Assembly (NCBI GenBank): GCA_038561985.1
Contig: CP073276.1
Location: 2,542,001-2,606,000, forward strand
Source: Petrimonas sulfuriphila
GTDB taxonomy: Bacteria; Bacteroidota; Bacteroidia; Bacteroidales; Dysgonomonadaceae
DNA: 64,000 bases
Direction of reading: 5' to 3'
A program made the position numbers and the translations under genes. This document shows, piece after piece, positions 1-64,000 of the stretch (its first letter is position 1; the number at the start of each line of letters is the position of its first letter). The notes under the pieces were generated by a model. The model was given only the letters and a program-made list of their open reading frames with translations, was not told the origin of the DNA and did not search any database.

Positions 1-517
1 GAATTAGCGAATCGGAATGTTTCATCTGTTTTAAAATCTCAGATAAATATGCCGATGATTGAATATCCAGTCCGTTGAAAGGTTCATCCAACAGCAGCAA
101 ATCGTTTTCCTGAAGAAAGAGCGCCAGCAGGTGCAGCTTTTTGAGCATTCCGGTGGAATAGTTTTCGGCGTATTTATCGAGCGGAAGTTCAAACAGTCGG
201 TTCAGTTGCAGCATCTTTTGCCTGTTTTCCCTGCGGTTTTTTGCCGACAGACAAAAGCGGATAAATTCGTATCCGGTGATGCGCGGGAACATGTAGGGGT
301 TGGCGGATAACATACCGATGGATTCGATGTTTTTCCGTTCAATTTTCCCGCGGTACGGAGTATTGCGGGCAATGCAGTTGAAAAGCGTGCTTTTCCCCGC
401 GCCGTTTTTCCCGATGATGCCGTTTATCGTGCCGGAGCGGTAGCGAAGATTCAGGTTTTCCAACACCCGGACATCGCCATATTTCTTGCTTAACGATTCA
501 ATAATCAGTTCTCTCAT
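1..517 (-). CDS. ABC transporter ATP-binding protein (3' end outside window)
   Basis: Nucleotide-binding subunit of an ABC transporter. It starts with ATG at 515-517 and reads off the left edge, so only the N-terminal ~172 residues are seen. Visible are Walker A GKNGAGKS (residues 36-43), a degenerate signature YSTGMLKK, Walker B LLLLDEP and the D-loop FNGLD. The upstream permease gene ends at 498, so the two overlap by 20 nt, which implies translational coupling and one transporter complex. Short single-domain ATPases of this kind are typical of ABC-2-like exporters. The substrate cannot be told. Confidence 0.9.
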   Translation of the reverse strand, partial: MRELIIESLSKKYGDVRVLENLNLRYRSGTINGIIGKNGAGKSTLFNCIARNTPYRGKIERKNIESIGMLSANPYMFPRITGYEFIRFCLSAKNRRENRQKMLQLNRLFELPLDKYAENYSTGMLKKLHLLALFLQENDLLLLDEPFNGLDIQSSAYLSEILKQMKHSDSLI

Positions 518-1481
518 TTTCGGTAAAATAGAGGTGGGTCCTTTTTTTAAAAAAATGGTAAAGCCCGAGATGATAAAAAGGAATTAACGCCAAGCCGTAT
601 TGCGAGATGGTTAATGCGGCCTGAACAGCTATTCCCACGAAAAAGAACAACGATGCCAATATCATTGACGGGTAAAAAATGTATTTTATCCACAATAAAT
701 TCAGGCTAATCAGCAGGATGCACAGGAACGACAATGCGATTGCCGGCCATTCCGAAGGGAACAGCGGCAGCAACAAAACGGCAGGCGGCAGTGCGAATAT
801 GGTGGCGCTCACGAGGGTTTCTTCCGTTGTCCGCTTTCTAAAACGTGAGCCGTTCAGATAAATGCCGATGAAATCGCTTCCTTCTTTTTGCAGCATTACC
901 GTTATGACGGAAACGAAAACTCCGCCGTTATAAACTACAATGGCCAGGTTGAAATTTTCGTGGATGCGTGCGATAACTGAAATTGCGGCGATAAACAGCC
1001 AAACCGCCGGTAGAAATACCCGGAATTGCGAATGCCACAGATAGGCGCTTTTCGGGAAAAAGGGGGACGGCAGGGCGGGTAGTTTTATGGCGGTTTTTCG
1101 TTCTTTTTGCACAGAAAGCAGTGTATATGGCAGAGCGACGGCAATGGCTACAAACCAAAAAAGAATGTGTGCGAAAAGAAACGGCAGTGTGGTAAGTAAA
1201 GTGTCTGTGAGCAACGAAGCGGGGTAGAGTTTCGGGTATTGATTCAGCAATTCTTTTTTGTTGGCGGGATATTTCAGGCGCGTGCAAACGAGCAGTTGAA
1301 GCATTGCCGCCACGGAAAGGGACTTCCCCGTTACGGGAATATCCGCTTTTAAAAGAAACCAGCTTGTCGAAAGTGCGAAAATGGACAAAAGAATAAGGTG
1401 TACAGGTGGAATTTCCCGCACAGATCGTTTCAAGGTGGTCAGTTTGAGCAGAATAATAAGCTTGAGTTGATTGATAATCAT
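498..1481 (-). CDS. ABC transporter permease-like membrane protein
   Basis: Hydrophobic protein of 327 residues with about 8 predicted membrane segments separated by short basic loops. It is the likely membrane partner of the ATPase whose start it overlaps. I recognise no specific permease family. The start at 1481 (MIINQLKL) is preferred over the longer frame to 1583, because the extra 34 residues would overlap the next gene and are not hydrophobic in character. A TAnnTTTG box (TACCTTTG, minus strand, 1486-1493) lies only 4 nt before this start, which would make the mRNA almost leaderless if the box is used. Confidence 0.7.
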   Translation of the reverse strand: MIINQLKLIILLKLTTLKRSVREIPPVHLILLSIFALSTSWFLLKADIPVTGKSLSVAAMLQLLVCTRLKYPANKKELLNQYPKLYPASLLTDTLLTTLPFLFAHILFWFVAIAVALPYTLLSVQKERKTAIKLPALPSPFFPKSAYLWHSQFRVFLPAVWLFIAAISVIARIHENFNLAIVVYNGGVFVSVITVMLQKEGSDFIGIYLNGSRFRKRTTEETLVSATIFALPPAVLLLPLFPSEWPAIALSFLCILLISLNLLWIKYIFYPSMILASLFFFVGIAVQAALTISQYGLALIPFYHLGLYHFFKKRTHLYFTENERTDY

Positions 1482-1569
1482 TGCACAAAGGTAGTGTTTT
1501 TTTATAAAGTAGGCAGACGAAAAATCGCCTGCCCGTGAAAAAGGATAACGTAAAAACGAAGTGAGAACG

Positions 1570-2139
1570 TTATTCTTTTTCAAATTCCTTAAGGTCGAAA
1601 ATGCTTTGGTGGAGGTTTTTTAGCCGTTTAATATCGCGCGTACCTATAAAGACAATTAAAAGAAATGTTGCTAAATACGCAACTATTGCTATTTCAAGTC
1701 TATTGTATTGTACAAACAAATCGTAATAAATTACAATGGTCCATGCGAAAATAATAATAGACCAAATGTATGCTATAATTGTAGAAATATAGGTATATCG
1801 CTTGTATTTTAATAAAAATTTCTCAAGTTCAAGTGTTTTTGTTTTGACAGACATTTTTTTTGCAAATTGAAGCGACCAAAAAACACTAAAACCAATAAAC
1901 AAAAAAGCACAAATTAGAATGAAATAAAATAATATGCCATCTAAATTTTTCTGTTTTTGTACTATAAAAAGAAAGGGAATTAAGATAAGAGCAGAAATTG
2001 AGGTAAAAAGATTGTATGAATTGATAAAATCAATCTTCTGTCTTACCGCATTTTCCATCAACCGTTTGTTAATAATTTTCTGTTCATCAAGCCTCTTATG
2101 TAAAATTTCCCATTGTTGTTTCAGTTGTTCGAGTTCCAT
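1570..2139 (-). CDS. Membrane protein linked to the ECF sigma factor
   Basis: Protein of 189 residues starting MELEQLKQQW. An N-terminal charged, probably coiled-coil segment (about 1-45) is followed by four hydrophobic helices in two pairs (about 45-95 and 115-170) and a charged tail. Proteins of this layout commonly sit just downstream of sigma-70 genes in Bacteroidota, and the ECF sigma gene lies 130 nt upstream here. A role as membrane partner or anti-sigma factor is inference; no zinc-binding anti-sigma motif is visible. The ATG at 2137-2139 is chosen over an upstream TTG. Confidence 0.65.
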   Translation of the reverse strand: MELEQLKQQWEILHKRLDEQKIINKRLMENAVRQKIDFINSYNLFTSISALILIPFLFIVQKQKNLDGILFYFILICAFLFIGFSVFWSLQFAKKMSVKTKTLELEKFLLKYKRYTYISTIIAYIWSIIIFAWTIVIYYDLFVQYNRLEIAIVAYLATFLLIVFIGTRDIKRLKNLHQSIFDLKEFEKE

Positions 2140-2183
2140 ATTCAAAAAGTTTAAAGTTTAATGTTTATAATGATAAATACATA

Positions 2184-2219
2184 GACATCGTTTTCAAATT
2201 TTCCGGACAATTCGATGTC
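2184..2219. repeat. Inverted repeat between sigma gene and membrane partner
   Basis: Arms GACATCG (2184-2190) and CGATGTC (2213-2219) are perfect complements around a 22-nt loop. The T-run follows on the plus strand only, while both flanking genes are on the minus strand, so it is not a normal terminator for them. It could be an attenuator or an operator. Confidence 0.4.
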
Positions 2220-2275
2220 GTTTTTTTGTGTCGCATCTGGCCGATTTTGGTCTGAGGCGTAGGGAGTTAAATGCG

Positions 2276-2776
2276 TCAAACGGTTAATTCGTCAGATGCG
2301 ACGGAGGCCATTGTTTTCAGCTTTTCCTTTATCCGCAAAAGTTTTACGGATACGTTGGAAACGGAGATGCCCATTATTTCGGCAATTTCAGCATAACTCA
2401 TGTTGTCCAGCCAAAGCAGGATAAGTGCCTTGTCCAATATGCCCAGCTTGTTGATGAGCGTGTGCATCCGGTTTAGTTGCCGGCTCTGTTCGCGGTCGTC
2501 ATCCAGCATGTCCAGGTCGATGGATAGCGGGATGGTTGCCGCATGCTTTTTTGTCATTCGGAGCGACGATATGCACGTGTTGATGCAGATACGCGAAATC
2601 CACGTATTGATATTGCTTTCGCCGCGAAATTGAGAAAATCCCTGCCACAGGCGGATAAGTGTTTCCTGAAAAAAGTCGTTGGCCTCGTCGCTGTCTTTGG
2701 CGTACATGTAGCAAATCATGTACATGTTTGTTTTGTATTGCTTGACAATTTTTTCAAACTCTTTTTCGAGATGCAT
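2276..2776 (-). CDS. ECF RNA polymerase sigma factor (sigma-70 family)
   Basis: Sigma factor of 166 residues. Region 2 includes DEANDFFQETLIRLWQGF and FRGESNINTWISRI (about 28-65), which bind core polymerase and the -10 element. Region 4 is a helix-turn-helix, YAEIAEIMGISVSNVSVKL (about 130-150), for -35 recognition. The length is normal for ECF sigma factors. The neighbouring four-helix membrane protein is its probable partner. No extracytoplasmic FecR-type anti-sigma gene is adjacent, so it is not a standard SusCD/FecIR module. Confidence 0.92.
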   Translation of the reverse strand: MHLEKEFEKIVKQYKTNMYMICYMYAKDSDEANDFFQETLIRLWQGFSQFRGESNINTWISRICINTCISSLRMTKKHAATIPLSIDLDMLDDDREQSRQLNRMHTLINKLGILDKALILLWLDNMSYAEIAEIMGISVSNVSVKLLRIKEKLKTMASVASDELTV

Positions 2777-2923
2777 CGTTCACTTCGTTTATTTGTTAGA
2801 CGCAAAAGTGAGTGAAAAACTACAACTTTCAGCGGAAAAATTTCGGATGTTTAGTCAAGAGTGTTACGTTATGAGGGCTAGACATAATAGTAATTATGAA
2901 CAGTATTTTACTGGATTGTAGGT

Positions 2924-3343
2924 TTATATTGATTCCAATGCATTTTTTATTTTCATAATATGCATTTCCCGCTCCATAGAGTATGTTTTGCTTTTTAAGT
3001 TACTGATGGTATAAAGCTGTAGCGCTTTCTCTAAATATTCCTTAGATGGAGAGGAATTGTCTTTAATGCCTAATCCTAAAAAAAATCCAGCCAACTCGTC
3101 GGTGTTCTCAACATTGAACCCGTTGAAACTGTCTAAATATTGAATGGATTCATCCATATCTAAGGTGAGGAATTTATCAAACTCAAAATTCAGTCCGTTG
3201 AGCAAGATGTCTTTAGTCTCTTCCATTTGTTTATTGACAGTTATGGCTAAATTCTCTTTACCACCAAAAAGTTTCTGCTTTATAGCAGTTAATACAAGGC
3301 CTATCTTTTCGATTTCCAGTAGGAGATAGTCTCTTCGTTCCAT
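2924..3343 (-). CDS. Hypothetical protein overlapping LspA-like gene
   Basis: Soluble, charged protein of 139 residues that I do not recognise. It looks all-helical, with an acidic middle (LTLDMDESIQYLDSF) and a basic C-terminal third, and no signal peptide or membrane segment. Its start lies inside the upstream LspA-like gene (43-nt overlap), and the next internal Met is 40 residues in, so the overlap is probably real. Tight coupling suggests a shared function with the LspA-like membrane protein. Confidence 0.6.
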   Translation of the reverse strand: MERRDYLLLEIEKIGLVLTAIKQKLFGGKENLAITVNKQMEETKDILLNGLNFEFDKFLTLDMDESIQYLDSFNGFNVENTDELAGFFLGLGIKDNSSPSKEYLEKALQLYTISNLKSKTYSMEREMHIMKIKNALESI

Positions 3344-3879
3344 CGTTTTAATTTGGTTTTTGAATATTGAATTATATCTTTCGTTTTAAAATGCTTTATT
3401 TGTTTATTATGCTTGTGTACAAAAATAATAAATAGAATTGCAAAACAGTTGAGATATACATCTTTAAAATCAAAAATAAAAAGAGGTTTCAGGTAGATAA
3501 AGTCAAGGATGCCGTTTTCCCAGATTATGTTTCCGATTAACGCGCATACAAATCCGGATATTTGAAATACAAGTCCGGTATCGAGAATTTTTTCACGGTC
3601 AATGGTATTTTTTTTTAAGAAATCGTGTAGAACAATAAAAATGGCTTGAGCAACCAAAAACAAAATTATATGAAACCAAAATCCCAAATTTATATTGAAG
3701 TGTTTGTATAGCAACGAATTTAAATAGCTGTGTTTGCTGTTAAATACAGGTTTAAACTCTAACAACCCCGGAATAATTTCGAATTTGATATCTAGGAAAT
3801 AAACGTTTATGATAATCTTAACTGCTTGGTCTATGGCGATTAAGAAAATAATCCAAAAGAGGATTTGTTGTTTTTTCAT
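3301..3879 (-). CDS. Divergent signal-peptidase-II-like membrane protein
   Basis: Membrane protein of 192 residues, with four hydrophobic segments in the order of lipoprotein signal peptidase (aspartic peptidase A8). It keeps the DQAVK motif after helix 1 (D17), a FNS asparagine, a GN pair before the final periplasmic loop, and the second catalytic-type Asp in FDFKDVYLN. At the GNxIDR motif the sequence is GNIIWEN, so the first catalytic Asp is missing. It also has a ~40-residue basic cytoplasmic tail absent from normal LspA. It is therefore probably a non-catalytic paralogue; the true lspA should be elsewhere. Confidence 0.65.
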   Translation of the reverse strand: MKKQQILFWIIFLIAIDQAVKIIINVYFLDIKFEIIPGLLEFKPVFNSKHSYLNSLLYKHFNINLGFWFHIILFLVAQAIFIVLHDFLKKNTIDREKILDTGLVFQISGFVCALIGNIIWENGILDFIYLKPLFIFDFKDVYLNCFAILFIIFVHKHNKQIKHFKTKDIIQYSKTKLKRWNEETISYWKSKR

Positions 3880-3903
3880 TTAAAAATCGTGTATGCACAT
3901 GTA

Positions 3904-3911
3904 CAAAGATA
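3904..3911 (-). promoter_or_regulatory. Candidate -7 box for LspA-like gene
   Basis: TATCTTTG on the minus strand matches the Bacteroidota -7 consensus TAnnTTTG, about 25 nt before the start codon. No TTTG at the standard spacing was found. The 3880-4130 gap otherwise holds divergent leader sequence with nothing else recognised. Confidence 0.4.
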
Positions 3912-4102
3912 ATACCTTATTTCTCAAATTCTTTATTTAACTGGATTTGTGTTTTAGTTTGTTATAATGAGATTTGTTCTTATTAGACGCCAAATTGCGA
4001 AAAAAACTACAGGGATTAATAAGATATCACTCGATTATGCCACAACCTTACTTAAAAAAGCATTGGCTGGTTTGGAACAATCGCACTTCCGCAAGAAATC
4101 AT

Positions 4103-4110
4103 TACCTTTG
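4103..4110 (+). promoter_or_regulatory. Candidate -7 box for Yip1-like gene
   Basis: TACCTTTG matches TAnnTTTG, 20 nt before the ATG at 4131. No -33 TTTG at the expected spacing. Confidence 0.4.
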
Positions 4111-4130
4111 CACTTCAAAATCAAAAGGTA

Positions 4131-4694
4131 ATGTTTGCAACGATCATTAAAACGATTTATTGTTTAATTGCTTCACCGCGAAAAGGATGGAGAAGAATTT
4201 CTGATAGAGATACTGGACAACAGGATTTTATCAACAACTTCCTGTTTCCCGTTTTTGGGTTCATTGCCATTCCTTCTTTTATTGGCGGAATGTGGCTCGC
4301 CGATAACGGTGGAATCCATTGGGCGTTAAAACAGGTGGTTATCGTGGTGTCGGCGCTTTTTGGCGGATTTTATCTGGTATCGTATGCATTAAACGAGCTT
4401 TTCCCTAAATTTGGGTTAGGTAAAAAGTTGCATGCCGCACAATTATTTGTGGGTTATTCATCGGTGGTGCTATACCTCTTGTTTTTCCTGATACCCCTCT
4501 TGCCGGGAGCTGTTTTTTTGTGGTTTGCTATAATTTATACGTTGTATATCGTTTACGCAGGTGCCGGTGATTTTTTACACATGACGGCAAACAAAAAGTT
4601 GAGTTTCACCGTTATTGCATCATTGCTTATTGTTGTTGTACCTCTGGCAATAAAAATATTATTGGAATTTATGATAAATTTATTGCCCGGTTAA
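4131..4694 (+). CDS. Yip1-family membrane protein
   Basis: Integral membrane protein of 187 residues with five hydrophobic segments. The opening pattern, a Pro-containing segment (IASPRKGWRRI) before the first helix, is typical of the Yip1/DUF1282 superfamily, and small membrane proteins of this kind are common in Bacteroidota. The function is unknown. It is followed by smpB in the same direction, 64 nt away. Confidence 0.65.
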   Translation: MFATIIKTIYCLIASPRKGWRRISDRDTGQQDFINNFLFPVFGFIAIPSFIGGMWLADNGGIHWALKQVVIVVSALFGGFYLVSYALNELFPKFGLGKKLHAAQLFVGYSSVVLYLLFFLIPLLPGAVFLWFAIIYTLYIVYAGAGDFLHMTANKKLSFTVIASLLIVVVPLAIKILLEFMINLLPG

Positions 4695-4758
4695 GAAAGC
4701 TATTCACTCAACAAAACAGTCTGAAGTCTGACATTTGATCTCCAATAGTCTCAAAGAA

Positions 4759-5211
4759 ATGAAACAAGCACCCATAAATATAAAAAACAAACGGGCCACG
4801 TTTGATTACGAACTGCTCGAAACTTACACCGCGGGTATTGTGCTTACCGGAACCGAAATAAAATCGATTCGCCTTGGCAAGGCTAGTCTGGTGGATACCT
4901 ATTGCCTGCTTGAGAAAGGCGAACTCTGGGTGCGGAATATGCATATCGCCGAATATTTTTACGGAACCTACAACAACCACGTGGCACGGCGCGACCGAAA
5001 ACTGTTGCTGAACCGGAACGAATTGCGAAAGCTTACCCGTGCGACCAAGGAAACCGGATTCACGATTGTGCCCATACGATTGTTCATCAATGAAAAAGGG
5101 CTGGCAAAGCTGGTTATTGCGGTGGCAAAGGGAAAAAAGCAATACGATAAACGGCAATCGCTGAAAGAGAAGGAAGACAAACGCTCAATGGACAGGATGT
5201 TTAAAAAATGA
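4759..5211 (+). CDS. smpB: SsrA-binding protein SmpB
   Basis: SmpB (150 residues) binds tmRNA and delivers it to stalled ribosomes for trans-translation. Family motifs are clear: [34 protein letters not shown], and a basic C-terminal tail ([19 protein letters not shown]) that becomes helical in the decoding centre. The ATG at 4759 is chosen because the family starts near this point; an upstream TTG would add eight unlikely residues. The stop overlaps the next start by 4 nt (ATGA). No tmRNA gene was seen in the window. Confidence 0.97.
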
Positions 5212-6149
5212 ATTTTCTCAAACAGATACTTTTCCCGTCTTTCAGAAAATCAGGAAGTACAACGATATGGCTGCTCAAAATTATTTTACCCATCTCGTTG
5301 CTGGTTCGTTTTCTTGATTATTTTGGGGCTTTGGCTTTTATTGCACAGTTCCTTGACCCCGTTTTCCTGCATCTCGGTTTGCCCGGAAGCACGGCAATTA
5401 TATTCATCACCAGTATCTTCCTTCCCCTCTATGCGCCGTTGGCAATTATAATGTCAATGACGGTGACGTTGCGTGAACTGACTATTCTGGCATTGATGTG
5501 CCAGATAGCGCATAATTTACCCGTAGAAAGCGCTATCCAGGCAAAAACGGGCACATCGTTCTGGTCCATGTTTTCCTTACGGATTGTTGTCAGCATATTG
5601 GTCGGGGTGCTGCTTAACCTGATCCTTCCGGCTGATATGGGAATGCCCTTGTTCGTCAAGGTAAATGCTGAACTGCCAACCTCTGTTGCAGACGTGCTGG
5701 TGCTGTGGTTGAAGGGTTCGGTTCAGATGGCATTGCTGATATTCTTCATTGTTACCGTTCTGAACGTTATTTATAAGTTGTTGGAACAGAACAACATGAT
5801 AGTAAGGTTGTCGAAAGCTATTGAATCTGTTTTACGTTTTTTCGGTCTGTCGGAGAGCACCGGATTTCTTTGGCTTATCGGTTATATCGTTGGGCTGGCT
5901 TACGGTGGAGCGTTGATGATTGACCAGATGAAGGAGGGAAAAGTAACGCGGTCGGATGCCGAATTATTAAACTACCACCTGGCGGTTTCCCATTCCGTCA
6001 TTGAGGATAATTTATTGTTCGTGGCGCTGGGAGTATCGGTCTGGTGGATATTGGGTGTAAGGTTGGTGGTAGCCTGGCTGGTGGTTTGGGTTCGGCGGAT
6101 TTTTTTAAAAATGAAGCGAAAAGCCATGTATTCGTATAAGAATATTTAA
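5208..6149 (+). CDS. Nucleoside-recognition (Gate) domain membrane protein
   Basis: Membrane protein of 313 residues with about 8-9 helices and two related halves. This resembles the Nucleoside_recog/Gate domain also found in spore maturation proteins SpmA/SpmB and nucleoside transporters (family assignment from memory of the pattern). [12 protein letters not shown] and the polar [16 protein letters not shown] segment fit a Gate-type transporter-like protein. The substrate is unknown. It is translationally coupled to smpB and sits 18 nt before metH, so the three probably share an mRNA. Confidence 0.7.
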
Positions 6150-6167
6150 TTTGACATTTTGTTAAGC

Positions 6168-9100
6168 ATGAAAATAAAAGAAATTTTAGAATCCCGCATC
6201 CTCATTCTTGATGGTGCTATGGGAACAATGATACAACGTTATAAGCTCACGGAAGAGGAGTATCGCGGCGAACAGTTCAGGGATGCTGCGAAGCTGCAGA
6301 AAGGGAACAACGATTTGCTTTCCATTACGCAACCGAAAATCATTGATGAAATTCACCGCAGCTATCTGGCTGCTGGAGCCGATATTATCGAAACCAACAC
6401 GTTCAATGCCAACGCCATTTCGATGGATGATTACGGAATGGCTCATCTGGTACGGGAAATCAATGCTTCAGCGGCTCAGATCGCGCGAAAAGCCGCCGAT
6501 GAATTTACGGCTCAAAACCCCAGGAAACCCCGTTTTGTTGCCGGCTCCATTGGCCCCACTAACAAAACTGCATCGATGAGCCCTGATGTGGAAAACCCGA
6601 TGTACCGTGCCGTAACTTTCGATGATCTGCGCGATGTCTATTACGAACAAATTGACGCCTTGGTGGAAAATGGGATTGATATCCTGCTGATCGAGACCAT
6701 TTTCGATACGCTCAACGCCAAAGCTGCTCTTTTTGCGACTCACGAAGTGGGGAAAAAAAGGGGCAGGAATATACCTGTCTCCCTCTCAGTAACACTTTCG
6801 GATAAGGCAGGAAGGACACTGTCGGGACAAACGATAGACGCTTTTCTTGCATCGGTAAGCCACGCCAACTTACTTTCGGTGGGGTTGAACTGTTCGTTCG
6901 GCGCATCGGATATGAAACCCTATGTGAAGCAGCTTCGCCGCGTTTCACCTTTTTACCTGAGCGCTTATCCCAACGCAGGGCTACCCAATCAGCTTGGAGA
7001 GTACGATGAGACACCCGAAAAGATGGCCTCCCAAATCCGGGAGTTTATCGACGAGGGATTGGTAAACATCGTTGGCGGTTGCTGCGGAACCACTCCCGAA
7101 CACATTGCAAAATATGTCGAAATCGTAGCGGATGTTGTGCCACCGGCTCCTGTAGAACAACCCCGGTTGATGCGTCTTTCGGGCCTGGAAGAATTTGTGC
7201 TGACGCCCGGAATTAATTTTGTGAATATCGGGGAACGGTGTAACGTAGCGGGCTCACGCAGGTTCTTGCGCCTGATTCAGGAGAAGAAATACGAAGAAGC
7301 CCTGCAGATTGCCCGTAAACAGGTAGAAGACGGTGCACAGGTCATCGACATAAACATGGATGATGGGTTGCTCGATGGTGTGCAGGAGATGACCCGTTTT
7401 CTCAACCTGCTAGCATCCGACCCGGATATTTCCCGTGTTCCCGTGATGATAGATTCATCGAAATGGGAGGTGATAGAGGCCGGCCTGAAATGTATGCAGG
7501 GGAAGTGTATTGTCAACTCCATCTCTTTGAAAAACGGTGAAGTGGAATTTCTGGAGGAAGCCGGAAAGGTAATGTCGTACGGTGCGGCAGTTGTGGTAAT
7601 GGCTTTCGATGAAAAAGGACAAGCGGATACCTACGGCCGGCGCATCGAAATTTGTGAGAGAGCCTACAGGTTGCTTGTCGGGAACGGTTTTCCTCCTCAA
7701 GACATCATTTTTGACCCGAATGTGCTAGCGATTGCTACGGGAATGGAAGAACACCGCAATTACGCCGTAGACTACCTGGAGAGTGTGAAATGGATAAAAT
7801 CCAATTTACCGGGAGCTAAGGTGAGCGGAGGAGTGAGTAACCTCTCTTTTTCATTCCGGGGAAACAACTATGTCCGGGAAGCGATACACTCGGTTTTCCT
7901 CTATCATGCCGTTCAGGCCGGAATGGATATGGGAATAGTCAATCCCACAGAATCGGAGTTGTACGAAGATATACCCGCCGAAGTAAAAGAATTGGTGGAA
8001 GATATCATTTTCAATCGCAGGGAAGATGCCACGGAGCGGATGATGGAGTATGCACAGAGCATCAAAAACAAAACCCCGGAAGAATCGAAGGAAAAAGTGC
8101 TCGAGTGGCGATCCCTGCCTCTCGAAGAGCGGTTGAGTTATGCTCTCGTGAAGGGGGTCGGTGATTTTATGGACGAAGATATCGCTGAAGCGCTTGCGGT
8201 ATATCCACGTGCTGTGGATGTTATTGATAAGCCGCTGATGAAAGGGATGAACGTGGTAGGCGATTTGTTCGGCTCCGGGAAGATGTTCCTTCCGCAAGTG
8301 GTTAAAGCTGCCCGAACGATGAAAAAAGCTGTTTCCATACTTCAACCTGTTATCGAAGCTGAAAAGTCGTCAGGAGCAGCGCAAAAAGCCGGGAAAATCG
8401 TGTTGGCTACCGTGAAGGGTGATGTGCACGATATCGGAAAAAACATCGTTTCCATCGTGTTGTCGTGCAACAATTACGAAATTGTGGATTTGGGGGTGAT
8501 GGTCCCGCCCGAAAAAATTATCGAAACCGTTATTCGTGAACAACCTGATATTGTGGGATTGAGCGGACTAATCACGCCCTCACTCGAAGAGATGGCTGTT
8601 GTTGCGGCTGAAATGGAAAAAGTCGGATTCCGGATGCCTCTGCTCATCGGTGGTGCCACCACGTCGAAGTTGCATACGGCCCTGAAAATAGAGCCGAAAT
8701 ACAGTAGGGGAGCAGTGGTATATGTTAAAGATGCATCACAAAGCCCGGGAGTGGTGGCGAACCTGTTAAATCATGAAACGAACGGAAATTATTCCCAACA
8801 AGTGCGTGATGAATACGCTGCCCTTCGCGAAAACAGTACGGACAGAAAAGTAGAACTGGTTTCACTTGAAGAAGCGCGGGAAAACGCATATAAGATTGAC
8901 TGGGAAAATTTTTCTGCCGAAAAACCCCGGATGATGGGAAGAAAAGTGATGAAAAACGTTCCGGTAGAGGTTATAATTCCCTATATCGATTGGAAGTTTT
9001 TCTTCCACGGATGGAACCTGTCTGCCAAGTTCGGCTCTGTTGCTAACTCGGATTTCACAGTGGAAGGACGCAATGCCTGGATGGCAAAATTCAAGGACGA

Positions 9101-9848
9101 CGAGCAGGAGAAGGCCGGCGAAGCCGCAAAATTGTACGATGATGCACGTCGTTTGCTCAATAAGCTGGTGAATGATCGGGCAGGATATATCCATGCTGTT
9201 TTTGGCCTGTATGAGGCATACAGTGAAAACGATGATGTTTTGGCTGAAGGTGTTCGTATTCCCATGCTGCGCCAGCAAAAGAAGAACGATAAAAACGAAT
9301 ACTTGAGCCTGAGTGATTTTATTGCGCCAGCCTCATCCGGAAAAAAAGATTATGTCGGCGCTTTTGCGGTTACTGCCGGAGATGGAGCCGATGAGCTGCT
9401 GCAAGTTTATGAAGACGAAGGTGATGAGTATTTGGCATTATTGTTGAAATCATTGCTCGAAAGGCTGGCCGAAGCAGCAACCGAGTGGTTGCACCACATG
9501 ATCCGGAAAGAATACTGGGGTTTTGCGGAAGATGAAAACCTGTCTGTTGCCGATATGCTGGCTTCAAGATACCGGAGCATTCGCCCAGCGGTGGGTTATC
9601 CGTCCATTCCCGACCAAACAATGAATTTTGTACTGCACGATATGCTTAGAACCGATGAGATCGGAATTTCGTTGACGGAAAACGGAATGATGAATCCACC
9701 GGCATCGGTCAGCGGTTTCATTTTTGCTCATCCACAATCGAAATATTTCGTTATTGGCCCTGTCTCCGAAGAGCAATTACACGATTATGCCCTTCGCCGG
9801 AACACGGAAACGGAGAAGATAAGGAAATTTTTATCCGCAAATTTGTAA
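6168..9848 (+). CDS. metH: Cobalamin-dependent methionine synthase
   Basis: Transfers the methyl group of 5-methyltetrahydrofolate to homocysteine via methylcobalamin. At 1226 residues it is full length and modular. The Hcy-binding domain (about 1-320) has zinc ligands in GLNCSFGA and GGCCGTT; then come the pterin-binding domain (about 345-610, [14 protein letters not shown]), the B12 cap and Rossmann domains (about 640-890) with GDVHDIGKN, where His754 is the lower cobalt ligand, and the AdoMet reactivation domain (about 900-1226, with [13 protein letters not shown]). The ATG at 6168 is preferred over a TTG 9 nt upstream. The 18-nt upstream gap is too short for a cobalamin riboswitch. Confidence 0.98.
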
Positions 9849-9871
9849 TTCGAGAATAAAGTTTTTTTTGG

Positions 9872-12754
9872 ATGTCCGACCGTCTTATTGTAACCCTTGC
9901 CCTTCATCCTAAATTCGGTTATCTGTTGCAACCCGTTTTTGCGTCGTTCGACACCGGAACCGGAGTGTACGCCATTACCGAAACGGCTCATGGCAGCGGT
10001 TCGAATTACGAAAACCTGTCGGAGGATGAAAAGAATATTGTGAATGCGGCGGGACGTTTTTCCGACAAGGCGCTGATGAAAACCTACTCGCATGAAAAAG
10101 ACGAGGCCGCTTTCCTGCAAAAAGTCGCTCCCGAAACCATTCAAACCTATATACGCCCTTTCATCGAGGCGCGGCATAAAGAAATGCTGCTTACCCTGCG
10201 CGATACTTCAACACCGCTGTTTCTGCGTGAAAAAATACGCGAACGCGAGTTTTCGGAAGACCGGGCTATCGAGATTCTGGCTTGCCCGTCGAAAATGATT
10301 TTCCTTTTCCGCAACGCGGCCACGTTTACCTACTCGGCGCGTGTGCGAAACGGCGGTGAGTCGGTGGCGCTTTTCGGGAGATTTTTTGCGCCGCTTTGCG
10401 CCAAACCCGCCCAAGCGGTTATCGGAAACCGGCTGCATTACTTTGAAGATGTGGATGAGAAGAAATTGCGTCCCTTTTTCGTGAAAAAGCAGGTTGAGGT
10501 GTCGTCGCGAAACGTTCCCGAATATATCCGCAAATTTGTTGTGCCGTGTGTGAAAGAGTTTGATGTGGTGGCGGAGGGATTTTCCGTGTTTGAACAGACG
10601 CATCGGCCGGTAGCTGTTCTCACGCTTGAAACGGGACTGGACCTGATGCCGGTGCTCAACCTGAAATTCCGGTACGGGAAACATCTTTTTGCTATCGACC
10701 TTCCGCGAAAGAAAGAAGTTGAACTGCTGGAACAAAACGGCGCGTTTTCCATCGGATGGTTTTTTAGGGACGAGCCGTGGGAACAAAACTGTGTTGATTT
10801 GCTTCTGAACAACGGGTTGATCCTCGGCCGAAACAATCAGTTTGCCGTTTGGGGCAATGAAGAAAGTAAAACCGGCATCGTTGAATGGATTAACCGCAAT
10901 GGAGCCCTGTTGAGGTCATTCGAACTGAATCAGTCGCTCGGGAATTACGTTTACTATACGGGCGAAATTAACCTGGAGTTTGCCGTAAACGGGAAAAGGG
11001 ACTGGTTTGATGTGTATTGCTTGGTTCGCTTCGATGATGTCGAAATTCCACTTGTCCGCTTCAGGGGGCACATCCTTAACCGCATCACGGAATATCTGTT
11101 GCCCGACGGGCGCATTGCCGTGCTTCCGGCGGAATGGTTTGCGCGGTTCGGTGAACTGTTTCGTTTCGGGCGGGCCGTCGGCGACAATATCCGCCTTGCC
11201 GGCTACCATTTTCGCGTGAAAGAGTTGGCCGAAAAAGGCGCGTTGCCGGATGAGGAACCGGAGAGCACGATGCTCACGGCCGAAATCCCCGGCGGGTTAA
11301 ATGCCGTGCTGCGTCCGTATCAACGGTACGGCTTCCGATGGTTGATGCAATTGCAACAAAACCGTTTCGGCGGATGCCTGGCGGATGATATGGGGTTGGG
11401 TAAAACGTTGCAGGTCATTGCGATGTTTTTGTGCAATTACACCGGCGGTGAGGCATCGCCGGGAAGCAGGGCGCCCGTTCAGCTCTCGCTTTTCGAGGCG
11501 CCCGTTGCCCTTGGCCGGGCAGCAAGCGCCGAGTTTCCCCCGTCGCTTGTCGTGATGCCTACTTCGCTTCTCCACAATTGGTCGAATGAGTTGAGGAAGT
11601 TCGCACCGGAGCTGTCCGCTTATGTGCATGCGGGGGCGAGTCGTTTTCGGGACGAGGCTTTCGCACGGCAGTCGAGCCGTTTCCCGATCGTTCTCACTAC
11701 ATACGGAACGGTGCGGCAGGACATCGATTTCCTTCAACATTTCGATTTTCATTACGTGGTGCTCGATGAGAGTCAGAACATCAAAAATCCCGCCTCACAA
11801 ACCTTTTTATCGGTGAAACGGCTTCGTTCCCGCCACAGGCTTACACTCACGGGCACTCCGGTTGAAAATTCGCCTACCGACCTTTGGACGCAAATGGATT
11901 TTTTGAATCCGGGGATTTTGGGTCCGCTCGGCGAGTTCCGGAAACGTTTCCTCATCCCGGCACCGGAAGAGAATGGAGAGGCAGTCCGGTCGCTCCTGAA
12001 AATTATTTCGCCTTTTATCCTGCGACGTACCAAGGAGCAGGTCGCGCCGGAATTGCCGTCGCTGACCGAAGAAATCCGCTACTGTGAGATGAGTGAAGAA
12101 CAGACCGAACGGTATAACCGGGAGAAAAACAGAATCCGGAATACCCTCGTCAAACAATTCTCGGAGGGGAGCCGGAGAATAGGCCTTTCTACGCTGGCAG
12201 GCCTGATGCGCCTGCGGCAACTTGCCAATCACCCGGCGCTTGTCGACTGCGGTTTTTCGGGACAATCGGGCAAGTTCGAACAGGTCATCGACACGGTTGA
12301 GACCCTTTTTCAAGAAGGGCATAAGGTGTTGGTGTTCTCATCGTTTGTGAAACATTTGCAACTGTTTGCCGATTATTTCGATGCCCGCCGGTGGAAATAC
12401 GCCTGGCTCACGGGACAGACTATCCGGCGTGAGATCGAAATAACGGAGTTCAACTCCAATCCGGAAGTGCGTGCTTTTTTTATTTCGCTTAAAGCCGGGG
12501 GAACGGGACTGAACCTCACCGCCGCCGATTACGTATTTATTCTCGACCCCTGGTGGAACCCGGCAGCCGAGATGCAGGCCGTCAGCCGTGCCCACCGTAT
12601 CGGGCAGGAACGGAAGGTGACGCTTTACCGGTATATAACACTGGGCACGGTGGAAGAAAAAATCCGCCGTTTACAACAATATAAGTCCGCCCTTTCCGAT
12701 GCGCTTGTTCGCCCGCAACTCACGATGGAGGAGGCGGAAGAGCTTCTCCGGTAA
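9872..12754 (+). CDS. SNF2-family DEAD/DEAH-type helicase
   Basis: Double-stranded DNA translocase ATPase of 960 residues. The ~480-residue N-terminal part is not recognised. The SNF2 core follows: Walker A DDMGLGKT (505-512), motif II DESQ (632-635), motif III LTGTPVENS, and the C-terminal helicase lobe with GGTGLNLTAADYVFILDP and QAVSRAHRIGQ. The role is probably DNA repair or transcription-associated remodelling, as in bacterial SNF2/RapA-like proteins. It begins 23 nt after metH. It looks more GC-rich than its neighbours by eye, which could reflect a different history; composition was not computed. Confidence 0.93.
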   Translation: MSDRLIVTLALHPKFGYLLQPVFASFDTGTGVYAITETAHGSGSNYENLSEDEKNIVNAAGRFSDKALMKTYSHEKDEAAFLQKVAPETIQTYIRPFIEARHKEMLLTLRDTSTPLFLREKIREREFSEDRAIEILACPSKMIFLFRNAATFTYSARVRNGGESVALFGRFFAPLCAKPAQAVIGNRLHYFEDVDEKKLRPFFVKKQVEVSSRNVPEYIRKFVVPCVKEFDVVAEGFSVFEQTHRPVAVLTLETGLDLMPVLNLKFRYGKHLFAIDLPRKKEVELLEQNGAFSIGWFFRDEPWEQNCVDLLLNNGLILGRNNQFAVWGNEESKTGIVEWINRNGALLRSFELNQSLGNYVYYTGEINLEFAVNGKRDWFDVYCLVRFDDVEIPLVRFRGHILNRITEYLLPDGRIAVLPAEWFARFGELFRFGRAVGDNIRLAGYHFRVKELAEKGALPDEEPESTMLTAEIPGGLNAVLRPYQRYGFRWLMQLQQNRFGGCLADDMGLGKTLQVIAMFLCNYTGGEASPGSRAPVQLSLFEAPVALGRAASAEFPPSLVVMPTSLLHNWSNELRKFAPELSAYVHAGASRFRDEAFARQSSRFPIVLTTYGTVRQDIDFLQHFDFHYVVLDESQNIKNPASQTFLSVKRLRSRHRLTLTGTPVENSPTDLWTQMDFLNPGILGPLGEFRKRFLIPAPEENGEAVRSLLKIISPFILRRTKEQVAPELPSLTEEIRYCEMSEEQTERYNREKNRIRNTLVKQFSEGSRRIGLSTLAGLMRLRQLANHPALVDCGFSGQSGKFEQVIDTVETLFQEGHKVLVFSSFVKHLQLFADYFDARRWKYAWLTGQTIRREIEITEFNSNPEVRAFFISLKAGGTGLNLTAADYVFILDPWWNPAAEMQAVSRAHRIGQERKVTLYRYITLGTVEEKIRRLQQYKSALSDALVRPQLTMEEAEELLR

Positions 12755-12770
12755 AAAAGTGGGCGGCATT

Positions 12771-12802
12771 TTTGTTAAATCCGGGGAAAACAGGTACTTT
12801 TG
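12771..12802 (+). promoter_or_regulatory. Bacteroidota promoter for CBM9-like gene
   Basis: TTTG at 12771-12774 and TACTTTTG at 12795-12802, separated by exactly 20 nt, match the TTTG/TAnnTTTG consensus. The ATG follows 19 nt downstream. This marks a new transcription unit after the SNF2 gene. Confidence 0.7.
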
Positions 12803-12821
12803 AAAAAAATAATAATTGCTG

Positions 12822-13469
12822 ATGAAAACTCTCAAAGTACCCAAACAACACATTTCGCAATGCGAAACTATTTTTGATTGTATAAATTTATTGCGCGAAG
12901 CCGGCGTAGTCGCTAAAATTGACCAGGTGAACTGGAAAAAAGAATTTCCCAAGTCACTTCCTGTTACGGTGCGTGTTGCTCACGATGGAGAAAAAATTTA
13001 CCTCTGTTTTGAAGTGGTAGGAGAAAAAATACGTGCAGTGAATACAGAGGATTTCGGTTCGGTCTGGGAAGACAGTTGTGTAGAGTTTTTTATGCAGCGG
13101 GAAGGCGAAGCCGTTTATAGGAATTTTGAGTGTAATATATTGGGAGCGTTACTTGCAGCAAAGCACGAAACCCGGCAAATAGCGGAAAAACTGACGGAGC
13201 ATATGTCCTCGATCTCCCGTTTTTCTACGATCAGACACAGGTATGAGAACGGCATACAGGTTAGCGACTGGACGATGTTCCTGATAATTCCCCGACAGGC
13301 AATGGGTTTCCATGCCGATGAGAGTTTATCGGGAAAAAAGATCCGGGCAAATTTCTATAAGTGCGGTGATAAGACTCCCGAAACACATTTCATCAGTTGG
13401 AACCCCATCGATTTGCCTTCACCCGATTTTCACGCTCCACAGTTCTTTGGACTGTTGGAAATGGAGTGA
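12822..13469 (+). CDS. CBM9-like carbohydrate-binding protein, no signal peptide
   Basis: Protein of 215 residues. The core pattern (VTVRVAHDGEKIYLCFEV, then GSVWEDSCVEFFMQ, later FISWNPIDLPSPDFHAPQFFG) is that of carbohydrate-binding family 9-like/DOMON domains, which bind reducing ends of sugars. No signal peptide or lipobox is visible at MKTLKVPKQ, so it appears cytoplasmic, unlike secreted CBM9 modules. The next gene is an aminosugar-kinase-like protein, which hints at intracellular sugar handling. Ligand unknown. Confidence 0.6.
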   Translation: MKTLKVPKQHISQCETIFDCINLLREAGVVAKIDQVNWKKEFPKSLPVTVRVAHDGEKIYLCFEVVGEKIRAVNTEDFGSVWEDSCVEFFMQREGEAVYRNFECNILGALLAAKHETRQIAEKLTEHMSSISRFSTIRHRYENGIQVSDWTMFLIIPRQAMGFHADESLSGKKIRANFYKCGDKTPETHFISWNPIDLPSPDFHAPQFFGLLEME

Positions 13470-13510
13470 GCCGAAACTCGTACAGATAACACAAACATAG
13501 TTAAATACAT

Positions 13511-14611
13511 ATGCAGGAAATTAGTAAATTGAAAGAGATCGTAGCCCAGTTTGTCGGCGACAGTGAAGAGATCGACGTAAAACCGTTAGGAGCAGGTCAC
13601 ATTAACGATTCATACAAGGTGAAAGCTGGCGAGAAAGAGTATGTGCTACAGCGTATTAATCATTCTATTTTTAAGAACGTACCGAAACTGCAAAGCAATA
13701 TTCTGCGCGTAACGATGCATATCCGCCAGAAACTGATGGATGCCGGGGTGAACGATATCGACCGTAAGGTGTTGACTCTCGTTCCCACACCCGGCGGAAA
13801 ACTTTTTTACCAAGATGCAGAGGGTTCTTACTGGCGGATGATGGATTTTATCCGGGATAGCAAAAGTTACGATGAGATAAATCCTGAATTGGCTTACAGG
13901 GCCGGACTCGCTTTTGGCGAATTTCAGAAAATGCTGGCTGACCTGCCGGGTGATCCATTGTTTGAAACCATTCCGAATTTTCACAACATTGAATCGAGAC
14001 TGGAAACGTTCAGGGATTCGGTTAGAGCAAATAAAGTGGGCCGTTTGGTAGAGGTACAGGATCTTGTTAGTGAACTGGAGGCCCGTGCCGATGAAATGTG
14101 CAAAGCAGAAAGAATGCACCGGGAAGGGAAATTGATCAAGCGTACCAACCATTGTGATACCAAAGTGAACAATATCCTTTTCGATAAGAACGACCAGGTG
14201 TTGTGTGTGGTGGATTTAGATACGGTTATGCCGGGCTATGTATTGTCCGATTTTGGAGATTTTATCCGTACAGGGGCAAATAAAGGTGCTGAAGATGATC
14301 AGGATTTAGACAATGTTTCGCTTGATCTGGCCATCTTTGAAGGATATACTAAAGGTTATCTGGAGAATGCTGCTTCTTTCCTTACTGAGGTGGAAATAGA
14401 AAACCTTGCTTTCGGCGCCAAGTTATTGACCTATATGCAAACTGTACGTTTTCTGACCGACTATATCGATGGCGATACTTATTACAAAATTGCTTACGGA
14501 AACCACAACCTGGTGCGTTCAAAAGCTCAGTTTAAGTTTTTACAGAGCCTTGAACAGAATTTCGATATGATGCAGGAGATTGTGTTAAGTACGGCGGAAA
14601 AATATAGATAA
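13511..14611 (+). CDS. NahK-like sugar kinase (aminoglycoside phosphotransferase fold)
   Basis: Kinase of 366 residues in the APH/choline kinase superfamily. The Brenner motif HCDTKVNNILFD and the metal-binding VVDLDTVMPGYVLSDFGD closely follow N-acetylhexosamine 1-kinase, which phosphorylates GlcNAc/GalNAc at C1. The N-terminal lobe has GAGHINDSYKV (nucleotide loop) and EYVLQRIN (lysine-equivalent region). It lies 41 nt after the CBM9-like gene. Substrate assignment is by resemblance only; it could act on another sugar. Confidence 0.7.
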   Translation: MQEISKLKEIVAQFVGDSEEIDVKPLGAGHINDSYKVKAGEKEYVLQRINHSIFKNVPKLQSNILRVTMHIRQKLMDAGVNDIDRKVLTLVPTPGGKLFYQDAEGSYWRMMDFIRDSKSYDEINPELAYRAGLAFGEFQKMLADLPGDPLFETIPNFHNIESRLETFRDSVRANKVGRLVEVQDLVSELEARADEMCKAERMHREGKLIKRTNHCDTKVNNILFDKNDQVLCVVDLDTVMPGYVLSDFGDFIRTGANKGAEDDQDLDNVSLDLAIFEGYTKGYLENAASFLTEVEIENLAFGAKLLTYMQTVRFLTDYIDGDTYYKIAYGNHNLVRSKAQFKFLQSLEQNFDMMQEIVLSTAEKYR

Positions 14612-14677
14612 AAAACAGCACGGTTTATACGGGAAAATAAATAATGTAAAAAAAGAGCAGTGTGAAGAAAAAATCAC

Positions 14678-14685
14678 TATCTTTG
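14678..14685 (+). promoter_or_regulatory. Candidate -7 box for yceD-rpmF
   Basis: TATCTTTG matches TAnnTTTG, 26 nt before the GTG start of yceD. No TTTG at 20-nt spacing. Confidence 0.45.
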
Positions 14686-14711
14686 CACCGCTTTATTTTT
14701 AGGTAAAAAAA

Positions 14712-15290
14712 GTGGCAAAGTTCAGCTTATACAATATTCCTTTAAAGAATCTTTCTCAGGGAAAACATACTTATGAGTATGAGTTAGATAGAAAGTTTTT
14801 TGAGGCGATTGACGGTGATGAGGTAAAAAAAGGCAATGTCAATGTGGTGTTGACTGTCAAAAAAACTTCATCCACGTATGAGTTTAATTTCGATTTAAAA
14901 GGTATTGTTCAAGTGCCTTGTAACCGTTGTCTGGATGACCTGGACCAGGAGATTGATTCTCAAAACCGCTTAGTGGTGAAACTCGGGAAAGAATATTCGG
15001 AAGAGAGTGATGAGGTGGTTATTATTCCTGAAGATGAAGGGGAGATCAATATAGCGTGGTTTCTGTATGAGTTTGTGGCGTTGAATATTCCGATAAAGCA
15101 TGTTCACGAACCGGGTAAATGCAACAAGACCATGTCCACCAAACTTCGTAAGCACCGGGCAGTAAGCAGAGATGACGAAGATGACGGTGGTGATATTCCG
15201 GACGAAGAAACTGAGTTTGCCGATGAAGAAGAAATAACAGAAAACATCGATCCAAGATGGGAAGGCCTAAAAGGATTGAATTTGGAATAA
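14712..15290 (+). CDS. yceD: DUF177 (YceD) family protein
   Basis: Protein of 192 residues of the YceD/DUF177 family, found across bacteria next to rpmF, as here. The hallmark cysteine segment VPCNRCLDDLDQEI is present, as is a highly acidic C-terminal tail. The family is linked to ribosome/23S rRNA metabolism; its precise role is not settled. The start is GTG (MAKFSLYNIP), with no alternative ATG before the conserved region. rpmF follows after 35 nt. Confidence 0.88.
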   Translation: MAKFSLYNIPLKNLSQGKHTYEYELDRKFFEAIDGDEVKKGNVNVVLTVKKTSSTYEFNFDLKGIVQVPCNRCLDDLDQEIDSQNRLVVKLGKEYSEESDEVVIIPEDEGEINIAWFLYEFVALNIPIKHVHEPGKCNKTMSTKLRKHRAVSRDDEDDGGDIPDEETEFADEEEITENIDPRWEGLKGLNLE

Positions 15291-15325
15291 CTTAAAATAT
15301 AAACGTTAATAAATAAATATACAAA

Positions 15326-15511
15326 ATGGCACATCCAAAACGAAGACAGTCGTCTGCAAGACAAGGAAAAAGAAGATCGCACGACCATGCCAAAATGCCA
15401 ACTATGGCCATCTGCCCTAATTGCGGAGCATGGCATATCTATCACACTGTTTGTGGTGAGTGCGGGTACTACAGAGGAAAATTGGCAATTGAAAAAGAAG
15501 TTGCGGTATAA
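15326..15511 (+). CDS. rpmF: Ribosomal protein bL32
   Basis: Large-subunit protein bL32 (61 residues). It starts MAHPKRRQSSARQGKRRSHD and carries the C4 zinc ribbon CPNCGAWHIYHTVCGECG, so it is the zinc-bound form. Transcribed with yceD. A hairpin and T-run follow at 15533-15568. Confidence 0.98.
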   Translation: MAHPKRRQSSARQGKRRSHDHAKMPTMAICPNCGAWHIYHTVCGECGYYRGKLAIEKEVAV

Positions 15512-15532
15512 ACTCATTCATTCGTAATAAGC

Positions 15533-15568
15533 AAAACCCTGAATAACCTTGTTTTTCGGGGTTTTTTT
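15533..15568 (+). terminator. Intrinsic terminator after rpmF
   Basis: AAAACCCTGAA (15533-15543) pairs with TTCGGGGTTTT (one imperfect position), followed by seven T. It lies between rpmF and fabH, 18 nt before the fabH start, so it may act as a partial attenuator. Confidence 0.75.
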
Positions 15569-15585
15569 ACAATAAAATCAGGATA

Positions 15586-16593
15586 ATGAAGAACTTAAAC
15601 GCGGTTATTACAGGAGTTGCAGCAGCTGTCCCCGATTATATACTTACCAATGAGGAGCTATCGAGAATGGTAGATACTTCCGACGAGTGGATCATGACTC
15701 GTGTGGGAATTAAAGAGAGAAGAATTTTAAAAGGAGAAGAACAGGGAATATCTGTTTTAGGGACAAAAGCAGTAAAGGAACTGCTTGAGAAAACCCACAC
15801 CAAACCCGAAGAGGTTGATGGTGTGATTTTTGCTACAACAACGCCTGACCATCCCTTCCCATCCGCGGCATCTATCGTTGCTGAAAACAACGGGATAAAA
15901 AACGCTTTTTGTTTCGATATGGAAGTGGCTTGCTCGGGGTTTGTATATGGCCTTGAAGTATGTAACGGATTTATCAAGACCGGGAAATACAAAAAAGTTA
16001 TCCTGATTGCCGGTGATAAAATGTCGGCTGTAACAAACTATACCGACAGGGCTACTTGTCCCCTTTTTGGGGATGCTGCCGGAGCCGTTATGATTGAACC
16101 AACGGAAGAAAACTTGGGTATTGTCGATACAATTCTTCGTTCCGATGGTGCAGGTTACGCCCCGCTACAAATGAAAGCCGGTGGAAGTAAGTATCCCGCC
16201 ACTCACGAAACAGTGGATAACAATGAACATACCGTATATCAGGAAGGAAAAGTCGTATTTAAGTATGCCGTATCCAACATGGCACAGGTCTCGCTCGACA
16301 TTATGGAGCGTAATAACCTCACTCACGAAGATCTGGATTGGTTTGTGCCTCACCAGGCCAATATCCGCATTATCGATGCCGCCGTGGCTCGCGCCGGAGT
16401 TGCCCCCGAAAAAGTAATGATAAATATCGAACGTTATGGCAATACCAGTGCCGGAACCATTCCGCTTTGCTTATGGGAATGGGAGCGCAACCTCCGCAAG
16501 GGCGACAACATTATCCTCACCGCGTTCGGAGCAGGCTTCTCTTGGGGAAGTGTCTACCTGAAATGGGGGTACGATGGCAACAAGCAGAAATAA
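15586..16593 (+). CDS. fabH: 3-oxoacyl-ACP synthase III (KAS III)
   Basis: Condenses acyl-CoA with malonyl-ACP to start fatty acid synthesis. Of 335 residues, it has the complete triad: Cys116 (VACSGF), His256 (VPHQANIRI) and Asn286 ([10 protein letters not shown]). The C-terminal [13 protein letters not shown] is typical. Its place after yceD-rpmF matches many genomes. The gene ends 1 nt before the convergent lipocalin gene, so there is no room for a separate terminator. Confidence 0.97.
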
Positions 16594-16594
16594 T

Positions 16595-17134
16595 TCACGG
16601 ACGTTTATTGTGTTCAATCCACAAAAGGTCCGCTACATTATACCCGATATCCTGAGCTATCTTTAAGTATTTGCTTTTTATATCATCCGGGATGCTTGTT
16701 TCCCGGGACAGGATCCACAGATACTTTAAACTAGCTCCGGCGACCAATGCGTAGGTATAGTCCGGATCAATGGCAATGACGTTGTAACCCGAGTAAAATG
16801 GGCCAAAGAACGACACCTTCAGCATTGCCACATCCTCGGTTGCTACAAATTTTGCTTTTCCCACCGCTTGTTTCCATTCTTCTTTTTTTGTGTGGTACCC
16901 TTTATTGTCAACTTTAATGGTTCCGTCGGCATTCAAAGAATATTCAGCAGTGGTGTTGTCCAGGTCTTTCTCGTATTTAAAATCCAGCCTGGCAATCTCG
17001 TACCATTTACCAAGATATTTCTCTTTGTCAAAAGGTCTGACGGCAACAGCTCCCTTAGGGAGGGTGGAACAGGAAAAAAATGCGGACATAATGCCAATTA
17101 CAGTTAGAGATAAGAATAATTGTCTTTTTTTCAT
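16595..17134 (-). CDS. blc: Lipocalin lipoprotein (Blc-like)
   Basis: Bacterial lipocalin of 179 residues with a lipoprotein signal (AFFSC, Cys22). The diagnostic GxW motif is LGKWYEIARLDFKYEKDL, and the third motif region ends ILSRETSIPDD. Blc-type lipocalins sit in the outer membrane and bind fatty acids or lysophospholipids. It starts 23 nt after the polyferredoxin gene, so it is probably the last gene of the AKR-NapHG operon. ATG 17134 is chosen because it begins the signal peptide directly. Confidence 0.9.
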   Translation of the reverse strand: MKKRQLFLSLTVIGIMSAFFSCSTLPKGAVAVRPFDKEKYLGKWYEIARLDFKYEKDLDNTTAEYSLNADGTIKVDNKGYHTKKEEWKQAVGKAKFVATEDVAMLKVSFFGPFYSGYNVIAIDPDYTYALVAGASLKYLWILSRETSIPDDIKSKYLKIAQDIGYNVADLLWIEHNKRP

Positions 17135-17157
17135 TGATTTAAAAAGCTGTGGCCTTG

Positions 17158-18708
17158 TCAATTCAACGCCAAATGTTTTTTATACCCTTCCACAAATATA
17201 GCAGATAGCGGCCTTGCCGGGCAAATATATTCGCAGGCACCGCATCCGATGCACTTGTCTTTGTTCACTACGGGTACAAGCCGCAAATCAACCGTATTTG
17301 CGTCCGGCTGACCGGCCGGCGAAAGATAGCTTGCGCCGCTATCGCGGTACTCACGGGTAATGGCATCGGTAGGGCAGATACGCCAGCACCCGTCGCAGTT
17401 TACATCATCCTTCACCACGATGCAGTTCTCGCGTACATAAACGGCGTGTCCCATTGCCACTTTGGTCTTATCTCCTTTTGAAAGTTTTGTGATGGCGTCG
17501 GTAGGGCAAACATCTGAACAAACAGTGCAGTCGGTACGGCAATAACCGCGTTCAAAAGAGAGAGTAGGCTGCATAACCGCCGTCCATCCATATTCATTAA
17601 CCGATGGACGGATAATCTTATCGGGACATTGATTGACGCACAGCAGACAAGCCGTACATTTATCGTTGAGGTTGTCGTGACTTAACGACCCGGGAGGAGA
17701 AACAGGTATGGAGCGTTTATACCGGTCTTTACGAACGGCAGGAAATTTAATCATGCTTCTCTTTTTTTCTTGAGCCTTTAGCCCGGTTGCGCTAGCGACC
17801 ATCAGAAGTGAAGTTATGAAAAACTGTCTGCGGGAATTGTTCTCCGAAGAGACACCGACAATCTCCAACGGCTGTTTTTTAGCCGCCTTTTTTATTGAAT
17901 AGGTCATGCTGCCGTCTTTGCACGATTCAATACAGTTGAAGCAAGTAACACAACGCGTGTAATCGATGGTGTGATTTTTAAAGTCGATGCACGATGCTTT
18001 GCAATCTCTGGAGCACCTGCCGCACATGGTGCAGGAGGTTTTATCGATGCGGAGTTTCAGGATGGAGCACTTACTGAGGTAACCGAGAATAGTACCTACC
18101 GGACAGAAGGTATTGCAGTAAGTTCGTCCGCTTCTCCATGCCAGAAATCCGATGATCAATAGCGTGAGTGAGGCCAGCACCAACGAGAAAATGCTCTTTA
18201 TCCAGATTTCGGTAGGGGCAAATGTATAATGCTGAACTCCCAACACCTTTGCAAAAAGATTGTTAACAGCTCCGTAAACCGGACTAACTAATTCGGTAAC
18301 CATCCGGCCGTATGCTCCGTAAGGATCCAGAATAGCCGAAACAATACCGATTCCGGCAACAACCCCTACAATAAAAACGGCGAGAACTACTATTCTCAGC
18401 ACCGTTTTTGCAGCGGAAAAACTGTAGCGGCGTGTTTTTTTCGACTTTATTCTTCTGGCGAAGTAAGAAACAATATCCTGATATACTCCTGTAGGACAAA
18501 TAACTGAGCAGTAAATACGTCCGAAAACCAGAGTGAGCACAGCAAGCACGACCAGTACAACTACATTGAGTGCTAACAGGGCCGGGATAAATTGAAATTC
18601 GGCTAAAAAAGCAAAATTCTTGTGCAATACGCCCGAGATATCGAGAAACAGCAGGGAAATAACAATAAAACAGGCTATTGCCAAAGCAATTCTCATTTTC
18701 TTTAACAT
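17158..18708 (-). CDS. NapH-NapG fused membrane polyferredoxin
   Basis: Protein of 516 residues. The first part resembles quinol-oxidising NapH: membrane helices at about 7-25, 42-63, 103-127 and 170-192, CxxxCP motifs at 67-72 and 198-203, and two 4Fe-4S clusters (Cys226-236 and Cys253-263). A twin-arginine-like hydrophobic segment (SRRQFFITSLLMVASATG, 292-309) then leads into a NapG-like part with four more cysteine groups (351-361, 390-401, about 438-445, 486-496). E. coli NapG is a separate Tat-exported four-cluster protein, so this looks like a NapH::NapG fusion. No nap reductase is nearby; the AKR gene is 4 nt upstream. Expected to pass electrons from quinol to the periplasm. Confidence 0.85.
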   Translation of the reverse strand: MLKKMRIALAIACFIVISLLFLDISGVLHKNFAFLAEFQFIPALLALNVVVLVVLAVLTLVFGRIYCSVICPTGVYQDIVSYFARRIKSKKTRRYSFSAAKTVLRIVVLAVFIVGVVAGIGIVSAILDPYGAYGRMVTELVSPVYGAVNNLFAKVLGVQHYTFAPTEIWIKSIFSLVLASLTLLIIGFLAWRSGRTYCNTFCPVGTILGYLSKCSILKLRIDKTSCTMCGRCSRDCKASCIDFKNHTIDYTRCVTCFNCIESCKDGSMTYSIKKAAKKQPLEIVGVSSENNSRRQFFITSLLMVASATGLKAQEKKRSMIKFPAVRKDRYKRSIPVSPPGSLSHDNLNDKCTACLLCVNQCPDKIIRPSVNEYGWTAVMQPTLSFERGYCRTDCTVCSDVCPTDAITKLSKGDKTKVAMGHAVYVRENCIVVKDDVNCDGCWRICPTDAITREYRDSGASYLSPAGQPDANTVDLRLVPVVNKDKCIGCGACEYICPARPLSAIFVEGYKKHLALN

Positions 18709-18712
18709 GGTA

Positions 18713-20089
18713 TCAGGTAGTTTTTAGTTGTTGAACAAGATTATCGATTTTCAATAAATCGGTGGGGATTTTTATGTTCTGTGGACAAGTAGGTTCACAT
18801 TCACCGCAATTGATACAATGGTTTGCCTGTTCCAGTTCGGGAATAGTGCGGTTGTAATCTACCAGGAATGCCCTGGAAGCACGTTCGAATTCAGCATCAC
18901 GTTGCCCTTCGAGATCAGGAAGGTTACTGTCCCAGGTCGCCTTGTTGTAATAAAGCAAGATTCCGGGAATATCAACCCCATACGGACAAGGAACGCAATA
19001 TTTGCAATCCGTACACGGTATGATTTTGTAGGTGCGGATAATTTCCGCTGCTTTTGCCAACATGTCTTTCTGCTTATCGGTGACCGGAACAAGGGGAGAA
19101 TAGGTTTTTATGTTTTCCTGTAAATGTTCCATTAACGTCATACCGCTTAACACTACCATTACCTGTGGATGTGAACCCACAAACCGGAAAGCCCACTGTG
19201 CAGGCGTATCGCCAGGACGTTCTTCCTGCATCATTTCCGATACGGCACGGCTTACTTTTGCCAAACGGCTTCCCAGTAACGGCTCCATGATCATAACAGG
19301 AATATTTCGTTCCACCAGCCTGTTGTACATGTATTCCGCAGGAACACGGCCGTATTTCCAGTCGAAGTAATTCATCTGGATCATCACGAAATCCCAGTCC
19401 ACAGGCTCTGCAAGCACCTTGTCAAAAAGAGGCTGATCACCGTGAAAAGACCATCCCAGATTCCGGATGCGTCCTTCTTTCTTTTCATTCAGCAGAAAGT
19501 CCAGCATCCCCCATTCTTTGTAAATACGTTCGTACATGACATCGCTGCTTAAGCTGTGCAGGTGATAGTAATCAAAATAATCTACCTGAAGTTTCTCCAA
19601 TTGTTTGTGATACGTGGCAATGGCATCCTCTCTCGATTTCACACTGCCCGGCAATTTTGTTGCCAGGTAAAAGCTGTTGCGGGGGTATTTTTTCAGGAGT
19701 TTACCGGTAACAATTTCCGATTCTCCCTGATGATACATCCATGCGGTGTCAAAATAGTTTATGCCATGTGCTATGGCGTAATCCACCAATTGTCCTGCTT
19801 TTTCTTCATCGATGAATTTTCTTATCCCTTCGGGTGTTTCTCGTTCCACGGTAGGATAACGCATCGTACCAAAACCGAGAAGCGAAATCTTGTCACCCGT
19901 TTTAGACAAGGCTGTATATGTCATTTTGTCGGTAGGAATATTGGTCAAATCCGGAACGGGTTGGCTCTTGTCGGTTTTTTTTGTGCAGCCGCCCAAATAT
20001 AGGCTTGCCGGAATAACCGCAGCACCCAATCCCATGTATTTCAAAGCTGTTCTTCGCGAAATTTTTTGTTTTCCGTCATTTTCTTTCAT
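18713..20089 (-). CDS. Tat-exported lipoprotein aldo/keto reductase with ferredoxin domain
   Basis: Protein of 458 residues. The Tat signal SRRTALKYMG (11-20) ends in a lipobox with Cys35, so it should be exported folded and lipid-anchored. The AKR barrel keeps the full catalytic tetrad Asp114 (NYFDTAW), Tyr119 (MYHQGE), Lys145 (LATKLPG) and His178 (YHLHSL). The C-terminus adds ferredoxin-like cysteines CTDCKYCVPCPYG and CINCGECEPTCP. Normal AKRs use cytoplasmic NADPH, so a cluster-bearing exported version paired with a membrane polyferredoxin suggests electron supply from quinol. ATG 20089 is preferred; ATG 20098 would add three residues. Confidence 0.88.
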   Translation of the reverse strand: MKENDGKQKISRRTALKYMGLGAAVIPASLYLGGCTKKTDKSQPVPDLTNIPTDKMTYTALSKTGDKISLLGFGTMRYPTVERETPEGIRKFIDEEKAGQLVDYAIAHGINYFDTAWMYHQGESEIVTGKLLKKYPRNSFYLATKLPGSVKSREDAIATYHKQLEKLQVDYFDYYHLHSLSSDVMYERIYKEWGMLDFLLNEKKEGRIRNLGWSFHGDQPLFDKVLAEPVDWDFVMIQMNYFDWKYGRVPAEYMYNRLVERNIPVMIMEPLLGSRLAKVSRAVSEMMQEERPGDTPAQWAFRFVGSHPQVMVVLSGMTLMEHLQENIKTYSPLVPVTDKQKDMLAKAAEIIRTYKIIPCTDCKYCVPCPYGVDIPGILLYYNKATWDSNLPDLEGQRDAEFERASRAFLVDYNRTIPELEQANHCINCGECEPTCPQNIKIPTDLLKIDNLVQQLKTT

Positions 20090-20114
20090 AGCATACATGT
20101 TTTGTAGTATCTGA

Positions 20115-20122
20115 CAAAAATA
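20115..20122 (-). promoter_or_regulatory. Candidate -7 box for the AKR operon
   Basis: TATTTTTG on the minus strand matches TAnnTTTG, about 25 nt before the AKR start. Confidence 0.45.
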
Positions 20123-20247
20123 GTAAAATTCTTGCAAGATTAATTGTGGACAATATCAATTTTTTCTTTTTTTATTTTAATAAAAAAATAGTGTTGCACA
20201 TTTTATAGTTATCGGACAATGGCCGGTATTATCGCTACTTTTTTTAT

Positions 20248-20255
20248 TATCTTTG
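20248..20255 (+). promoter_or_regulatory. Candidate -7 box for the glycosyltransferase gene
   Basis: TATCTTTG matches TAnnTTTG and would give a leader of about 125 nt. The 20138-20388 gap is otherwise AT-rich with no gene seen. Confidence 0.35.
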
Positions 20256-20388
20256 GATCAATATTTTCAAGTGGATGGTATTAAATAGATGCATCTTGCC
20301 TTTCTGCCTGACAGGATAGGGTTGTTGCGTTGCATATACATCCTTTTAATCGGTTGTGGGGGGCGGATATAAATTTTAAAAAAAGCTA

Positions 20389-21459
20389 ATGAGAAAGGTA
20401 TTGGTTGATTTATCAGCCCTGAATAATATATACAGTGGGTTTGGACAGATAGCGTTGACTTACGGCAAATATTTTGAGAATAATTATAAAAAAGGAACTG
20501 CTCGTTATTCTCTTACATTGCTGGTTCCTGACGATATGATGGGCAAGTTTGGCAACGAGGTCAACTACCTCTCATCATCCAAACGACTCAAAAGACGATT
20601 CCCATTTTTATTTCCAAAGTTTGATGTTTGGCATTCGACACATCAGTTAAGCAAGTTCAGACCTTTCTATTCTGGTACAAAACAGATACTGACATTCCAT
20701 GATCTGAACTATCTGTACGAAAGAAAAGGATTTAGCCGATACAGAAAACACCGTCAAATCCAGGGGAAAATAGACCGGGCAAATCAACTGGTTTGTATTT
20801 CTCACTTTACCAAAGAAGAAGTAGAGAGAAATCTGAACCTTAACGGAAAGAAATGCAGCGTGATTTACAATTACGTAGAGCCTTTTAATGAAAGTATGGC
20901 CTCTAAACCCAGTATCGATATTAAAATGCCTTTTTTCTTCTCTATTGGCGCTTTGCGGAAAAAGAAAAACTTCCACGTCTTGCTTGATTTAATGAAGTTA
21001 TATCCTGGAAAACATCTTTATATCGCGGGTACGGAAGCCAAAAAAAAGAAAAAAAATGCATATGCCCTAATGATGAAAGAACGCATCAAAAATGAGGGGA
21101 TAACGAATGTTACCTTGCTTGGTGGAATTCTGCATAAGGAAAAAATATGGATGTATAAGAACTGCGAGGCTTTTCTTTTTCCTTCGTTGTTTGAAGGCTT
21201 TGGGTTGCCAGTAATTGAAGCCATGCAGTTTGGAAAACCGGTGTTCTCTTCAGCGGAAACAAGCCTGAAAGAAATAGGTGGAAAGTTTGCTTATTTCTGG
21301 GATCATTTTGATGCATACTCCATGAAATCTCTAATAGATAATAACTTGGAGGAATTTTATAACGACAGAGAATGGATACGGAAAGAAAAACAATATGCGG
21401 AATCATTTTCGACTAACAACCATTTCGAAGAGTATGAAAAGCTATATGAGTCCATATGA
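20389..21459 (+). CDS. Family 4-type glycosyltransferase (GT-B)
   Basis: Glycosyltransferase of 356 residues with no signal peptide. The GT-B C-terminal domain has FSIGALRKKKNF (donor-site start), a sugar-nucleotide binding region, and the EX7E signature around FPSLFEGFGLPVIEAMQFG. The N-terminal acceptor domain contains DVWHSTHQ and LTFHDLNYL. It likely adds a sugar in envelope polysaccharide or LPS synthesis. It overlaps the start of the following Stealth gene, so the two are coupled. Confidence 0.88.
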   Translation: MRKVLVDLSALNNIYSGFGQIALTYGKYFENNYKKGTARYSLTLLVPDDMMGKFGNEVNYLSSSKRLKRRFPFLFPKFDVWHSTHQLSKFRPFYSGTKQILTFHDLNYLYERKGFSRYRKHRQIQGKIDRANQLVCISHFTKEEVERNLNLNGKKCSVIYNYVEPFNESMASKPSIDIKMPFFFSIGALRKKKNFHVLLDLMKLYPGKHLYIAGTEAKKKKKNAYALMMKERIKNEGITNVTLLGGILHKEKIWMYKNCEAFLFPSLFEGFGLPVIEAMQFGKPVFSSAETSLKEIGGKFAYFWDHFDAYSMKSLIDNNLEEFYNDREWIRKEKQYAESFSTNNHFEEYEKLYESI

Positions 21460-22390
21460 AATTGATCTGGTTTATCTGTGGGTCGATGGTGGCGACCCGG
21501 AATGGTTGGCCAAGAAAAGAGAATATTTAGAGAATAAAACCAGCTTGAATATCGAGGCCACTTCAAAGGCGCGTGTCGCCGACAATGATGAATTAAGATA
21601 TTCACTACGTTCTGCAGAGAAATATGTTCCCTGGATCCGGAAAGTTTTTATCGTTACCGATGAGCAAAAGCCTAAATGGCTGAATCTGAAAAACGAAAAG
21701 GTGGAAGTTATAGATATCCGTGCGCTTATTCCGCCCGAAGCCTTGCCATGTTACAACTCGGTAATCATTGAACATTATTTATATAAAATTCCCGGCTTAT
21801 CGGAACATTTTCTTTACGCTAACGACGATATGTTTTTCAATGCTAAAATAGGTCCTGAATTCTTTTTCAATTCTGAAGGAATGCCGATTGTGCGCTTGCA
21901 GCGTGCATTTTTAGGAAATTGGATGAGTCGAATAAGGGGGATATTCAATATTCCTACCAATATCTATCGAAAAACCATTGACAGAGCAGCCCGATTAATC
22001 AAAGAGAAATTTGGGAAATATTATTCCGGCACTCCGCACCATAATATAGATTCGTATCTGAAAACAGATTACAGAAACGTGGTAGAAAAAGATTTCAAGG
22101 ATGAAATTTTATCGACCCTGATCAATCACCTGAGAAGTGAACACGACATCCAACGGATCATTTACTCATACTATGCCTTGGTAAAAAAAAGGGGAGTGCT
22201 CCGTTACGTGAGCCGAAAAGAATCTTGTCGTATCCGGCTGCAAAAACCTGATTTTATGGATTATATCATGTCGTATAATCCAGTGCTTTTCTGTCTGAAC
22301 GATACTCATCGGGCAACAGATAAAGATCGTGAGAGGGTGAAGCCCTTTTTAGAAGCTCTCTTTCCTGAAAAATCGGGTTATGAACTGTAG
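21434..22390 (+). CDS. Stealth-family sugar-phosphate transferase
   Basis: Stealth proteins transfer sugar-1-phosphate in capsule or phosphoglycan synthesis and are related to GlcNAc-1-phosphotransferase. All four regions are seen: CR1 IDLVYLWVDGGDPEW, CR2 RVADNDELRYSLRSAEKY with PWIRKVFIVTDEQKPKWL, CR3 around FLYANDDMFF and the PHHNIDSYLK segment, and CR4 FCLNDTH. About 318 residues from ATG 21434, which overlaps the glycosyltransferase end by 26 nt; ATG 21446 is also possible. The C-terminus LFPEKSGYEL resembles that of the Stealth gene facing it. Confidence 0.88.
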   Translation: MKSYMSPYEIDLVYLWVDGGDPEWLAKKREYLENKTSLNIEATSKARVADNDELRYSLRSAEKYVPWIRKVFIVTDEQKPKWLNLKNEKVEVIDIRALIPPEALPCYNSVIIEHYLYKIPGLSEHFLYANDDMFFNAKIGPEFFFNSEGMPIVRLQRAFLGNWMSRIRGIFNIPTNIYRKTIDRAARLIKEKFGKYYSGTPHHNIDSYLKTDYRNVVEKDFKDEILSTLINHLRSEHDIQRIIYSYYALVKKRGVLRYVSRKESCRIRLQKPDFMDYIMSYNPVLFCLNDTHRATDKDRERVKPFLEALFPEKSGYEL

Positions 22391-22403
22391 GATAGAGACA
22401 ATA

Positions 22404-23396
22404 TTACAATTCAAAGCTCGACTTTTCTGGGAGAATACTTTCAAAAGATGCTTTTAATTCTTTGAGCTTTTTATCGTAGTTCCGAATATGTATGTTGTCA
22501 TTTAAGCAGACAAGTTTGTATTTTTGTTCGCGGACAGCACGGATTGCTTTTTTAGATTTCAAAATAAGAGGGAACATCTTTGTGTCTTGATAGGTGTTGT
22601 AGGGTAGGAATTTTGAAGTGCAAATTTGCCAGGTCTTGAATAATTCAGGTGTAAGGTCGGAAGAACTTCTGAACCTGTTTTTCGACATTTCGGTCAATTC
22701 CTTTCCACAATTATCCCAAACTTCATGAAACGTAGATTTTAGAAAAGGCTGCGCATTGTGCGGGGTTCGCAGTGTCACAAACTTATTGTATGGTTTTAGC
22801 AGATATGCTAACCTTCTCCTTTTGCCGTACGATTCATGAAACCATTTATCGTAATCCCTTTTTAAAACCTCTTTTTTATCAAAAAACTTATTGATCAGTC
22901 TGATGTTATTCTTCAGCATCTTACCAAACTGAGAACGTCCAAAGTTAGTGCGAAAAGTGGCAATGTCTTTAGGAAGTCCATTTTCGAAGAAACGAGTTGC
23001 AGGGGTATGGTCTGTTACAAAAAAATCATCGTTAAAATAGACAAATTGTTCCGCTAAATCGGGGATTTTATGCAAATAAATTTCTATCAAATTTGAATTG
23101 AATACAGGTAGATATTGTTCAGGAATAAAATCTTCGTGATTAACTATATGCAGCTTTGAATGATTCTCATTTAGCCATTCTGGTTTTTGTCCGCAGGTGA
23201 CAAAATGAATTTTTCGTACCCAAGGGGTAAATTTTTCTATTCCCCTGAACCAGTATTTTAGTAGCCCATAGTCTCTGAATCTAGCTTCTGACAACTCATT
23301 TACCGTGTTGTCTATTTTCCCCGAATAGATGGCAAAATCTTTTTGCCATCTCGGGTCATTCATATCTACCCAGGTTATTACAAAATCAATTTCCAC
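22404..23396 (-). CDS. Second Stealth-family protein, convergent
   Basis: Protein of 330 residues with CR1 IDFVITWVDMNDPRW, CR2 RFRDYGLLKYWFRGIEKF and PWVRKIHFVTCGQKPEWLN, CR3 QFVYFNDDFFV with the RTPHNAQPFLK segment, and CR4 VCLNDNIHI. In CR2 the usual DNDELRYSLRS is RDYGLLKYWFRG, typical of the other Stealth subgroup, so this is not a recent duplicate. It ends LPEKSSFEL. It lies tail to tail with the first Stealth gene, 13 nt apart, and probably modifies the same surface glycan. Confidence 0.88.
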   Translation of the reverse strand: MEIDFVITWVDMNDPRWQKDFAIYSGKIDNTVNELSEARFRDYGLLKYWFRGIEKFTPWVRKIHFVTCGQKPEWLNENHSKLHIVNHEDFIPEQYLPVFNSNLIEIYLHKIPDLAEQFVYFNDDFFVTDHTPATRFFENGLPKDIATFRTNFGRSQFGKMLKNNIRLINKFFDKKEVLKRDYDKWFHESYGKRRRLAYLLKPYNKFVTLRTPHNAQPFLKSTFHEVWDNCGKELTEMSKNRFRSSSDLTPELFKTWQICTSKFLPYNTYQDTKMFPLILKSKKAIRAVREQKYKLVCLNDNIHIRNYDKKLKELKASFESILPEKSSFEL

Positions 23397-23426
23397 TTCT
23401 TTGTTTTAAGAATTCAGGCGAAAGAA

Positions 23427-23460
23427 TAAAAAATACCAACAAATCGTGAGGTTGTTGGAA
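23427..23460 (-). terminator. Intrinsic terminator after purE
   Basis: Read on the minus strand, CCAACAA and TTGTTGG form a perfect 7-bp stem around a 9-nt loop, followed by a T-rich run (TATTTTTTATT). It ends the gcvH-purE transcript. Confidence 0.75.
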
Positions 23461-23482
23461 TAGTTTTCTGCTGACAGTTTAT

Positions 23483-23989
23483 TTAATTTGTTTTGAATTT
23501 AAATTTGATGCCTGCCAGTTCTTCGTTAGCTTGAGTGATTTTACTCTTCAGGTCCTCTTTGTAGGTTGCCAATTTTTGCCGGAGTGATTCATCTCCAGTT
23601 GCGATCATCTGCAACGCAAGAATAGCGGCGTTAAGTGATCCGTTAATGCCAACAGTGGCAACCGGGATTCCCGGAGGCATTTGCACGATGGCAAGCAGTG
23701 CGTCCATACCGTCCAGTGAAGCTTTTATAGGGACGCCGATAACGGGAAGTGTGGTCATTGACGCAATTACACCCGGCAAATGGGCCGCCATCCCAGCTGC
23801 TGCTATTATAACCTTTATTCCCCGTTTTTCGGCATTCCTGGCAAATTGCTCAACAGCTTCGGGTGTGCGATGTGCAGAAAGTGCGTTTATTTCGAACGGA
23901 ACTTCCATTTCGTCAAAAAAACAGGCAGCCTTTTCCATGACGGGTAAGTCGGAAGTACTGCCCATTATTATACTTATTATTGGATCCAT
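23483..23989 (-). CDS. purE: N5-carboxyaminoimidazole ribonucleotide mutase
   Basis: Class I PurE (168 residues) converts N5-CAIR to CAIR in purine synthesis. Motifs [12 protein letters not shown] and SAHRTPE (active-site Ser and His) and the [12 protein letters not shown] loop are intact. It sits 4 nt after gcvH. No purK is adjacent in the window. Confidence 0.97.
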
Positions 23990-23993
23990 CTGT

Positions 23994-24374
23994 TTACTGT
24001 CCTATGAGGGCTTTGTACGCATCACTTGAGAGAAGCTCATTGAGATCGGCTTCCTCTTCGATAGTTACTTTTACGATCCATCCTTCTCCGTAGGGATCTT
24101 GGTTTACCAGTTCAGGTTGGTCATCCAGCTTGGGATTGACTTCAAGTACCTCGCCGGTTATGGGCATCAAAAGATCAGAAACGGTTTTTACTGCCTCAAT
24201 ACTGCCAAAAACGGCTCCTTTGTCAACCTTTTCTCCTTCTGTTGTGATATCAACAAAAACAATTTCTCCCAGTTCGCTTTGTGCGAAATCGGAAATGCCG
24301 ATGTAAGCCTCGTTTCCGTCAACTTTCACCCATTCATGGTCGCTTGAATACTTTAAATTTTCAGGAAAATTCAT
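23994..24374 (-). CDS. gcvH: Glycine cleavage system H protein
   Basis: Lipoyl carrier protein of the glycine cleavage complex, 126 residues. The lipoylation site is Lys63 in [11 protein letters not shown]. The N-terminal [12 protein letters not shown] and the C-terminal [13 protein letters not shown] are family hallmarks. The gcvP and gcvT genes are not in the window. It forms a short operon with purE. Confidence 0.97.
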
Positions 24375-24471
24375 AGAAGTTATTTTTTTAATGTGAGTGG
24401 TTTTAATTGTAGGGTAAAAATACTATATATTTTCTTTACTGCAAAATCTTTTTAAGTAAAGGGATACAGCA

Positions 24472-25086
24472 CTAAATATGCGTTCCGATCCATACAAAGA
24501 GAAAAGAAATGATAAATCCGAGGAAAAACCCTCCGACAACCTGTCCGAAAGTATGTCTTCGTAATATTAATCTCGATACGCCAACCAATCCAGCTACGGT
24601 GAAAAGTGCCATGAACAGGTAAAAGGGATTGGATTTTTCAATGAAATAACTTACCGACATTACCCCCCCCAGCAAACCGCCGATACCGAACATATGAGCG
24701 CTAATTTTCCACCAAATGGTAATGAATATAGCGATGAGGATAACCGCAATGGAAGAAGCAACAAGCATAAGAAACCATCCAGGCATTCCAATCCGGTAAT
24801 AGTAAAATATCATAACGAGGTAAGAAACCAACACAATGGAATAGGGGATAAAACGTTCCTTTCGGATCTTGAGTGACAGGTCGGAAATTAATTTCAATTT
24901 GTATACCGCGTAGATAAGGATACCGGGAACCGCAAATGAAAAAAGAATCACAGGTGCCATTATTGTCCAAAACTGATTGGCAAACAATAATTTGAAATGC
25001 GTGTAAACAAAAAGCAGTAAAATACTGTATACAGGCATTAATAACGGCTGGAAAACTGACGATATAATTCGGGCAAATTGATTCAT
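24472..25086 (-). CDS. PAP2-like membrane protein with altered active site
   Basis: Protein of 204 residues with six membrane helices in the order of the PAP2 superfamily. The usual motifs are degenerate: PSGH is replaced by KISAHMFG, and SRx5Hx3D by SRLILRRHTFGQ (final Asp is Gln). Phosphatase activity is therefore doubtful, though His is kept in both motifs. It lies 29 nt after rpoN in the same direction. ATG 25086 is chosen over an upstream in-frame Met near rpoN. Confidence 0.65.
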   Translation of the reverse strand: MNQFARIISSVFQPLLMPVYSILLLFVYTHFKLLFANQFWTIMAPVILFSFAVPGILIYAVYKLKLISDLSLKIRKERFIPYSIVLVSYLVMIFYYYRIGMPGWFLMLVASSIAVILIAIFITIWWKISAHMFGIGGLLGGVMSVSYFIEKSNPFYLFMALFTVAGLVGVSRLILRRHTFGQVVGGFFLGFIISFLFVWIGTHI

Positions 25087-25115
25087 TGCTGGGTTATGCT
25101 TTTGAAACGGCAAAG

Positions 25116-26567
25116 TTAAATTTTTTTTCTTAAACGTGCCACAGGAATATTCAACTGTTCGCGATATTTTGCGACTGTTCGACGGGCAATGATGTACCCT
25201 TTATTGTTCAACAGTGCGGTCAGCTGCTCGTCGGTAAGCGGTTTGGAGGGATTCTCGTTTTCAATGCACTCCTTCAGGAGAGATTTTACTTCGCGAGACG
25301 ATACATCTTCTCCTGCTTCGTTTTGCATCGCTTCGGAAAAGAAAAACTTCAGTGGATAAACGCCGTTATTGGTTTGTACGTATTTACTGTTGCTTACCCG
25401 GGATATGGTGGATATGTCGAACCCTGTTTTTTGGGCAATGTCTTTAAGGATCATGGGTTTGAGCATTGTCTCGTCTTCTGTGACGAAAAAATCGTATTGA
25501 AAATTTACAATGGCCTCCATGGTTCTCTGCAGCGTGTTTTGCCGTTGTCGGACTGCATCGATAAACCATTTTGCCGAATCTACCTTTTGTTTCATAAACA
25601 AAACGGCTTGCTTGGCATCGTTGCTCATACTCTCTTTGTTTTGAGCGTATCCTTGCAGCATTTCGGAAAAATCGCGGTTTATTTTTAACTCCGGGATATT
25701 TTTGTTGTTCAGGTACATGCTGATTTCACCGTTGTAAGACTCCACGATAAAGTCAGGGGTAATGTTGCTCATGGCCACTTCTATTGAATCACCCAAAGCA
25801 CTGCCGGGCTTGGGGTTGAGTGAAACTATCTCATGGATGGCATCGCGTAAGTCGTCTTGTGAAATATTTAGTTGACGCATGATTTTCTCGTAGTGTTTAC
25901 GCGAAAACTCTTCGAAATAATTGGAAATAATTTCCAGCGCCAACCTATTTCCCTTTGTAGGCTCGTTCCGTTGCAACTGAAGCCTGAGGCATTCCTGCAA
26001 ATCACTTGCTCCAACACCTGCGGGGTCGAGATCCTGGATTATTTCCAGGATGGATTGTAAATTCGTTTCCGGAACATCCAGGTTTTGTTGAAACAACAGG
26101 TCATCGGATATGGCTTGCAGGCTTCGTTGCAGATACCCGTTCTCATCAAGGTTACCGATAATGTACTCGGCAATTTTCTGATCCCGGGCATTCAGTTGGC
26201 GTAAACCAATCTGTTCCAGCAGAATTTCATTGAGGCTTTTATCATCCGAGTAAGTTGCTTCGATAAAATCGGGTTCGCTTTTTCTGTGGGATTTGTTTAA
26301 CTGGTAATCCGGGATATCTTCTTCGGAAAAATAATCACCCAACACAATATCCTCTTCCGACAAGTTATCTTCACTTTCCGGAAACTCATCGGAACTTTCC
26401 GGATTAAGCTCTTCATTTCCTTCTTCCAACGCAGGATTATCTTCCAGCTCCTGCTTTATTTTGTCTTCCAGCTCTACAGAATTCAATTCAACCAGTTTTA
26501 TCACCTGCATCTGTAGAGGCGATAACTTTTGAGTTTGTTTGAGTTCCTGTTGTTGCCTAAGTGCCAT
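25116..26567 (-). CDS. rpoN: RNA polymerase sigma-54 factor
   Basis: Sigma-54, 483 residues. The N-terminal activator-interacting region is glutamine-rich (LRQQQELKQTQKLSPLQMQV). It is followed by an acidic linker, the core-binding domain, a helix-turn-helix (AQKTGFDISTISRVSNSKY) and the C-terminal RpoN box ARRTVAKYR (461-469) that contacts the -24 element. Transcription by this factor needs AAA+ activators. The NtrC-type protein at 46.9 kb lacks the required features. Confidence 0.97.
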   Translation of the reverse strand: MALRQQQELKQTQKLSPLQMQVIKLVELNSVELEDKIKQELEDNPALEEGNEELNPESSDEFPESEDNLSEEDIVLGDYFSEEDIPDYQLNKSHRKSEPDFIEATYSDDKSLNEILLEQIGLRQLNARDQKIAEYIIGNLDENGYLQRSLQAISDDLLFQQNLDVPETNLQSILEIIQDLDPAGVGASDLQECLRLQLQRNEPTKGNRLALEIISNYFEEFSRKHYEKIMRQLNISQDDLRDAIHEIVSLNPKPGSALGDSIEVAMSNITPDFIVESYNGEISMYLNNKNIPELKINRDFSEMLQGYAQNKESMSNDAKQAVLFMKQKVDSAKWFIDAVRQRQNTLQRTMEAIVNFQYDFFVTEDETMLKPMILKDIAQKTGFDISTISRVSNSKYVQTNNGVYPLKFFFSEAMQNEAGEDVSSREVKSLLKECIENENPSKPLTDEQLTALLNNKGYIIARRTVAKYREQLNIPVARLRKKI

Positions 26568-26685
26568 AAATGACTTCTAATCCTATTTTGAGAAAACAAA
26601 GATAGCTAAATAACCTTTTTTGTTATTCAACTTAACTATTTTTTTGTCAATACCGTTGAGAGGAATCGGCCTGCCAAGCGTAGAA

Positions 26686-27003
26686 CTAACAATCGTCATC
26701 GTCATATCCTGCTTTACAGGTAAGCGGAGCGAGTGCGTAAGCGTCGTACTCATCATAGGCCGGACCGGGTTTACCGTTGTAAACAATGATCCGGTCGGTC
26801 CTCACCTCATCACCGTTTTCGAAAACCATAAATTGTCCCGATTCTTGTTTACTAACGATTGCTGTTACTTTTCCGTTCGATTCTTTCAGATGCGGAAACT
26901 GATTCGCGTCAAAATAGATCACCTTGACCGAACCTTTTTTGATTTCTTGTTGAAACAGATCAAAAAAATCGGGATCAATGGGGGTGTATGCAGACAGTTT
27001 CAT
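26686..27003 (-). CDS. Hypothetical small protein, acidic C-terminus
   Basis: Soluble protein of 105 residues starting MKLSAYTPIDPDFFDLF and ending in the acidic DDDDC. It has a beta-rich look, with FMVFENGDEVRTDRIIVYNGKPGPAYDEYD. The opening and the VRTDRI segment loosely recall Rho-binding antiterminator Rof (YxPIDCxxYD ... IRLDxI), but the resemblance is weak and the length differs. It lies between rpoN and an oppositely oriented secreted protein. Function unknown. Confidence 0.55.
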   Translation of the reverse strand: MKLSAYTPIDPDFFDLFQQEIKKGSVKVIYFDANQFPHLKESNGKVTAIVSKQESGQFMVFENGDEVRTDRIIVYNGKPGPAYDEYDAYALAPLTCKAGYDDDDC

Positions 27004-27117
27004 TTCTTTATTCTCCTTTCATGGATTAAACAGTGCAATATGGGTTTGAGTTCATTCAGTTCTTTATGTATGCTTTATATATTTTTATTTTAAGAGTTTT
27101 CTTGTGCGAAAAATTTA

Positions 27118-27125
27118 TATCTTTG
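27118..27125 (+). promoter_or_regulatory. Candidate -7 box
   Basis: TATCTTTG matches TAnnTTTG, 42 nt before the ATG at 27168. Confidence 0.45.
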
Positions 27126-27167
27126 GTCATATAAATTCAAAAATCTTTCTTTCAAAAATCAATAGTT

Positions 27168-27563
27168 ATGAGAAGATTATTTATCGTTTTGGGGTTGTTT
27201 TTGACAACAGGAGTCTTTTTTATTGTAAATGCACAAAGTAATAAAATCGTACTGGGAGAGTGGAAGTACAGTGTGCCGGAAGCACCTTTCGGATACGAAA
27301 AAGGGGTGATTTTCCTTGAAGAAAAGGATAAGTCATTATCGGGCAATCTCGTTTTCGATTCAGGTCTTAAGGTGAAGTTATCCGATGTTTTTCTCAAATC
27401 CGACACATTAAAATTGGGTGTTTATGTTGAATCGGAGTATGTTACTGTAGTTTCGAAGGTCAAAGGCAATGAAATGGAGGGTAAGGTAGATACTTCCATG
27501 GGGGTTATGAGGCTGAAAGCCGAGAAAATTGTACCGCAGACCAAAAAGAAACAGGGAAGTTAA
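27168..27563 (+). CDS. Small secreted protein of unknown function
   Basis: 131 residues. An N-terminal signal peptide ([19 protein letters not shown], probable cleavage after VNAQ) precedes a ~105-residue beta-rich domain with [15 protein letters not shown] and repeated GNLV/GKV strands, and a Lys-rich end. I do not recognise the family. The stop overlaps the convergent miaA stop by 4 nt. Confidence 0.65.
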
Positions 27564-28495
27564 CCGTCGGTTTTTTTCCCCATCCGATTGCATTGGGAAA
27601 TCAGGTGAATGCTTTTTTCTACTGCATCCAATTTATTATTGGAAAGGTCGATCCAGTTAATCTCCTTGTCCCTTTTGAACCACGTCATTTGTTTGCGGGC
27701 ATAGTTTCGAGAATGTTGTTTTATTTTCCCGATGGCAAAATCAAGGGTGCAATTCCCGTCGAAATAATCGAAAAGTTCTTTGTAACCCACGGTATTTAAA
27801 GAATTCAGGTGTCGTTTCGGATAAAGTTCCCAGGCTTCTTTCACTAAGCCGTCCTCAATCATTTGGTCAACGCGACGGTTGATACGTTCATATAATTCTT
27901 CCCGCGGGCGCATAAATCCGATTTTTACAATGTTAAAATTCCTTTCTTTTCTCGGATTCGTTCGCAGTGATGAATATGGCCTTCCTGCCATAAGGCATAC
28001 TTCGAGCGCATGAATTACCCGCTTGGGATTTTTCAAGTCGACCTGGTTGTAAAAAACCGGATCCAAGATTTTCAGACGGGAACGAATAGCATCCAACCCT
28101 TCTTTCAGGTAAAGGTCATGAATTTCTTTTCGTAATTTTTCGTCGATGGTCGGGATTTCGTCAATCCCTTGACAAACAGCATCGATGTACATCATTGAGC
28201 CACCAGACATCACCACAAACGAATGGGTTTGCAGAAGGTTTTCGATAAGCGGAACAGCATCTTCCTCAAACTGGCTGGCACTGTAATAATCTTCAGGTTC
28301 AAGAGTTCCTACAAAGTAGTGGGGAATACGTCCTAGTTGATCGTTGGTAGGCGCCGCCGTACCGATGACCATTTGTTTGTATATTTGCCTGGAATCTGAG
28401 GATATTACGGGGCTATTCAACCGTTCAGCTATCTGAAGGCTTACTTCAGTTTTGCCCACGCCTGTAGGTCCCAGAAGCACGAGCAAAGTGTTCAT
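27560..28495 (-). CDS. miaA: tRNA dimethylallyltransferase
   Basis: Adds the dimethylallyl group to A37 of tRNAs reading UNN codons. 311 residues. P-loop GPTGVGKT (9-16), DSRQIYKQM (substrate-binding Asp), [10 protein letters not shown] and the tRNA-binding region [14 protein letters not shown] are present. Bacteroidota often carry two miaA copies; only one is visible here. Confidence 0.96.
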
Positions 28496-28552
28496 AAAAC
28501 AGGTAGTTTGTTGCGGTTCAGGAAGATGATTATTTCGTCAAAACAAGTGAAG

Positions 28553-29110
28553 TCAATAGAGGTCGCTTTCTTCTGCTGATATCTCAATATCGTCTAACCC
28601 GTCGAAGCCCTCTTTGTCGAGTTCGTTCAAATCGAAACTTTCATCTCCGAAAAAGGACTCATCTACGTCCAGCGATGCCGAGGTGCTTGCGATCTCATCG
28701 AAATTAAGGAATTGTTTAGGCGCTTCTCCTACGGAGAGTGTACATATCGGTTTTTTCAAGCTTTTACCGGTAATAATCTCCGAGAGCTCAATAAACAATG
28801 CTCTCTCGGTAAGGTAGTCAAATACGAAAAGCAATTTTTGTTTTTCATCTTCCAAGTAGTCGTTCAGCACGCATTCAGCCATCGTATAAGGGTCTTCATC
28901 GGAATAAGTGTCCATTTCCACAAGAGTGATTTCCTGCTCTTTACGCCAGTTGTCGTCACAAAGAAAGAAAGAAGCCATCTCGCTTTCATTGAAACCGGTG
29001 CAGTCGACAATCGCTTTGAATAAATCCAAGAAAGTATTGTCGGCATCTATTTTTATTTCTCTTTTGAAGTTTTCTACTTCATCCGATATAATTGCGAATC
29101 TGAAAATCAT
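28553..29110 (-). CDS. pRiA4b ORF-3-like (IS1096 passenger TnpR-like) protein
   Basis: 185 residues. The N-terminal pRiA4b ORF-3-like domain (MIFRFAIISDEVENFKREI ... FFLCDDNWRKEQEITL ... KLLFVFDYLTERALFIELSEI) is followed by a very acidic, probably disordered tail. The family is named after plasmid/IS passengers but is a conserved chromosomal gene in Bacteroidales; no insertion sequence is seen here. Function unknown. ATG 29110 is chosen over an in-frame Met 12 residues upstream because the family starts MIFRF. Confidence 0.75.
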   Translation of the reverse strand: MIFRFAIISDEVENFKREIKIDADNTFLDLFKAIVDCTGFNESEMASFFLCDDNWRKEQEITLVEMDTYSDEDPYTMAECVLNDYLEDEKQKLLFVFDYLTERALFIELSEIITGKSLKKPICTLSVGEAPKQFLNFDEIASTSASLDVDESFFGDESFDLNELDKEGFDGLDDIEISAEESDLY

Positions 29111-29143
29111 AAAAAAGCGTTTTAATACTCGTTTATTTGATTT

Positions 29144-29151
29144 CAAAGGTA
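29144..29151 (-). promoter_or_regulatory. Candidate -7 box
   Basis: TACCTTTG on the minus strand matches TAnnTTTG, 33 nt before the start at 29110. Confidence 0.4.
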
Positions 29152-29233
29152 ATAAAAACTTTTTTAAATAAAAGATGATTTATCTACAAAAACTTGTGTT
29201 GAAAACATCTCCGATAATTTTATGACAAAGCTG

Positions 29234-29264
29234 TTGGAATATTTGAAAATTTGTAGTACTTTTG
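29234..29264 (+). promoter_or_regulatory. Promoter of the tRNA-Asn pair
   Basis: TTG (29234-29236) and TACTTTTG (29257-29264) are separated by 20 nt, matching the Bacteroidota consensus. The first tRNA begins 29 nt downstream. Confidence 0.65.
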
Positions 29265-29293
29265 CATCACTTTTCTGAAAAGAAATATAAAAT

Positions 29294-29367
29294 TCTTCAG
29301 TAGCTCAGTCGGTTAGAGCATCTGACTGTTAATCAGAGGGTCGCTGGTTCAAGTCCAGCCTGAAGAG
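29294..29367 (+). tRNA. tRNA-Asn (GTT), copy 1
   Basis: 74 nt with a perfect cloverleaf. Acceptor TCTTCAG/CTGAAGA, D-stem GCTC/GAGC, anticodon stem TCTGA/TCAGA around loop CTGTTAA (anticodon GTT), T-stem GCTGG/CCAGC with loop TTCAAGT, and discriminator G as expected for asparagine. CCA is not encoded. Confidence 0.96.
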
Positions 29368-29400
29368 CGAAAAATAACGTTAAAAAAAGAGAAGTGAAAT

Positions 29401-29474
29401 TCTTCAGTAGCTCAGTCGGTTAGAGCATCTGACTGTTAATCAGAGGGTCGCTGGTTCAAGTCCAGCCTGAAGAG
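29401..29474 (+). tRNA. tRNA-Asn (GTT), copy 2
   Basis: Identical in sequence to copy 1 and 33 nt downstream, sharing its promoter and terminator. Tandem duplicate. Confidence 0.96.
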
Positions 29475-29476
29475 CG

Positions 29477-29514
29477 AAAAGAGAGTGGGTAGTAATGCTC
29501 ACTCTTTTTTCTTT
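29477..29514 (+). terminator. Intrinsic terminator of the tRNA-Asn pair
   Basis: AAAAGAGAGTG (29477-29487) pairs with CACTCTTTTTT (29500-29510) over 11 bp including one G-T, and is followed by a T-rich run. Confidence 0.8.
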
Positions 29515-29591
29515 TAGCGTGTATGATATTTTCAGAATGTCCCTCGTAAACAATTTTGCGCAACGCTCGTTTAATGAAAAACAATCCGATC

Positions 29592-30545
29592 ATGAAGAAA
29601 ATTCTTATAACAACTGCCCTGCACAGAGAATCTTTAGCAGAACTTTTTGAGAAGTTTGAAGTTTTTATGCCACAGGATAAAGACATGAAACGCGACCAGG
29701 TACTGGAAATGATTTCTGATTATGAGGTTGTAATACCTAACTTCAGTTTTTTTACCGATAAGGAAATAATGGACAGGGGAGTGAGGTTGGAGGTGATTGC
29801 TAACTACGGTGTCGGTTACAATAATATTGATGTGGAATACGCAACCCAGAAAGGAATTGTGGTAACCAATATTCCCAAAACGACGTGTGAACCTACGGCT
29901 GAATTGGCATTTGCCTTGTTGCTTGCCGCAGGAAGGCGAATTGGGTATTATGACCGGAAGCTACGCGAACACCGGGCGGTTGACTGGGGTGTGTACGGAG
30001 ATGCCGGATTGCCTATTTTTGGAAAAACCTTGGGTATAATCGGAATGGGAAGAATCGGACAAGCCCTGGCGCGACGTGCAGTAGCTTCAGGGATGAATAT
30101 AATCTATCATAACCGGAACCGGTTAAGTCCGGAAATTGAAGAACGTTATGGTGCTTCATACGTCTCTTTTGATGAGTTACTGCGAATGGCAGATTTTATT
30201 TCACTGAATGCACCTTCCACTTCTCAAACCTTAAAGTTGATCGGAGAAAAAGAGTTTTCCGTAATGAAACCTACAGCGGTATTTATTAATACAGCCCGAG
30301 GAAATATGGTCGATGAAAAAGCATTGGCTCAAGCGCTGAAAGAAAAAAAAATATGGGCTGCCGGGCTTGATGTATATGAAAATGAACCAAAAATCTCTTC
30401 CGAGTTACTGGTGTTGGATAATGTGGTACTTTCGCCTCATGCCGGAACCAGAACCATTGAAGACCGTCATCGGATGGCGGAGGAAATGGTACATAATATT
30501 ATTGGTTTTTACGAAGGCAAATACGAGGTGTCCCGGGTAAATTGA
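29592..30545 (+). CDS. D-isomer-specific 2-hydroxyacid dehydrogenase
   Basis: NAD(P)-dependent dehydrogenase of 317 residues from MKKILITTALH. The Rossmann motif GIIGMGRIGQAL is followed by the catalytic trio Arg (NTARGNMVDE), Glu (VYENEP) and His (SPHAGTRT). Most similar in pattern to glyoxylate/hydroxypyruvate reductase or related enzymes; the exact substrate is not readable. ATG 29592 is chosen because the fold begins there. Two upstream in-frame Met codons (29556, 29574) would add non-conserved residues. Confidence 0.88.
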   Translation: MKKILITTALHRESLAELFEKFEVFMPQDKDMKRDQVLEMISDYEVVIPNFSFFTDKEIMDRGVRLEVIANYGVGYNNIDVEYATQKGIVVTNIPKTTCEPTAELAFALLLAAGRRIGYYDRKLREHRAVDWGVYGDAGLPIFGKTLGIIGMGRIGQALARRAVASGMNIIYHNRNRLSPEIEERYGASYVSFDELLRMADFISLNAPSTSQTLKLIGEKEFSVMKPTAVFINTARGNMVDEKALAQALKEKKIWAAGLDVYENEPKISSELLVLDNVVLSPHAGTRTIEDRHRMAEEMVHNIIGFYEGKYEVSRVN

Positions 30546-30593
30546 TGGACGTAGAGTTTTGAACACAATACCCTACGCTAAATTCTAATTAGC

Positions 30594-31304
30594 ATGACAG
30601 CAGAAAGTGTAAAACAACAGGTGTTCTCTTTTGGAAATCCCCAAAAAGCAGAACATTCCAAGTATTTTTTCAAGACCGGAAAAGGTCAGTACGGTGAAGG
30701 CGACCGGTTTATAGGAAGTACTGTCCCCGAAACGAGAAAGGTGGCTAAAGCTAACAAAAACCTTTCGTTTGACGAACTCGGGAAACTGTTGAATGACGAG
30801 TATCACGAATGTCGTTTTTGTGCTTTGGTCATTCTGTCTGAGCAATTTGAAAAAGCCTGCGACACGGGGCGTAAAGAAATTTTTGAATTTTACCTTGCCC
30901 ATACTCACGGTATCAATAATTGGGACCTGGTGGACGTGTCGGCTTACCATATTGTAGGGGAGTGGCTTCTGGACAAAGACAGGTCGGTCCTGTATCAACT
31001 GGCCAGCAGTGAAAACCTCTGGGAACAACGGATAGCCATTATTTCCACATTGGCCTTTATCCGAAAAAAAGATTTTACAGATACGTTGAAACTTGCTGAA
31101 AAGTTTCTTACCCATCGTCACGATTTAATGCACAAAGCCTGTGGCTGGATGTTGCGTGAAGCCGGTAAACGCGATGAAAAAACATTAACCTGTTTTCTGG
31201 ACGCACATTATACGGAAATGCCCCGGACAATGCTGCGATACGCCATCGAGAAGTTAACGCCGGAGCAGAAAAAAAAGTACATGATGAAAGAAGTCCAGAA
31301 TTAA
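30594..31304 (+). CDS. AlkD-like DNA alkylation repair protein
   Basis: HEAT-like repeat DNA glycosylase family protein of 236 residues. GSTVPETRKVAKA at the start and HGINNWDLVDVSAYHIVG hold the conserved Trp and Asp that line the AlkD active site. AlkD excises bulky or cationic alkylated bases without base flipping. It lies 15 nt before the M16 peptidase gene in the same direction. Confidence 0.88.
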   Translation: MTAESVKQQVFSFGNPQKAEHSKYFFKTGKGQYGEGDRFIGSTVPETRKVAKANKNLSFDELGKLLNDEYHECRFCALVILSEQFEKACDTGRKEIFEFYLAHTHGINNWDLVDVSAYHIVGEWLLDKDRSVLYQLASSENLWEQRIAIISTLAFIRKKDFTDTLKLAEKFLTHRHDLMHKACGWMLREAGKRDEKTLTCFLDAHYTEMPRTMLRYAIEKLTPEQKKKYMMKEVQN

Positions 31305-31319
31305 CACCCATTATCGAAC

Positions 31320-32540
31320 ATGTTTCAAACCCATCACTTAACCAACGGCTTACGCATTATTCATCACCCTTTCCCCTCGGAAATATCCTACTGTGGAATA
31401 GCCATTAATACGGGTTCCCGTGACGAATTTCCGGACGAACAGGGGATGGCACATTTTGTGGAGCATATGTTGTTTAAAGGAACTGAAAAGCGCCAGGCAC
31501 ATCATGTCATTAACCGCATGGAGAACGTGGGCGGCGAACTTAACGCTTATACCACAAAGGAAGAAACGTTTATTTACGCTACGTTTTTATCCGAATATTT
31601 TGAGAGAGCAGTGGAGTTGTTAAGCGATATGGTTTTTCATTCCACTTTTCCCGAACATCAGATAGAAAAAGAAAGAGACGTTATTTTAGATGAAATGAAT
31701 AGTTATGCCGACTCACCGTCTGAGTTGATATTTGATGATTTTGAAAATCTCTTGTTTCCTAATCACGAGATAGGGCATTACATACTGGGAACATCTGAGT
31801 CGTTACTTGCTTTGGATAAGAAAAAAGTGGACGATTTTGTAAACAGGCAGTACTCCCCTGCGAATATGGTTTTGTTTTCATTCGGAAAAACTCCTTTTTC
31901 CAAAGTGGTACGCTTGACTGAACAATACTTCGGTTTCCCCGATACCCGGTATTTATTATCCAAAAAGCGCGAACGTCCCCTGAGCGAAACAGCAAAAAAG
32001 AGCCGGATTGGAAAAGGTACCGCCCAAACGCATGTTATCCTCGGAGCCCGCACTTTTGATATGTTTCAACCGGACAGGTACGCTCTTTATTTGTTGAATC
32101 ATATTGTTGCCGGGGGAGCTACCAACAGCCGGCTTAACAATTCGTTGCGTGAAAAAAACGGATTGGTCTATAACGTGGAATCGAACGTAACGTTGTACAC
32201 CGATACGGGGCTGTTTTCCGTCTATTTTGCCTGCGATAAAAGACAAGTGGAACGGTGTTTAAAGCTTATCAATAAAGAGTTAAGAAGGATTATAGAGATT
32301 CCTTTGTCCTCAGGTCAACTGGCAACTGCAAAAAGACAATATAAAGGACAGCTGGGCATCGCTTCTGAAAACAATGAAAGTATCTCCCTGAGAATGGCTA
32401 AAAGCTATCTTCATTTTAATCATTACCTTCCTTTGGAAGAGGTTTTTTCCCAAATAGATGCCATAAGTGCAGTGCAACTGCAGGAATTGGCAGAGAAATT
32501 GTTCTTCCCGGAACAACTGTATCAGTTGAAATACGTGTGA
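31320..32540 (+). CDS. M16 family zinc metallopeptidase
   Basis: Protein of 406 residues with the inverted zinc motif HFVEH (His45, Glu48, His49) and the distal zinc Glu in ERDVILDEMNSYADSP. The length matches a PqqL/processing-peptidase half, a two-domain M16B enzyme. The C-terminal domain has the NSRLNNSLREKNGLVYNV substrate-side motif. No signal peptide, so it is likely cytoplasmic. Substrate unknown. Confidence 0.93.
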   Translation: MFQTHHLTNGLRIIHHPFPSEISYCGIAINTGSRDEFPDEQGMAHFVEHMLFKGTEKRQAHHVINRMENVGGELNAYTTKEETFIYATFLSEYFERAVELLSDMVFHSTFPEHQIEKERDVILDEMNSYADSPSELIFDDFENLLFPNHEIGHYILGTSESLLALDKKKVDDFVNRQYSPANMVLFSFGKTPFSKVVRLTEQYFGFPDTRYLLSKKRERPLSETAKKSRIGKGTAQTHVILGARTFDMFQPDRYALYLLNHIVAGGATNSRLNNSLREKNGLVYNVESNVTLYTDTGLFSVYFACDKRQVERCLKLINKELRRIIEIPLSSGQLATAKRQYKGQLGIASENNESISLRMAKSYLHFNHYLPLEEVFSQIDAISAVQLQELAEKLFFPEQLYQLKYV

Positions 32541-32810
32541 TTTAAGTAGTCTTTATCCCTAACAAACATCAAAAAAGCATCAATAGGCAGAATTTTTGTT
32601 AAAAACCTGTTGAGAAATTCCACACAGTTCCCATTCTCATTTTGTGGCTGTTTTAATCTGGATTACATTTGATGCATGCTTTTTGTTAAGCATCCGTTGA
32701 AAAATTCAAAACCGAACAAAAAAAACAAAACGGTTGTTTATTAAGCGTATCAGAAGTGTAATGAACATTGTTTTTGAACAGGCTATATTTATTAATTAAA
32801 CAATTAAATT
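32541..32810. other. Intergenic region, 270 bp
   Basis: AT-rich leader of the outer-membrane barrel gene. No gene, clear consensus promoter or terminator was found in it. Confidence 0.5.
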
Positions 32811-33437
32811 ATGAAAAAATTAAGATTATCGTTAGTGGTTGCCATGCTGGCTATAGTAACGGCAGCAAGTGCACAATTGAATCTGGGGATTAAAGGCGGC
32901 GTTAATATGTCGAATTTTTACGGTGATGAATTGACCGACAAAAATATGAAAATTGGTTTTCATGTCGGTCTAGCTGCAGATTATGACTTTGCCCCGAGCA
33001 TGGCTATTCAAACCGGATTATTTTTCACGACGAAAGGGGCTAAATACAGTGGCTCTCTGGGAACCGTTTCAGGAGACATTACTGTAAATCCGATGTACTT
33101 ACAACTCCCCGTTCACTTCGCTTATAAACAGGAGGTGACTCCGGGTACCCGTATTGTATTTCACGCAGGTCCTTATGTCGCATACGGGGTTGGGGGAAAA
33201 TCGAAACTTAAAGTATCGTCCGGTAGTAGTTCAACAGAAAGTGAGGGCGTTAATGTTTTTGGAGAAAACAAAATGCTTAAACCGTTTGATGCCGGTTTAG
33301 GACTTGGCGTTGGTGCAGAATTCAGTCGCTTTCTGGTTGATGTCGGATGGGATATGGGTCTGGTTAATATATCCAATTCAAGTAGTGGAAACGTAAAAAA
33401 TCAAAACGCCTACCTCTCCGTAGGTTACAAATTCTAA
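32811..33437 (+). CDS. Outer membrane beta-barrel protein, paralogue 1
   Basis: Signal peptide (MKKLRLSLVVAMLAIVTAA, cleavage near SAQ) followed by an eight-stranded barrel-type sequence of the OMP_b-brl_2 kind; 208 residues ending in aromatic YKF, as expected for BAM recognition. Strands such as LNLGIKGGVNMSNFYGDE are shared with the next gene. Function unknown; probably a small porin-like or adhesin barrel. Confidence 0.85.
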   Translation: MKKLRLSLVVAMLAIVTAASAQLNLGIKGGVNMSNFYGDELTDKNMKIGFHVGLAADYDFAPSMAIQTGLFFTTKGAKYSGSLGTVSGDITVNPMYLQLPVHFAYKQEVTPGTRIVFHAGPYVAYGVGGKSKLKVSSGSSSTESEGVNVFGENKMLKPFDAGLGLGVGAEFSRFLVDVGWDMGLVNISNSSSGNVKNQNAYLSVGYKF

Positions 33438-33460
33438 TTTTTCAGAATTATAAACGTTGG

Positions 33461-33489
33461 AAACACCGCTTTTTGGGCGGTGTTTTTTT
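33461..33489 (+). terminator. Intrinsic terminator after barrel paralogue 1
   Basis: AAACACCGC pairs with GCGGTGTTT around a short loop, followed by T7. Nearly the same stem follows the second paralogue. Confidence 0.85.
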
Positions 33490-33629
33490 ATTGTAAGCAG
33501 TAATCTTTTGTGAATTTTTTCAACCGAATAGTGAGGGTTTTTTGTTTCCCTGCGTCTTATTATCGGAAGTGAGAAACAACATCACTTCGTTGAATTTTTA
33601 AACAAACTAACTATTAATTTAAAAAAGTT

Positions 33630-34334
33630 ATGAAAAAGATTGTATTGGCATTGGCCATGGTGGCCATGGTTGGAGCTGTGAGCGCTCAGGGATTGTCTCT
33701 AGGAATTAAAGGCGGAGTAAACATGTCGAATTTTTACGGAAAAGAGGTAAAAGACACCAAGATGAAATTAGGTTTTAACGTGGGTATAGCAGCTGATTAT
33801 GAATTTGAATCCAATGTGGCTATTCAGTCCGGATTATATTTTATTACGAAAGGAGCAAAACTATCTTCCACAAAAATAGACCAGAAAGTAGGAGACATTA
33901 AGCTTTCGGGTACGGTGGATAAAACAGCCAATGCCATGTATTTGCAGATCCCTCTGCACCTTGCCTATAAAATAGATGTAACCCCCGGGGCGCGTGTTGT
34001 GTTGCATGCCGGTCCCTATGCGGCCTATGGAGTTGGAGGCAAAATAAGCGGTAAGTCAACTGTAAAAGTTTCAGGCAATGTGCCGGCAGATCAAAAAGCA
34101 GCAGTCGACGCTGCCCTTAAACAGATAAATGCTTCTACAAACAGTGTTAATACTTTTGATAAGAGAATGGGGTATAAGCCTTTCGACGCTGGTGTCGGTA
34201 TAGGTGTTGGTGCCGAATTCGGTTCTTTCCTTGTCGATTTGGGATGGGATATGGGCTTGCTCAATATTTCTAGAAATAAAGAAGTTAACGTAAAAAGTCA
34301 AAATGCGCACCTTGCAGTAGGTTTCAAATTTTAA
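33630..34334 (+). CDS. Outer membrane beta-barrel protein, paralogue 2
   Basis: Tandem paralogue of the preceding gene (234 residues). Signal peptide MKKIVLALAMVAMVGAVSAQ, then the shared strands LGIKGGVNMSNFYGKEV and FVLHAGPYAAYGVGGK-like core, ending GFKF. It carries an extra ~25-residue insert (VPADQKAAVDAALKQI) in one loop compared with paralogue 1. It has its own terminator and probably its own promoter. Confidence 0.85.
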   Translation: MKKIVLALAMVAMVGAVSAQGLSLGIKGGVNMSNFYGKEVKDTKMKLGFNVGIAADYEFESNVAIQSGLYFITKGAKLSSTKIDQKVGDIKLSGTVDKTANAMYLQIPLHLAYKIDVTPGARVVLHAGPYAAYGVGGKISGKSTVKVSGNVPADQKAAVDAALKQINASTNSVNTFDKRMGYKPFDAGVGIGVGAEFGSFLVDLGWDMGLLNISRNKEVNVKSQNAHLAVGFKF

Positions 34335-34360
34335 GAAGACCTGTTTAAATAGTGATTACA

Positions 34361-34394
34361 AAGACACCGCTTTCAGTAAGGCGGTGTCTTTTTT
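34361..34394 (+). terminator. Intrinsic terminator after barrel paralogue 2
   Basis: AAGACACCGC pairs with GCGGTGTCTT, followed by T-run. The stem core ACACCGC/GCGGTGT is identical to the terminator at 33461-33489. Confidence 0.85.
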
Positions 34395-34474
34395 GCGCTG
34401 TGCACGACAATTAATTATTTTTGACGATTAAGGATGAATTGTTGTAGAGATAAACCAGTTTGTCTTTTTTTTCT

Positions 34475-34482
34475 TATTTTTG
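34475..34482 (+). promoter_or_regulatory. Candidate -7 box for dacB
   Basis: TATTTTTG matches TAnnTTTG, 19 nt before the dacB start. Confidence 0.45.
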
Positions 34483-34501
34483 TCCGTACTAAAAAAAACG
34501 A

Positions 34502-35923
34502 ATGAAACGATTTCTTCTTTTATATCTTTCACTGTGTTCCGTTTGGTTATCCTATTCGCAGGTTGGGCTGCAACAACTCCTCAATAATGCCGCCTTGAAG
34601 CATGCCTCGGTAGGTATTCAGGTCACGGACCTGAATACCGGGAAAACAATTGTTTCGCACGATCCGCAAAAATCGCTTACGCCGGCATCGATAACAAAGG
34701 TTATTACTTCCGCAACGGCCCTGGAGCTGTTGGGTAGCGAGTATAGATACGTTACACAGGTGACTTTGGATGAGAGTGATCCTACAAGGATCCTGGTGCT
34801 TGGCTCGGGTGATCCCACGCTTGGCAGTGATGTCTTTGGCGACAACACGACCGCATTTTTCATCAATATCACCGATGCGCTGAAGAAAGAATTGCAGCCG
34901 GATCGAGAATACAGCATTTACGTAGTCGATAACCTGTTCGGATACGACGGTATTTCGCCCGAATGGACTTGGATTGATATCGGAAATTACTACGCCTCGG
35001 GAAGTTACGGGATAAGTATTTTTGATAATACATATAAACTTTTTTTTAATACTTCTGCCAAGATCGCCCCGCCCCGGATTCTTCGGACGGAGCCGGATAT
35101 GAAAAAGATCCGGTTCACCAATTTTCTTACACTAAATACGACGGGAAGTGATAATGGTTACATCTATGGTATTCCGTTTTCATACGAGAGAACAGTGAAA
35201 GGGAATATTCCTGCTGGAAAGGCCGAGTTCAGCATCAAGGGCGATATCCCTGATCCGGGTCTTTTTTTAGGTGAAACGCTGGCTGATTATCTTGTCCGTT
35301 CGGGGATAAAAATAAGTCAAGTAGAAACTGCAAGGACAGATTATCTGGCAAAAAAACAGGTACAGTATAAACCGGGAAAGATCGTTCACACGCAAACTTC
35401 ACGGCCGATGAAAGATATCGTGCAGGAGGTGAATGTAAAGAGCAATAACCATTACGCAGAGCATTTGCTCAGGATAATCGGAAGAACACAAAATACCGAT
35501 ATATACAGCGATGCGCTTCAGGCAGGGATCGATTATGTAAAGAAATTTTGGGAACAACAAGGGATTTCTATCTCGTCGCTTACGTTGCATGACGGGTCCG
35601 GACTTGCACCTCAGAATGCGTTCAGCCCGGCATTCCTGACCGAAATTCTGGCATATATGTACACGAAAAGCAAAAATTCGAAAGTTTTTTTCGATTCGCT
35701 ACCCAAAGCCGGAAAAGACGGTACATTACGCAGTTTTATGCGCAACACGAAATACGAGGGCAAAATATCAGCAAAAAGCGGAAGTATTGGCGGAGTGCAG
35801 TGCTATTCAGGCTATCTTATTGATGGAAACAAGCAATATGCCTTCACGGTGATGATTAATAAATTTAATGGCACCCGCCCACAAGTGAGGAGTGCCATTG
35901 AGAAATTTTTATCGACGTTGTAG
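34502..35923 (+). CDS. dacB: D-alanyl-D-alanine carboxypeptidase/endopeptidase (PBP4 type)
   Basis: Class C low-molecular-weight penicillin-binding protein, S13 family, 473 residues with signal peptide. Catalytic motifs: SxxK at Ser63-Lys66 (PASITKVI), SxN at Ser314 (VKSNNHYAEH) and KSG at Lys425 (SAKSGSIGG, in place of the usual KTG). It trims or cleaves peptidoglycan cross-links in the periplasm. Convergent with the FKBP gene, 14 nt apart. Confidence 0.94.
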   Translation: MKRFLLLYLSLCSVWLSYSQVGLQQLLNNAALKHASVGIQVTDLNTGKTIVSHDPQKSLTPASITKVITSATALELLGSEYRYVTQVTLDESDPTRILVLGSGDPTLGSDVFGDNTTAFFINITDALKKELQPDREYSIYVVDNLFGYDGISPEWTWIDIGNYYASGSYGISIFDNTYKLFFNTSAKIAPPRILRTEPDMKKIRFTNFLTLNTTGSDNGYIYGIPFSYERTVKGNIPAGKAEFSIKGDIPDPGLFLGETLADYLVRSGIKISQVETARTDYLAKKQVQYKPGKIVHTQTSRPMKDIVQEVNVKSNNHYAEHLLRIIGRTQNTDIYSDALQAGIDYVKKFWEQQGISISSLTLHDGSGLAPQNAFSPAFLTEILAYMYTKSKNSKVFFDSLPKAGKDGTLRSFMRNTKYEGKISAKSGSIGGVQCYSGYLIDGNKQYAFTVMINKFNGTRPQVRSAIEKFLSTL

Positions 35924-35937
35924 TACTATGGAGGTTT

Positions 35938-36486
35938 TTATTTCACAATTTCCAACAACTCAATTTCGAAAACCAGGGTGGAGTAGCCTTTTATATCACC
36001 TCTACCTGTGGCTCCATAACCCAATTGCCAGGGAATCCATACCTCCCATCTATCTCCTACCTCCATGTGTTGTAAGGCAGTGCTGAATCCGTCAATTAAT
36101 TCGCTGCCCACGGTAAATTTACTGGGAACATTATTCCTGTCGGCGGTTGAGTCAAAAATCACTTTGTTCTTAAAAAGATTCCCGTCATCGCCGGTAAATG
36201 TATCCTCCTTGGTCCAATACCTTTTGAACCAACCGGTGTACAACACACTGACTTGATCCGTAAAATAAGGCGTTTCCCCGGTATCACCGTCGGTGATCTC
36301 TTTGTACATGATGTGTCCGTTTCCCGATTGGGATTCAATTTTTGTGTATTCTGAGCTTGCAGTAATTTTCGCAAATTGCTTCTCGTTATCCATCTTGAAC
36401 TCATCATCAAAACTGACTGTCTTCTCGCAGGAAACAAGAAACAGGGACAAGCAGGCAACGACGAAGGAGTATAATGTTGTTTTCAT
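35938..36486 (-). CDS. FKBP-type peptidyl-prolyl isomerase lipoprotein
   Basis: 182 residues. Lipoprotein signal with Cys20 (LFLVSC). The C-terminal half is an FKBP domain: VSVLYTGWF, VIFDST, FTVGSELIDGFSTALQHMEVGDRWEVWIPWQLGYG and the final LVFEIELLEI. An insert (about 100-120, with TKEDTFTGDDGN) interrupts the first loop. Folding helper for envelope proteins. Confidence 0.92.
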   Translation of the reverse strand: MKTTLYSFVVACLSLFLVSCEKTVSFDDEFKMDNEKQFAKITASSEYTKIESQSGNGHIMYKEITDGDTGETPYFTDQVSVLYTGWFKRYWTKEDTFTGDDGNLFKNKVIFDSTADRNNVPSKFTVGSELIDGFSTALQHMEVGDRWEVWIPWQLGYGATGRGDIKGYSTLVFEIELLEIVK

Positions 36487-36552
36487 ATTCTTTAAAGATT
36501 TTTAGAACCAGGACCCAATTGCAAAGATTGTGTTCTGACTTCTGATGTCTTT

Positions 36553-38097
36553 TTATTTATTAAGTTTTTTAAGCAACTGTTTTATGTCGGTGTTGAATGA
36601 AATTTCTTTCTCAATTTCGTTGATGGTAACCCGTTTTTGCTCCATCGTGTCCCGGTCACGAACCGTCACGGTGTTGTCTTTTAATGTCTGGTGGTCAACG
36701 GTGACGCAGTAAGGCGTGCCAATAGCATCCTGGCGACGATAGCGCCTGCCAATGCTGTCTTTTTCGTCGTACTGACAAGCAAAACTGAATTTTAATGCAT
36801 CCATTATTTCAGTTGCTTTTTCGGGCAATCCGTCTTTTTTTACCAAGGGAAGGACAGCTAGTTTCACGGGAGCTATGGCTGCAGGAATTTTCAGCACTAC
36901 GCGAATTTCCCCGCCTTCCAGTTTCTCTTCGCAATAGGAGCTGGTGAGGACTGAAAGAAACATCCGATCTACCCCGATAGAAGTTTCCACTACGTAAGGA
37001 ACGTAGGAACTGTTGAGTTCCGGATCGAAATACTGCATCTTCTTGCCCGAGTATTTTTCGTGTTGGGACAAATCAAAATCGGTGCGGGAGTGAATTCCTT
37101 CCACTTCCTTAAAGCCGAAAGGCATGCGAAACTCAATGTCTGTAGCGGCATTGGCGTAATGGGCCAACTTGTCGTGGTCGTGAAATTGATAATTTTCATT
37201 GCCGAAACCGAGAGCCTGATGCCATTTTAATCGCTCCTTTTTCCAATATTCAAACCAGTCGAGTTCTGTGCCCGGCGCTACAAAAAACTGCATCTCCATC
37301 TGTTCGAACTCGCGCATGCGGAAAATAAACTGACGGGCAACGATTTCGTTACGAAAAGCCTTGCCAATCTGTGCGATGCCGAAAGGAACTTTCATCCGAC
37401 CGGTTTTTTGCACATTAAGGAAGTTGACGAAAATGCCCTGCGCCGTTTCTGGCCGGAGGTATACCTTCATGGCACCCTCAGCAGTAGAGCCCATTTCCGT
37501 GGCAAACATCAGGTTGAACTGGCGTACTTCTGTCCAGTTCCTGGATCCGCTTACCGGACAGGCTATTTCACAATCAACAATGAGTTGACGCAGGTCATCA
37601 AGATTACTGTCATTCAATGCTTTTGCAAACCGGGCATGGACCTCGTCGCGTTTTTGTTGATTCTCCAATACGCGCGGATTGGTTTCGCGATACATCTTTT
37701 CATCAAAGCTGTCCCCGAACCGTTTGGCTGCCTTTTCAACTTCCTTCTCTATTTTCTCGTCAATCTTTGCCAGGTATTCTTCAATCAATACATCGGCCCG
37801 ATAACGTTTTTTGCTGTCTTTATTGTCTATCAGCGGATCGTTAAAAGCATCCACGTGCCCCGAAGCTTTCCATATAGTTGGATGCATAAAAATGGCAGAA
37901 TCAATCCCCACCACGTTCTCGTGCAGTAAGGTCATGCTGTCCCACCAATATTTTTTGATGTTGTTTTTCAGTTCAACACCCATTTGCCCGTAGTCGTAAA
38001 CGGCGCCTAACCCATCGTAAATCTCGCTCGATGGAAAAACAAATCCGTACTCTTTACAGTGCGATACAATCTTTTTAAAAACGTCTTCTTGTGCCAT
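36553..38097 (-). CDS. glyS: Glycyl-tRNA synthetase, dimeric class II
   Basis: Single-chain glycyl-tRNA synthetase of the alpha2 (glyQS-like) type, 514 residues. Class II motif 2 region FRNEIVARQFIFRMREFEQME, RPETAQGIFVNFLNV and the C-terminal anticodon-binding domain are present. It charges tRNA-Gly; no separate alpha/beta subunits are required. Confidence 0.97.
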   Translation of the reverse strand: MAQEDVFKKIVSHCKEYGFVFPSSEIYDGLGAVYDYGQMGVELKNNIKKYWWDSMTLLHENVVGIDSAIFMHPTIWKASGHVDAFNDPLIDNKDSKKRYRADVLIEEYLAKIDEKIEKEVEKAAKRFGDSFDEKMYRETNPRVLENQQKRDEVHARFAKALNDSNLDDLRQLIVDCEIACPVSGSRNWTEVRQFNLMFATEMGSTAEGAMKVYLRPETAQGIFVNFLNVQKTGRMKVPFGIAQIGKAFRNEIVARQFIFRMREFEQMEMQFFVAPGTELDWFEYWKKERLKWHQALGFGNENYQFHDHDKLAHYANAATDIEFRMPFGFKEVEGIHSRTDFDLSQHEKYSGKKMQYFDPELNSSYVPYVVETSIGVDRMFLSVLTSSYCEEKLEGGEIRVVLKIPAAIAPVKLAVLPLVKKDGLPEKATEIMDALKFSFACQYDEKDSIGRRYRRQDAIGTPYCVTVDHQTLKDNTVTVRDRDTMEQKRVTINEIEKEISFNTDIKQLLKKLNK

Positions 38098-38191
38098 AAA
38101 TCACGATTCCTCAATAAAGCTACAAAGTAAACGGTTTTTTTCGAAAGTTCCATCCTAACGCTATTTAAAAGATGTATAATTATGCCTCAAA

Positions 38192-38224
38192 TTGGCAAAC
38201 AAAAGCCTATTTTATGTACTTTTG
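38192..38224 (+). promoter_or_regulatory. Candidate promoter for flippase gene
   Basis: TTG at 38192-38194 and TACTTTTG at 38217-38224 with a 22-nt spacer, slightly longer than usual. Start codon 26 nt downstream. Confidence 0.5.
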
Positions 38225-38249
38225 CCGTTAATTTCAAAGATTTGGATGT

Positions 38250-39746
38250 ATGGCAGGAGGAATGAAAACCCTTGCAAAGGAAACAGCAATTTACGGAGTA
38301 AGCAGTATATTGGGCAGATTTCTAAACTGGTTGCTTACCCCCTTTTGGACTTATGTTTTGATGAATACTGCCCAAATGGGAGTGGTGGGCAATCTGTACA
38401 GCTGGACTGCACTCACCGTTGTAATTCTTACGTATGGGATGGAAACCGGATTGTTCCGGTTTGCGAATAAAAGCGATGAAGATCCACTCAAGGTTTATAC
38501 AACAACGCTTATCAGTATTGCTTTTACGACGTTTTTGTTCATTCTCCTAGCAATCTTATTTTTAAATCCTATAACAACCATTTTTGGAAGTGAGGCTATA
38601 AAACCACACTATGTTCTGCTGCTGATTATCATACTCGGATTAGATACGCTCAGTGCAATTCCCTTCGCTTTTTTGAGGTATCAAAAACGTCCCATCCGGT
38701 TTGCAACCATACAGGTCCTGAATGTTGTGATAACCATCGCGTTCAATCTTTTTTTCTTCCTGGCCTGTCCTTGGCTTGCCGTAAAATTCCCCGGAGCTTT
38801 TTTCTGGTTCGATATAGGCAAGGGAGTCGACTATATTTTGATATCCAACCTGATGGCGTCGTTTATCCGGTTACTGCTGCTTTCACCGCAATTGAGGGTG
38901 AAATATACTTTCGACGGAGTTTTGCTGAAGAAAATGTTGGTCTATTCCCTGCCGTTGCTTGTGCTGGGTGTTGCCGGAATAATGAATCAGAACCTGGATA
39001 AAATGCTTTATCCGCACCTTTCTACCGAAGTAGATAAGATGGGGCAGTTGGGCATTTACACGGCTTCGTTTAAGGTTGCGGTGATTATGGTCATGTTCAC
39101 TCAAGCTTTCCGATACGCTTTCGAACCGTTTATCTTTGCTAAAAATAAAGAATCAGGTGACAATAAGTTGGCCTATTCCCAGGCAACCAAGTATTTCATT
39201 ATTTTTGGGCTGTTTATTTTCCTGGCTGTCATGGGGTATCTCGATATCGTAAAATATTTGCTGGAGGTTAACTATCAGGAGGGGCTTGCTATAGTTCCAA
39301 TCGTGATGGCAGCAGAGTTGTTTTTTGGTATCTACTTCAATCTGTCGTTGTGGTATAAACTGACCGATCAGACCCGGTGGGGCGCTTATTTATCCTTAAT
39401 CGGACTCGTTGTAACGGTGTTGGGAAATATCTTATTTGTCCCGGAATACGGTTACATGGCTTGTGCCTGGACAGCATTTTTTGCTAACCTTGTCATGATG
39501 GTGGTTTCTTATTTTCTCGGTCAGAAAAACTATCCCATTCAATACGATTTAAAATCGGCAGGATTTTATGTTGTCATAGCCTCGTTCCTGTTTGCGGGAA
39601 TAATGTTTACTCACGGAAATATTGGTTGTGCCGGATTAAGGTTACTTGTAAACACTGTTTTAATAGGAATTTACCTGCTTATAGTTTTAAAAAAGGACTT
39701 ACCTTTGCAGCAGATACCCATTATAAATAAATATTTCAGGAAATAA
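38250..39746 (+). CDS. Polysaccharide/lipid-linked oligosaccharide flippase (MOP family)
   Basis: Membrane protein of 498 residues with about 14 helices, Wzx/MurJ-like MOP exporter pattern (N-terminal ETAIYGVSSILGRFLNWLLTP, repeated helix pairs). It probably moves undecaprenyl-linked glycans across the inner membrane. A strong AGGAGG lies just before the second ATG (38262), but at 2-nt spacing. The start at 38250 is kept, although 38262 is possible. Confidence 0.87.
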   Translation: MAGGMKTLAKETAIYGVSSILGRFLNWLLTPFWTYVLMNTAQMGVVGNLYSWTALTVVILTYGMETGLFRFANKSDEDPLKVYTTTLISIAFTTFLFILLAILFLNPITTIFGSEAIKPHYVLLLIIILGLDTLSAIPFAFLRYQKRPIRFATIQVLNVVITIAFNLFFFLACPWLAVKFPGAFFWFDIGKGVDYILISNLMASFIRLLLLSPQLRVKYTFDGVLLKKMLVYSLPLLVLGVAGIMNQNLDKMLYPHLSTEVDKMGQLGIYTASFKVAVIMVMFTQAFRYAFEPFIFAKNKESGDNKLAYSQATKYFIIFGLFIFLAVMGYLDIVKYLLEVNYQEGLAIVPIVMAAELFFGIYFNLSLWYKLTDQTRWGAYLSLIGLVVTVLGNILFVPEYGYMACAWTAFFANLVMMVVSYFLGQKNYPIQYDLKSAGFYVVIASFLFAGIMFTHGNIGCAGLRLLVNTVLIGIYLLIVLKKDLPLQQIPIINKYFRK

Positions 39747-39765
39747 TATACTTAATTTGAAATAA

Positions 39766-41892
39766 ATGAGAAAGATACTATTGATTACTGCCATATTGCT
39801 TGTGGCACTTGCAACCAAAGCCGACGAAGGAATGTGGCTTTTGAAAGAACTTAATCGGGAGAGTGTGGAGCGAATGAAAGAACTGGGATTCACTTTTCCA
39901 GTAAACAAACTATACGATGAGAAAAACGCTTCGCTGAAAGATGCAGTGGTCATTTTCGGCGGCGGTTGTTCCGGTGTTGCCGTATCCGACAAAGGGTTGA
40001 TTTTTACCAACCACCATTGCGGGTACGGTGCTATTCAAAAACTAAGTTCGGTTGAAGCGGATTACCTGAAAAATGGCTTCAAAGCCGATAATTTGCAACA
40101 GGAATTATATGCTGATGGGTTGACTATTTCTTTTCTCCGCAGTATGGAGGAAGTTACCCAGCAGATTTTGCCTAAGGTGCCTTCCGTGTTAAGCGAAGTA
40201 CAACGCGAATTGGCCATCGACTCTATCTCGGATGAACTGCTCAAGCAATACGACGACGATCCCTTTACCTCTGTGCGGATTATCCCTTTTTATTCAGGGA
40301 ATAAATACTACAAAGTAGTTTATGATGTTTTTCGTGATATCCGTTTGGTGGTAACTCCACCATCGTCGATAGGAAAATACGGAGGTGATACGGATAACTG
40401 GATGTGGCCCCGCCACACGGGTGATTTTTCGGTTTTCCGCGTGTATGCGGACAGGAACAATAAACCGGCTAAACACAACGCCGATAATGTGCCATACAAG
40501 CCTAAATATGTGGTTCCGGTTTCCTTGGGAGGAGTGAGAGACGGCGACTATGCCATGACCATCGGTTATCCGGGAAGCACACAACGCTATCTTTCGTCGT
40601 TTGGAATTGCGCAGCAAATGGAATCGGAGAACAAGCCGCGTGTTGAGGTACGTGGAGCCAAACAGGATATCTGGTGGGATGCCATGACTAAAAACGATAC
40701 TATCCGGTTGAAATATGCTAACAAGTATGCCGGAAGCTCAAACTACTGGAAAAACTCCATGGGTATGAACGAAGCCCTTGTTAAACTTGACGTATTGGCG
40801 GAAAAGCGCTTGTTGGAAAGCCGGTTGACAAGCTGGATCAACAAAAGCGAAAGAAACAAGGCAAAATACGGTCATCTGCTAAAAACGCTGGAAGAAGCGT
40901 ATGCCGGTTCTACTGATATGGCTCGTTACACGACCTATTTTCTCGAAACGTTTAACAACGGAATCGAATTGATCCGCTTTGCCAATACCATCCTTCAGTT
41001 TGATATGGACGGGACGGAAGAAGACAAGGCTGAATTTATCAACGACAGGATCATTGAGTCGTATAAAAATTATGAGTCAAAACTTGACCGGAAAGTCCTT
41101 CCTGTATTAATGCGGCTCTACGAACAGCGAGTTCCGGAAAAGTACCTTCCCGATATTTACAAAAAAATTAAAACCCAATTTGATGGGGATTACGACAAGT
41201 ATGCCGATTGGTTGTTTGCCAATTCTCAATTTACCAACCTTACTGATTTGATGAATTTGTTGAAAGATGCAAATACGGAAATGCTGACCAAAGACCCGGC
41301 TATGGAGCTGGCATTATCGACTAAAGATATGGGCTACGAACTCTCGGGGCAAATGATGTCGGCATATGAAAACATGATGAGGGGTGAGCGAGAACTGATG
41401 GCTGCATTGATGGAGATGGACTCTCGAAAGAATTTTTATCCCGATGCAACGTTTACCCAAAGAATGAGTTATGGATCGGTGAAAGGATATAAGCCGCGCG
41501 ACGGGGTCTGGTATGATTATTATACGACCGAAAAAGGAGTGTTGGAAAAATATAAGGAAAACGATCCGGAATTTCATTTACAACCTTACATCGTTGATGC
41601 TCTCCAAAAAAGAGATTTTGGAAGATATGCAGCTAAGGATGGGACTATGCGAGTGAATTTCCTTTCCGATAACGACATTACCGGAGGTAATTCGGGAAGC
41701 CCTGTTTTTAACGGGAAAGCGGAACTTATCGGATTGGCGTTCGACGGAAACTGGGAGGCGTTGAGCGGAGACATTGTCTTTGAACCCGAGATGCAACGTA
41801 CGATCAGCGTGGATGTCCGTTACGTGCTTTACACAATCGATAAAATCATGAACGCACCTCATATCGTCAGTGAGCTAAAGATTGTAAAGTAA
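39766..41892 (+). CDS. S46 dipeptidyl peptidase, DPP7-like
   Basis: Periplasmic dipeptidyl peptidase of 708 residues with signal peptide (1-19). The catalytic His is in TNHHCGYG (His83/84) and Ser643 in GGNSGSPVF. Position Ser+18 is Gly (FDGNWE). In S46 peptidases Gly here marks DPP7 (hydrophobic P1) and Arg marks DPP11 (Asp/Glu P1), so DPP7-like specificity is predicted. Releases dipeptides from peptide N-termini for uptake. Confidence 0.93.
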   Translation: MRKILLITAILLVALATKADEGMWLLKELNRESVERMKELGFTFPVNKLYDEKNASLKDAVVIFGGGCSGVAVSDKGLIFTNHHCGYGAIQKLSSVEADYLKNGFKADNLQQELYADGLTISFLRSMEEVTQQILPKVPSVLSEVQRELAIDSISDELLKQYDDDPFTSVRIIPFYSGNKYYKVVYDVFRDIRLVVTPPSSIGKYGGDTDNWMWPRHTGDFSVFRVYADRNNKPAKHNADNVPYKPKYVVPVSLGGVRDGDYAMTIGYPGSTQRYLSSFGIAQQMESENKPRVEVRGAKQDIWWDAMTKNDTIRLKYANKYAGSSNYWKNSMGMNEALVKLDVLAEKRLLESRLTSWINKSERNKAKYGHLLKTLEEAYAGSTDMARYTTYFLETFNNGIELIRFANTILQFDMDGTEEDKAEFINDRIIESYKNYESKLDRKVLPVLMRLYEQRVPEKYLPDIYKKIKTQFDGDYDKYADWLFANSQFTNLTDLMNLLKDANTEMLTKDPAMELALSTKDMGYELSGQMMSAYENMMRGERELMAALMEMDSRKNFYPDATFTQRMSYGSVKGYKPRDGVWYDYYTTEKGVLEKYKENDPEFHLQPYIVDALQKRDFGRYAAKDGTMRVNFLSDNDITGGNSGSPVFNGKAELIGLAFDGNWEALSGDIVFEPEMQRTISVDVRYVLYTIDKIMNAPHIVSELKIVK

Positions 41893-41915
41893 TCTTTGTT
41901 ATTAAAAAACATACA

Positions 41916-41965
41916 AGAAAGAGGGTGAATCTCAATGTGTGATTTCACCCTCTTTCTTCTTTTTA
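41916..41965 (+). terminator. Intrinsic terminator after S46 peptidase
   Basis: AGAAAGAGGGTGAAT pairs with ATTTCACCCTCTTTCT (one bulge), followed by a T-rich run. Long stem; it could also terminate minus-strand mgsA transcripts on the other side. Confidence 0.8.
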
Positions 41966-42051
41966 TTCACCTATCCGAGAACAAATCCGAATATTCATTG
42001 TATCAGTAGGGTTGTTTTTTATTTTGAGACAGTCTCTTGTTTCCCGTCTCA

Positions 42052-42498
42052 TTAATTTCGTTCAAATTTTTCGTATCGCGGCGGCATGGGGACATAAGAC
42101 AGGTCGTCCCACAGACTGCTGGTAATCATCAGGTCGGCGCTGTAACGGTTACAGGCTATAGGTACGTTATGTATACGGCACTGGCGCAGCAGCATCATGA
42201 TGTCTGCCTCGTGCGGCTGTGCGTTCAGGTCGTCGATCAGGAACACGGCGAGATCGATTTCTTTGCGTACCACCATGGCTGCGATCTCAGCATCCCCACC
42301 CATAGGGCCGGAATTCATGCAGGTAATTTCGGGAAATACTCCTTCTTCGTTCAGTGCATCACGAACCAGTCCGCCGGTTGTGCCCGTGCAGACCAGATGA
42401 TGGTGGGATAGGAAATCTGAATTAAAGATAACCCAGTCGACCATGTCGGCTTTTCGATGATCATGGGCCACCAGGGCAATGGTCAGTTTTTTTCTCAT
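42052..42498 (-). CDS. mgsA: Methylglyoxal synthase
   Basis: Converts dihydroxyacetone phosphate to methylglyoxal and phosphate. 148 residues from MRKKLTIALVAHDHRK. TGTTGGLV binds phosphate; SGPMGGDAEI contains the catalytic Asp69; the C-terminal NVPIACNRYSADLMI is typical. It lies 19 nt after the phosphoglucomutase gene. An ATG 123 nt upstream inside that gene is rejected. Confidence 0.95.
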   Translation of the reverse strand: MRKKLTIALVAHDHRKADMVDWVIFNSDFLSHHHLVCTGTTGGLVRDALNEEGVFPEITCMNSGPMGGDAEIAAMVVRKEIDLAVFLIDDLNAQPHEADIMMLLRQCRIHNVPIACNRYSADLMITSSLWDDLSYVPMPPRYEKFERN

Positions 42499-42517
42499 TT
42501 TAATAATTATTCGATGA

Positions 42518-44269
42518 TTAGATTCCGAAGAATTCTTTGATAGCATTAATTTTTTCATCTGCCTGAGCCTCCGCTTGTAGAATTTCTTCGCGCGAAGATA
42601 TGGGAGAGCTTTGTACCTCAATATAGAATTTTATCTTGGGTTCAGTTCCGGAAGGGCGAATAGATACTTTTGTGCCATCTTCTGTAAAGTATTGTAACAC
42701 GTTAGATGTTGTGGGCATCTCGAGTGTGGTCACCTCTTCTTTGACATAATCCACACTTTCCAGTTTCACAAAATCCTTCGATAAAATAACGGGTGAGCCT
42801 GCTAATTCTTTCATGGGGTTCGCCCTGAAGTTTTTCATCATGGCTTCAATTTCGTCGGCACCCTCTTTCCCTTTGCGCACCAATGAAATACCTGCCTCTT
42901 TGGAATACCCATATTCTACATAGATATCCTGAAGCAGTTGGTACAGTGTCTTTCCATTATCTTTTGCCCAGGCTGCAACTTCTGCAAACAGCGTGCAGGC
43001 TGATACCGAATCTTTGTCGCGCACAAAATCGTCGGCGAGGAATCCGTAGCTTTCTTCTCCTCCACCGATGTATTTTTTTACCCCTTCGTTCTTGCGGATA
43101 ACGTCGGCAATCCATTTGAATCCGGTGTAACAGTCGAACATTTCGATGCCCATCTTGTCTGCGATTTTTTTCACCAACTCGGAGGTGACAATCGTTTTTA
43201 CGATAAATTCCTTACCTTTTAGCAGCCCATACTCTTTGCGGCGTGTCATCAGGTAATAAATAAGGATAAGCATGGTCTGGTTACCATTGACCAGCCTAAA
43301 ATTGCCTTCGTCGTCACGGATGGCTGCTCCGATTCTGTCGGCATCGGGATCAGTGGCTAAAACAACATCAGCTTCTGTTTCGATACCTCTTTTTATAGCT
43401 AAGTCCAATGCTGCCGGCTCCTCGGGATTGGGAGAGATGACTGTCGGAAAATCTCCACTTATTACGTCCTGCTCGGGTACGTTGATAACATTCGTGAATC
43501 CAATGGCTTTCAGCGCATCGGGGATAAGCTTGATGCCGGTTCCATGGATGGGTGTATAAACAATCTTTAATTCTTTTTGATTTTCAATAGCTTGGGGAGA
43601 AAGAACAAAACTTTTAACCTTGTCGATAAAGGCCTTGTCCATGTCTTTCCCGATAATCTCGATCAATTCCTTGTTGCCGTTGAACTTAATTTCTTCTATC
43701 GATGAGATTCTGTTTACTTCAGCAATAATGTTTTTGTCGTGCGGCCCAAGTACTTGTGCTCCATCCTCCCAATAGGCCTTATATCCGTTGTATTCCTTGG
43801 GATTGTGTGATGCTGTAAGCATAATTCCACTCTGACAACCGAGTTTTCTAATGGCGTATGAAACTTCCGGTGTCGGACGTAAGTCTTCGAAAAGAAACAC
43901 TTTAATTCCGTTTGCGGTGAAAATATCGGCAGATATCTCGGCAAATTTACGACTGTTGTTCCGGCAATCGTGCCCGATGACTACTTTGATCTGTTCCAAC
44001 TCGGCAAACTCCTGTAACAAGTAGTTGGATAATCCTTGCGTAGCCGCACCAACGGTGTAAATATTCATTCGGTTGCTGCCTGCCCCCATAATGCCACGAA
44101 GACCTCCTGTGCCAAACTCTAGATCTCTGTAGAACGCATCAATCAGTTGACGCTTGTCTTCGTTTTGCAGCATCTGCCTTACTTCTTTTTTTGTTTCTTC
44201 GTCGTAGTTGCCGCTAAGCCATAATTGAGCCTTATCGGTTACTTGAGCTAATAATGTTTCGTTGTCCAT
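42518..44269 (-). CDS. Phosphoglucomutase/phosphomannomutase
   Basis: Alpha-D-phosphohexomutase, 583 residues, of the phosphoglucomutase-2-like type. Phosphoserine Ser154 in TASHNPKEYNGYK, metal loop DPDADRIGA, sugar loop GGEESYG and C-terminal phosphate loop RPSGTEPKIKFY are all intact. It interconverts hexose-1- and 6-phosphates; Glc versus Man preference cannot be told. Operon with mgsA. Confidence 0.95.
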   Translation of the reverse strand: MDNETLLAQVTDKAQLWLSGNYDEETKKEVRQMLQNEDKRQLIDAFYRDLEFGTGGLRGIMGAGSNRMNIYTVGAATQGLSNYLLQEFAELEQIKVVIGHDCRNNSRKFAEISADIFTANGIKVFLFEDLRPTPEVSYAIRKLGCQSGIMLTASHNPKEYNGYKAYWEDGAQVLGPHDKNIIAEVNRISSIEEIKFNGNKELIEIIGKDMDKAFIDKVKSFVLSPQAIENQKELKIVYTPIHGTGIKLIPDALKAIGFTNVINVPEQDVISGDFPTVISPNPEEPAALDLAIKRGIETEADVVLATDPDADRIGAAIRDDEGNFRLVNGNQTMLILIYYLMTRRKEYGLLKGKEFIVKTIVTSELVKKIADKMGIEMFDCYTGFKWIADVIRKNEGVKKYIGGGEESYGFLADDFVRDKDSVSACTLFAEVAAWAKDNGKTLYQLLQDIYVEYGYSKEAGISLVRKGKEGADEIEAMMKNFRANPMKELAGSPVILSKDFVKLESVDYVKEEVTTLEMPTTSNVLQYFTEDGTKVSIRPSGTEPKIKFYIEVQSSPISSREEILQAEAQADEKINAIKEFFGI

Positions 44270-44288
44270 AGAATAACAAAATATATAA

Positions 44289-45941
44289 TTAATCCACCGT
44301 TGGTTCTACTTTTTGAACCTTATATTTTTCTCCGGTTTGGTCGATAACCTTTTTATAAAATTCATTTGAATAACCAGGACGTTCCGGTGACGCGGGTTGT
44401 CCGTGCGGGTTTCTTTTGAATTTCCCGTTTTCTTCTTTCTTTACCACACCATCCACATATTTCACCATTAAGTATTGTCCGAGCTTCTTCCACTCCTGTA
44501 GACCATCTCTAATCAAAGAATTGGTGTGGTTGGTGAGAAAACGAACAGCTTCTGGCGGGGATTTCCTGTACAAATTTAATGCTTTCTTTTCAATTTCGGG
44601 CTGTGTTTCCCTGAAATTGTTTTCCAGTTTCTGCTGCACTTTTTGCATGTCTATGTTCATATCGCTGTATCGTGTGTAAACCATGTTCGACACCCAATTG
44701 TGCGTCCAGAAAGCCGATGTTTCGGAGTAGGTGAGTAAATCGCCGTTGCCAACCGCCATCTCTTCCGGTACATGGGCATGTCCGCAGTAAACCGGATAAT
44801 AAACTGTTTGAGCAGCGTCGTCAACACCGAACCACAGAATACCTCCAATCGTTTCAGGCAGCCAGGAACGCATTTGAGCGACAAAAGAGAATCCGGTCTG
44901 TTGAGTAGCAATTGGACGCTCGTTGCAGTACTCAACTGAATCTACTTGGAAGGTGAGTGGAGACCAGCGATAGGGAGAGTTGAACGGGCCGGCACCGACA
45001 TCAAAACGCCAGTCGAGTTCGGTTCCTTCATAATGGTCGCGCATCATACCCTGGATATCGTGGACACTGAGTTTTTTATCCGGCTTGATATATAACGGCA
45101 TCGGATCGATAGTTTTACCCTGTGCATACGTTACATATTTTCCCATATCTTTATTTACGCGATTAAAAAACGACCATACACGCGCCTCACAAAAACGTAG
45201 CGCTCCAAAATCGAGGGGTGCATAAGCCTGAGCAAAACTAAAATCGGCATCTTTGCCCGAGAAATATCCTTGTTGTCTGGCAAAAGAAATAACATCGGGA
45301 GAGTAGAGGCAGTTTTCGGGATCGTTTAAAGGAAACTGCTGGATACGTGCCTGGTTGGCATGTGCCGATACACAATCATCGGGAATGCGGACAGCCACCC
45401 ATACAGCCCCTTTGTTGCCAACGCCTTTGCTAATCATTTCCATTACCCAAACTTCGTTTGGATCAGCAATGGAGAAAGATTCGCCGGAACTGTAATACCC
45501 GTGTTCAGCTACCAGGCCGGTCATGACTTTTATGGCTTCACGTGCAGTTTTTGCCCGTTGCAGGGTAATATAAATCAAGCTTCCGTAATCCATGATTCCG
45601 GTGGAGTCGCTTAACTCGGGACGTCCGCCAAAGGTGGTTTCCCCGATGGCTACCTGATGTTCGTTCATGTTGCCGATAACGTTGTAGGTCTTGAGTGCCT
45701 GCGGTATTTCACCCAGGTATTTTCCCGTATCCCATTCATATACTTTCAGCATCGTACCGGGATTGTATTGTGCAGCTTCCCAATGATAAAGTTCACCGTA
45801 AAGATTGTAAGAATCGGCAGAATAGGAAATAAGGGTTGAACCGTCAACCGATGCTTTTTTGCCTACGAGTAGATTTGTGCAGGGATAAGTTGCATATACT
45901 GCAAAGAAAAAAACAACGGTGATGGAGAAGAATCTTTTCAT
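44289..45941 (-). CDS. C69 family dipeptidase
   Basis: Secreted Ntn-hydrolase dipeptidase, 550 residues. The signal peptide ends directly before Cys21 (YATYPC|CTNLL-like junction; Cys21 followed by TNLLVGKKAS), which becomes the N-terminal nucleophile after cleavage. The typical VDGST, HQVAIGETTFGGR and YDEFD-like C-terminal regions are present. It acts on dipeptides in the periplasm. It shares direction with pgm and mgsA, 19 nt upstream of pgm. Confidence 0.92.
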   Translation of the reverse strand: MKRFFSITVVFFFAVYATYPCTNLLVGKKASVDGSTLISYSADSYNLYGELYHWEAAQYNPGTMLKVYEWDTGKYLGEIPQALKTYNVIGNMNEHQVAIGETTFGGRPELSDSTGIMDYGSLIYITLQRAKTAREAIKVMTGLVAEHGYYSSGESFSIADPNEVWVMEMISKGVGNKGAVWVAVRIPDDCVSAHANQARIQQFPLNDPENCLYSPDVISFARQQGYFSGKDADFSFAQAYAPLDFGALRFCEARVWSFFNRVNKDMGKYVTYAQGKTIDPMPLYIKPDKKLSVHDIQGMMRDHYEGTELDWRFDVGAGPFNSPYRWSPLTFQVDSVEYCNERPIATQQTGFSFVAQMRSWLPETIGGILWFGVDDAAQTVYYPVYCGHAHVPEEMAVGNGDLLTYSETSAFWTHNWVSNMVYTRYSDMNIDMQKVQQKLENNFRETQPEIEKKALNLYRKSPPEAVRFLTNHTNSLIRDGLQEWKKLGQYLMVKYVDGVVKKEENGKFKRNPHGQPASPERPGYSNEFYKKVIDQTGEKYKVQKVEPTVD

Positions 45942-46043
45942 ATTTTATAGTGAATTTTAAAGTTTACAAAGCGTAAAGATACTTCAAAAACCGGGAAAAA
46001 CCCGCGCTGTCTCTGTTATATTTCACTTAATTCCACGAAATCG

Positions 46044-46075
46044 TTTGAATTAGTATGAAATTTCGTTTAATTTTG
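46044..46075 (+). promoter_or_regulatory. Bacteroidota promoter for divIC-like gene
   Basis: TTTG at 46044-46047 and TAATTTTG at 46068-46075 with exactly 20 nt between them. Confidence 0.7.
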
Positions 46076-46117
46076 TAGTATAAAATTCAAACAGTTTCTC
46101 AAGATTAGCTGAACTTT

Positions 46118-46417
46118 ATGGATTTCAGAAAAATTATGAAAAAAAGGGTATTAAGCTTATCGGTCTATCAATTGATAATTTTGGTAGCTCTTATAGCTAT
46201 GTTGTTCTTTTTCAGTGATAGTAGCCTGCTGAAGCGAATCAAATACGAAAACGAAATCCGTGACCTGAAAACACAAATCGAATATTACCGCAAACAAACA
46301 GAAACAGATAAGGCCAAGTTAAATGAACTTCAGTCAAGTCTGGAGAATCTCGAAAAATATGCCCGGGAAAACTATTTGATGAAGAAAGAAAACGAAGAGA
46401 TCTTCGTGATTGAATAG
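46118..46417 (+). CDS. Septum formation initiator (DivIC/FtsB-like)
   Basis: 99 residues. One membrane helix (about 17-34), then a coiled coil (ENEIRDLKTQIEYYRKQTET and a Leu-rich stretch) and the family-end motif EKYARENYLMKKENEEIFVIE. Divisome scaffold component of the FtsL-FtsB-FtsQ complex. The start may also be ATG 46136. Confidence 0.9.
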   Translation: MDFRKIMKKRVLSLSVYQLIILVALIAMLFFFSDSSLLKRIKYENEIRDLKTQIEYYRKQTETDKAKLNELQSSLENLEKYARENYLMKKENEEIFVIE

Positions 46418-46476
46418 TAAACCCTGGAGGTGGCGAAAGTTTTCTGAAAAGGAAGTACCTGATAAGTTTATTTTAT

Positions 46477-46484
46477 TAAATTTG
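46477..46484 (+). promoter_or_regulatory. Candidate -7 box
   Basis: TAAATTTG matches TAnnTTTG in the gap between the divIC-like gene and the next membrane protein. No -33 match. Confidence 0.35.
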
Positions 46485-46557
46485 TGGTACCGTTGAATTG
46501 GACATTTTATGTTAAATACATTAGAAATCATTGTTCTGAAGTTTAAAGTGAAAATTA

Positions 46558-46911
46558 ATGCATAAATCAAAAGAAACCATTTATCAGATTTCCGGCATTG
46601 TCATCTTAATATCTGCTGTATTGTATCTTTTTGCCCCATTGGTTGCCCCGTGGATTATGGCAGTTTCAGTGCTGATTTTCAGTGGGGTTACGGCTCTTTC
46701 ACCTTATCCGGGTAAGAGTGTTCGCGGAAAGCGATTATTCAATTTTCAGGTGATTGCGTGTGTGTTGATGATTGTTGGCACCTACCTGATGTTTAGGAAG
46801 AACAATTTGTGGGCGTTGTCGATGATGATCGGGGCCGTTTTCTTGCTTTATTCGGGAGTCATGATTTCCAGGGAACTTCATAAAGAGAGATCAATGGGAG
46901 GAAATGAATAA
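46558..46911 (+). CDS. Small membrane protein, unknown
   Basis: 117 residues with four hydrophobic helices arranged as two hairpins and a short charged tail. Not recognised. It lies 15 nt upstream of the NtrC-type regulator in the same direction, so the three downstream genes probably share its transcript. Confidence 0.6.
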   Translation: MHKSKETIYQISGIVILISAVLYLFAPLVAPWIMAVSVLIFSGVTALSPYPGKSVRGKRLFNFQVIACVLMIVGTYLMFRKNNLWALSMMIGAVFLLYSGVMISRELHKERSMGGNE

Positions 46912-46926
46912 CCTTCAGCTTATAAC

Positions 46927-48213
46927 ATGAAAAGAATCCTAATCCTAGACGATAATTTGACTATTTGCCTGATGCTGAAATCCTGGTTGGTGAAGCAGCA
47001 CTACCAGGCAGATACGGCCATAAGTGTTCAGGAGGCCCAACAAAAAGTAAAAAATGAAGCTTACGATTTGATCCTTTCAGATATCAGGATGCCCGAAGCT
47101 GATGGCTTTTCTTTCCTGTCATGGATTAAAAAGTTCGACTCAGATATTTTGGTAATTATGATGACCGGCTATGCTGATATTGAAACGGCAGTAGAGTCTA
47201 TGAAACTGGGAGCGGTGGATTATATCGCAAAGCCCATTGAAGCGGAAGTCTTGTACAAAAAGATTGACGATGCCCTAAAATACCAGGAGAATCAAAAAAT
47301 TACGGAACAGTTTCGGGATCCATTGATTCGGCCGGGAGGGGAGATTTACACGAGGGTTTTCGATAAGCTGAGTGAAGTTGTACACGACGATTCCCACCTG
47401 TTGGTTATCGGGGATAAGGGAACCGGAAAAACTTCCGTTGCGCACTATATTTACAGCAGGAGCAGAATAGATTCGGGTCCGTTTGTAACTTTCGATCTGG
47501 ATTCGCAAGTACTGAACAGGAACGGTGAGCGGAGAGATTATGAAGAGTTGTTTTTGCAGGCGCTTGATAAAGCAAAAGGGGGCTTACTGCTTGTTAAAAA
47601 TCTTCAGAAGACCGGTATCAATTTTCAGACATTGTTGTTGAAAGCCCTCTCCTCTCAGAAGAAAGATGATAATTTTGTCCAAATTATCATAACGACTGGA
47701 GAAAAAAAGGAACAGCTAACTTCGGTATTGCTCCCGAAACTAGTCGACTCACTCCTGAGGTCATACATTGAACTCCCCACTTTGCGGGGAAACGAGGAGG
47801 CCATTTTGTTTTACGCTGAACATTTTTTGGGTGTGGCAAACAGACAGTTGGACAGGAAGGTGAAAAATATTGCCCCCGAAGTTCTTGAAGCGTTTTTTAA
47901 GCACTCTTGGGAGGAGAACATTAAAGAGCTGAAAAACTTAATTTTTAAAGCTTGCCTGTTGACAGAAGGAAATACAGTTCCCGAAACGATTCTGCCTGTT
48001 CTTTTTAAAAACCTTGCAGGGGAAGGAACGGAGTCTGTTCAGCCGCAGAAGCAAGTCATTGAAGGATTGAAGAAAGAAAATTACGAAAAGGAAAAAATAA
48101 TCGAAGCACTTGGAATTGCCAAAGGAAATAAAACCGTGGCGGCATCAATACTTAATATTGACAGAAAAACCTTGTACAACAAGATAAAACTTTACAACGT
48201 AGAATTAAATTAA
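46927..48213 (+). CDS. NtrC-type response regulator with degenerate AAA+ domain
   Basis: 428 residues: receiver domain (1-120; phospho-acceptor Asp52 in LSDIRMP), AAA+ domain (about 140-365) and Fis-type helix-turn-helix (about 385-428; ASILNIDRKTLYNKIKLY). Walker A GDKGTGKTS (162-170) is intact. The GAFTGA loop that contacts sigma-54 is missing, and Walker B (GGLLLVKN) lacks the acidic pair. It should still dimerise and bind DNA, but probably does not activate sigma-54. A hybrid kinase follows after 17 nt. Confidence 0.87.
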   Translation: MKRILILDDNLTICLMLKSWLVKQHYQADTAISVQEAQQKVKNEAYDLILSDIRMPEADGFSFLSWIKKFDSDILVIMMTGYADIETAVESMKLGAVDYIAKPIEAEVLYKKIDDALKYQENQKITEQFRDPLIRPGGEIYTRVFDKLSEVVHDDSHLLVIGDKGTGKTSVAHYIYSRSRIDSGPFVTFDLDSQVLNRNGERRDYEELFLQALDKAKGGLLLVKNLQKTGINFQTLLLKALSSQKKDDNFVQIIITTGEKKEQLTSVLLPKLVDSLLRSYIELPTLRGNEEAILFYAEHFLGVANRQLDRKVKNIAPEVLEAFFKHSWEENIKELKNLIFKACLLTEGNTVPETILPVLFKNLAGEGTESVQPQKQVIEGLKKENYEKEKIIEALGIAKGNKTVAASILNIDRKTLYNKIKLYNVELN

Positions 48214-48230
48214 TCACCTGAATCAATTGA

Positions 48231-50732
48231 ATGGAATCATCCGGATCACGTTCTTCCATAAAATATGAGGTAATTATCGGGTATGTCCTGGTCGTAGCAA
48301 TCATGATTGTGGGGTTGTTGGCCGTTTACCAGAATCTTGTCAGATTTTCAGAGACAAGGGTCCGGAACGAAGATATGTCTGAACTGATTATTGTAGGTAA
48401 TGTTATCAATCAATTATACGAAATTGAAAGCACACAAAACCTGTACACTCCCGAAAGTGCGGCAGATTACTTTGCCCGATACCATTCACTAAGGCCAGAA
48501 ATTAATGCTAAGATTAACTCGTTGAAACAACTTTCAAAAGATACGTTGCGGGTAATTAAACTCGACAGTATTGAAGTGTTGCTGGATGAAAAAGAAGAAA
48601 ACCTTCGTGCCATAGCTGTCTTGTTGGACTCCATCAACAAAACTCCGGGGATAATCCGTGAGACAGTCAGTACATTTGTTCCCAGAAACCTTAATGATCA
48701 AATTAAGCAATACATGGAGCGGAAAAACGTTGTCCGCAAATCGGTCGAAGAGAGCGATACCACGGTTGTGAAAAGTGAGCAAAAAGGACTTTTTAAAAGA
48801 ATCGGGGATGCCATAAGGGGTAAGCAGGACTCAACCCTGATCATTCAAAACCGTCCTTCTGCTGCTGATATTTCCCGCGATAACATCAGGCTGGCAATCG
48901 ACACGGTGGTCAATATGGTGAGGTATTCCGAAAGGTTGAATCTGGATAGTCAGCGAAAATTTCAGGCCGCGTTACTTCTAAGACAATCCTCAATGACTAA
49001 CACTAATCATTTGCTGACCGCACGAATCGATGATTTATTAAAATCTATCGAACAGGAGGAAATCAACAAGTCAATCCGGCTTATTGAAGAAAAAGAGGCC
49101 ACACTCAACCGGTCTTCAAAAACGGTGTTGGGTGTCACTTCTCTGGCCATATTGATAGCGCTTGTTTTTGGATTGTTGTTTTTGATGGATATCAACCGAA
49201 GCCAGAAGTATCGAAGAAGATTGGAAGAATCCAACGTCCGCATCAACCAATTGCTGCGGTCACGCGAAAAGCTGATGTTATCCATTTCACACGATATAAA
49301 GGCGCCGATGAGTTCAATTCTGGGATATGTGGAATTGATGGAGTCGGGAGCCGATGAAAACACCCGGAAAACATACTTGAAAAACATGAAAAAATCGGGA
49401 AATCATGTGTTGCAACTGGTCACAAACCTTCTCGATTATCAGAAAATAGAATCAGGTACGTGGTTGCGCAAGGAGATGAATTTTAATTTGCATGAACTGG
49501 TCGAAAATACAGTGAACAGCTTTAAACCCCTTGCTGAAAAAAAACAACTGGAATACAATGTGGTCAATAAAGTCCCCGGAGATTTACTTGTTTTTGGGGA
49601 TCCGTTTATGATCCGGGAGATTTATTCCAACTTGATTTCAAACGCGATAAAGTACACGTTACAAGGGACGGTTGAGGTTTTTGTTGAGCCGGTAAATGAT
49701 ATAGGCAAAACGATTTTGAAATTCTCGGTAAGAGACACCGGATTAGGAATCAGTGAAGAATATCAGGAGTATATTTTTCAGGAGTTTACCCAGATAAAAC
49801 CCGACAAAATAGGGCAGCAGGAAGAAGGAAGCGGTCTCGGACTGGCTATAACAAAAGGGTTGGTAGATGAGTTGGGTGGAAAAATTCACCTGCGATCCGA
49901 GAGAGGCAAAGGTTCCGAGTTTTTTGTTGATCTTCCGCTTGAAACATCGCGGTTGACAGAAACATGGAGTTCAGGTGAAGGTTGTCCCGATTTTGATTGT
50001 GAAAATATTTCGGTGCTAGCTGTAGATGATGATCCGATTCAGCTGACAATGCTGGCTGAAATGCTCAAATTGAAAAAGATAAATGTTGTTACCGAAGTCG
50101 ATCCTGATAATGTGTTGAATATTTTAAAAAACAAGATTTTCGATTTAATATTTCTGGATATTCAAATGCCAAGGACAAATGGTTTCACACTTGTAAAAAG
50201 CATGTTAGACTCTGACATCTTTCAATCGAAATCAACGCCGGTTATTGCCTTGTCGGCGAAATCGGATTTGTCTTCTGCTGATTTCAAACAGTTGGGTTTT
50301 ACTGATTTTCTAAACAAGCCTTTCACTTCCGCACAACTTTTCACGATGATTAATAAATACGTGAGGATCACATTGGCTGAGGAGATGGGAGCGGTTGAAA
50401 ACAGTAAAGGAGTTTCTGCATTGATTGACGTTGTTAAAGACGACCGGGAAAGTTCGTTGGAAATACTGAGGGCGTTCGTGCTCGATACCGGGAAGAACAA
50501 CAATGACCTCAAGACCTGTTTTGAGAAAAACGACATGGAAAACGCCGCACAGGTTGCGCACAAAATATTGCCGCTTTTCAAGATGATGGGAGACGAGGAA
50601 TTATCGGATGTTTTGCTGAAATTAGACCATGAAAAAAACGTTCGGGAAGATGAGAAGAGTAAGATAATCGAAGCAATATGCCGGTATATTGACGAAGCAA
50701 AAAATCGGATATCGGAAATGGACAAACGCTAA
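48231..50732 (+). CDS. Hybrid sensor histidine kinase with receiver and HPt domains
   Basis: 833 residues. Sensor part with membrane helices at about 14-34 and 295-320 flanking a ~250-residue periplasmic helical region, HisKA with phospho-acceptor His354 (SISHDIKAPMSS), ATPase (NLISNAIKYT, DTGLGIS, GSGLGLAI), receiver with Asp643 (FLDIQMP), and a C-terminal HPt domain with His777 (QVAHKILPLF). The layout allows a full phosphorelay, His-Asp-His, to the adjacent regulator. Its stop is 3 nt before the xerD start. Confidence 0.93.
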   Translation: MESSGSRSSIKYEVIIGYVLVVAIMIVGLLAVYQNLVRFSETRVRNEDMSELIIVGNVINQLYEIESTQNLYTPESAADYFARYHSLRPEINAKINSLKQLSKDTLRVIKLDSIEVLLDEKEENLRAIAVLLDSINKTPGIIRETVSTFVPRNLNDQIKQYMERKNVVRKSVEESDTTVVKSEQKGLFKRIGDAIRGKQDSTLIIQNRPSAADISRDNIRLAIDTVVNMVRYSERLNLDSQRKFQAALLLRQSSMTNTNHLLTARIDDLLKSIEQEEINKSIRLIEEKEATLNRSSKTVLGVTSLAILIALVFGLLFLMDINRSQKYRRRLEESNVRINQLLRSREKLMLSISHDIKAPMSSILGYVELMESGADENTRKTYLKNMKKSGNHVLQLVTNLLDYQKIESGTWLRKEMNFNLHELVENTVNSFKPLAEKKQLEYNVVNKVPGDLLVFGDPFMIREIYSNLISNAIKYTLQGTVEVFVEPVNDIGKTILKFSVRDTGLGISEEYQEYIFQEFTQIKPDKIGQQEEGSGLGLAITKGLVDELGGKIHLRSERGKGSEFFVDLPLETSRLTETWSSGEGCPDFDCENISVLAVDDDPIQLTMLAEMLKLKKINVVTEVDPDNVLNILKNKIFDLIFLDIQMPRTNGFTLVKSMLDSDIFQSKSTPVIALSAKSDLSSADFKQLGFTDFLNKPFTSAQLFTMINKYVRITLAEEMGAVENSKGVSALIDVVKDDRESSLEILRAFVLDTGKNNNDLKTCFEKNDMENAAQVAHKILPLFKMMGDEELSDVLLKLDHEKNVREDEKSKIIEAICRYIDEAKNRISEMDKR

Positions 50733-50735
50733 CCG

Positions 50736-51632
50736 ATGCAACGAAACTCACCTGTCGAAAAATACAAACGCTACCTGCTCTTGGAAAGAGGGCTATCGTC
50801 AAACACCATTGACGCTTATATGACCGATCTGCAAAAACTGATTGATTTTGCAGAGACCCGGAACCTTTCCTTCACTGAAATGAAGCTTCAACACTTGGAG
50901 GAGTTTCTTGCTGAATTGCACGACAACGGTATAAAAGCTCGTTCGGTGGCACGGATAATATCGGGGATTAAGTCTTTTTTTCATTATCTTGTCCTTGACG
51001 GATTTATCGAGGAAAACCCCGGCCTGTTGTTGGAAGCTCCCAAAATTGGGTTGAAGCTGCCGGTAGTGCTGTCTGTTGAGGAAATCGATTGCTTGTTAGA
51101 CAGAATAGATGTCTCCACTGCCGAAGGTGCCCGAAACTATGCGATTATCGAAACACTATACAGTTGTGGACTGCGTGTGTCTGAACTGACTAACCTCAGG
51201 TTCTCCGATTTGTTCTTCGATGAAGGGTTTATACGCGTACAGGGGAAGGGTAGCAAGCAACGGCTGGTTCCCATATCGGAAACAGCTATCCAAAAAATAA
51301 AAAATTATCTTTTGCACCGCAATCAACAAAGGGTGAAAAAAGGAAGTGAAGATGTTGTTTTTTTAAGTTCAAGAGGAACAGCTATCTCGCGTGTCACGGT
51401 TTTTTATTATATCAGGCAATACGCTGAGGCAGCTGGAATCAGCAAGGAGATCAGTCCACATGTTTTTCGTCATTCATTTGCTACACACCTGTTGGAAAGA
51501 GGAGCGAACATCCGTGTAATTCAGGAAATGCTGGGGCATGAAAAAATCACAACTACCGAAATATATACTCACATGGACCGAAGTTTTCTGAGGCAAGAGA
51601 TTATTGAACATCATCCCCGGAATAAGAAATGA
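50736..51632 (+). CDS. xerD: Tyrosine recombinase XerD-like
   Basis: 298 residues. The N-terminal SAM-like DNA-binding domain is followed by the catalytic domain with the full set Arg147 (YSCGLRVSEL), Lys172, His242/Arg245 (HVFRHSFATH), His268 (MLGHEKI) and Tyr277 (EIYTHMD). Functions in chromosome dimer resolution. Only 3 nt follows the kinase stop, so it is probably co-transcribed; whether this has a role is not known. Confidence 0.93.
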   Translation: MQRNSPVEKYKRYLLLERGLSSNTIDAYMTDLQKLIDFAETRNLSFTEMKLQHLEEFLAELHDNGIKARSVARIISGIKSFFHYLVLDGFIEENPGLLLEAPKIGLKLPVVLSVEEIDCLLDRIDVSTAEGARNYAIIETLYSCGLRVSELTNLRFSDLFFDEGFIRVQGKGSKQRLVPISETAIQKIKNYLLHRNQQRVKKGSEDVVFLSSRGTAISRVTVFYYIRQYAEAAGISKEISPHVFRHSFATHLLERGANIRVIQEMLGHEKITTTEIYTHMDRSFLRQEIIEHHPRNKK

Positions 51633-51700
51633 CCAAATGCTCTTATCGACAAATCTTGGAAAAATTGGACAGACAAATCTTTTCAAAACGGATAATTTTG

Positions 51701-51708
51701 TATATTTG
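51701..51708 (+). promoter_or_regulatory. Candidate -7 box for dnaN
   Basis: TATATTTG matches TAnnTTTG, 45 nt before the dnaN start. Confidence 0.45.
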
Positions 51709-51752
51709 CTAAATTATATCAAAACATCAAACATTAAATAAATTCACTCCCT

Positions 51753-52877
51753 ATGAAATTTGTAGTATCAAGCGCCACATTGTTGAGCCATCTGCAAGCG
51801 ATCAGCAGAGTTATCAATTCAAAAAATTCGTTACCTATTTTGGATTGTTTTCTCTTGGAACTGGACGGAAATGTGTTGACCATTACAGCCGCCGACAACG
51901 AAACCCGATTGGAAACCAAAGTCGAAGTGAACAGCTCGGAAGGAACAGGCAGTTTGGCCATTAATTCAAAAAACCTGTTGGATCCGCTGAGAGAGCTTCC
52001 CGACCAGCCGCTCACTTTCGATGTAAACGACGAAACGCTTGAAATTTACATATACTACCACAACGGGAAGTACAATTTTGTAGGTTTAAAAGGCGATGAA
52101 TATCCAAGACCCAAAGAGTTGAAAGAATCGGCAATAGGACTCAATATTCCTGCCGAAACACTTTTCAACGGCATCAACAGAACTGTTTTCGCTACGGCTG
52201 ACGATGAATTGCGCCCGGTGATGAACGGTATCTATTTCGATATCACTACAGATGACCTGACTTTCGTTGCTTCAGACGGACACAAGCTTGTGCGTGTAAT
52301 TCATAAAGACGTGAAAGGGGATGGAAGATCGTCGTTTATTCTGCCGAAAAAACCGGCTAACTTGCTGAGGTCGCTCCTTCCGAAGGAAAACGGAACGGTG
52401 GATGTGAAATTTGACGAAAACAATGCGTACATAACGATGTCGAACTTTGTGATGATCTGTCGTTTCGTGGAAGGACGCTATCCCAATTACAATTCGGTAA
52501 TTCCACAAAATAATCCCAACAACGTTACGCTCGACAGGCTTGCGTTGCTGAATGCTTTAAAACGCGTGAGCGTATTTTCAAATCCGGCAAGCAGTCTGGT
52601 AAAGCTGCAACTGTCGGAAGACAAAATTGTTGTTTCGGCGCAGGATATTGATTTTCTGACTTCAGCAGAAGAAATGATTCCTTGCCAGTATAACGGAAAC
52701 GTAATGAATATTGGTTTTAAAGCTGTTTTCCTGATTGATATACTGAACAATATTCCATCCACCGATGTGAAGCTCGAACTTTCTGATCCTTCGCGTGCCG
52801 GAATTATTCTTCCTGCCGAAAACGAAGAAAACGAAGACATGCTCACACTGCTGATGCCGATGATGTTAAATGATTGA
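51753..52877 (+). CDS. dnaN: DNA polymerase III sliding clamp (beta subunit)
   Basis: 374 residues with the three-domain clamp pattern: KNLLDPLRELPD, FVASDGHKLVRV, LKRVSVFSNPASSLVKLQL and the C-terminal MPMML tail. It encircles DNA and tethers polymerase. The exonuclease gene follows 3 nt later; no dnaA or recF is nearby, unlike many genomes. Confidence 0.97.
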   Translation: MKFVVSSATLLSHLQAISRVINSKNSLPILDCFLLELDGNVLTITAADNETRLETKVEVNSSEGTGSLAINSKNLLDPLRELPDQPLTFDVNDETLEIYIYYHNGKYNFVGLKGDEYPRPKELKESAIGLNIPAETLFNGINRTVFATADDELRPVMNGIYFDITTDDLTFVASDGHKLVRVIHKDVKGDGRSSFILPKKPANLLRSLLPKENGTVDVKFDENNAYITMSNFVMICRFVEGRYPNYNSVIPQNNPNNVTLDRLALLNALKRVSVFSNPASSLVKLQLSEDKIVVSAQDIDFLTSAEEMIPCQYNGNVMNIGFKAVFLIDILNNIPSTDVKLELSDPSRAGIILPAENEENEDMLTLLMPMMLND

Positions 52878-52880
52878 TAA

Positions 52881-53651
52881 ATGAAACTAAACCTCAAAAA
52901 CCCGCTGGTTTTCTTTGACTTGGAAACCACGGGGATAAATATTACAAAAGACAGGATTGTAGAAATATCGTTACTGAAAGTCCATCCGAACGGGAAAGAA
53001 GAAATAAAATCCCGGCTTATCAACCCCGAGATGCCTATTCCTGCCCAGTCGACAGCCATTCACGGTATCACCGATGATGATGTGAAAGATAGTCCGACCT
53101 TTAAACAAGTGGCAAAATCGTTGGCCGATATGTTGGAAGGTTGCGATTTAGCGGGCTTCAATTCCAGCCGCTTCGACGTCCCGATGCTTTCTGAAGAATT
53201 TCTTCGGGCAGGAGTGGATTTCGACATGAGCAAACGGAAGTTTGTGGATGTTCAGATTATCTTCCACAAAAAGGAACAACGAACGCTGGAGGCAGCTTAT
53301 AAATTTTATTGCGACAAAGAGTTGCAAAACGCACACTCCGCAGAGGCAGACACCATTGCTACTTACGAGGTATTGAAATCACAACTCGACCGTTATCCCG
53401 ACTTGGAAAACGATGTTGCATTCTTATCCAAAGAGTATTCCAGCTTTAACAATAACGTGGATTTTGCCGGACGGATTATTTTCGATGATAAAGGAGTTGA
53501 GGTATTTAATTTCGGTAAACACAAGGGTAAGCCGGTGGCACAGGTCTTACGCAACGAGCCCAGTTATTACTCGTGGATGATGGATGGCGACTTTCCATTA
53601 AACACCAAGCAGGTGCTTACGAAAATAAGGCTTCGGGAAATGAACGGTTAA
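52881..53651 (+). CDS. DEDDh 3'-5' exonuclease (DnaQ/ExoX-like)
   Basis: 256 residues. Exo I motif FFDLETTG (Asp13, Glu15), Exo II FNSSRFDVPML, Exo III with the His-Asp pair (NAHSAEADTIATYE). The C-terminal region (GVEVFNFGKHKGKPVAQVL, YYSWMM) is the ExoX-type extra domain. Candidate proofreading or repair exonuclease associated with the clamp gene. Confidence 0.92.
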   Translation: MKLNLKNPLVFFDLETTGINITKDRIVEISLLKVHPNGKEEIKSRLINPEMPIPAQSTAIHGITDDDVKDSPTFKQVAKSLADMLEGCDLAGFNSSRFDVPMLSEEFLRAGVDFDMSKRKFVDVQIIFHKKEQRTLEAAYKFYCDKELQNAHSAEADTIATYEVLKSQLDRYPDLENDVAFLSKEYSSFNNNVDFAGRIIFDDKGVEVFNFGKHKGKPVAQVLRNEPSYYSWMMDGDFPLNTKQVLTKIRLREMNG

Positions 53652-53661
53652 AACGGCTGTT

Positions 53662-54354
53662 ATGATTTATTTCCGATGGATGCTCTTAGTTTCACTTCCT
53701 TTTCTGATCTTGTGCTGTGGAAAAGGTAAAGCGGAGACCACCGAAACTGCCGAAACCGTCAAGACGGCACGTGGGATTCCGTTGGAGCGGAAACAACGGT
53801 TTTCGGGGAATTACAACAAGGAGTTCAACGATTTACAGGATGCTCACTTGTCGGCTGCTACTGCCTTGGGTATTTCACCGATGGCTTTACGCAACGATAC
53901 GTTGAAGCTGAAAGATGAGCTTGTCCGATTGCCGGATGAACTGGAACTTTACAAAATGTACGATTTAACCCATTCTATTCCGTTTCTGGTTCCTTCAGCA
54001 GCGCAGTTGTTTGTTGATATTACGCGGAATTTCAGGGATTCGCTTTACAGCAAAGATCTACCTCTTTACCGGCTTTACCTGACCAGTATCCTCCGCACCG
54101 ATGAAGACCTTTCAATATTGACAAAAAGGAATATCAACGCCAGTGAAAACTCCACACATCGTTACGGAACTACCTTCGACATATCGTGGAAACGTTTCGA
54201 CCCGGTGATACCCGATTCCATTCGCCAGGTCCCGCCGGAACGGTTGAAGCTTGTGTTGGCGCAGGTACTTTTCGACTTAAAAAATCAACAACGGTGTTAC
54301 GTGAAACACGAGCGGAAGCAGGCTTGTTTCCATATAACGGCAAGGGGAAAGTAA
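53662..54354 (+). CDS. DUF5715 family lipoprotein (peptidase M15-like pattern)
   Basis: 230 residues with lipoprotein signal (Cys18/Cys19). Bacteroidota DUF5715 family. The segment STHRYGTTFDIS follows the M15 zinc peptidase pattern SxHxxGxAxD, and a further His lies in ACFHIT near the C-terminus, so a zinc site is plausible. M15 enzymes cleave peptidoglycan stem peptides; this role is inference. Ends 1 nt before truA. Confidence 0.7.
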   Translation: MIYFRWMLLVSLPFLILCCGKGKAETTETAETVKTARGIPLERKQRFSGNYNKEFNDLQDAHLSAATALGISPMALRNDTLKLKDELVRLPDELELYKMYDLTHSIPFLVPSAAQLFVDITRNFRDSLYSKDLPLYRLYLTSILRTDEDLSILTKRNINASENSTHRYGTTFDISWKRFDPVIPDSIRQVPPERLKLVLAQVLFDLKNQQRCYVKHERKQACFHITARGK

Positions 54355-54355
54355 G

Positions 54356-55117
54356 ATGAAGCGCTTTTTTATTACACTTTCGTATAACGGGAAAAACTAT
54401 GTGGGCTGGCAAATACAACCCAACGGAGTCAGTGTGCAGCAGGTGCTACAGGATGCCCTTTCTACCGTTTTACGTGAACCGGTGGAAGTGGTGGGAGCGG
54501 GCAGAACCGATGCGGGTGTGCATGCCCGGAAGATGGTGGCGCATGTTGATTTTTCGGATGAGCGTTTCGATTCAATGAGGTTGGTGAAAAACCTCAACAG
54601 CTTTCTGCCCCACGATATATCCATTCGCGAAATCCGGGAAGTGAGCCCCGACGCACATGCCCGCTTTTCAGCCATATCCCGGACGTATAAATATTACCTC
54701 ACGACGGAAAAGAACCCGTTTCTGTACGATCTTACTTACCGGGTGTTTTTCCAACCCGATATAGACACCATGAATGCCTTGTGTGAGGTGTTGAAAGGAT
54801 ACGAAGACTTTACCAGCTTCAGCCGGCTGCATAGCGATGTGAAAACCAACAACTGCCGTATAAGCGAAGCTTACTGGGAACAGGAAGATACCACCCGTTT
54901 TACTTTTACCATCACCGCCGACCGATTCCTGCGCAATATGGTCCGCGCCATCGTGGGAACATTGCTCGAAGCCGGCCGGGGAAAACTGGACGAGCGTGGG
55001 TTTCAGCGGATTATAGAAGCCAGGAACCGTCAGGTTGCCGGTGATTCTGCTCCCGGACATGCGTTGTTCCTTCACGAAGTGACCTATCCCGAGGAGGTCT
55101 GGGTGGTTGTCAGGTAA
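54356..55117 (+). CDS. truA: tRNA pseudouridine synthase A
   Basis: 253 residues. Makes pseudouridine at positions 38-40. The nucleophile is Asp52 in GAGRTDAGVHA. The C-terminal FLRNMVRAIVGTLLEAGRGKL is typical. Starts 1 nt after the DUF5715 stop. Confidence 0.96.
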   Translation: MKRFFITLSYNGKNYVGWQIQPNGVSVQQVLQDALSTVLREPVEVVGAGRTDAGVHARKMVAHVDFSDERFDSMRLVKNLNSFLPHDISIREIREVSPDAHARFSAISRTYKYYLTTEKNPFLYDLTYRVFFQPDIDTMNALCEVLKGYEDFTSFSRLHSDVKTNNCRISEAYWEQEDTTRFTFTITADRFLRNMVRAIVGTLLEAGRGKLDERGFQRIIEARNRQVAGDSAPGHALFLHEVTYPEEVWVVVR

Positions 55118-55153
55118 CCGATGATTTACAGTATTTATAATAAATTGACGTTA

Positions 55154-55215
55154 TTTAAAGCGTATTGATGCAACGGAAGCGGCATTCATTGCATCTATAT
55201 AGTAAACGCTTTAAA
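55154..55215. repeat. Nested inverted repeat in C10 protease leader
   Basis: Outer arms TTTAAAGCGT (55154-55163) and ACGCTTTAAA (55206-55215) are a perfect 10-bp match. Inside them GATGCAA (55167-55173) and TTGCATC (55189-55195) are a perfect 7-bp match. It ends 10 nt before the C10 protease start and has no T-run, so it is not a terminator. Candidate RNA switch or operator. Confidence 0.6.
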
Positions 55216-55225
55216 AAAGATACGT

Positions 55226-56548
55226 ATGAAAAATCTATTCAACAAGCTATGCATCCTCCTTTTTATTGCTCACTTTATTGCGTGTAGCCATGATGCAGTT
55301 GATGAAATGAGTGTCTTCACAGAAGATGGCACTGTCGTAAACACGTTCAAAGTTTCGGAAAACGAAGCCAGGGAAACGTTAATGTCTTTTTTGGACAGGT
55401 TTGATACAAGTTCTTCAGGCGGGGCTCGGAGCACATCCCAAAGGACAATCAAGGATATCCAGGCTTTCAATGTCAATCCAATGACAAGGGCTTCATCCGA
55501 TGATGGCTATGAATTGCCTGAAGATCTGGAGACACTGTTATACCTGATTAATTTCAATGATAACCAGGGATTCGGGATTGTGTCCGGAGATAAACGGACC
55601 ACGCCTGTCCTTGCTATTATCGATGAAGGAGGATTGTCTTTGGATACTCTTTCGAGAGTTGATAATCCGGGATTTCTGATGTTTTTGGATCAAGTTGTGG
55701 TGATGCAATTGAATGAAATAGCCGAATATGACTCGCAGACAGGAGCCCGTCCTTTACCCGTTTCTCCGGAGACCAGGGCTACTCCGGGTGATGTGTCGCC
55801 GCGATTACAAACAAAATGGAGCCAGGGCGCACCTTATAATAAATTTGCTCCTAATGGTGTTACCGGGTGTGTAATAACAGCCGCGGCACAGGCGTTAAGC
55901 TATTTTCAAACAATAGGGCATGTCCAATGGCAATATCAGAACACATACGGTGCAAGTCCATTGAATTGGAGTCAAATTATTGCCGACAGCGAGGATTATC
56001 TCGGAGGGTATGGAAGGCTTCATCGTACAGCTCTAGAACATGCTCAATCAGCAGACCAGGTTTCTCACCTGATGCGCTATCTGGGTGTAACCCTTAAAGC
56101 TACTTACAACAAGGGGAATAAGAAAGAAGGCCCTAGCACAAGCGCAGATTCAGGTGATGCCATAAAACATTTAAAAAATTGGTGCGGCCTTTCATCTTCA
56201 ACCTCTTTAAGAGACTATAATGCTGATGGCGTTCGCGTCGCACTCCAACATAATCCAAACTCTCTTGTCTGGGCAAGAGGTAATGGCAATAGAACGAATA
56301 AATTCTTAGGTATGATATATACGTACAAAGACGGGCATGCCTGGATCATTGATGGAATAAGAATAATAGGGTCGACGGACTACGTGCATTGCAACTGGGG
56401 ATGGGGCGGCAAATGCGACGGATACTTTGTGAGCGGCAGTTTTAACACGCAAGCGCCTCCCGCATTCTTAGACCCGATCGACGATGACCCGGGAACCGAA
56501 CCGTATAATTATAGGTATAAAAAGCAATATGCCGTGCTATCCCGATAA
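55226..56548 (+). CDS. C10 family cysteine peptidase lipoprotein
   Basis: Streptopain-like peptidase of 440 residues with lipobox Cys20. The propeptide (about 25-200) has the Spi-like inhibitor fold pattern (DLETLLYLINFNDNQGFGIVSGD). The catalytic domain starts near TKWSQGAPYNK; the nucleophile is Cys215 (VTGCVITAAAQ) and the His is His371 (GHAWIIDG), followed by NWGWGGKCDGYF. Expected to be surface-exposed and to self-process. A separate lipoprotein gene follows. Confidence 0.92.
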   Translation: MKNLFNKLCILLFIAHFIACSHDAVDEMSVFTEDGTVVNTFKVSENEARETLMSFLDRFDTSSSGGARSTSQRTIKDIQAFNVNPMTRASSDDGYELPEDLETLLYLINFNDNQGFGIVSGDKRTTPVLAIIDEGGLSLDTLSRVDNPGFLMFLDQVVVMQLNEIAEYDSQTGARPLPVSPETRATPGDVSPRLQTKWSQGAPYNKFAPNGVTGCVITAAAQALSYFQTIGHVQWQYQNTYGASPLNWSQIIADSEDYLGGYGRLHRTALEHAQSADQVSHLMRYLGVTLKATYNKGNKKEGPSTSADSGDAIKHLKNWCGLSSSTSLRDYNADGVRVALQHNPNSLVWARGNGNRTNKFLGMIYTYKDGHAWIIDGIRIIGSTDYVHCNWGWGGKCDGYFVSGSFNTQAPPAFLDPIDDDPGTEPYNYRYKKQYAVLSR

Positions 56549-56565
56549 CTTAAAAGAATGAGACA

Positions 56566-57204
56566 ATGAAACGGATTCATATTTTATTTTTGGCCGGACT
56601 GCTCCCTTTCCTGTCCGGATGCGACAAGAATGAAGGCGTGTATGCCTATTCAAAAGAAATAGAAATTCAATATGTTGATAAACAGGGGAATATTTTATAT
56701 TTCGATAAGGACGGGAATATCTCCTGTTTTGACAAGGTTGACTATTTTTCGCGGAAATTGAACGAGGAAGACTTTTTGACGACCTGCCCGATGGAGATCA
56801 TATCCTTTACGAATGAAAGGGGTATCCCCGTGGAATATAAATTAGATTACCAGGTAGGTCATTTGTTCAGATTTCGCATGAATGATGGGCGAAAAAGCGA
56901 ATACGGTTATGTCGTTAAATACAAAATTCCGCTTATTACCGGAGATTCAGTGGAAGAATTAAGGGTCACGCTCAAAGAAAACCACGGATTTCCCTGCGGG
57001 TGGCACAACTGCCGGTATAATGGGAAAGATATTCGCGTTTATACCATGGAGGAAATTTTCCCGGATTATCATAACCCCCAGCAAGTTTTTGATAAAGAAA
57101 AGCATGCCCGTAGGTTGACGGAAATGCTGTATAGCGGGAATTTGGTAGCACATGAAGTAGAGGGATTCATTCTTGTCATAATTCCTGTTGATATTGCTTT
57201 GTAA
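56566..57204 (+). CDS. Hypothetical lipoprotein downstream of C10 protease
   Basis: 212 residues with lipobox LSGC (Cys19). The mature part has a beta-rich, repeat-like start (YVDKQGNILYFDKDGNISCFDK) and a Cys pair in FPCGWHNC. Not recognised. It starts 18 nt after the C10 gene, an arrangement seen for protease inhibitors, but no inhibitor family match can be shown. Confidence 0.6.
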   Translation: MKRIHILFLAGLLPFLSGCDKNEGVYAYSKEIEIQYVDKQGNILYFDKDGNISCFDKVDYFSRKLNEEDFLTTCPMEIISFTNERGIPVEYKLDYQVGHLFRFRMNDGRKSEYGYVVKYKIPLITGDSVEELRVTLKENHGFPCGWHNCRYNGKDIRVYTMEEIFPDYHNPQQVFDKEKHARRLTEMLYSGNLVAHEVEGFILVIIPVDIAL

Positions 57205-57239
57205 ATACATTTATGATGTAGTCATGCGGGAGCATGAAG

Positions 57240-57262
57240 TTTCTTATAAAAGGGATAAGAAA
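57240..57262 (+). repeat. Hairpin after unknown lipoprotein gene
   Basis: TTTCTTAT and ATAAGAAA form a perfect 8-bp stem with a 7-nt loop. No T-run follows, so termination is uncertain. Confidence 0.45.
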
Positions 57263-57311
57263 TTATGGCACATTTCATAGGTTATGCAATATTCATTGGG
57301 ATTGATAAGGT

Positions 57312-57319
57312 ATATTTGA
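57312..57319 (+). promoter_or_regulatory. Candidate -7 box for astacin pseudogene
   Basis: TATATTTG matches TAnnTTTG, 58 nt before the pseudogene start; it suggests the dead gene may still be transcribed. Confidence 0.4.
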
Positions 57320-57377
57320 GTTTTTTGGTATTTTAAACACATAATGAAACCAAGTTATGAATTAAAACCATTGAACG

Positions 57378-58832
57378 ATGAAAACAACTAAATTATTATT
57401 AGAAATTTTTTTAAGTGTATGTGTAGCATATGCTTTCCTCACGTCTTGTACAGATAGTGAATACGAACCTTTCAAGGAAGTACTGGTGATTGCATCTGAA
57501 ACAGTTAAAACAAATGAGGGAATTGCATATTGGGTAAAAGTAAATGGAAGTGACACATGGAAAATGATGCATACACAGATTGCAAATTTCAACCATGAAA
57601 GAGGGTACGAATATGTAGTTGAAGTGAGCGTAAAAAAAATTAAGGATCCAGGACCAGATCAATCAAGTCACAAGTATACGCTTATAAAAATCATATCAAA
57701 AGAGAAGAAGGATTCAGAAGTTCCCCTTTTTACAACAGATTTCGCTGATCTTAAAAGTCGGAATGAGACTGCTTTCCCGAATGCCATCTGAGAAGTTGTG
57801 ACTTTACCAGACGGGACGCAATTTGAAAAGGTAGATTCTTTTTATATTTATCAGGGAGATATAGTCCTGAATGAAGAACAGGTTAATACTTTATTCAACA
57901 GTAGTTCTGATACACGTTCCGGTATCTCTACAAGTTCTGTAAAGTATTGGCATAGCCATTGAGTATATTATACTTTTGCTTCAGGATTTATTCTTAAACA
58001 AAATGTATATGATGCTATTCAGGAATGGGAGACAAAAACTAGTTTAAGATTTATTGAAGGCACGGGATATGGTGATTATATTGAATTTTTTCATGGTGAT
58101 GGAAATTATTCAAATTCAATAGGACGGAAAGATGGAAAACAAGTAATAAGCCTTTCAGAAACAGGCTCTAACACAGGGACAGCTATACATGAAATTGGTC
58201 ACGCTGTTGGACTTATTCATGAATAGTGCAAAAATGACAGGGATGATTTTGTTACTATATTATGGCAAAATATTGATCCTAAGTATACTAGTCAGTTTAA
58301 TTTATATCCTGCCGGAGCAATCAGAGATATAGGACCCTTTGATTTTTCTTCTGTAATGCTATACTCTTCTGATGCTTTTTCTGAAAACGGAAATCCAACA
58401 ATGACAACAACAGATGGTTTTTTCTTTATCGGACAACGGGCATTTCTATCAGCAGGGGATGTGGAGGGGGTAAAGTCAGCATATGGACCTCCTTTTCATA
58501 ATGAAAAAGAGACAGTTACTGTAATTAATGAATATGTATCAGGCTTGGATGACTACAGCGAATACGATGTAGATTACACAATTTATTTTTATAACGACAT
58601 AAATTGCGTGCAACGGTCATCATTAGTATATCCTCGGAATATAACTTATATTGAAGAAAGACACACATGCAATAGATACGGGGATGATATAAATGTATCC
58701 AGAACATATAGAAATATATTAGTACCCGCCGGTGCAACTTCATATAATCTGGGCACTGTTCGCAATATTGAACACTATATAATGAGTAATCCTAATGTAA
58801 TTGATAGAACTATATATTATGTTTTAAAATAA
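57378..58832 (+). pseudogene. Astacin-type (M12A) metalloprotease lipoprotein, three nonsense codons
   Basis: One continuous frame of 484 codons interrupted by TGA (57789-57791), TGA (57960-57962) and TAG (58224-58226), with no frameshift. It begins with a lipobox signal (Cys24). The catalytic core has zinc motif HEIGHAVGLIHE (from codon 271) and Met-turn SSVMLYSS. The TAG falls directly after the zinc motif, where related enzymes usually read HE(Q/H) then a basic, Asp-rich segment (here CKNDRDDF). Each stop can be explained by one C-to-T change (CGA or CAG ancestor). Full-length product is not expected. Confidence 0.85.
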
Positions 58833-58836
58833 ATGT

Positions 58837-59456
58837 GAGGGTGATAATAAATAAGTGTGCCTGAAAGTAATTTTAACGCCTTTAGGGAAACCCTTTATCA
58901 GCTTTCGCCTGAGCTTGATGGCCTTCGTTTGAACATTGCTATTGACGATGACGGTAAATCATTCTGGGTGTTACGGTGTAAAGTCCCTTCCAATACTTTT
59001 CGCGAACAATTGCCGATGGCTGTGGAAATGTTGAAAGAGAACAAGGATAAAAATATCGTGATGTACTGTACCGGAGGCATACGGTGTGAGAAAGCCAGCG
59101 CTTACCTGCGTTACAAAGGCTTTCCCCACGTATTTCACGTAGAAGGCGGTGTGATAGAATATGCCCGTAAAGCCAGGGAACAATGTTTGCCGTTGAAATT
59201 TATCGGAAAAAACTTCGTGTTTGATGAGCGTTTGGGAGAGCGGATTACCGATGATATTATCGCTCAATGCCATCAATGTGGTAAGCCTTGCGACAACCAT
59301 ACCAATTGTAACAACGACGGATGCCACCTGTTGTTTATTCAGTGCGATGAGTGTAAAAACAAGTACGACGGCTGTTGCAGTGATGAATGTAAGGAAGAGT
59401 TTCATTTGCCCGAAGAAGAACAACAACGGGCACGTCGTGCAGGAAGAGTCAATTAA
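58837..59456 (+). pseudogene. trhO: trhO (yceA) remnant, 5' truncated with internal deletion
   Basis: TrhO hydroxylates U34 of tRNA using oxygen. The frame is open from GTG 58857 (199 residues), matching TrhO from ISVPESNF onward, so the first ~70 residues are missing. After VLRCKV it jumps to [10 protein letters not shown]: about 59 residues of the rhodanese domain are deleted in frame compared with the E. coli protein as I recall it. The active-site loop [12 protein letters not shown] and the Cys-rich end are kept. GAGGGT at 58837-58842 may be a trace of the lost EG codons. Probably non-functional. Confidence 0.8.
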
Positions 59457-59463
59457 CTCCCAC

Positions 59464-60258
59464 TTATCTTACAGAGTAGGTATGCACGCTTCTCCCCCGG
59501 GCAGATGGCAGGTAATTGACTCCGTACCAGCATACCTGAAGCAGCATAAAGGCCAAAAGGAGAATAGTCATCGATGTCTTGTTTTTCGATGTTTTCAGGA
59601 GCCGGTAATGGATGTAGACCAGGTATCCGAGCCACGTAGCGGCTGCCCACGTCTCTTTCGGATCCCAGCTCCAGTAATGTCCCCAGGCTTCTTTTGCCCA
59701 GATCGCCCCCATTAGCATGCCCATCGTAACAAAAGCAATACCCACATACACCAGGTTGTCGGTCATATCCATGATACGTTCTTTGTCCTGGAGTTTTTCC
59801 TCCCGGAACAGGTAGTACAGGGCTACCAATGTTACCGCTCCCAGAATGGCGTAAGAAAACATATAGATAATAACGTGTGGGGCAAACCACGGACTTTGCA
59901 GGGCAGGCATCAACACCTTATTGTGGATATCGGGTTTAGCGATGTTCACAACGATAAAAACCGCCGAAAGGATGGTGCTGAACGATAATATCCATTTGTA
60001 TCCCCAACGCTGGTAAGTTATCAGTCCGGCAACCGGCAGAAAAAAGGAATACCACAACCGGGTTTCACCCATCGTGCGCAACGGCGGCCGTTCCAGGGAT
60101 ATCCACATACCGAGGATAAACGAGAAGAACACTCCCTGGCCTAAAACCGTAAACAAAGTCGGTAGCGTTTTTTTAGGTCTTCTTAGTGCCCATGCCGACG
60201 CTACTGTCCAAAGCAAAACTGATGGTATGGCAAAAAAGATAAAATGGTCCCAGGTCAT
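59464..60258 (-). CDS. ccsA: Cytochrome c biogenesis protein CcsA
   Basis: 264 residues from MTWDHFIFFAIP, with about eight membrane helices. The WWD haem-handling motif is WGHYWSWDPKETWA, flanked by conserved histidines (FAPHVIIYM). It is the CcsA half of System II cytochrome c synthetase, needed to attach haem to NrfA and NrfH. Starts 7 nt after the ResB-like gene. Last gene of the nrf operon; convergent with the trhO remnant. Confidence 0.93.
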   Translation of the reverse strand: MTWDHFIFFAIPSVLLWTVASAWALRRPKKTLPTLFTVLGQGVFFSFILGMWISLERPPLRTMGETRLWYSFFLPVAGLITYQRWGYKWILSFSTILSAVFIVVNIAKPDIHNKVLMPALQSPWFAPHVIIYMFSYAILGAVTLVALYYLFREEKLQDKERIMDMTDNLVYVGIAFVTMGMLMGAIWAKEAWGHYWSWDPKETWAAATWLGYLVYIHYRLLKTSKNKTSMTILLLAFMLLQVCWYGVNYLPSARGRSVHTYSVR

Positions 60259-60265
60259 GTTCAAT

Positions 60266-61540
60266 TTATGATTTACGATTTTTTTTAGGCCCTGCAATAA
60301 ACAGGAACAGTGCTCCGGCCAGCAACATGAAAATACCGGTGTAAACTACCGGTAACCAGGGGTCTCGAACGAGTTCGAAAACACTGGTTTTGGAATATTT
60401 GCCCATTTTTTCGTCGTAACTGTACTGGTAGATAATCCAGTCTTCTATTGACAAAGGTTTGTTCACTTCGATATTCGCTTTTTTCCTGTGTCCGGCTTCC
60501 GTGAAAACAGTGACTTGTGAAGTGTATTTCTTCACTTCCTGCACAGGCATTGCTACACTGGAGGTTTCATCGATGTACAATACCTGATAGGGAAACAAAT
60601 AACTTCCGTTGCTTACCCAGCCTTCAACAGGTGCTTTTAAAGACGGGTTGGTTACCCGTACTTTCAAGGCAGTGGCTGCTCCGTCCATAAGCATGGGTAC
60701 AACACTTGTAAAGACAGAGTCCCTTACTACAGCCGCTTGCGGAATATATTCGAGCACTTCGATAGTATTTCCGTTTAGTTGAGTTGGTTTGCCCAACCCT
60801 TCAAACATGTACGATCCGGGACGGTTTACGGGCAGGATTTTTCCCGTGCGATTATCAATGACAACCAGTTTTGGTGGATATTCTTCTATTATAAACGTAT
60901 CCAGTTCAATAGCTACAGGAAGCTCCTTGAGGTTACCCAGAGCATCGTGTGCACGCCATTCTGTGTTCCCTTCCACAACCGTCATGGTGTACCGTTGCAT
61001 GTCGCCGCTTCCCAACAGGCCGCCCCCCAGAGCAAAAAACAATCCTAGGTGGTTGAGGTAGAATCCGATCAGCCTCCACGATTGAGATTTGCGGGTTTTT
61101 CTCAGCACTGTGAGTCCTAGAATTACCAGGATGTAAAAACAGAGAAGCACGAATGCCCATGAAGTTGTCATCCGGTACCATCCCATCCGGCTGAAAATGT
61201 TGTTCGGCAGATGTTCCTGCGGTTCGTGTATAGTGAACTGAGGTGTCAGCCCCAGAATGACGATAGACAACAGCACCACAAGCATAGCCGGAACGGTTGA
61301 CCTTGCGCCCGACAACCAGCGGACAACGTGATTGTCTCTCAGCAGAAAGTGGCAACAAAGAAGCCCTGCAACCAGCAGGGCCCCGACGGTGGTATTTACA
61401 GGGGAACGGAAATCAGCGGGGCGAATATTGCCGAGCAGGAGCTGCAGCAGGAGTCCTGTCAGTGCAATGCCTCCGGCAACTATAAATCCTTCGGTGTAGC
61501 TCCACGGTTTCTCCCATATTCTTCGAGCGTCTTTGTTCAT
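60266..61540 (-). CDS. ccs1: Cytochrome c biogenesis protein ResB/Ccs1
   Basis: 424 residues with four membrane helices and a large periplasmic domain (about 180-380) before the final helix, as in ResB/Ccs1. Partner of CcsA in System II haem delivery. It lies between nrfA and ccsA in the same direction. Confidence 0.88.
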   Translation of the reverse strand: MNKDARRIWEKPWSYTEGFIVAGGIALTGLLLQLLLGNIRPADFRSPVNTTVGALLVAGLLCCHFLLRDNHVVRWLSGARSTVPAMLVVLLSIVILGLTPQFTIHEPQEHLPNNIFSRMGWYRMTTSWAFVLLCFYILVILGLTVLRKTRKSQSWRLIGFYLNHLGLFFALGGGLLGSGDMQRYTMTVVEGNTEWRAHDALGNLKELPVAIELDTFIIEEYPPKLVVIDNRTGKILPVNRPGSYMFEGLGKPTQLNGNTIEVLEYIPQAAVVRDSVFTSVVPMLMDGAATALKVRVTNPSLKAPVEGWVSNGSYLFPYQVLYIDETSSVAMPVQEVKKYTSQVTVFTEAGHRKKANIEVNKPLSIEDWIIYQYSYDEKMGKYSKTSVFELVRDPWLPVVYTGIFMLLAGALFLFIAGPKKNRKS

Positions 61541-61562
61541 AATTACCCGTGACGATGCCGTT

Positions 61563-63059
61563 TTATCTTCTGCTCACCAACCGGTTATTGGCTTTAGCTG
61601 TTTCCAGCCATTTGGGGACAACCGTTTCCATGAATTGCTTTTTTGCTTCTCTTTCCTGCCGCATGTCCAGACCGATATAAGCTTGTGCTTTTTCTTTGGT
61701 GGAGATGTCGGGCATGGGGACATCGCCGATGTAGCCGAGTTGTGCCAATACTTTAGAGAGGACGAAACGGGCTTTGTGGGCACGGTCGAGACTCATGGAG
61801 AGAATCCGCTGGAATTCAACCGGAGAGTGAAAAGAACCGCCATGCGAGGCTACGGCATAATCCCAACGCCATTGCGATTGACGAAGAAGTTGCAGCACCT
61901 CTTCCATTTGTGCTTCTGTAGCCCCTTTCTCCCAGGCAAATTTTGCTTCGATGTGGGCGGTTGCCAGTTCCTTTTCAACCCGGTTTCGGATTTCGTTAGC
62001 GCTGCGCTGACGCTCGAAGACTGCGGTACGTAAGGTCTCTTCGCTTTCACGGTGGCAAACCTGGCAAGTGTTGTTGATGCTTGCCAACGGACTTCTTACG
62101 TGGTGACTGGTGTATTTAACGCCGCCTTCCGATACGTAAGGCATGTGGCAATCGGCACACGAAACACCCCGTTGGGCATGAATGCCGGTTTTGTATATTT
62201 CGTAATCGGGATGTTGTGCTTTAATGATGGGGGCGCGGCTGAGCTTATGGGTATAGTCGGCAAACCGGATGCTGTCGTAATATTGTTCACCACCTTCCAC
62301 GGTCAACCCATTGTGCCAGGGGAAAATAAGGTATTTCCCTTCGGGAGAGAAATAATACTCCACGTGGCATTGGGCGCAAGCCAGCGAACGCATTTCCTGT
62401 TGCGAAACCTTGTGGATGTCCTGGCCACTGTTTCTGAATCCTTCGATCAGTCCCGGACGGCTGATTTTAAGGTTCATGGTTTCAGCCTCGTGACAATCGG
62501 CACAACCGATGGGGTTTACCACTTCTTGTCCCAACGAGGCCCACGTGCCTTTGTAATATTCGGCAATTCCTAGCGAATCCATCAGGCGGGGAACATCGGG
62601 ACTTTTACAAGTCCAGCAGGTTGCCGGCTGCGGACCTTCATCGGAAGACATGGGTGCACCTGTCCGTAACGTGTGGTGGATATCTTCTACCGCATGCATG
62701 TGTCCCCTGGGAGTTCCATAATCTTTCGAGAAAGCATACCCCGCCCAAAGAATCACCATTTCGGGACGTTGCGCCAGTACGTCCACCACGCTGCTTCCGT
62801 TAAATTCACTTTGAAAGGTGGTGTCAGCGGTTTTTATCCAGGATTCGTATTCACGCGGGTAGTTTTCTGCGAAAATTTCGTTTCTCGACTCAATGCCGGT
62901 GATATTCACTTTTTTGTTGTTTAGGATACTTACCACTTCAGCCCTGCGTTGAGTGATGGATGCGGCAAGCATTCCCAATAAAAAGACTATTCCAACCGTA
63001 ACGAAGAATAAAAGCCAGGCTACCCAGGGTTTCATCTTTCTGTTATCATTACTACTCAT
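61563..63059 (-). CDS. nrfA: Cytochrome c552 nitrite reductase (ammonia-forming)
   Basis: 498 residues. Pentahaem enzyme reducing nitrite to ammonium. Active-site haem motif CWTCK (148-152) with lysine ligand, and CxxCH motifs at 186-190, 228-232, 301-305 and 332-336. N-terminal signal/anchor helix at about 11-34. Supports anaerobic respiration and nitrite detoxification. Follows nrfH by 26 nt. Confidence 0.97.
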   Translation of the reverse strand: MSSNDNRKMKPWVAWLLFFVTVGIVFLLGMLAASITQRRAEVVSILNNKKVNITGIESRNEIFAENYPREYESWIKTADTTFQSEFNGSSVVDVLAQRPEMVILWAGYAFSKDYGTPRGHMHAVEDIHHTLRTGAPMSSDEGPQPATCWTCKSPDVPRLMDSLGIAEYYKGTWASLGQEVVNPIGCADCHEAETMNLKISRPGLIEGFRNSGQDIHKVSQQEMRSLACAQCHVEYYFSPEGKYLIFPWHNGLTVEGGEQYYDSIRFADYTHKLSRAPIIKAQHPDYEIYKTGIHAQRGVSCADCHMPYVSEGGVKYTSHHVRSPLASINNTCQVCHRESEETLRTAVFERQRSANEIRNRVEKELATAHIEAKFAWEKGATEAQMEEVLQLLRQSQWRWDYAVASHGGSFHSPVEFQRILSMSLDRAHKARFVLSKVLAQLGYIGDVPMPDISTKEKAQAYIGLDMRQEREAKKQFMETVVPKWLETAKANNRLVSRR

Positions 63060-63085
63060 AGGGATAAATTTGCGGGTTATTTATT

Positions 63086-63691
63086 TTATTTTATCTGATT
63101 TCTTTTCATGGCTGTACTTAGCCAGTCTGGCACATGGGTGTCTGGCATCGGTACATGTGAATGGGGAGTGGACACTTCCGAGCGGCTTCTCGTGTGAGGA
63201 ACATCCCTGTGGCAATCCCAGCAGGCATTTCCTCCCATTTCCTTCATCTCTTTATAGCCCATTCTTCCGGTATTTACAAACTCCTGATTAAGCTGTGTGT
63301 GACAACGGATGCAATTGTCCATGATGACCTCAGAACTGGCTTCTATGGTTTGCAGGGCTGTCTTCTCGCCTCTCAGTGTAAAAACGGCGGAGTGACGAAG
63401 CCCATCCTTGGCTTTAAAAAAATACTTATTCACGATATTGTTGTGCGGAACATGGCAGTCGTTACAGGTGGTGTTCCGGGCGTGTGAACTGTGGGTCCAA
63501 GTGGCGTAATAAGGACTCATCACGTGGCAGTTAACACAGGTTCTGGGGTTGTCGGATAAATAACTGTAGGCGCGAGAGGTGAAAAAAGTATAGATAAACA
63601 ACCCTGCAAACGCTCCCACGATGATGATTGCCGGGTATTTCCAGCCTCCTCTGGGTTTTATCTCGTTCCAAATGTGCGTTAGTTTTCCCAT
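63086..63691 (-). CDS. nrfH: Cytochrome c nitrite reductase small subunit NrfH
   Basis: 201 residues of the NapC/NirT family. One membrane anchor (about 18-37) and four haem motifs CVNCH (52-56), CNDCH (76-80), CIRCH (127-131) and CWDCH (157-161). Oxidises menaquinol and passes electrons to NrfA. First gene of the nrf operon. Confidence 0.95.
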   Translation of the reverse strand: MGKLTHIWNEIKPRGGWKYPAIIIVGAFAGLFIYTFFTSRAYSYLSDNPRTCVNCHVMSPYYATWTHSSHARNTTCNDCHVPHNNIVNKYFFKAKDGLRHSAVFTLRGEKTALQTIEASSEVIMDNCIRCHTQLNQEFVNTGRMGYKEMKEMGGNACWDCHRDVPHTRSRSEVSTPHSHVPMPDTHVPDWLSTAMKRNQIK

Positions 63692-63760
63692 GATAATTTA
63701 GCTTGAAACTAGAGTTTCTCCACTTCAATACAAAAAAAGCGAATTTAACTGTAAAAGAAT

Positions 63761-63774
63761 GTAATATTTATTAC
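63761..63774. promoter_or_regulatory. Palindrome in nrfH-Crp/Fnr divergent region
   Basis: GTAATATTTATTAC: 6-bp arms GTAATA/TATTAC around TT. It lies about midway between the divergent starts, a likely operator for the adjacent Crp/Fnr-type regulator. Not a textbook FNR or CRP site. Confidence 0.45.
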
Positions 63775-63818
63775 GAATTGAGAAAAAATAGTTATATTCG
63801 CTAATTACAATTAATCCT

Positions 63819-64000
63819 ATGAACCCTCAACATTCAGAGTTTTTTCAAACTATTTTTCAATGCCCGCTGTGCAATTCTATTCCTGTGGAAGAAAGAGCCG
63901 ACTTTTTACGCGACGTACGTTATAGCATAAAACGATACGGGAAAGGAGATATGCTGGTAGCGCAAGGATCAGTTTATGAGATGCTTTACATCGTTGTAAA
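63819..64000 (+). CDS. Crp/Fnr-family regulator (3' end outside window)
   Basis: First ~60 residues of a cyclic-nucleotide-binding-domain regulator (KRYGKGDMLVAQGSVYEMLYIVV). Two Cys residues (CPLC, 15 and 18) occur near the N-terminus, where FNR-type proteins hold cluster ligands; only two are visible, so a cluster is uncertain. Divergent from nrfH, making it a candidate regulator of nitrite reduction. Confidence 0.8.
   Translation, partial: MNPQHSEFFQTIFQCPLCNSIPVEERADFLRDVRYSIKRYGKGDMLVAQGSVYEMLYIVV

Follow-up and report, generated by a model that had tools for sequence, protein, structure and literature searches.

Linkage of a putatively exported iron-sulfur aldo/keto reductase with a NapH-NapG-type polyferredoxin in Petrimonas sulfuriphila and related bacteria

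A 64,000-nucleotide stretch of the Petrimonas sulfuriphila genome (the window; contig CP073276.1, positions 2,542,001 to 2,606,000) contains three tightly spaced genes, which encode an aldo/keto reductase (AKR), a fused NapH-NapG polyferredoxin (NapHG) and a lipocalin. All three open reading frames of the original prediction were found, with gaps of 4 nt between AKR and NapHG and 23 nt between NapHG and the lipocalin. A promoter scan of the window gave 7 against a shuffle mean of 8.0, i.e. not above the shuffles, and a terminator scan gave 9 against 4.8 in shuffles. In window coordinates, the features are as follows.

18713..20089, minus strand: AKR gene, aldo/keto reductase of 458 aa, ATG at 20089; leader, barrel and C-terminal, predicted two-cluster ferredoxin domain
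19985..20089, minus strand: AKR leader, residues 1-35; SRRTALK motif, hydrophobic stretch, lipobox LGGC
18776..19015, minus strand: AKR ferredoxin domain, residues 359-438; CX2CX2CX2CP and CX2CX2CX3CP, Pfam Fer4_9
17158..18708, minus strand: NapH-NapG fusion polyferredoxin of 516 aa; NapH-like membrane part (Fer4_5) and NapG-like Fe-S part
17761..17838, minus strand: internal twin-arginine segment of NapHG, residues 291-316, linking the NapH part to the NapG part
16595..17134, minus strand: Blc-like lipocalin lipoprotein of 179 aa, ATG at 17134; a neighbour outside the conserved module

AKRs are textbook cytoplasmic enzymes that use NADPH. The barrel of the window protein scores 130.1 bits against Pfam PF00248 (cut-off 24), and its AlphaFold model (pLDDT 90.2) shows the barrel fold, with AKR11C1 as the best Foldseek match (E 4.7e-16). 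The Asp-Tyr-Lys-His tetrad and the ferredoxin cysteines, both anticipated from the sequence, are intact: D114, Y119, K145 and H178, as well as all eight cysteines (359/362/365/368 and 425/428/431/435), are invariant in 56/56 rows of an alignment of the window protein with 55 homologues hand-picked from the fetched set. Kv beta, in which an AKR barrel serves as a non-enzymatic sensor or scaffold, is among the fold matches; that this barrel is likewise a mere redox sensor or scaffold is scarcely credible given the invariance of the full tetrad. The C-terminal domain matches Pfam Fer4_9 with 35.3 bits (cut-off 27). A PDB profile search at E <= 1e-20 returned no Fe-S AKR structure, its matches stopping at profile position 296 of 394, and the 60 matches listed by a single-sequence PDB search at E <= 0.001 all end at or before AKR residue 349. 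The idea that the ferredoxin domain evolved to suit an exported enzyme was considered and rejected, because leaderless homologues carry the same domain with all eight cysteines.

The proposed Tat-type lipoprotein leader can be read directly in the AKR sequence, and export itself is predicted from it. Leaders in homologues were called with our own sequence patterns and by eye, not with SignalP. An export-type leader was assigned to 48 of the 95 AKR homologues compared, and 41 of these 48, judged by eye, have RR at the motif; six Rikenellaceae leaders have R-A and one has R-K. The corresponding pattern count (47/48) also picks up arginine pairs away from the motif, is thus too high and was not used. 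The same genome holds further AKRs, L005, with an RR leader and no Fe-S domain, and L002, with a KREF leader. The suggested setting of an exported, menaquinol-linked AKR agrees with the gene content of the genome, which encodes TatC (207.4 bits, cut-off 25.1), TatA (TatA_B_E, 51.3 bits, cut-off 21) and MenD; ApbE is also encoded, elsewhere in the genome.

NapHG combines a membrane Fer4_5 part (53.8 bits, cut-off 22), NapG-like clusters (Fer4, 70.1 bits, cut-off 21.1) and an internal twin-arginine pair, which are the features of a polyferredoxin of this kind. It stays below the NapH/NapG equivalog cut-offs (NF007012, 69.5 vs 269; TIGR02163, 68.2 vs 213.05; NF007013, 54.2 vs 234), and a Pfam scan found no match in it to FMN_bind, the domain by which flavinylated NapH-like proteins are recognised. 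Its structure model was poor (pLDDT 60.5) and was set aside. PMC5449189 describes the NapH-NapG fusion type, one example of which was shown to need both Sec and Tat, and gives NapG four clusters. The corresponding passages of PMC8238504 portray NapH-like modules as being reused with many reductases and oxidases.

The AKR and NapHG genes are closely associated among homologues. Forty-four of the 48 leader-bearing AKRs adjoin NapHG-type genes, and none of the 47 leaderless ones does; within 4 kb of the latter there is no NapHG, FMN_bind, flavodoxin or TatC gene either (0/47, 35 of these loci having at least 2 kb of sequence on both sides). The 44 pairs all lie on the same strand, with NapHG first in 25 and AKR first in 19, and 43 are spaced by 33 nt or less, or overlap, as measured from longest-ORF starts. 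L106, the sole wider pair, has a flavodoxin gene between AKR and NapHG. Among the same 44, L082 has the NapG-like half only, and NapH and NapG are separate ORFs in L084 and L088. In a sample of 393 genomes of the order, 69 of the 77 AKR loci scoring at least 500 bits adjoin one of the best 93 NapHG rows, while the remaining 8 and all 15 weaker AKR loci do not. This adjacency goes beyond chance, because it recurs across the order; the class and order samples have genomes in common and are not independent. Of the best 93 NapHG matches, 69 lie beside an AKR, 14 beside a DUF362 gene and 7 beside neither, and three (G621, G467, G560) were left out of the partner counts. Also dropped from the counts were L001-L035, short first loci that were replaced by larger stretches where used, L036 and L039, which are on the same contigs as L056 and L060, and L060 and L127, in which the AKR is truncated. 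Many of the homologue-bearing records are rumen and gut assemblies.

The lipocalin does not share this linkage. It matches PF08212 with 134.6 bits (cut-off 24) and scores 205.7 against the Blc model NF007786 (cut-off 267), and it follows the AKR-NapHG pair in two of seven testable close loci, namely the window and L060, where it is split over two overlapping frames. No lipocalin follows NapHG in L056, L037, L057, L058 and L059, and none was found within the fetched stretches of the remaining AKR-NapHG pairs. The lipocalin was consequently rejected as a core part of the module, and the co-occurrence of three genes in Bacteroidota that had been foreseen holds for AKR and NapHG and fails for the lipocalin. 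Since the lipocalin is not conserved with the pair, the suggestion that it presents a lipid-derived aldehyde or ketone is left without footing; a three-gene system in which it hands such carbonyls to the AKR could appeal to the close spacing in the window and to L060, and we consider it highly improbable. A lipocalin gene is also found at a distance of 3.1 kb from the leaderless AKR L111, on the opposite strand, which is taken as chance.

In a tree of the AKRs (95 rows), 46 leader-bearing rows fall into one branch (support 99/98), and the other two, L106 and L054, belong to a separate clade (100/100) that is otherwise leaderless and drawn mainly from Bacillota. A minimum of two changes of leader state is needed to account for the starred branches, and we read these as two gains of export; the choice between gain and loss hangs on the midpoint root, and L054 and L106 are long branches, which the tool flags as liable to attract each other. 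In the NapHG tree, the AKR-type proteins form one group of 52 (91/94, just below the tool's star).

NapHG has another partner as well. Among the 31 fetched NapHG loci that lack an adjacent AKR, 24 have a DUF362 protein with an RR leader as neighbour. This family has no assigned function in Pfam, and a PDB search found no relative at E <= 1; the 20 partners counted have 3-8 cysteines. Twenty of the non-AKR loci were hand-chosen rather than random, 12 from the best 93 and 8 lower-scoring. The seven of the 31 loci that have neither partner come from genomes in which an AKR is encoded at an unlinked site, the reason for fetching them, and their NapHG proteins group with the AKR type. A NapHG-DUF362 locus is present in the P. 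sulfuriphila genome itself (2020456-2022954). Flavin carriers also occur near exported-type AKRs. Two of the four leader-bearing AKRs without NapHG adjoin FMN_bind proteins, a NapH-like flavoprotein in L054 (FMN_bind 55.0 bits, Fer4_5 60.6) and a protein in L081 (FMN_bind 51.1 bits), both with [S/T]GA[S/T]. Exported-type Flavodoxin_4 proteins lie near the pair in L042, L045, L106 and L146 (with [S/T]GA[S/T] in those of L045 and L146), FMN_red proteins with an RR leader precede the AKR in L162 and L163, and a TatC gene lies no more than about 3 kb away from the pair at six loci (L041, L042, L106, L147, L148 and L149). No flavin carrier adjoins the window pair.

Taken as a two-gene module, AKR and NapHG probably constitute an extracytoplasmic Fe-S AKR that trades electrons with the membrane through the polyferredoxin, a reading built on motifs, invariant residues, gene linkage, phylogeny and the Tat and menaquinone genes of the genome. 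Against it stand the R-A of the six Rikenellaceae leaders, the AKR loci without NapHG and the pairing of NapHG with DUF362. The AKR would fold and take up two [4Fe-4S] clusters in the cytoplasm, be exported by Tat and be held by its lipoprotein anchor. The NapH part would be embedded in the inner membrane, its clusters facing the cytoplasm, and the NapG part, exported through the internal twin-arginine segment, would probably carry four clusters outside. Electrons from menaquinol, or from reduced ferredoxin at the cytoplasmic clusters, could then pass between the membrane and the AKR clusters via NapG and on to the active site of the AKR. There the tetrad would donate a proton to a compound that most likely accepts electrons more readily than a simple aldehyde does. 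It is possible, and we propose it tentatively, that the AKR has thereby been freed from soluble NAD(P)H, with a membrane polyferredoxin feeding its two [4Fe-4S] clusters outside, and that this evolved on two or more occasions, always accompanied by an electron carrier that is either membrane-bound or secreted.

The state of the nucleotide site bears on this. Loss of the site upon export was considered, and the alignment with leaderless homologues shows no such loss: Ser214, Gln238 and Asn326 are retained as in these homologues, so the protein may bind a nicotinamide; Fe-S clusters, however, are not known to reduce NAD(P) unless a flavin takes part. Compared with the canonical AKR L004 of the same genome, G316, the variable residue 324 and M268 replace a Lys, an Arg and an aromatic residue, which we take to be the 2'-phosphate site (Lys and Arg) and the nucleotide-stacking residue. 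Glucose-fructose oxidoreductase is co-exported by Tat with bound NAD(P)H. A self-contained AKR of that sort, with structural clusters and a NapHG that serves another target or re-reduces the nucleotide via a flavoprotein, would fit the partly kept site, the leaders of L005 and L002 and the FMN_red proteins of L162 and L163. We judge it rather unlikely, as NapHG closely tracks the export leader and the 2'-phosphate and stacking residues are replaced.

The direction of electron flow is a separate matter. Judged by standard potentials (about -75 mV for menaquinol, about -190 mV for simple aldehydes or ketones), menaquinol is poorly suited to reducing such carbonyls, so an easier-to-reduce substrate, a reduced-ferredoxin donor or reversed flow may apply. 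In the last case, the substrate would be an extracytoplasmic alcohol or lactol that the AKR oxidises, with NapHG passing the electrons to menaquinone, a direction that these potentials favour. Anaerobes are generally short of electron sinks rather than sources, which speaks against it, and exported partners of the flavodoxin, FMN_red and FMN_bind types are in keeping with electrons being delivered for a reduction, without pointing to that exclusively. Several L-galactose dehydrogenases are among the nearest fold matches, a likeness that amounts to 21-24% identity only, and the relevant passages of PMC8238504 describe NapH-like clusters with the extracytosolic alcohol oxidase ExaA. On balance, reversed flow seems unlikely.

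If the extracytoplasmic AKR-NapHG module is real, it would represent a new class of terminal oxidoreductase in the extracytoplasmic electron transfer of Bacteroidales and a new power source for an enzyme family held to run on NADPH, and it would raise the chemical question of how clusters feed AKR chemistry. It would also make the role of NapH-NapG fusions testable, because their other partner, DUF362, lacks an assigned function. Our literature search found no description of such a module, and the words "aldo" and "keto" appear nowhere in the main texts of PMC8238504 and PMC11334425.

Among known systems, the leaderless Fe-S AKRs of anaerobes, presumably COG1453, share the barrel with its tetrad and the two-cluster C-terminal domain, and differ in having neither a leader nor NapHG nearby. 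NapHG-DUF362 loci have a homologous NapHG and an RR-leader partner, and some of them are flanked by ECF-like, TonB and TatC genes; they differ in that partner, and their NapHG falls outside the AKR-type group. NapH/NapG of periplasmic nitrate reduction and the NapH-NapG fusions, as outlined in parts of PMC5449189, are alike in the membrane part, the Fe-S part and the internal twin-arginine segment, whereas the window NapHG scores far under the equivalog cut-offs, and proteins of its kind are partnered by an AKR or DUF362. Another comparison is offered by MsrP/MsrQ, for which the same parts of PMC5449189 give a Tat-exported reductase with a membrane partner tied to the respiratory chain; these are a molybdenum enzyme and a haem protein, with unrelated folds. 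The NapH-like flavinylated systems, in the sections of PMC8238504 and PMC11334425 devoted to them, share the principle of a donor module in the membrane that serves a variety of exported oxidoreductases. Unlike them, the window NapHG has no FMN_bind match, and the L054 protein, with FMN_bind and Fer4_5, matches their published definition.

The export-signalled, Fe-S-containing aldo/keto reductase (AKR) of the window and the NapH-NapG fusion polyferredoxin (NapHG) encoded beside it are a real, conserved module. The original prediction had joined them with a lipocalin into one three-gene unit, and an ORF check bore out all three reading frames and their spacing of 4 and 23 nt:

18713-20089, minus strand, AKR
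17158-18708, minus strand, NapHG, 4 nt from the AKR gene
16595-17134, minus strand, lipocalin, 23 nt from the NapHG gene

In Pfam and NCBIfam, the first product matches an AKR barrel carrying a ferredoxin tail for two clusters and the third a Blc-like lipocalin; the second combines NapH-type with NapG-type parts, its scores falling well short of the equivalog cut-offs for NapH and NapG. The trio's end is convergent with the gene at 15586-16593, which we take to be beta-ketoacyl-ACP synthase III-like. The genome is a single contig of 3.83 Mb, and the AKR is 100% identical in Petrimonas sp. IBARAKI, the closest named genome met. Elsewhere in the window, a gene for a Stealth-family protein (21395-22390, plus strand; Stealth_CR1, CR2 and CR4 matches) is convergent with a similar-looking one (22404-23396, minus strand).

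Conservation was assessed across 99 loci (L-numbers; 80 named and 19 fetched neighbourhoods), from which 95 AKRs were compared after leaving out the duplicates L036 and L039 and the truncated rows L060 and L127. An export-type leader, called by patterns and by eye, is present in 48 of the 95, with the RR motif in place in 41, R-A in six (Rikenellaceae) and R-K in one. NapHG-type genes (>50 bits) adjoin 44 of the 48 leader-bearing AKRs, always on the same strand, NapHG coming first in 25 pairs and the AKR in 19. The gap is at most 33 nt, or an overlap, in 43 pairs; in the remaining one, L106, a secreted flavodoxin gene separates the two. L082 has only a NapG-like half, downstream of the AKR, and in L084 and L088 NapH and NapG are on separate ORFs. 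No NapHG, FMN_bind, flavodoxin or TatC gene lies within 4 kb of any of the 47 leaderless AKRs, 35 of which have at least 2 kb on each side. Among loci with AKR identity of at least 76%, a lipocalin follows NapHG in the window's own locus (L055) and, as two overlapping frames, in L060, and is missing in L056, L037, L057, L058 and L059 (the L038 contig ends). The proposed unit thus stands as a pair and loses its third gene, which looks incidental to the module. In the Rikenellaceae loci L062, L065, L067, L068, L069 and L133, an esterase-like gene, BD-FAE in L062, lies just upstream of the pair.

Genome samples, of which the class and order sets overlap, give the same association. The class sample (295 genomes) contains nine AKR loci in seven genomes, all beside NapHG, and 13 NapHG loci in nine genomes, nine beside an AKR and four beside DUF362. 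In the order sample (393 genomes), NapHG occurs in 186 genomes and the AKR in 80, and by coordinates NapHG adjoins 69 of 77 AKR loci of at least 500 bits. As for the other eight, NapHG is cut by the contig end in G037 (L051), lies 1.7 kb away in G551 and 5.6 kb away in G658, and is on a different contig in G054, G689 and G563, while G404 and G504 carry second AKR copies with no NapHG beside them. None of 15 weaker AKRs adjoins NapHG under a 600-nt rule (G357:C26 and G471 have it at 1.2 and 2.9 kb, respectively). A first sample of relatives (61 genomes) held 17 loci above 400 bits in 16 genomes, including three of nine in the genus, the window's among them, so the AKR's distribution is patchy.

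NapHG has a second partner. Among 31 fetched NapHG loci that no AKR adjoins (four from the class sample, 20 hand-picked across the order list and seven, L157, L159 and L161-L165, picked for an unlinked AKR in their genomes), the first 24 carry, immediately next to NapHG, a DUF362 gene whose product has an RR leader, and the last seven have neither partner immediately adjacent. The window's own genome encodes such a NapHG, 47% identical, directly beside an RR-leader DUF362 protein (G000:C1, 2020456-2022954; L138:8403-10954), in a locus that also holds a TonB receptor, a phosphoribosyltransferase and an ECF-like protein. In a NapHG tree of 77 rows, 45 AKR-adjacent and the seven unlinked rows form one group (91/94, just under the tool's star), so NapHG of the AKR type can be recognised even without linkage; the 24 DUF362 rows and L106 fall outside it. 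DUF362 and DUF2088, the latter from lactate racemase, belong to one Pfam clan (PMC11770544).

In the AKR tree (95 proteins), 46 exported proteins share one branch (99/98), and the exported L106 and L054 lie inside a clade (100/100) that is otherwise leaderless and mainly from Bacillota. At least two changes between the states are forced by the starred branches. These we read, with the caution owed to a midpoint root, as two gains of export, an electron carrier adjoining the gene in both cases; the branches of L054 (1.08) and L106 (0.44) are long, and the tool gives a warning about long branches joining. The NapHG of L106 is remote from all others (length 3.9), which fits separate assembly of its pair.

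Four leader-bearing AKRs have no adjacent NapHG. In L054 the gene after the AKR encodes a protein with FMN_bind and Fer4_5, and in L081 one with FMN_bind; both proteins carry the motif [S/T]GA[S/T], a target of flavinylation by ApbE (PMC11334425). The L083 contig stops after the AKR, and L046 (G054) has no adjoining carrier, with an AKR-type NapHG on another contig of that genome. Flavodoxin_4 proteins with signal-like N-termini occur near the AKR in L042, L045, L106 and L146; SGAS or TGAS precedes the matched flavodoxin core in L045 (4383-5009) and L146 (4066-4746), and a motif scan found no [S/T]GA[S/T] in the L042 and L106 proteins. PMC11334425 reports flavinylated flavodoxins bearing an insertion of this sort, and the L045 and L146 motif could be a covalent flavin site in Bacteroidales. 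L163 has an FMN_red protein with an RR leader between NapHG and the AKR, and L162 has one ahead of the AKR; no flavin carrier adjoins the pair in the window. On comparative grounds, the predicted electron wiring between AKR and NapHG is well supported.

The Asp-Tyr-Lys-His tetrad and cluster cysteines noted originally are unchanged in all 56 rows of an alignment of the window with 55 chosen exported and leaderless AKRs, as are Ser214, His216, Met268, Glu269, Gly316 and Asn326 in both kinds. The predicted model (pLDDT 90.2, pTM 0.84) matches AKR folds. Compared with L004, a canonical AKR encoded in this genome, four sites are replaced, presumably the Asn on the nicotinamide side, the aromatic that stacks, and the 2'-phosphate-site Lys and Arg; two other AKRs of exported type in the genome likewise differ from L004 there. 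A cofactor may be bound in the same pocket, and the enzyme may still use NADPH. Two AKRs of this genome with export-type leaders, L005 (G000:C1:3607589, SRRKF) and L002 (G000:C1:343798, KREF), lack an Fe-S domain. The genome encodes MenD (360.5 bits against a cut-off of 244.2); by standard potentials menaquinol donates only weakly to simple carbonyls, an argument for a substrate that is easier to reduce, for ferredoxin as the donor, or for the reaction running as an oxidation.

An ECF-like membrane protein (18.7 bits in Pfam, a weak match below the cut-off of 30.7) and a TonB receptor recur near both NapHG types. TatC occurs mainly near the AKR type, with one DUF362-type case (L175), and DUF1893 (TM1506) turned up only near the AKR (L040-L044, L144, L147, L149). 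ECF-like genes and DUF1893 accompany exported AKRs in L041, L042, L043, L147 and L149 and adjoin the leaderless ones of L097 and L098; their presence beside both kinds of Fe-S AKR hints at an imported small-molecule substrate.

Among the matches listed in open-access literature, with few subscription papers covered, no exported or Fe-S AKR with NapHG is described, and within that reach the module is undescribed; PMC5395762 places a COG1453 aldo/keto reductase under function unknown. The AKR is probably exported, its leader combining SRRTALK with a hydrophobic segment and a lipobox. TatC is encoded in the genome, with TatA immediately ahead of it, and in L041, L042, L106, L147, L148 and L149 a TatC gene lies no more than about 3 kb from the pair. 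Between its NapH and NapG halves, NapHG carries another twin-arginine segment, an internal one; a NapH-NapG fusion of the same kind has been found to depend on both Sec and Tat (PMC5449189).
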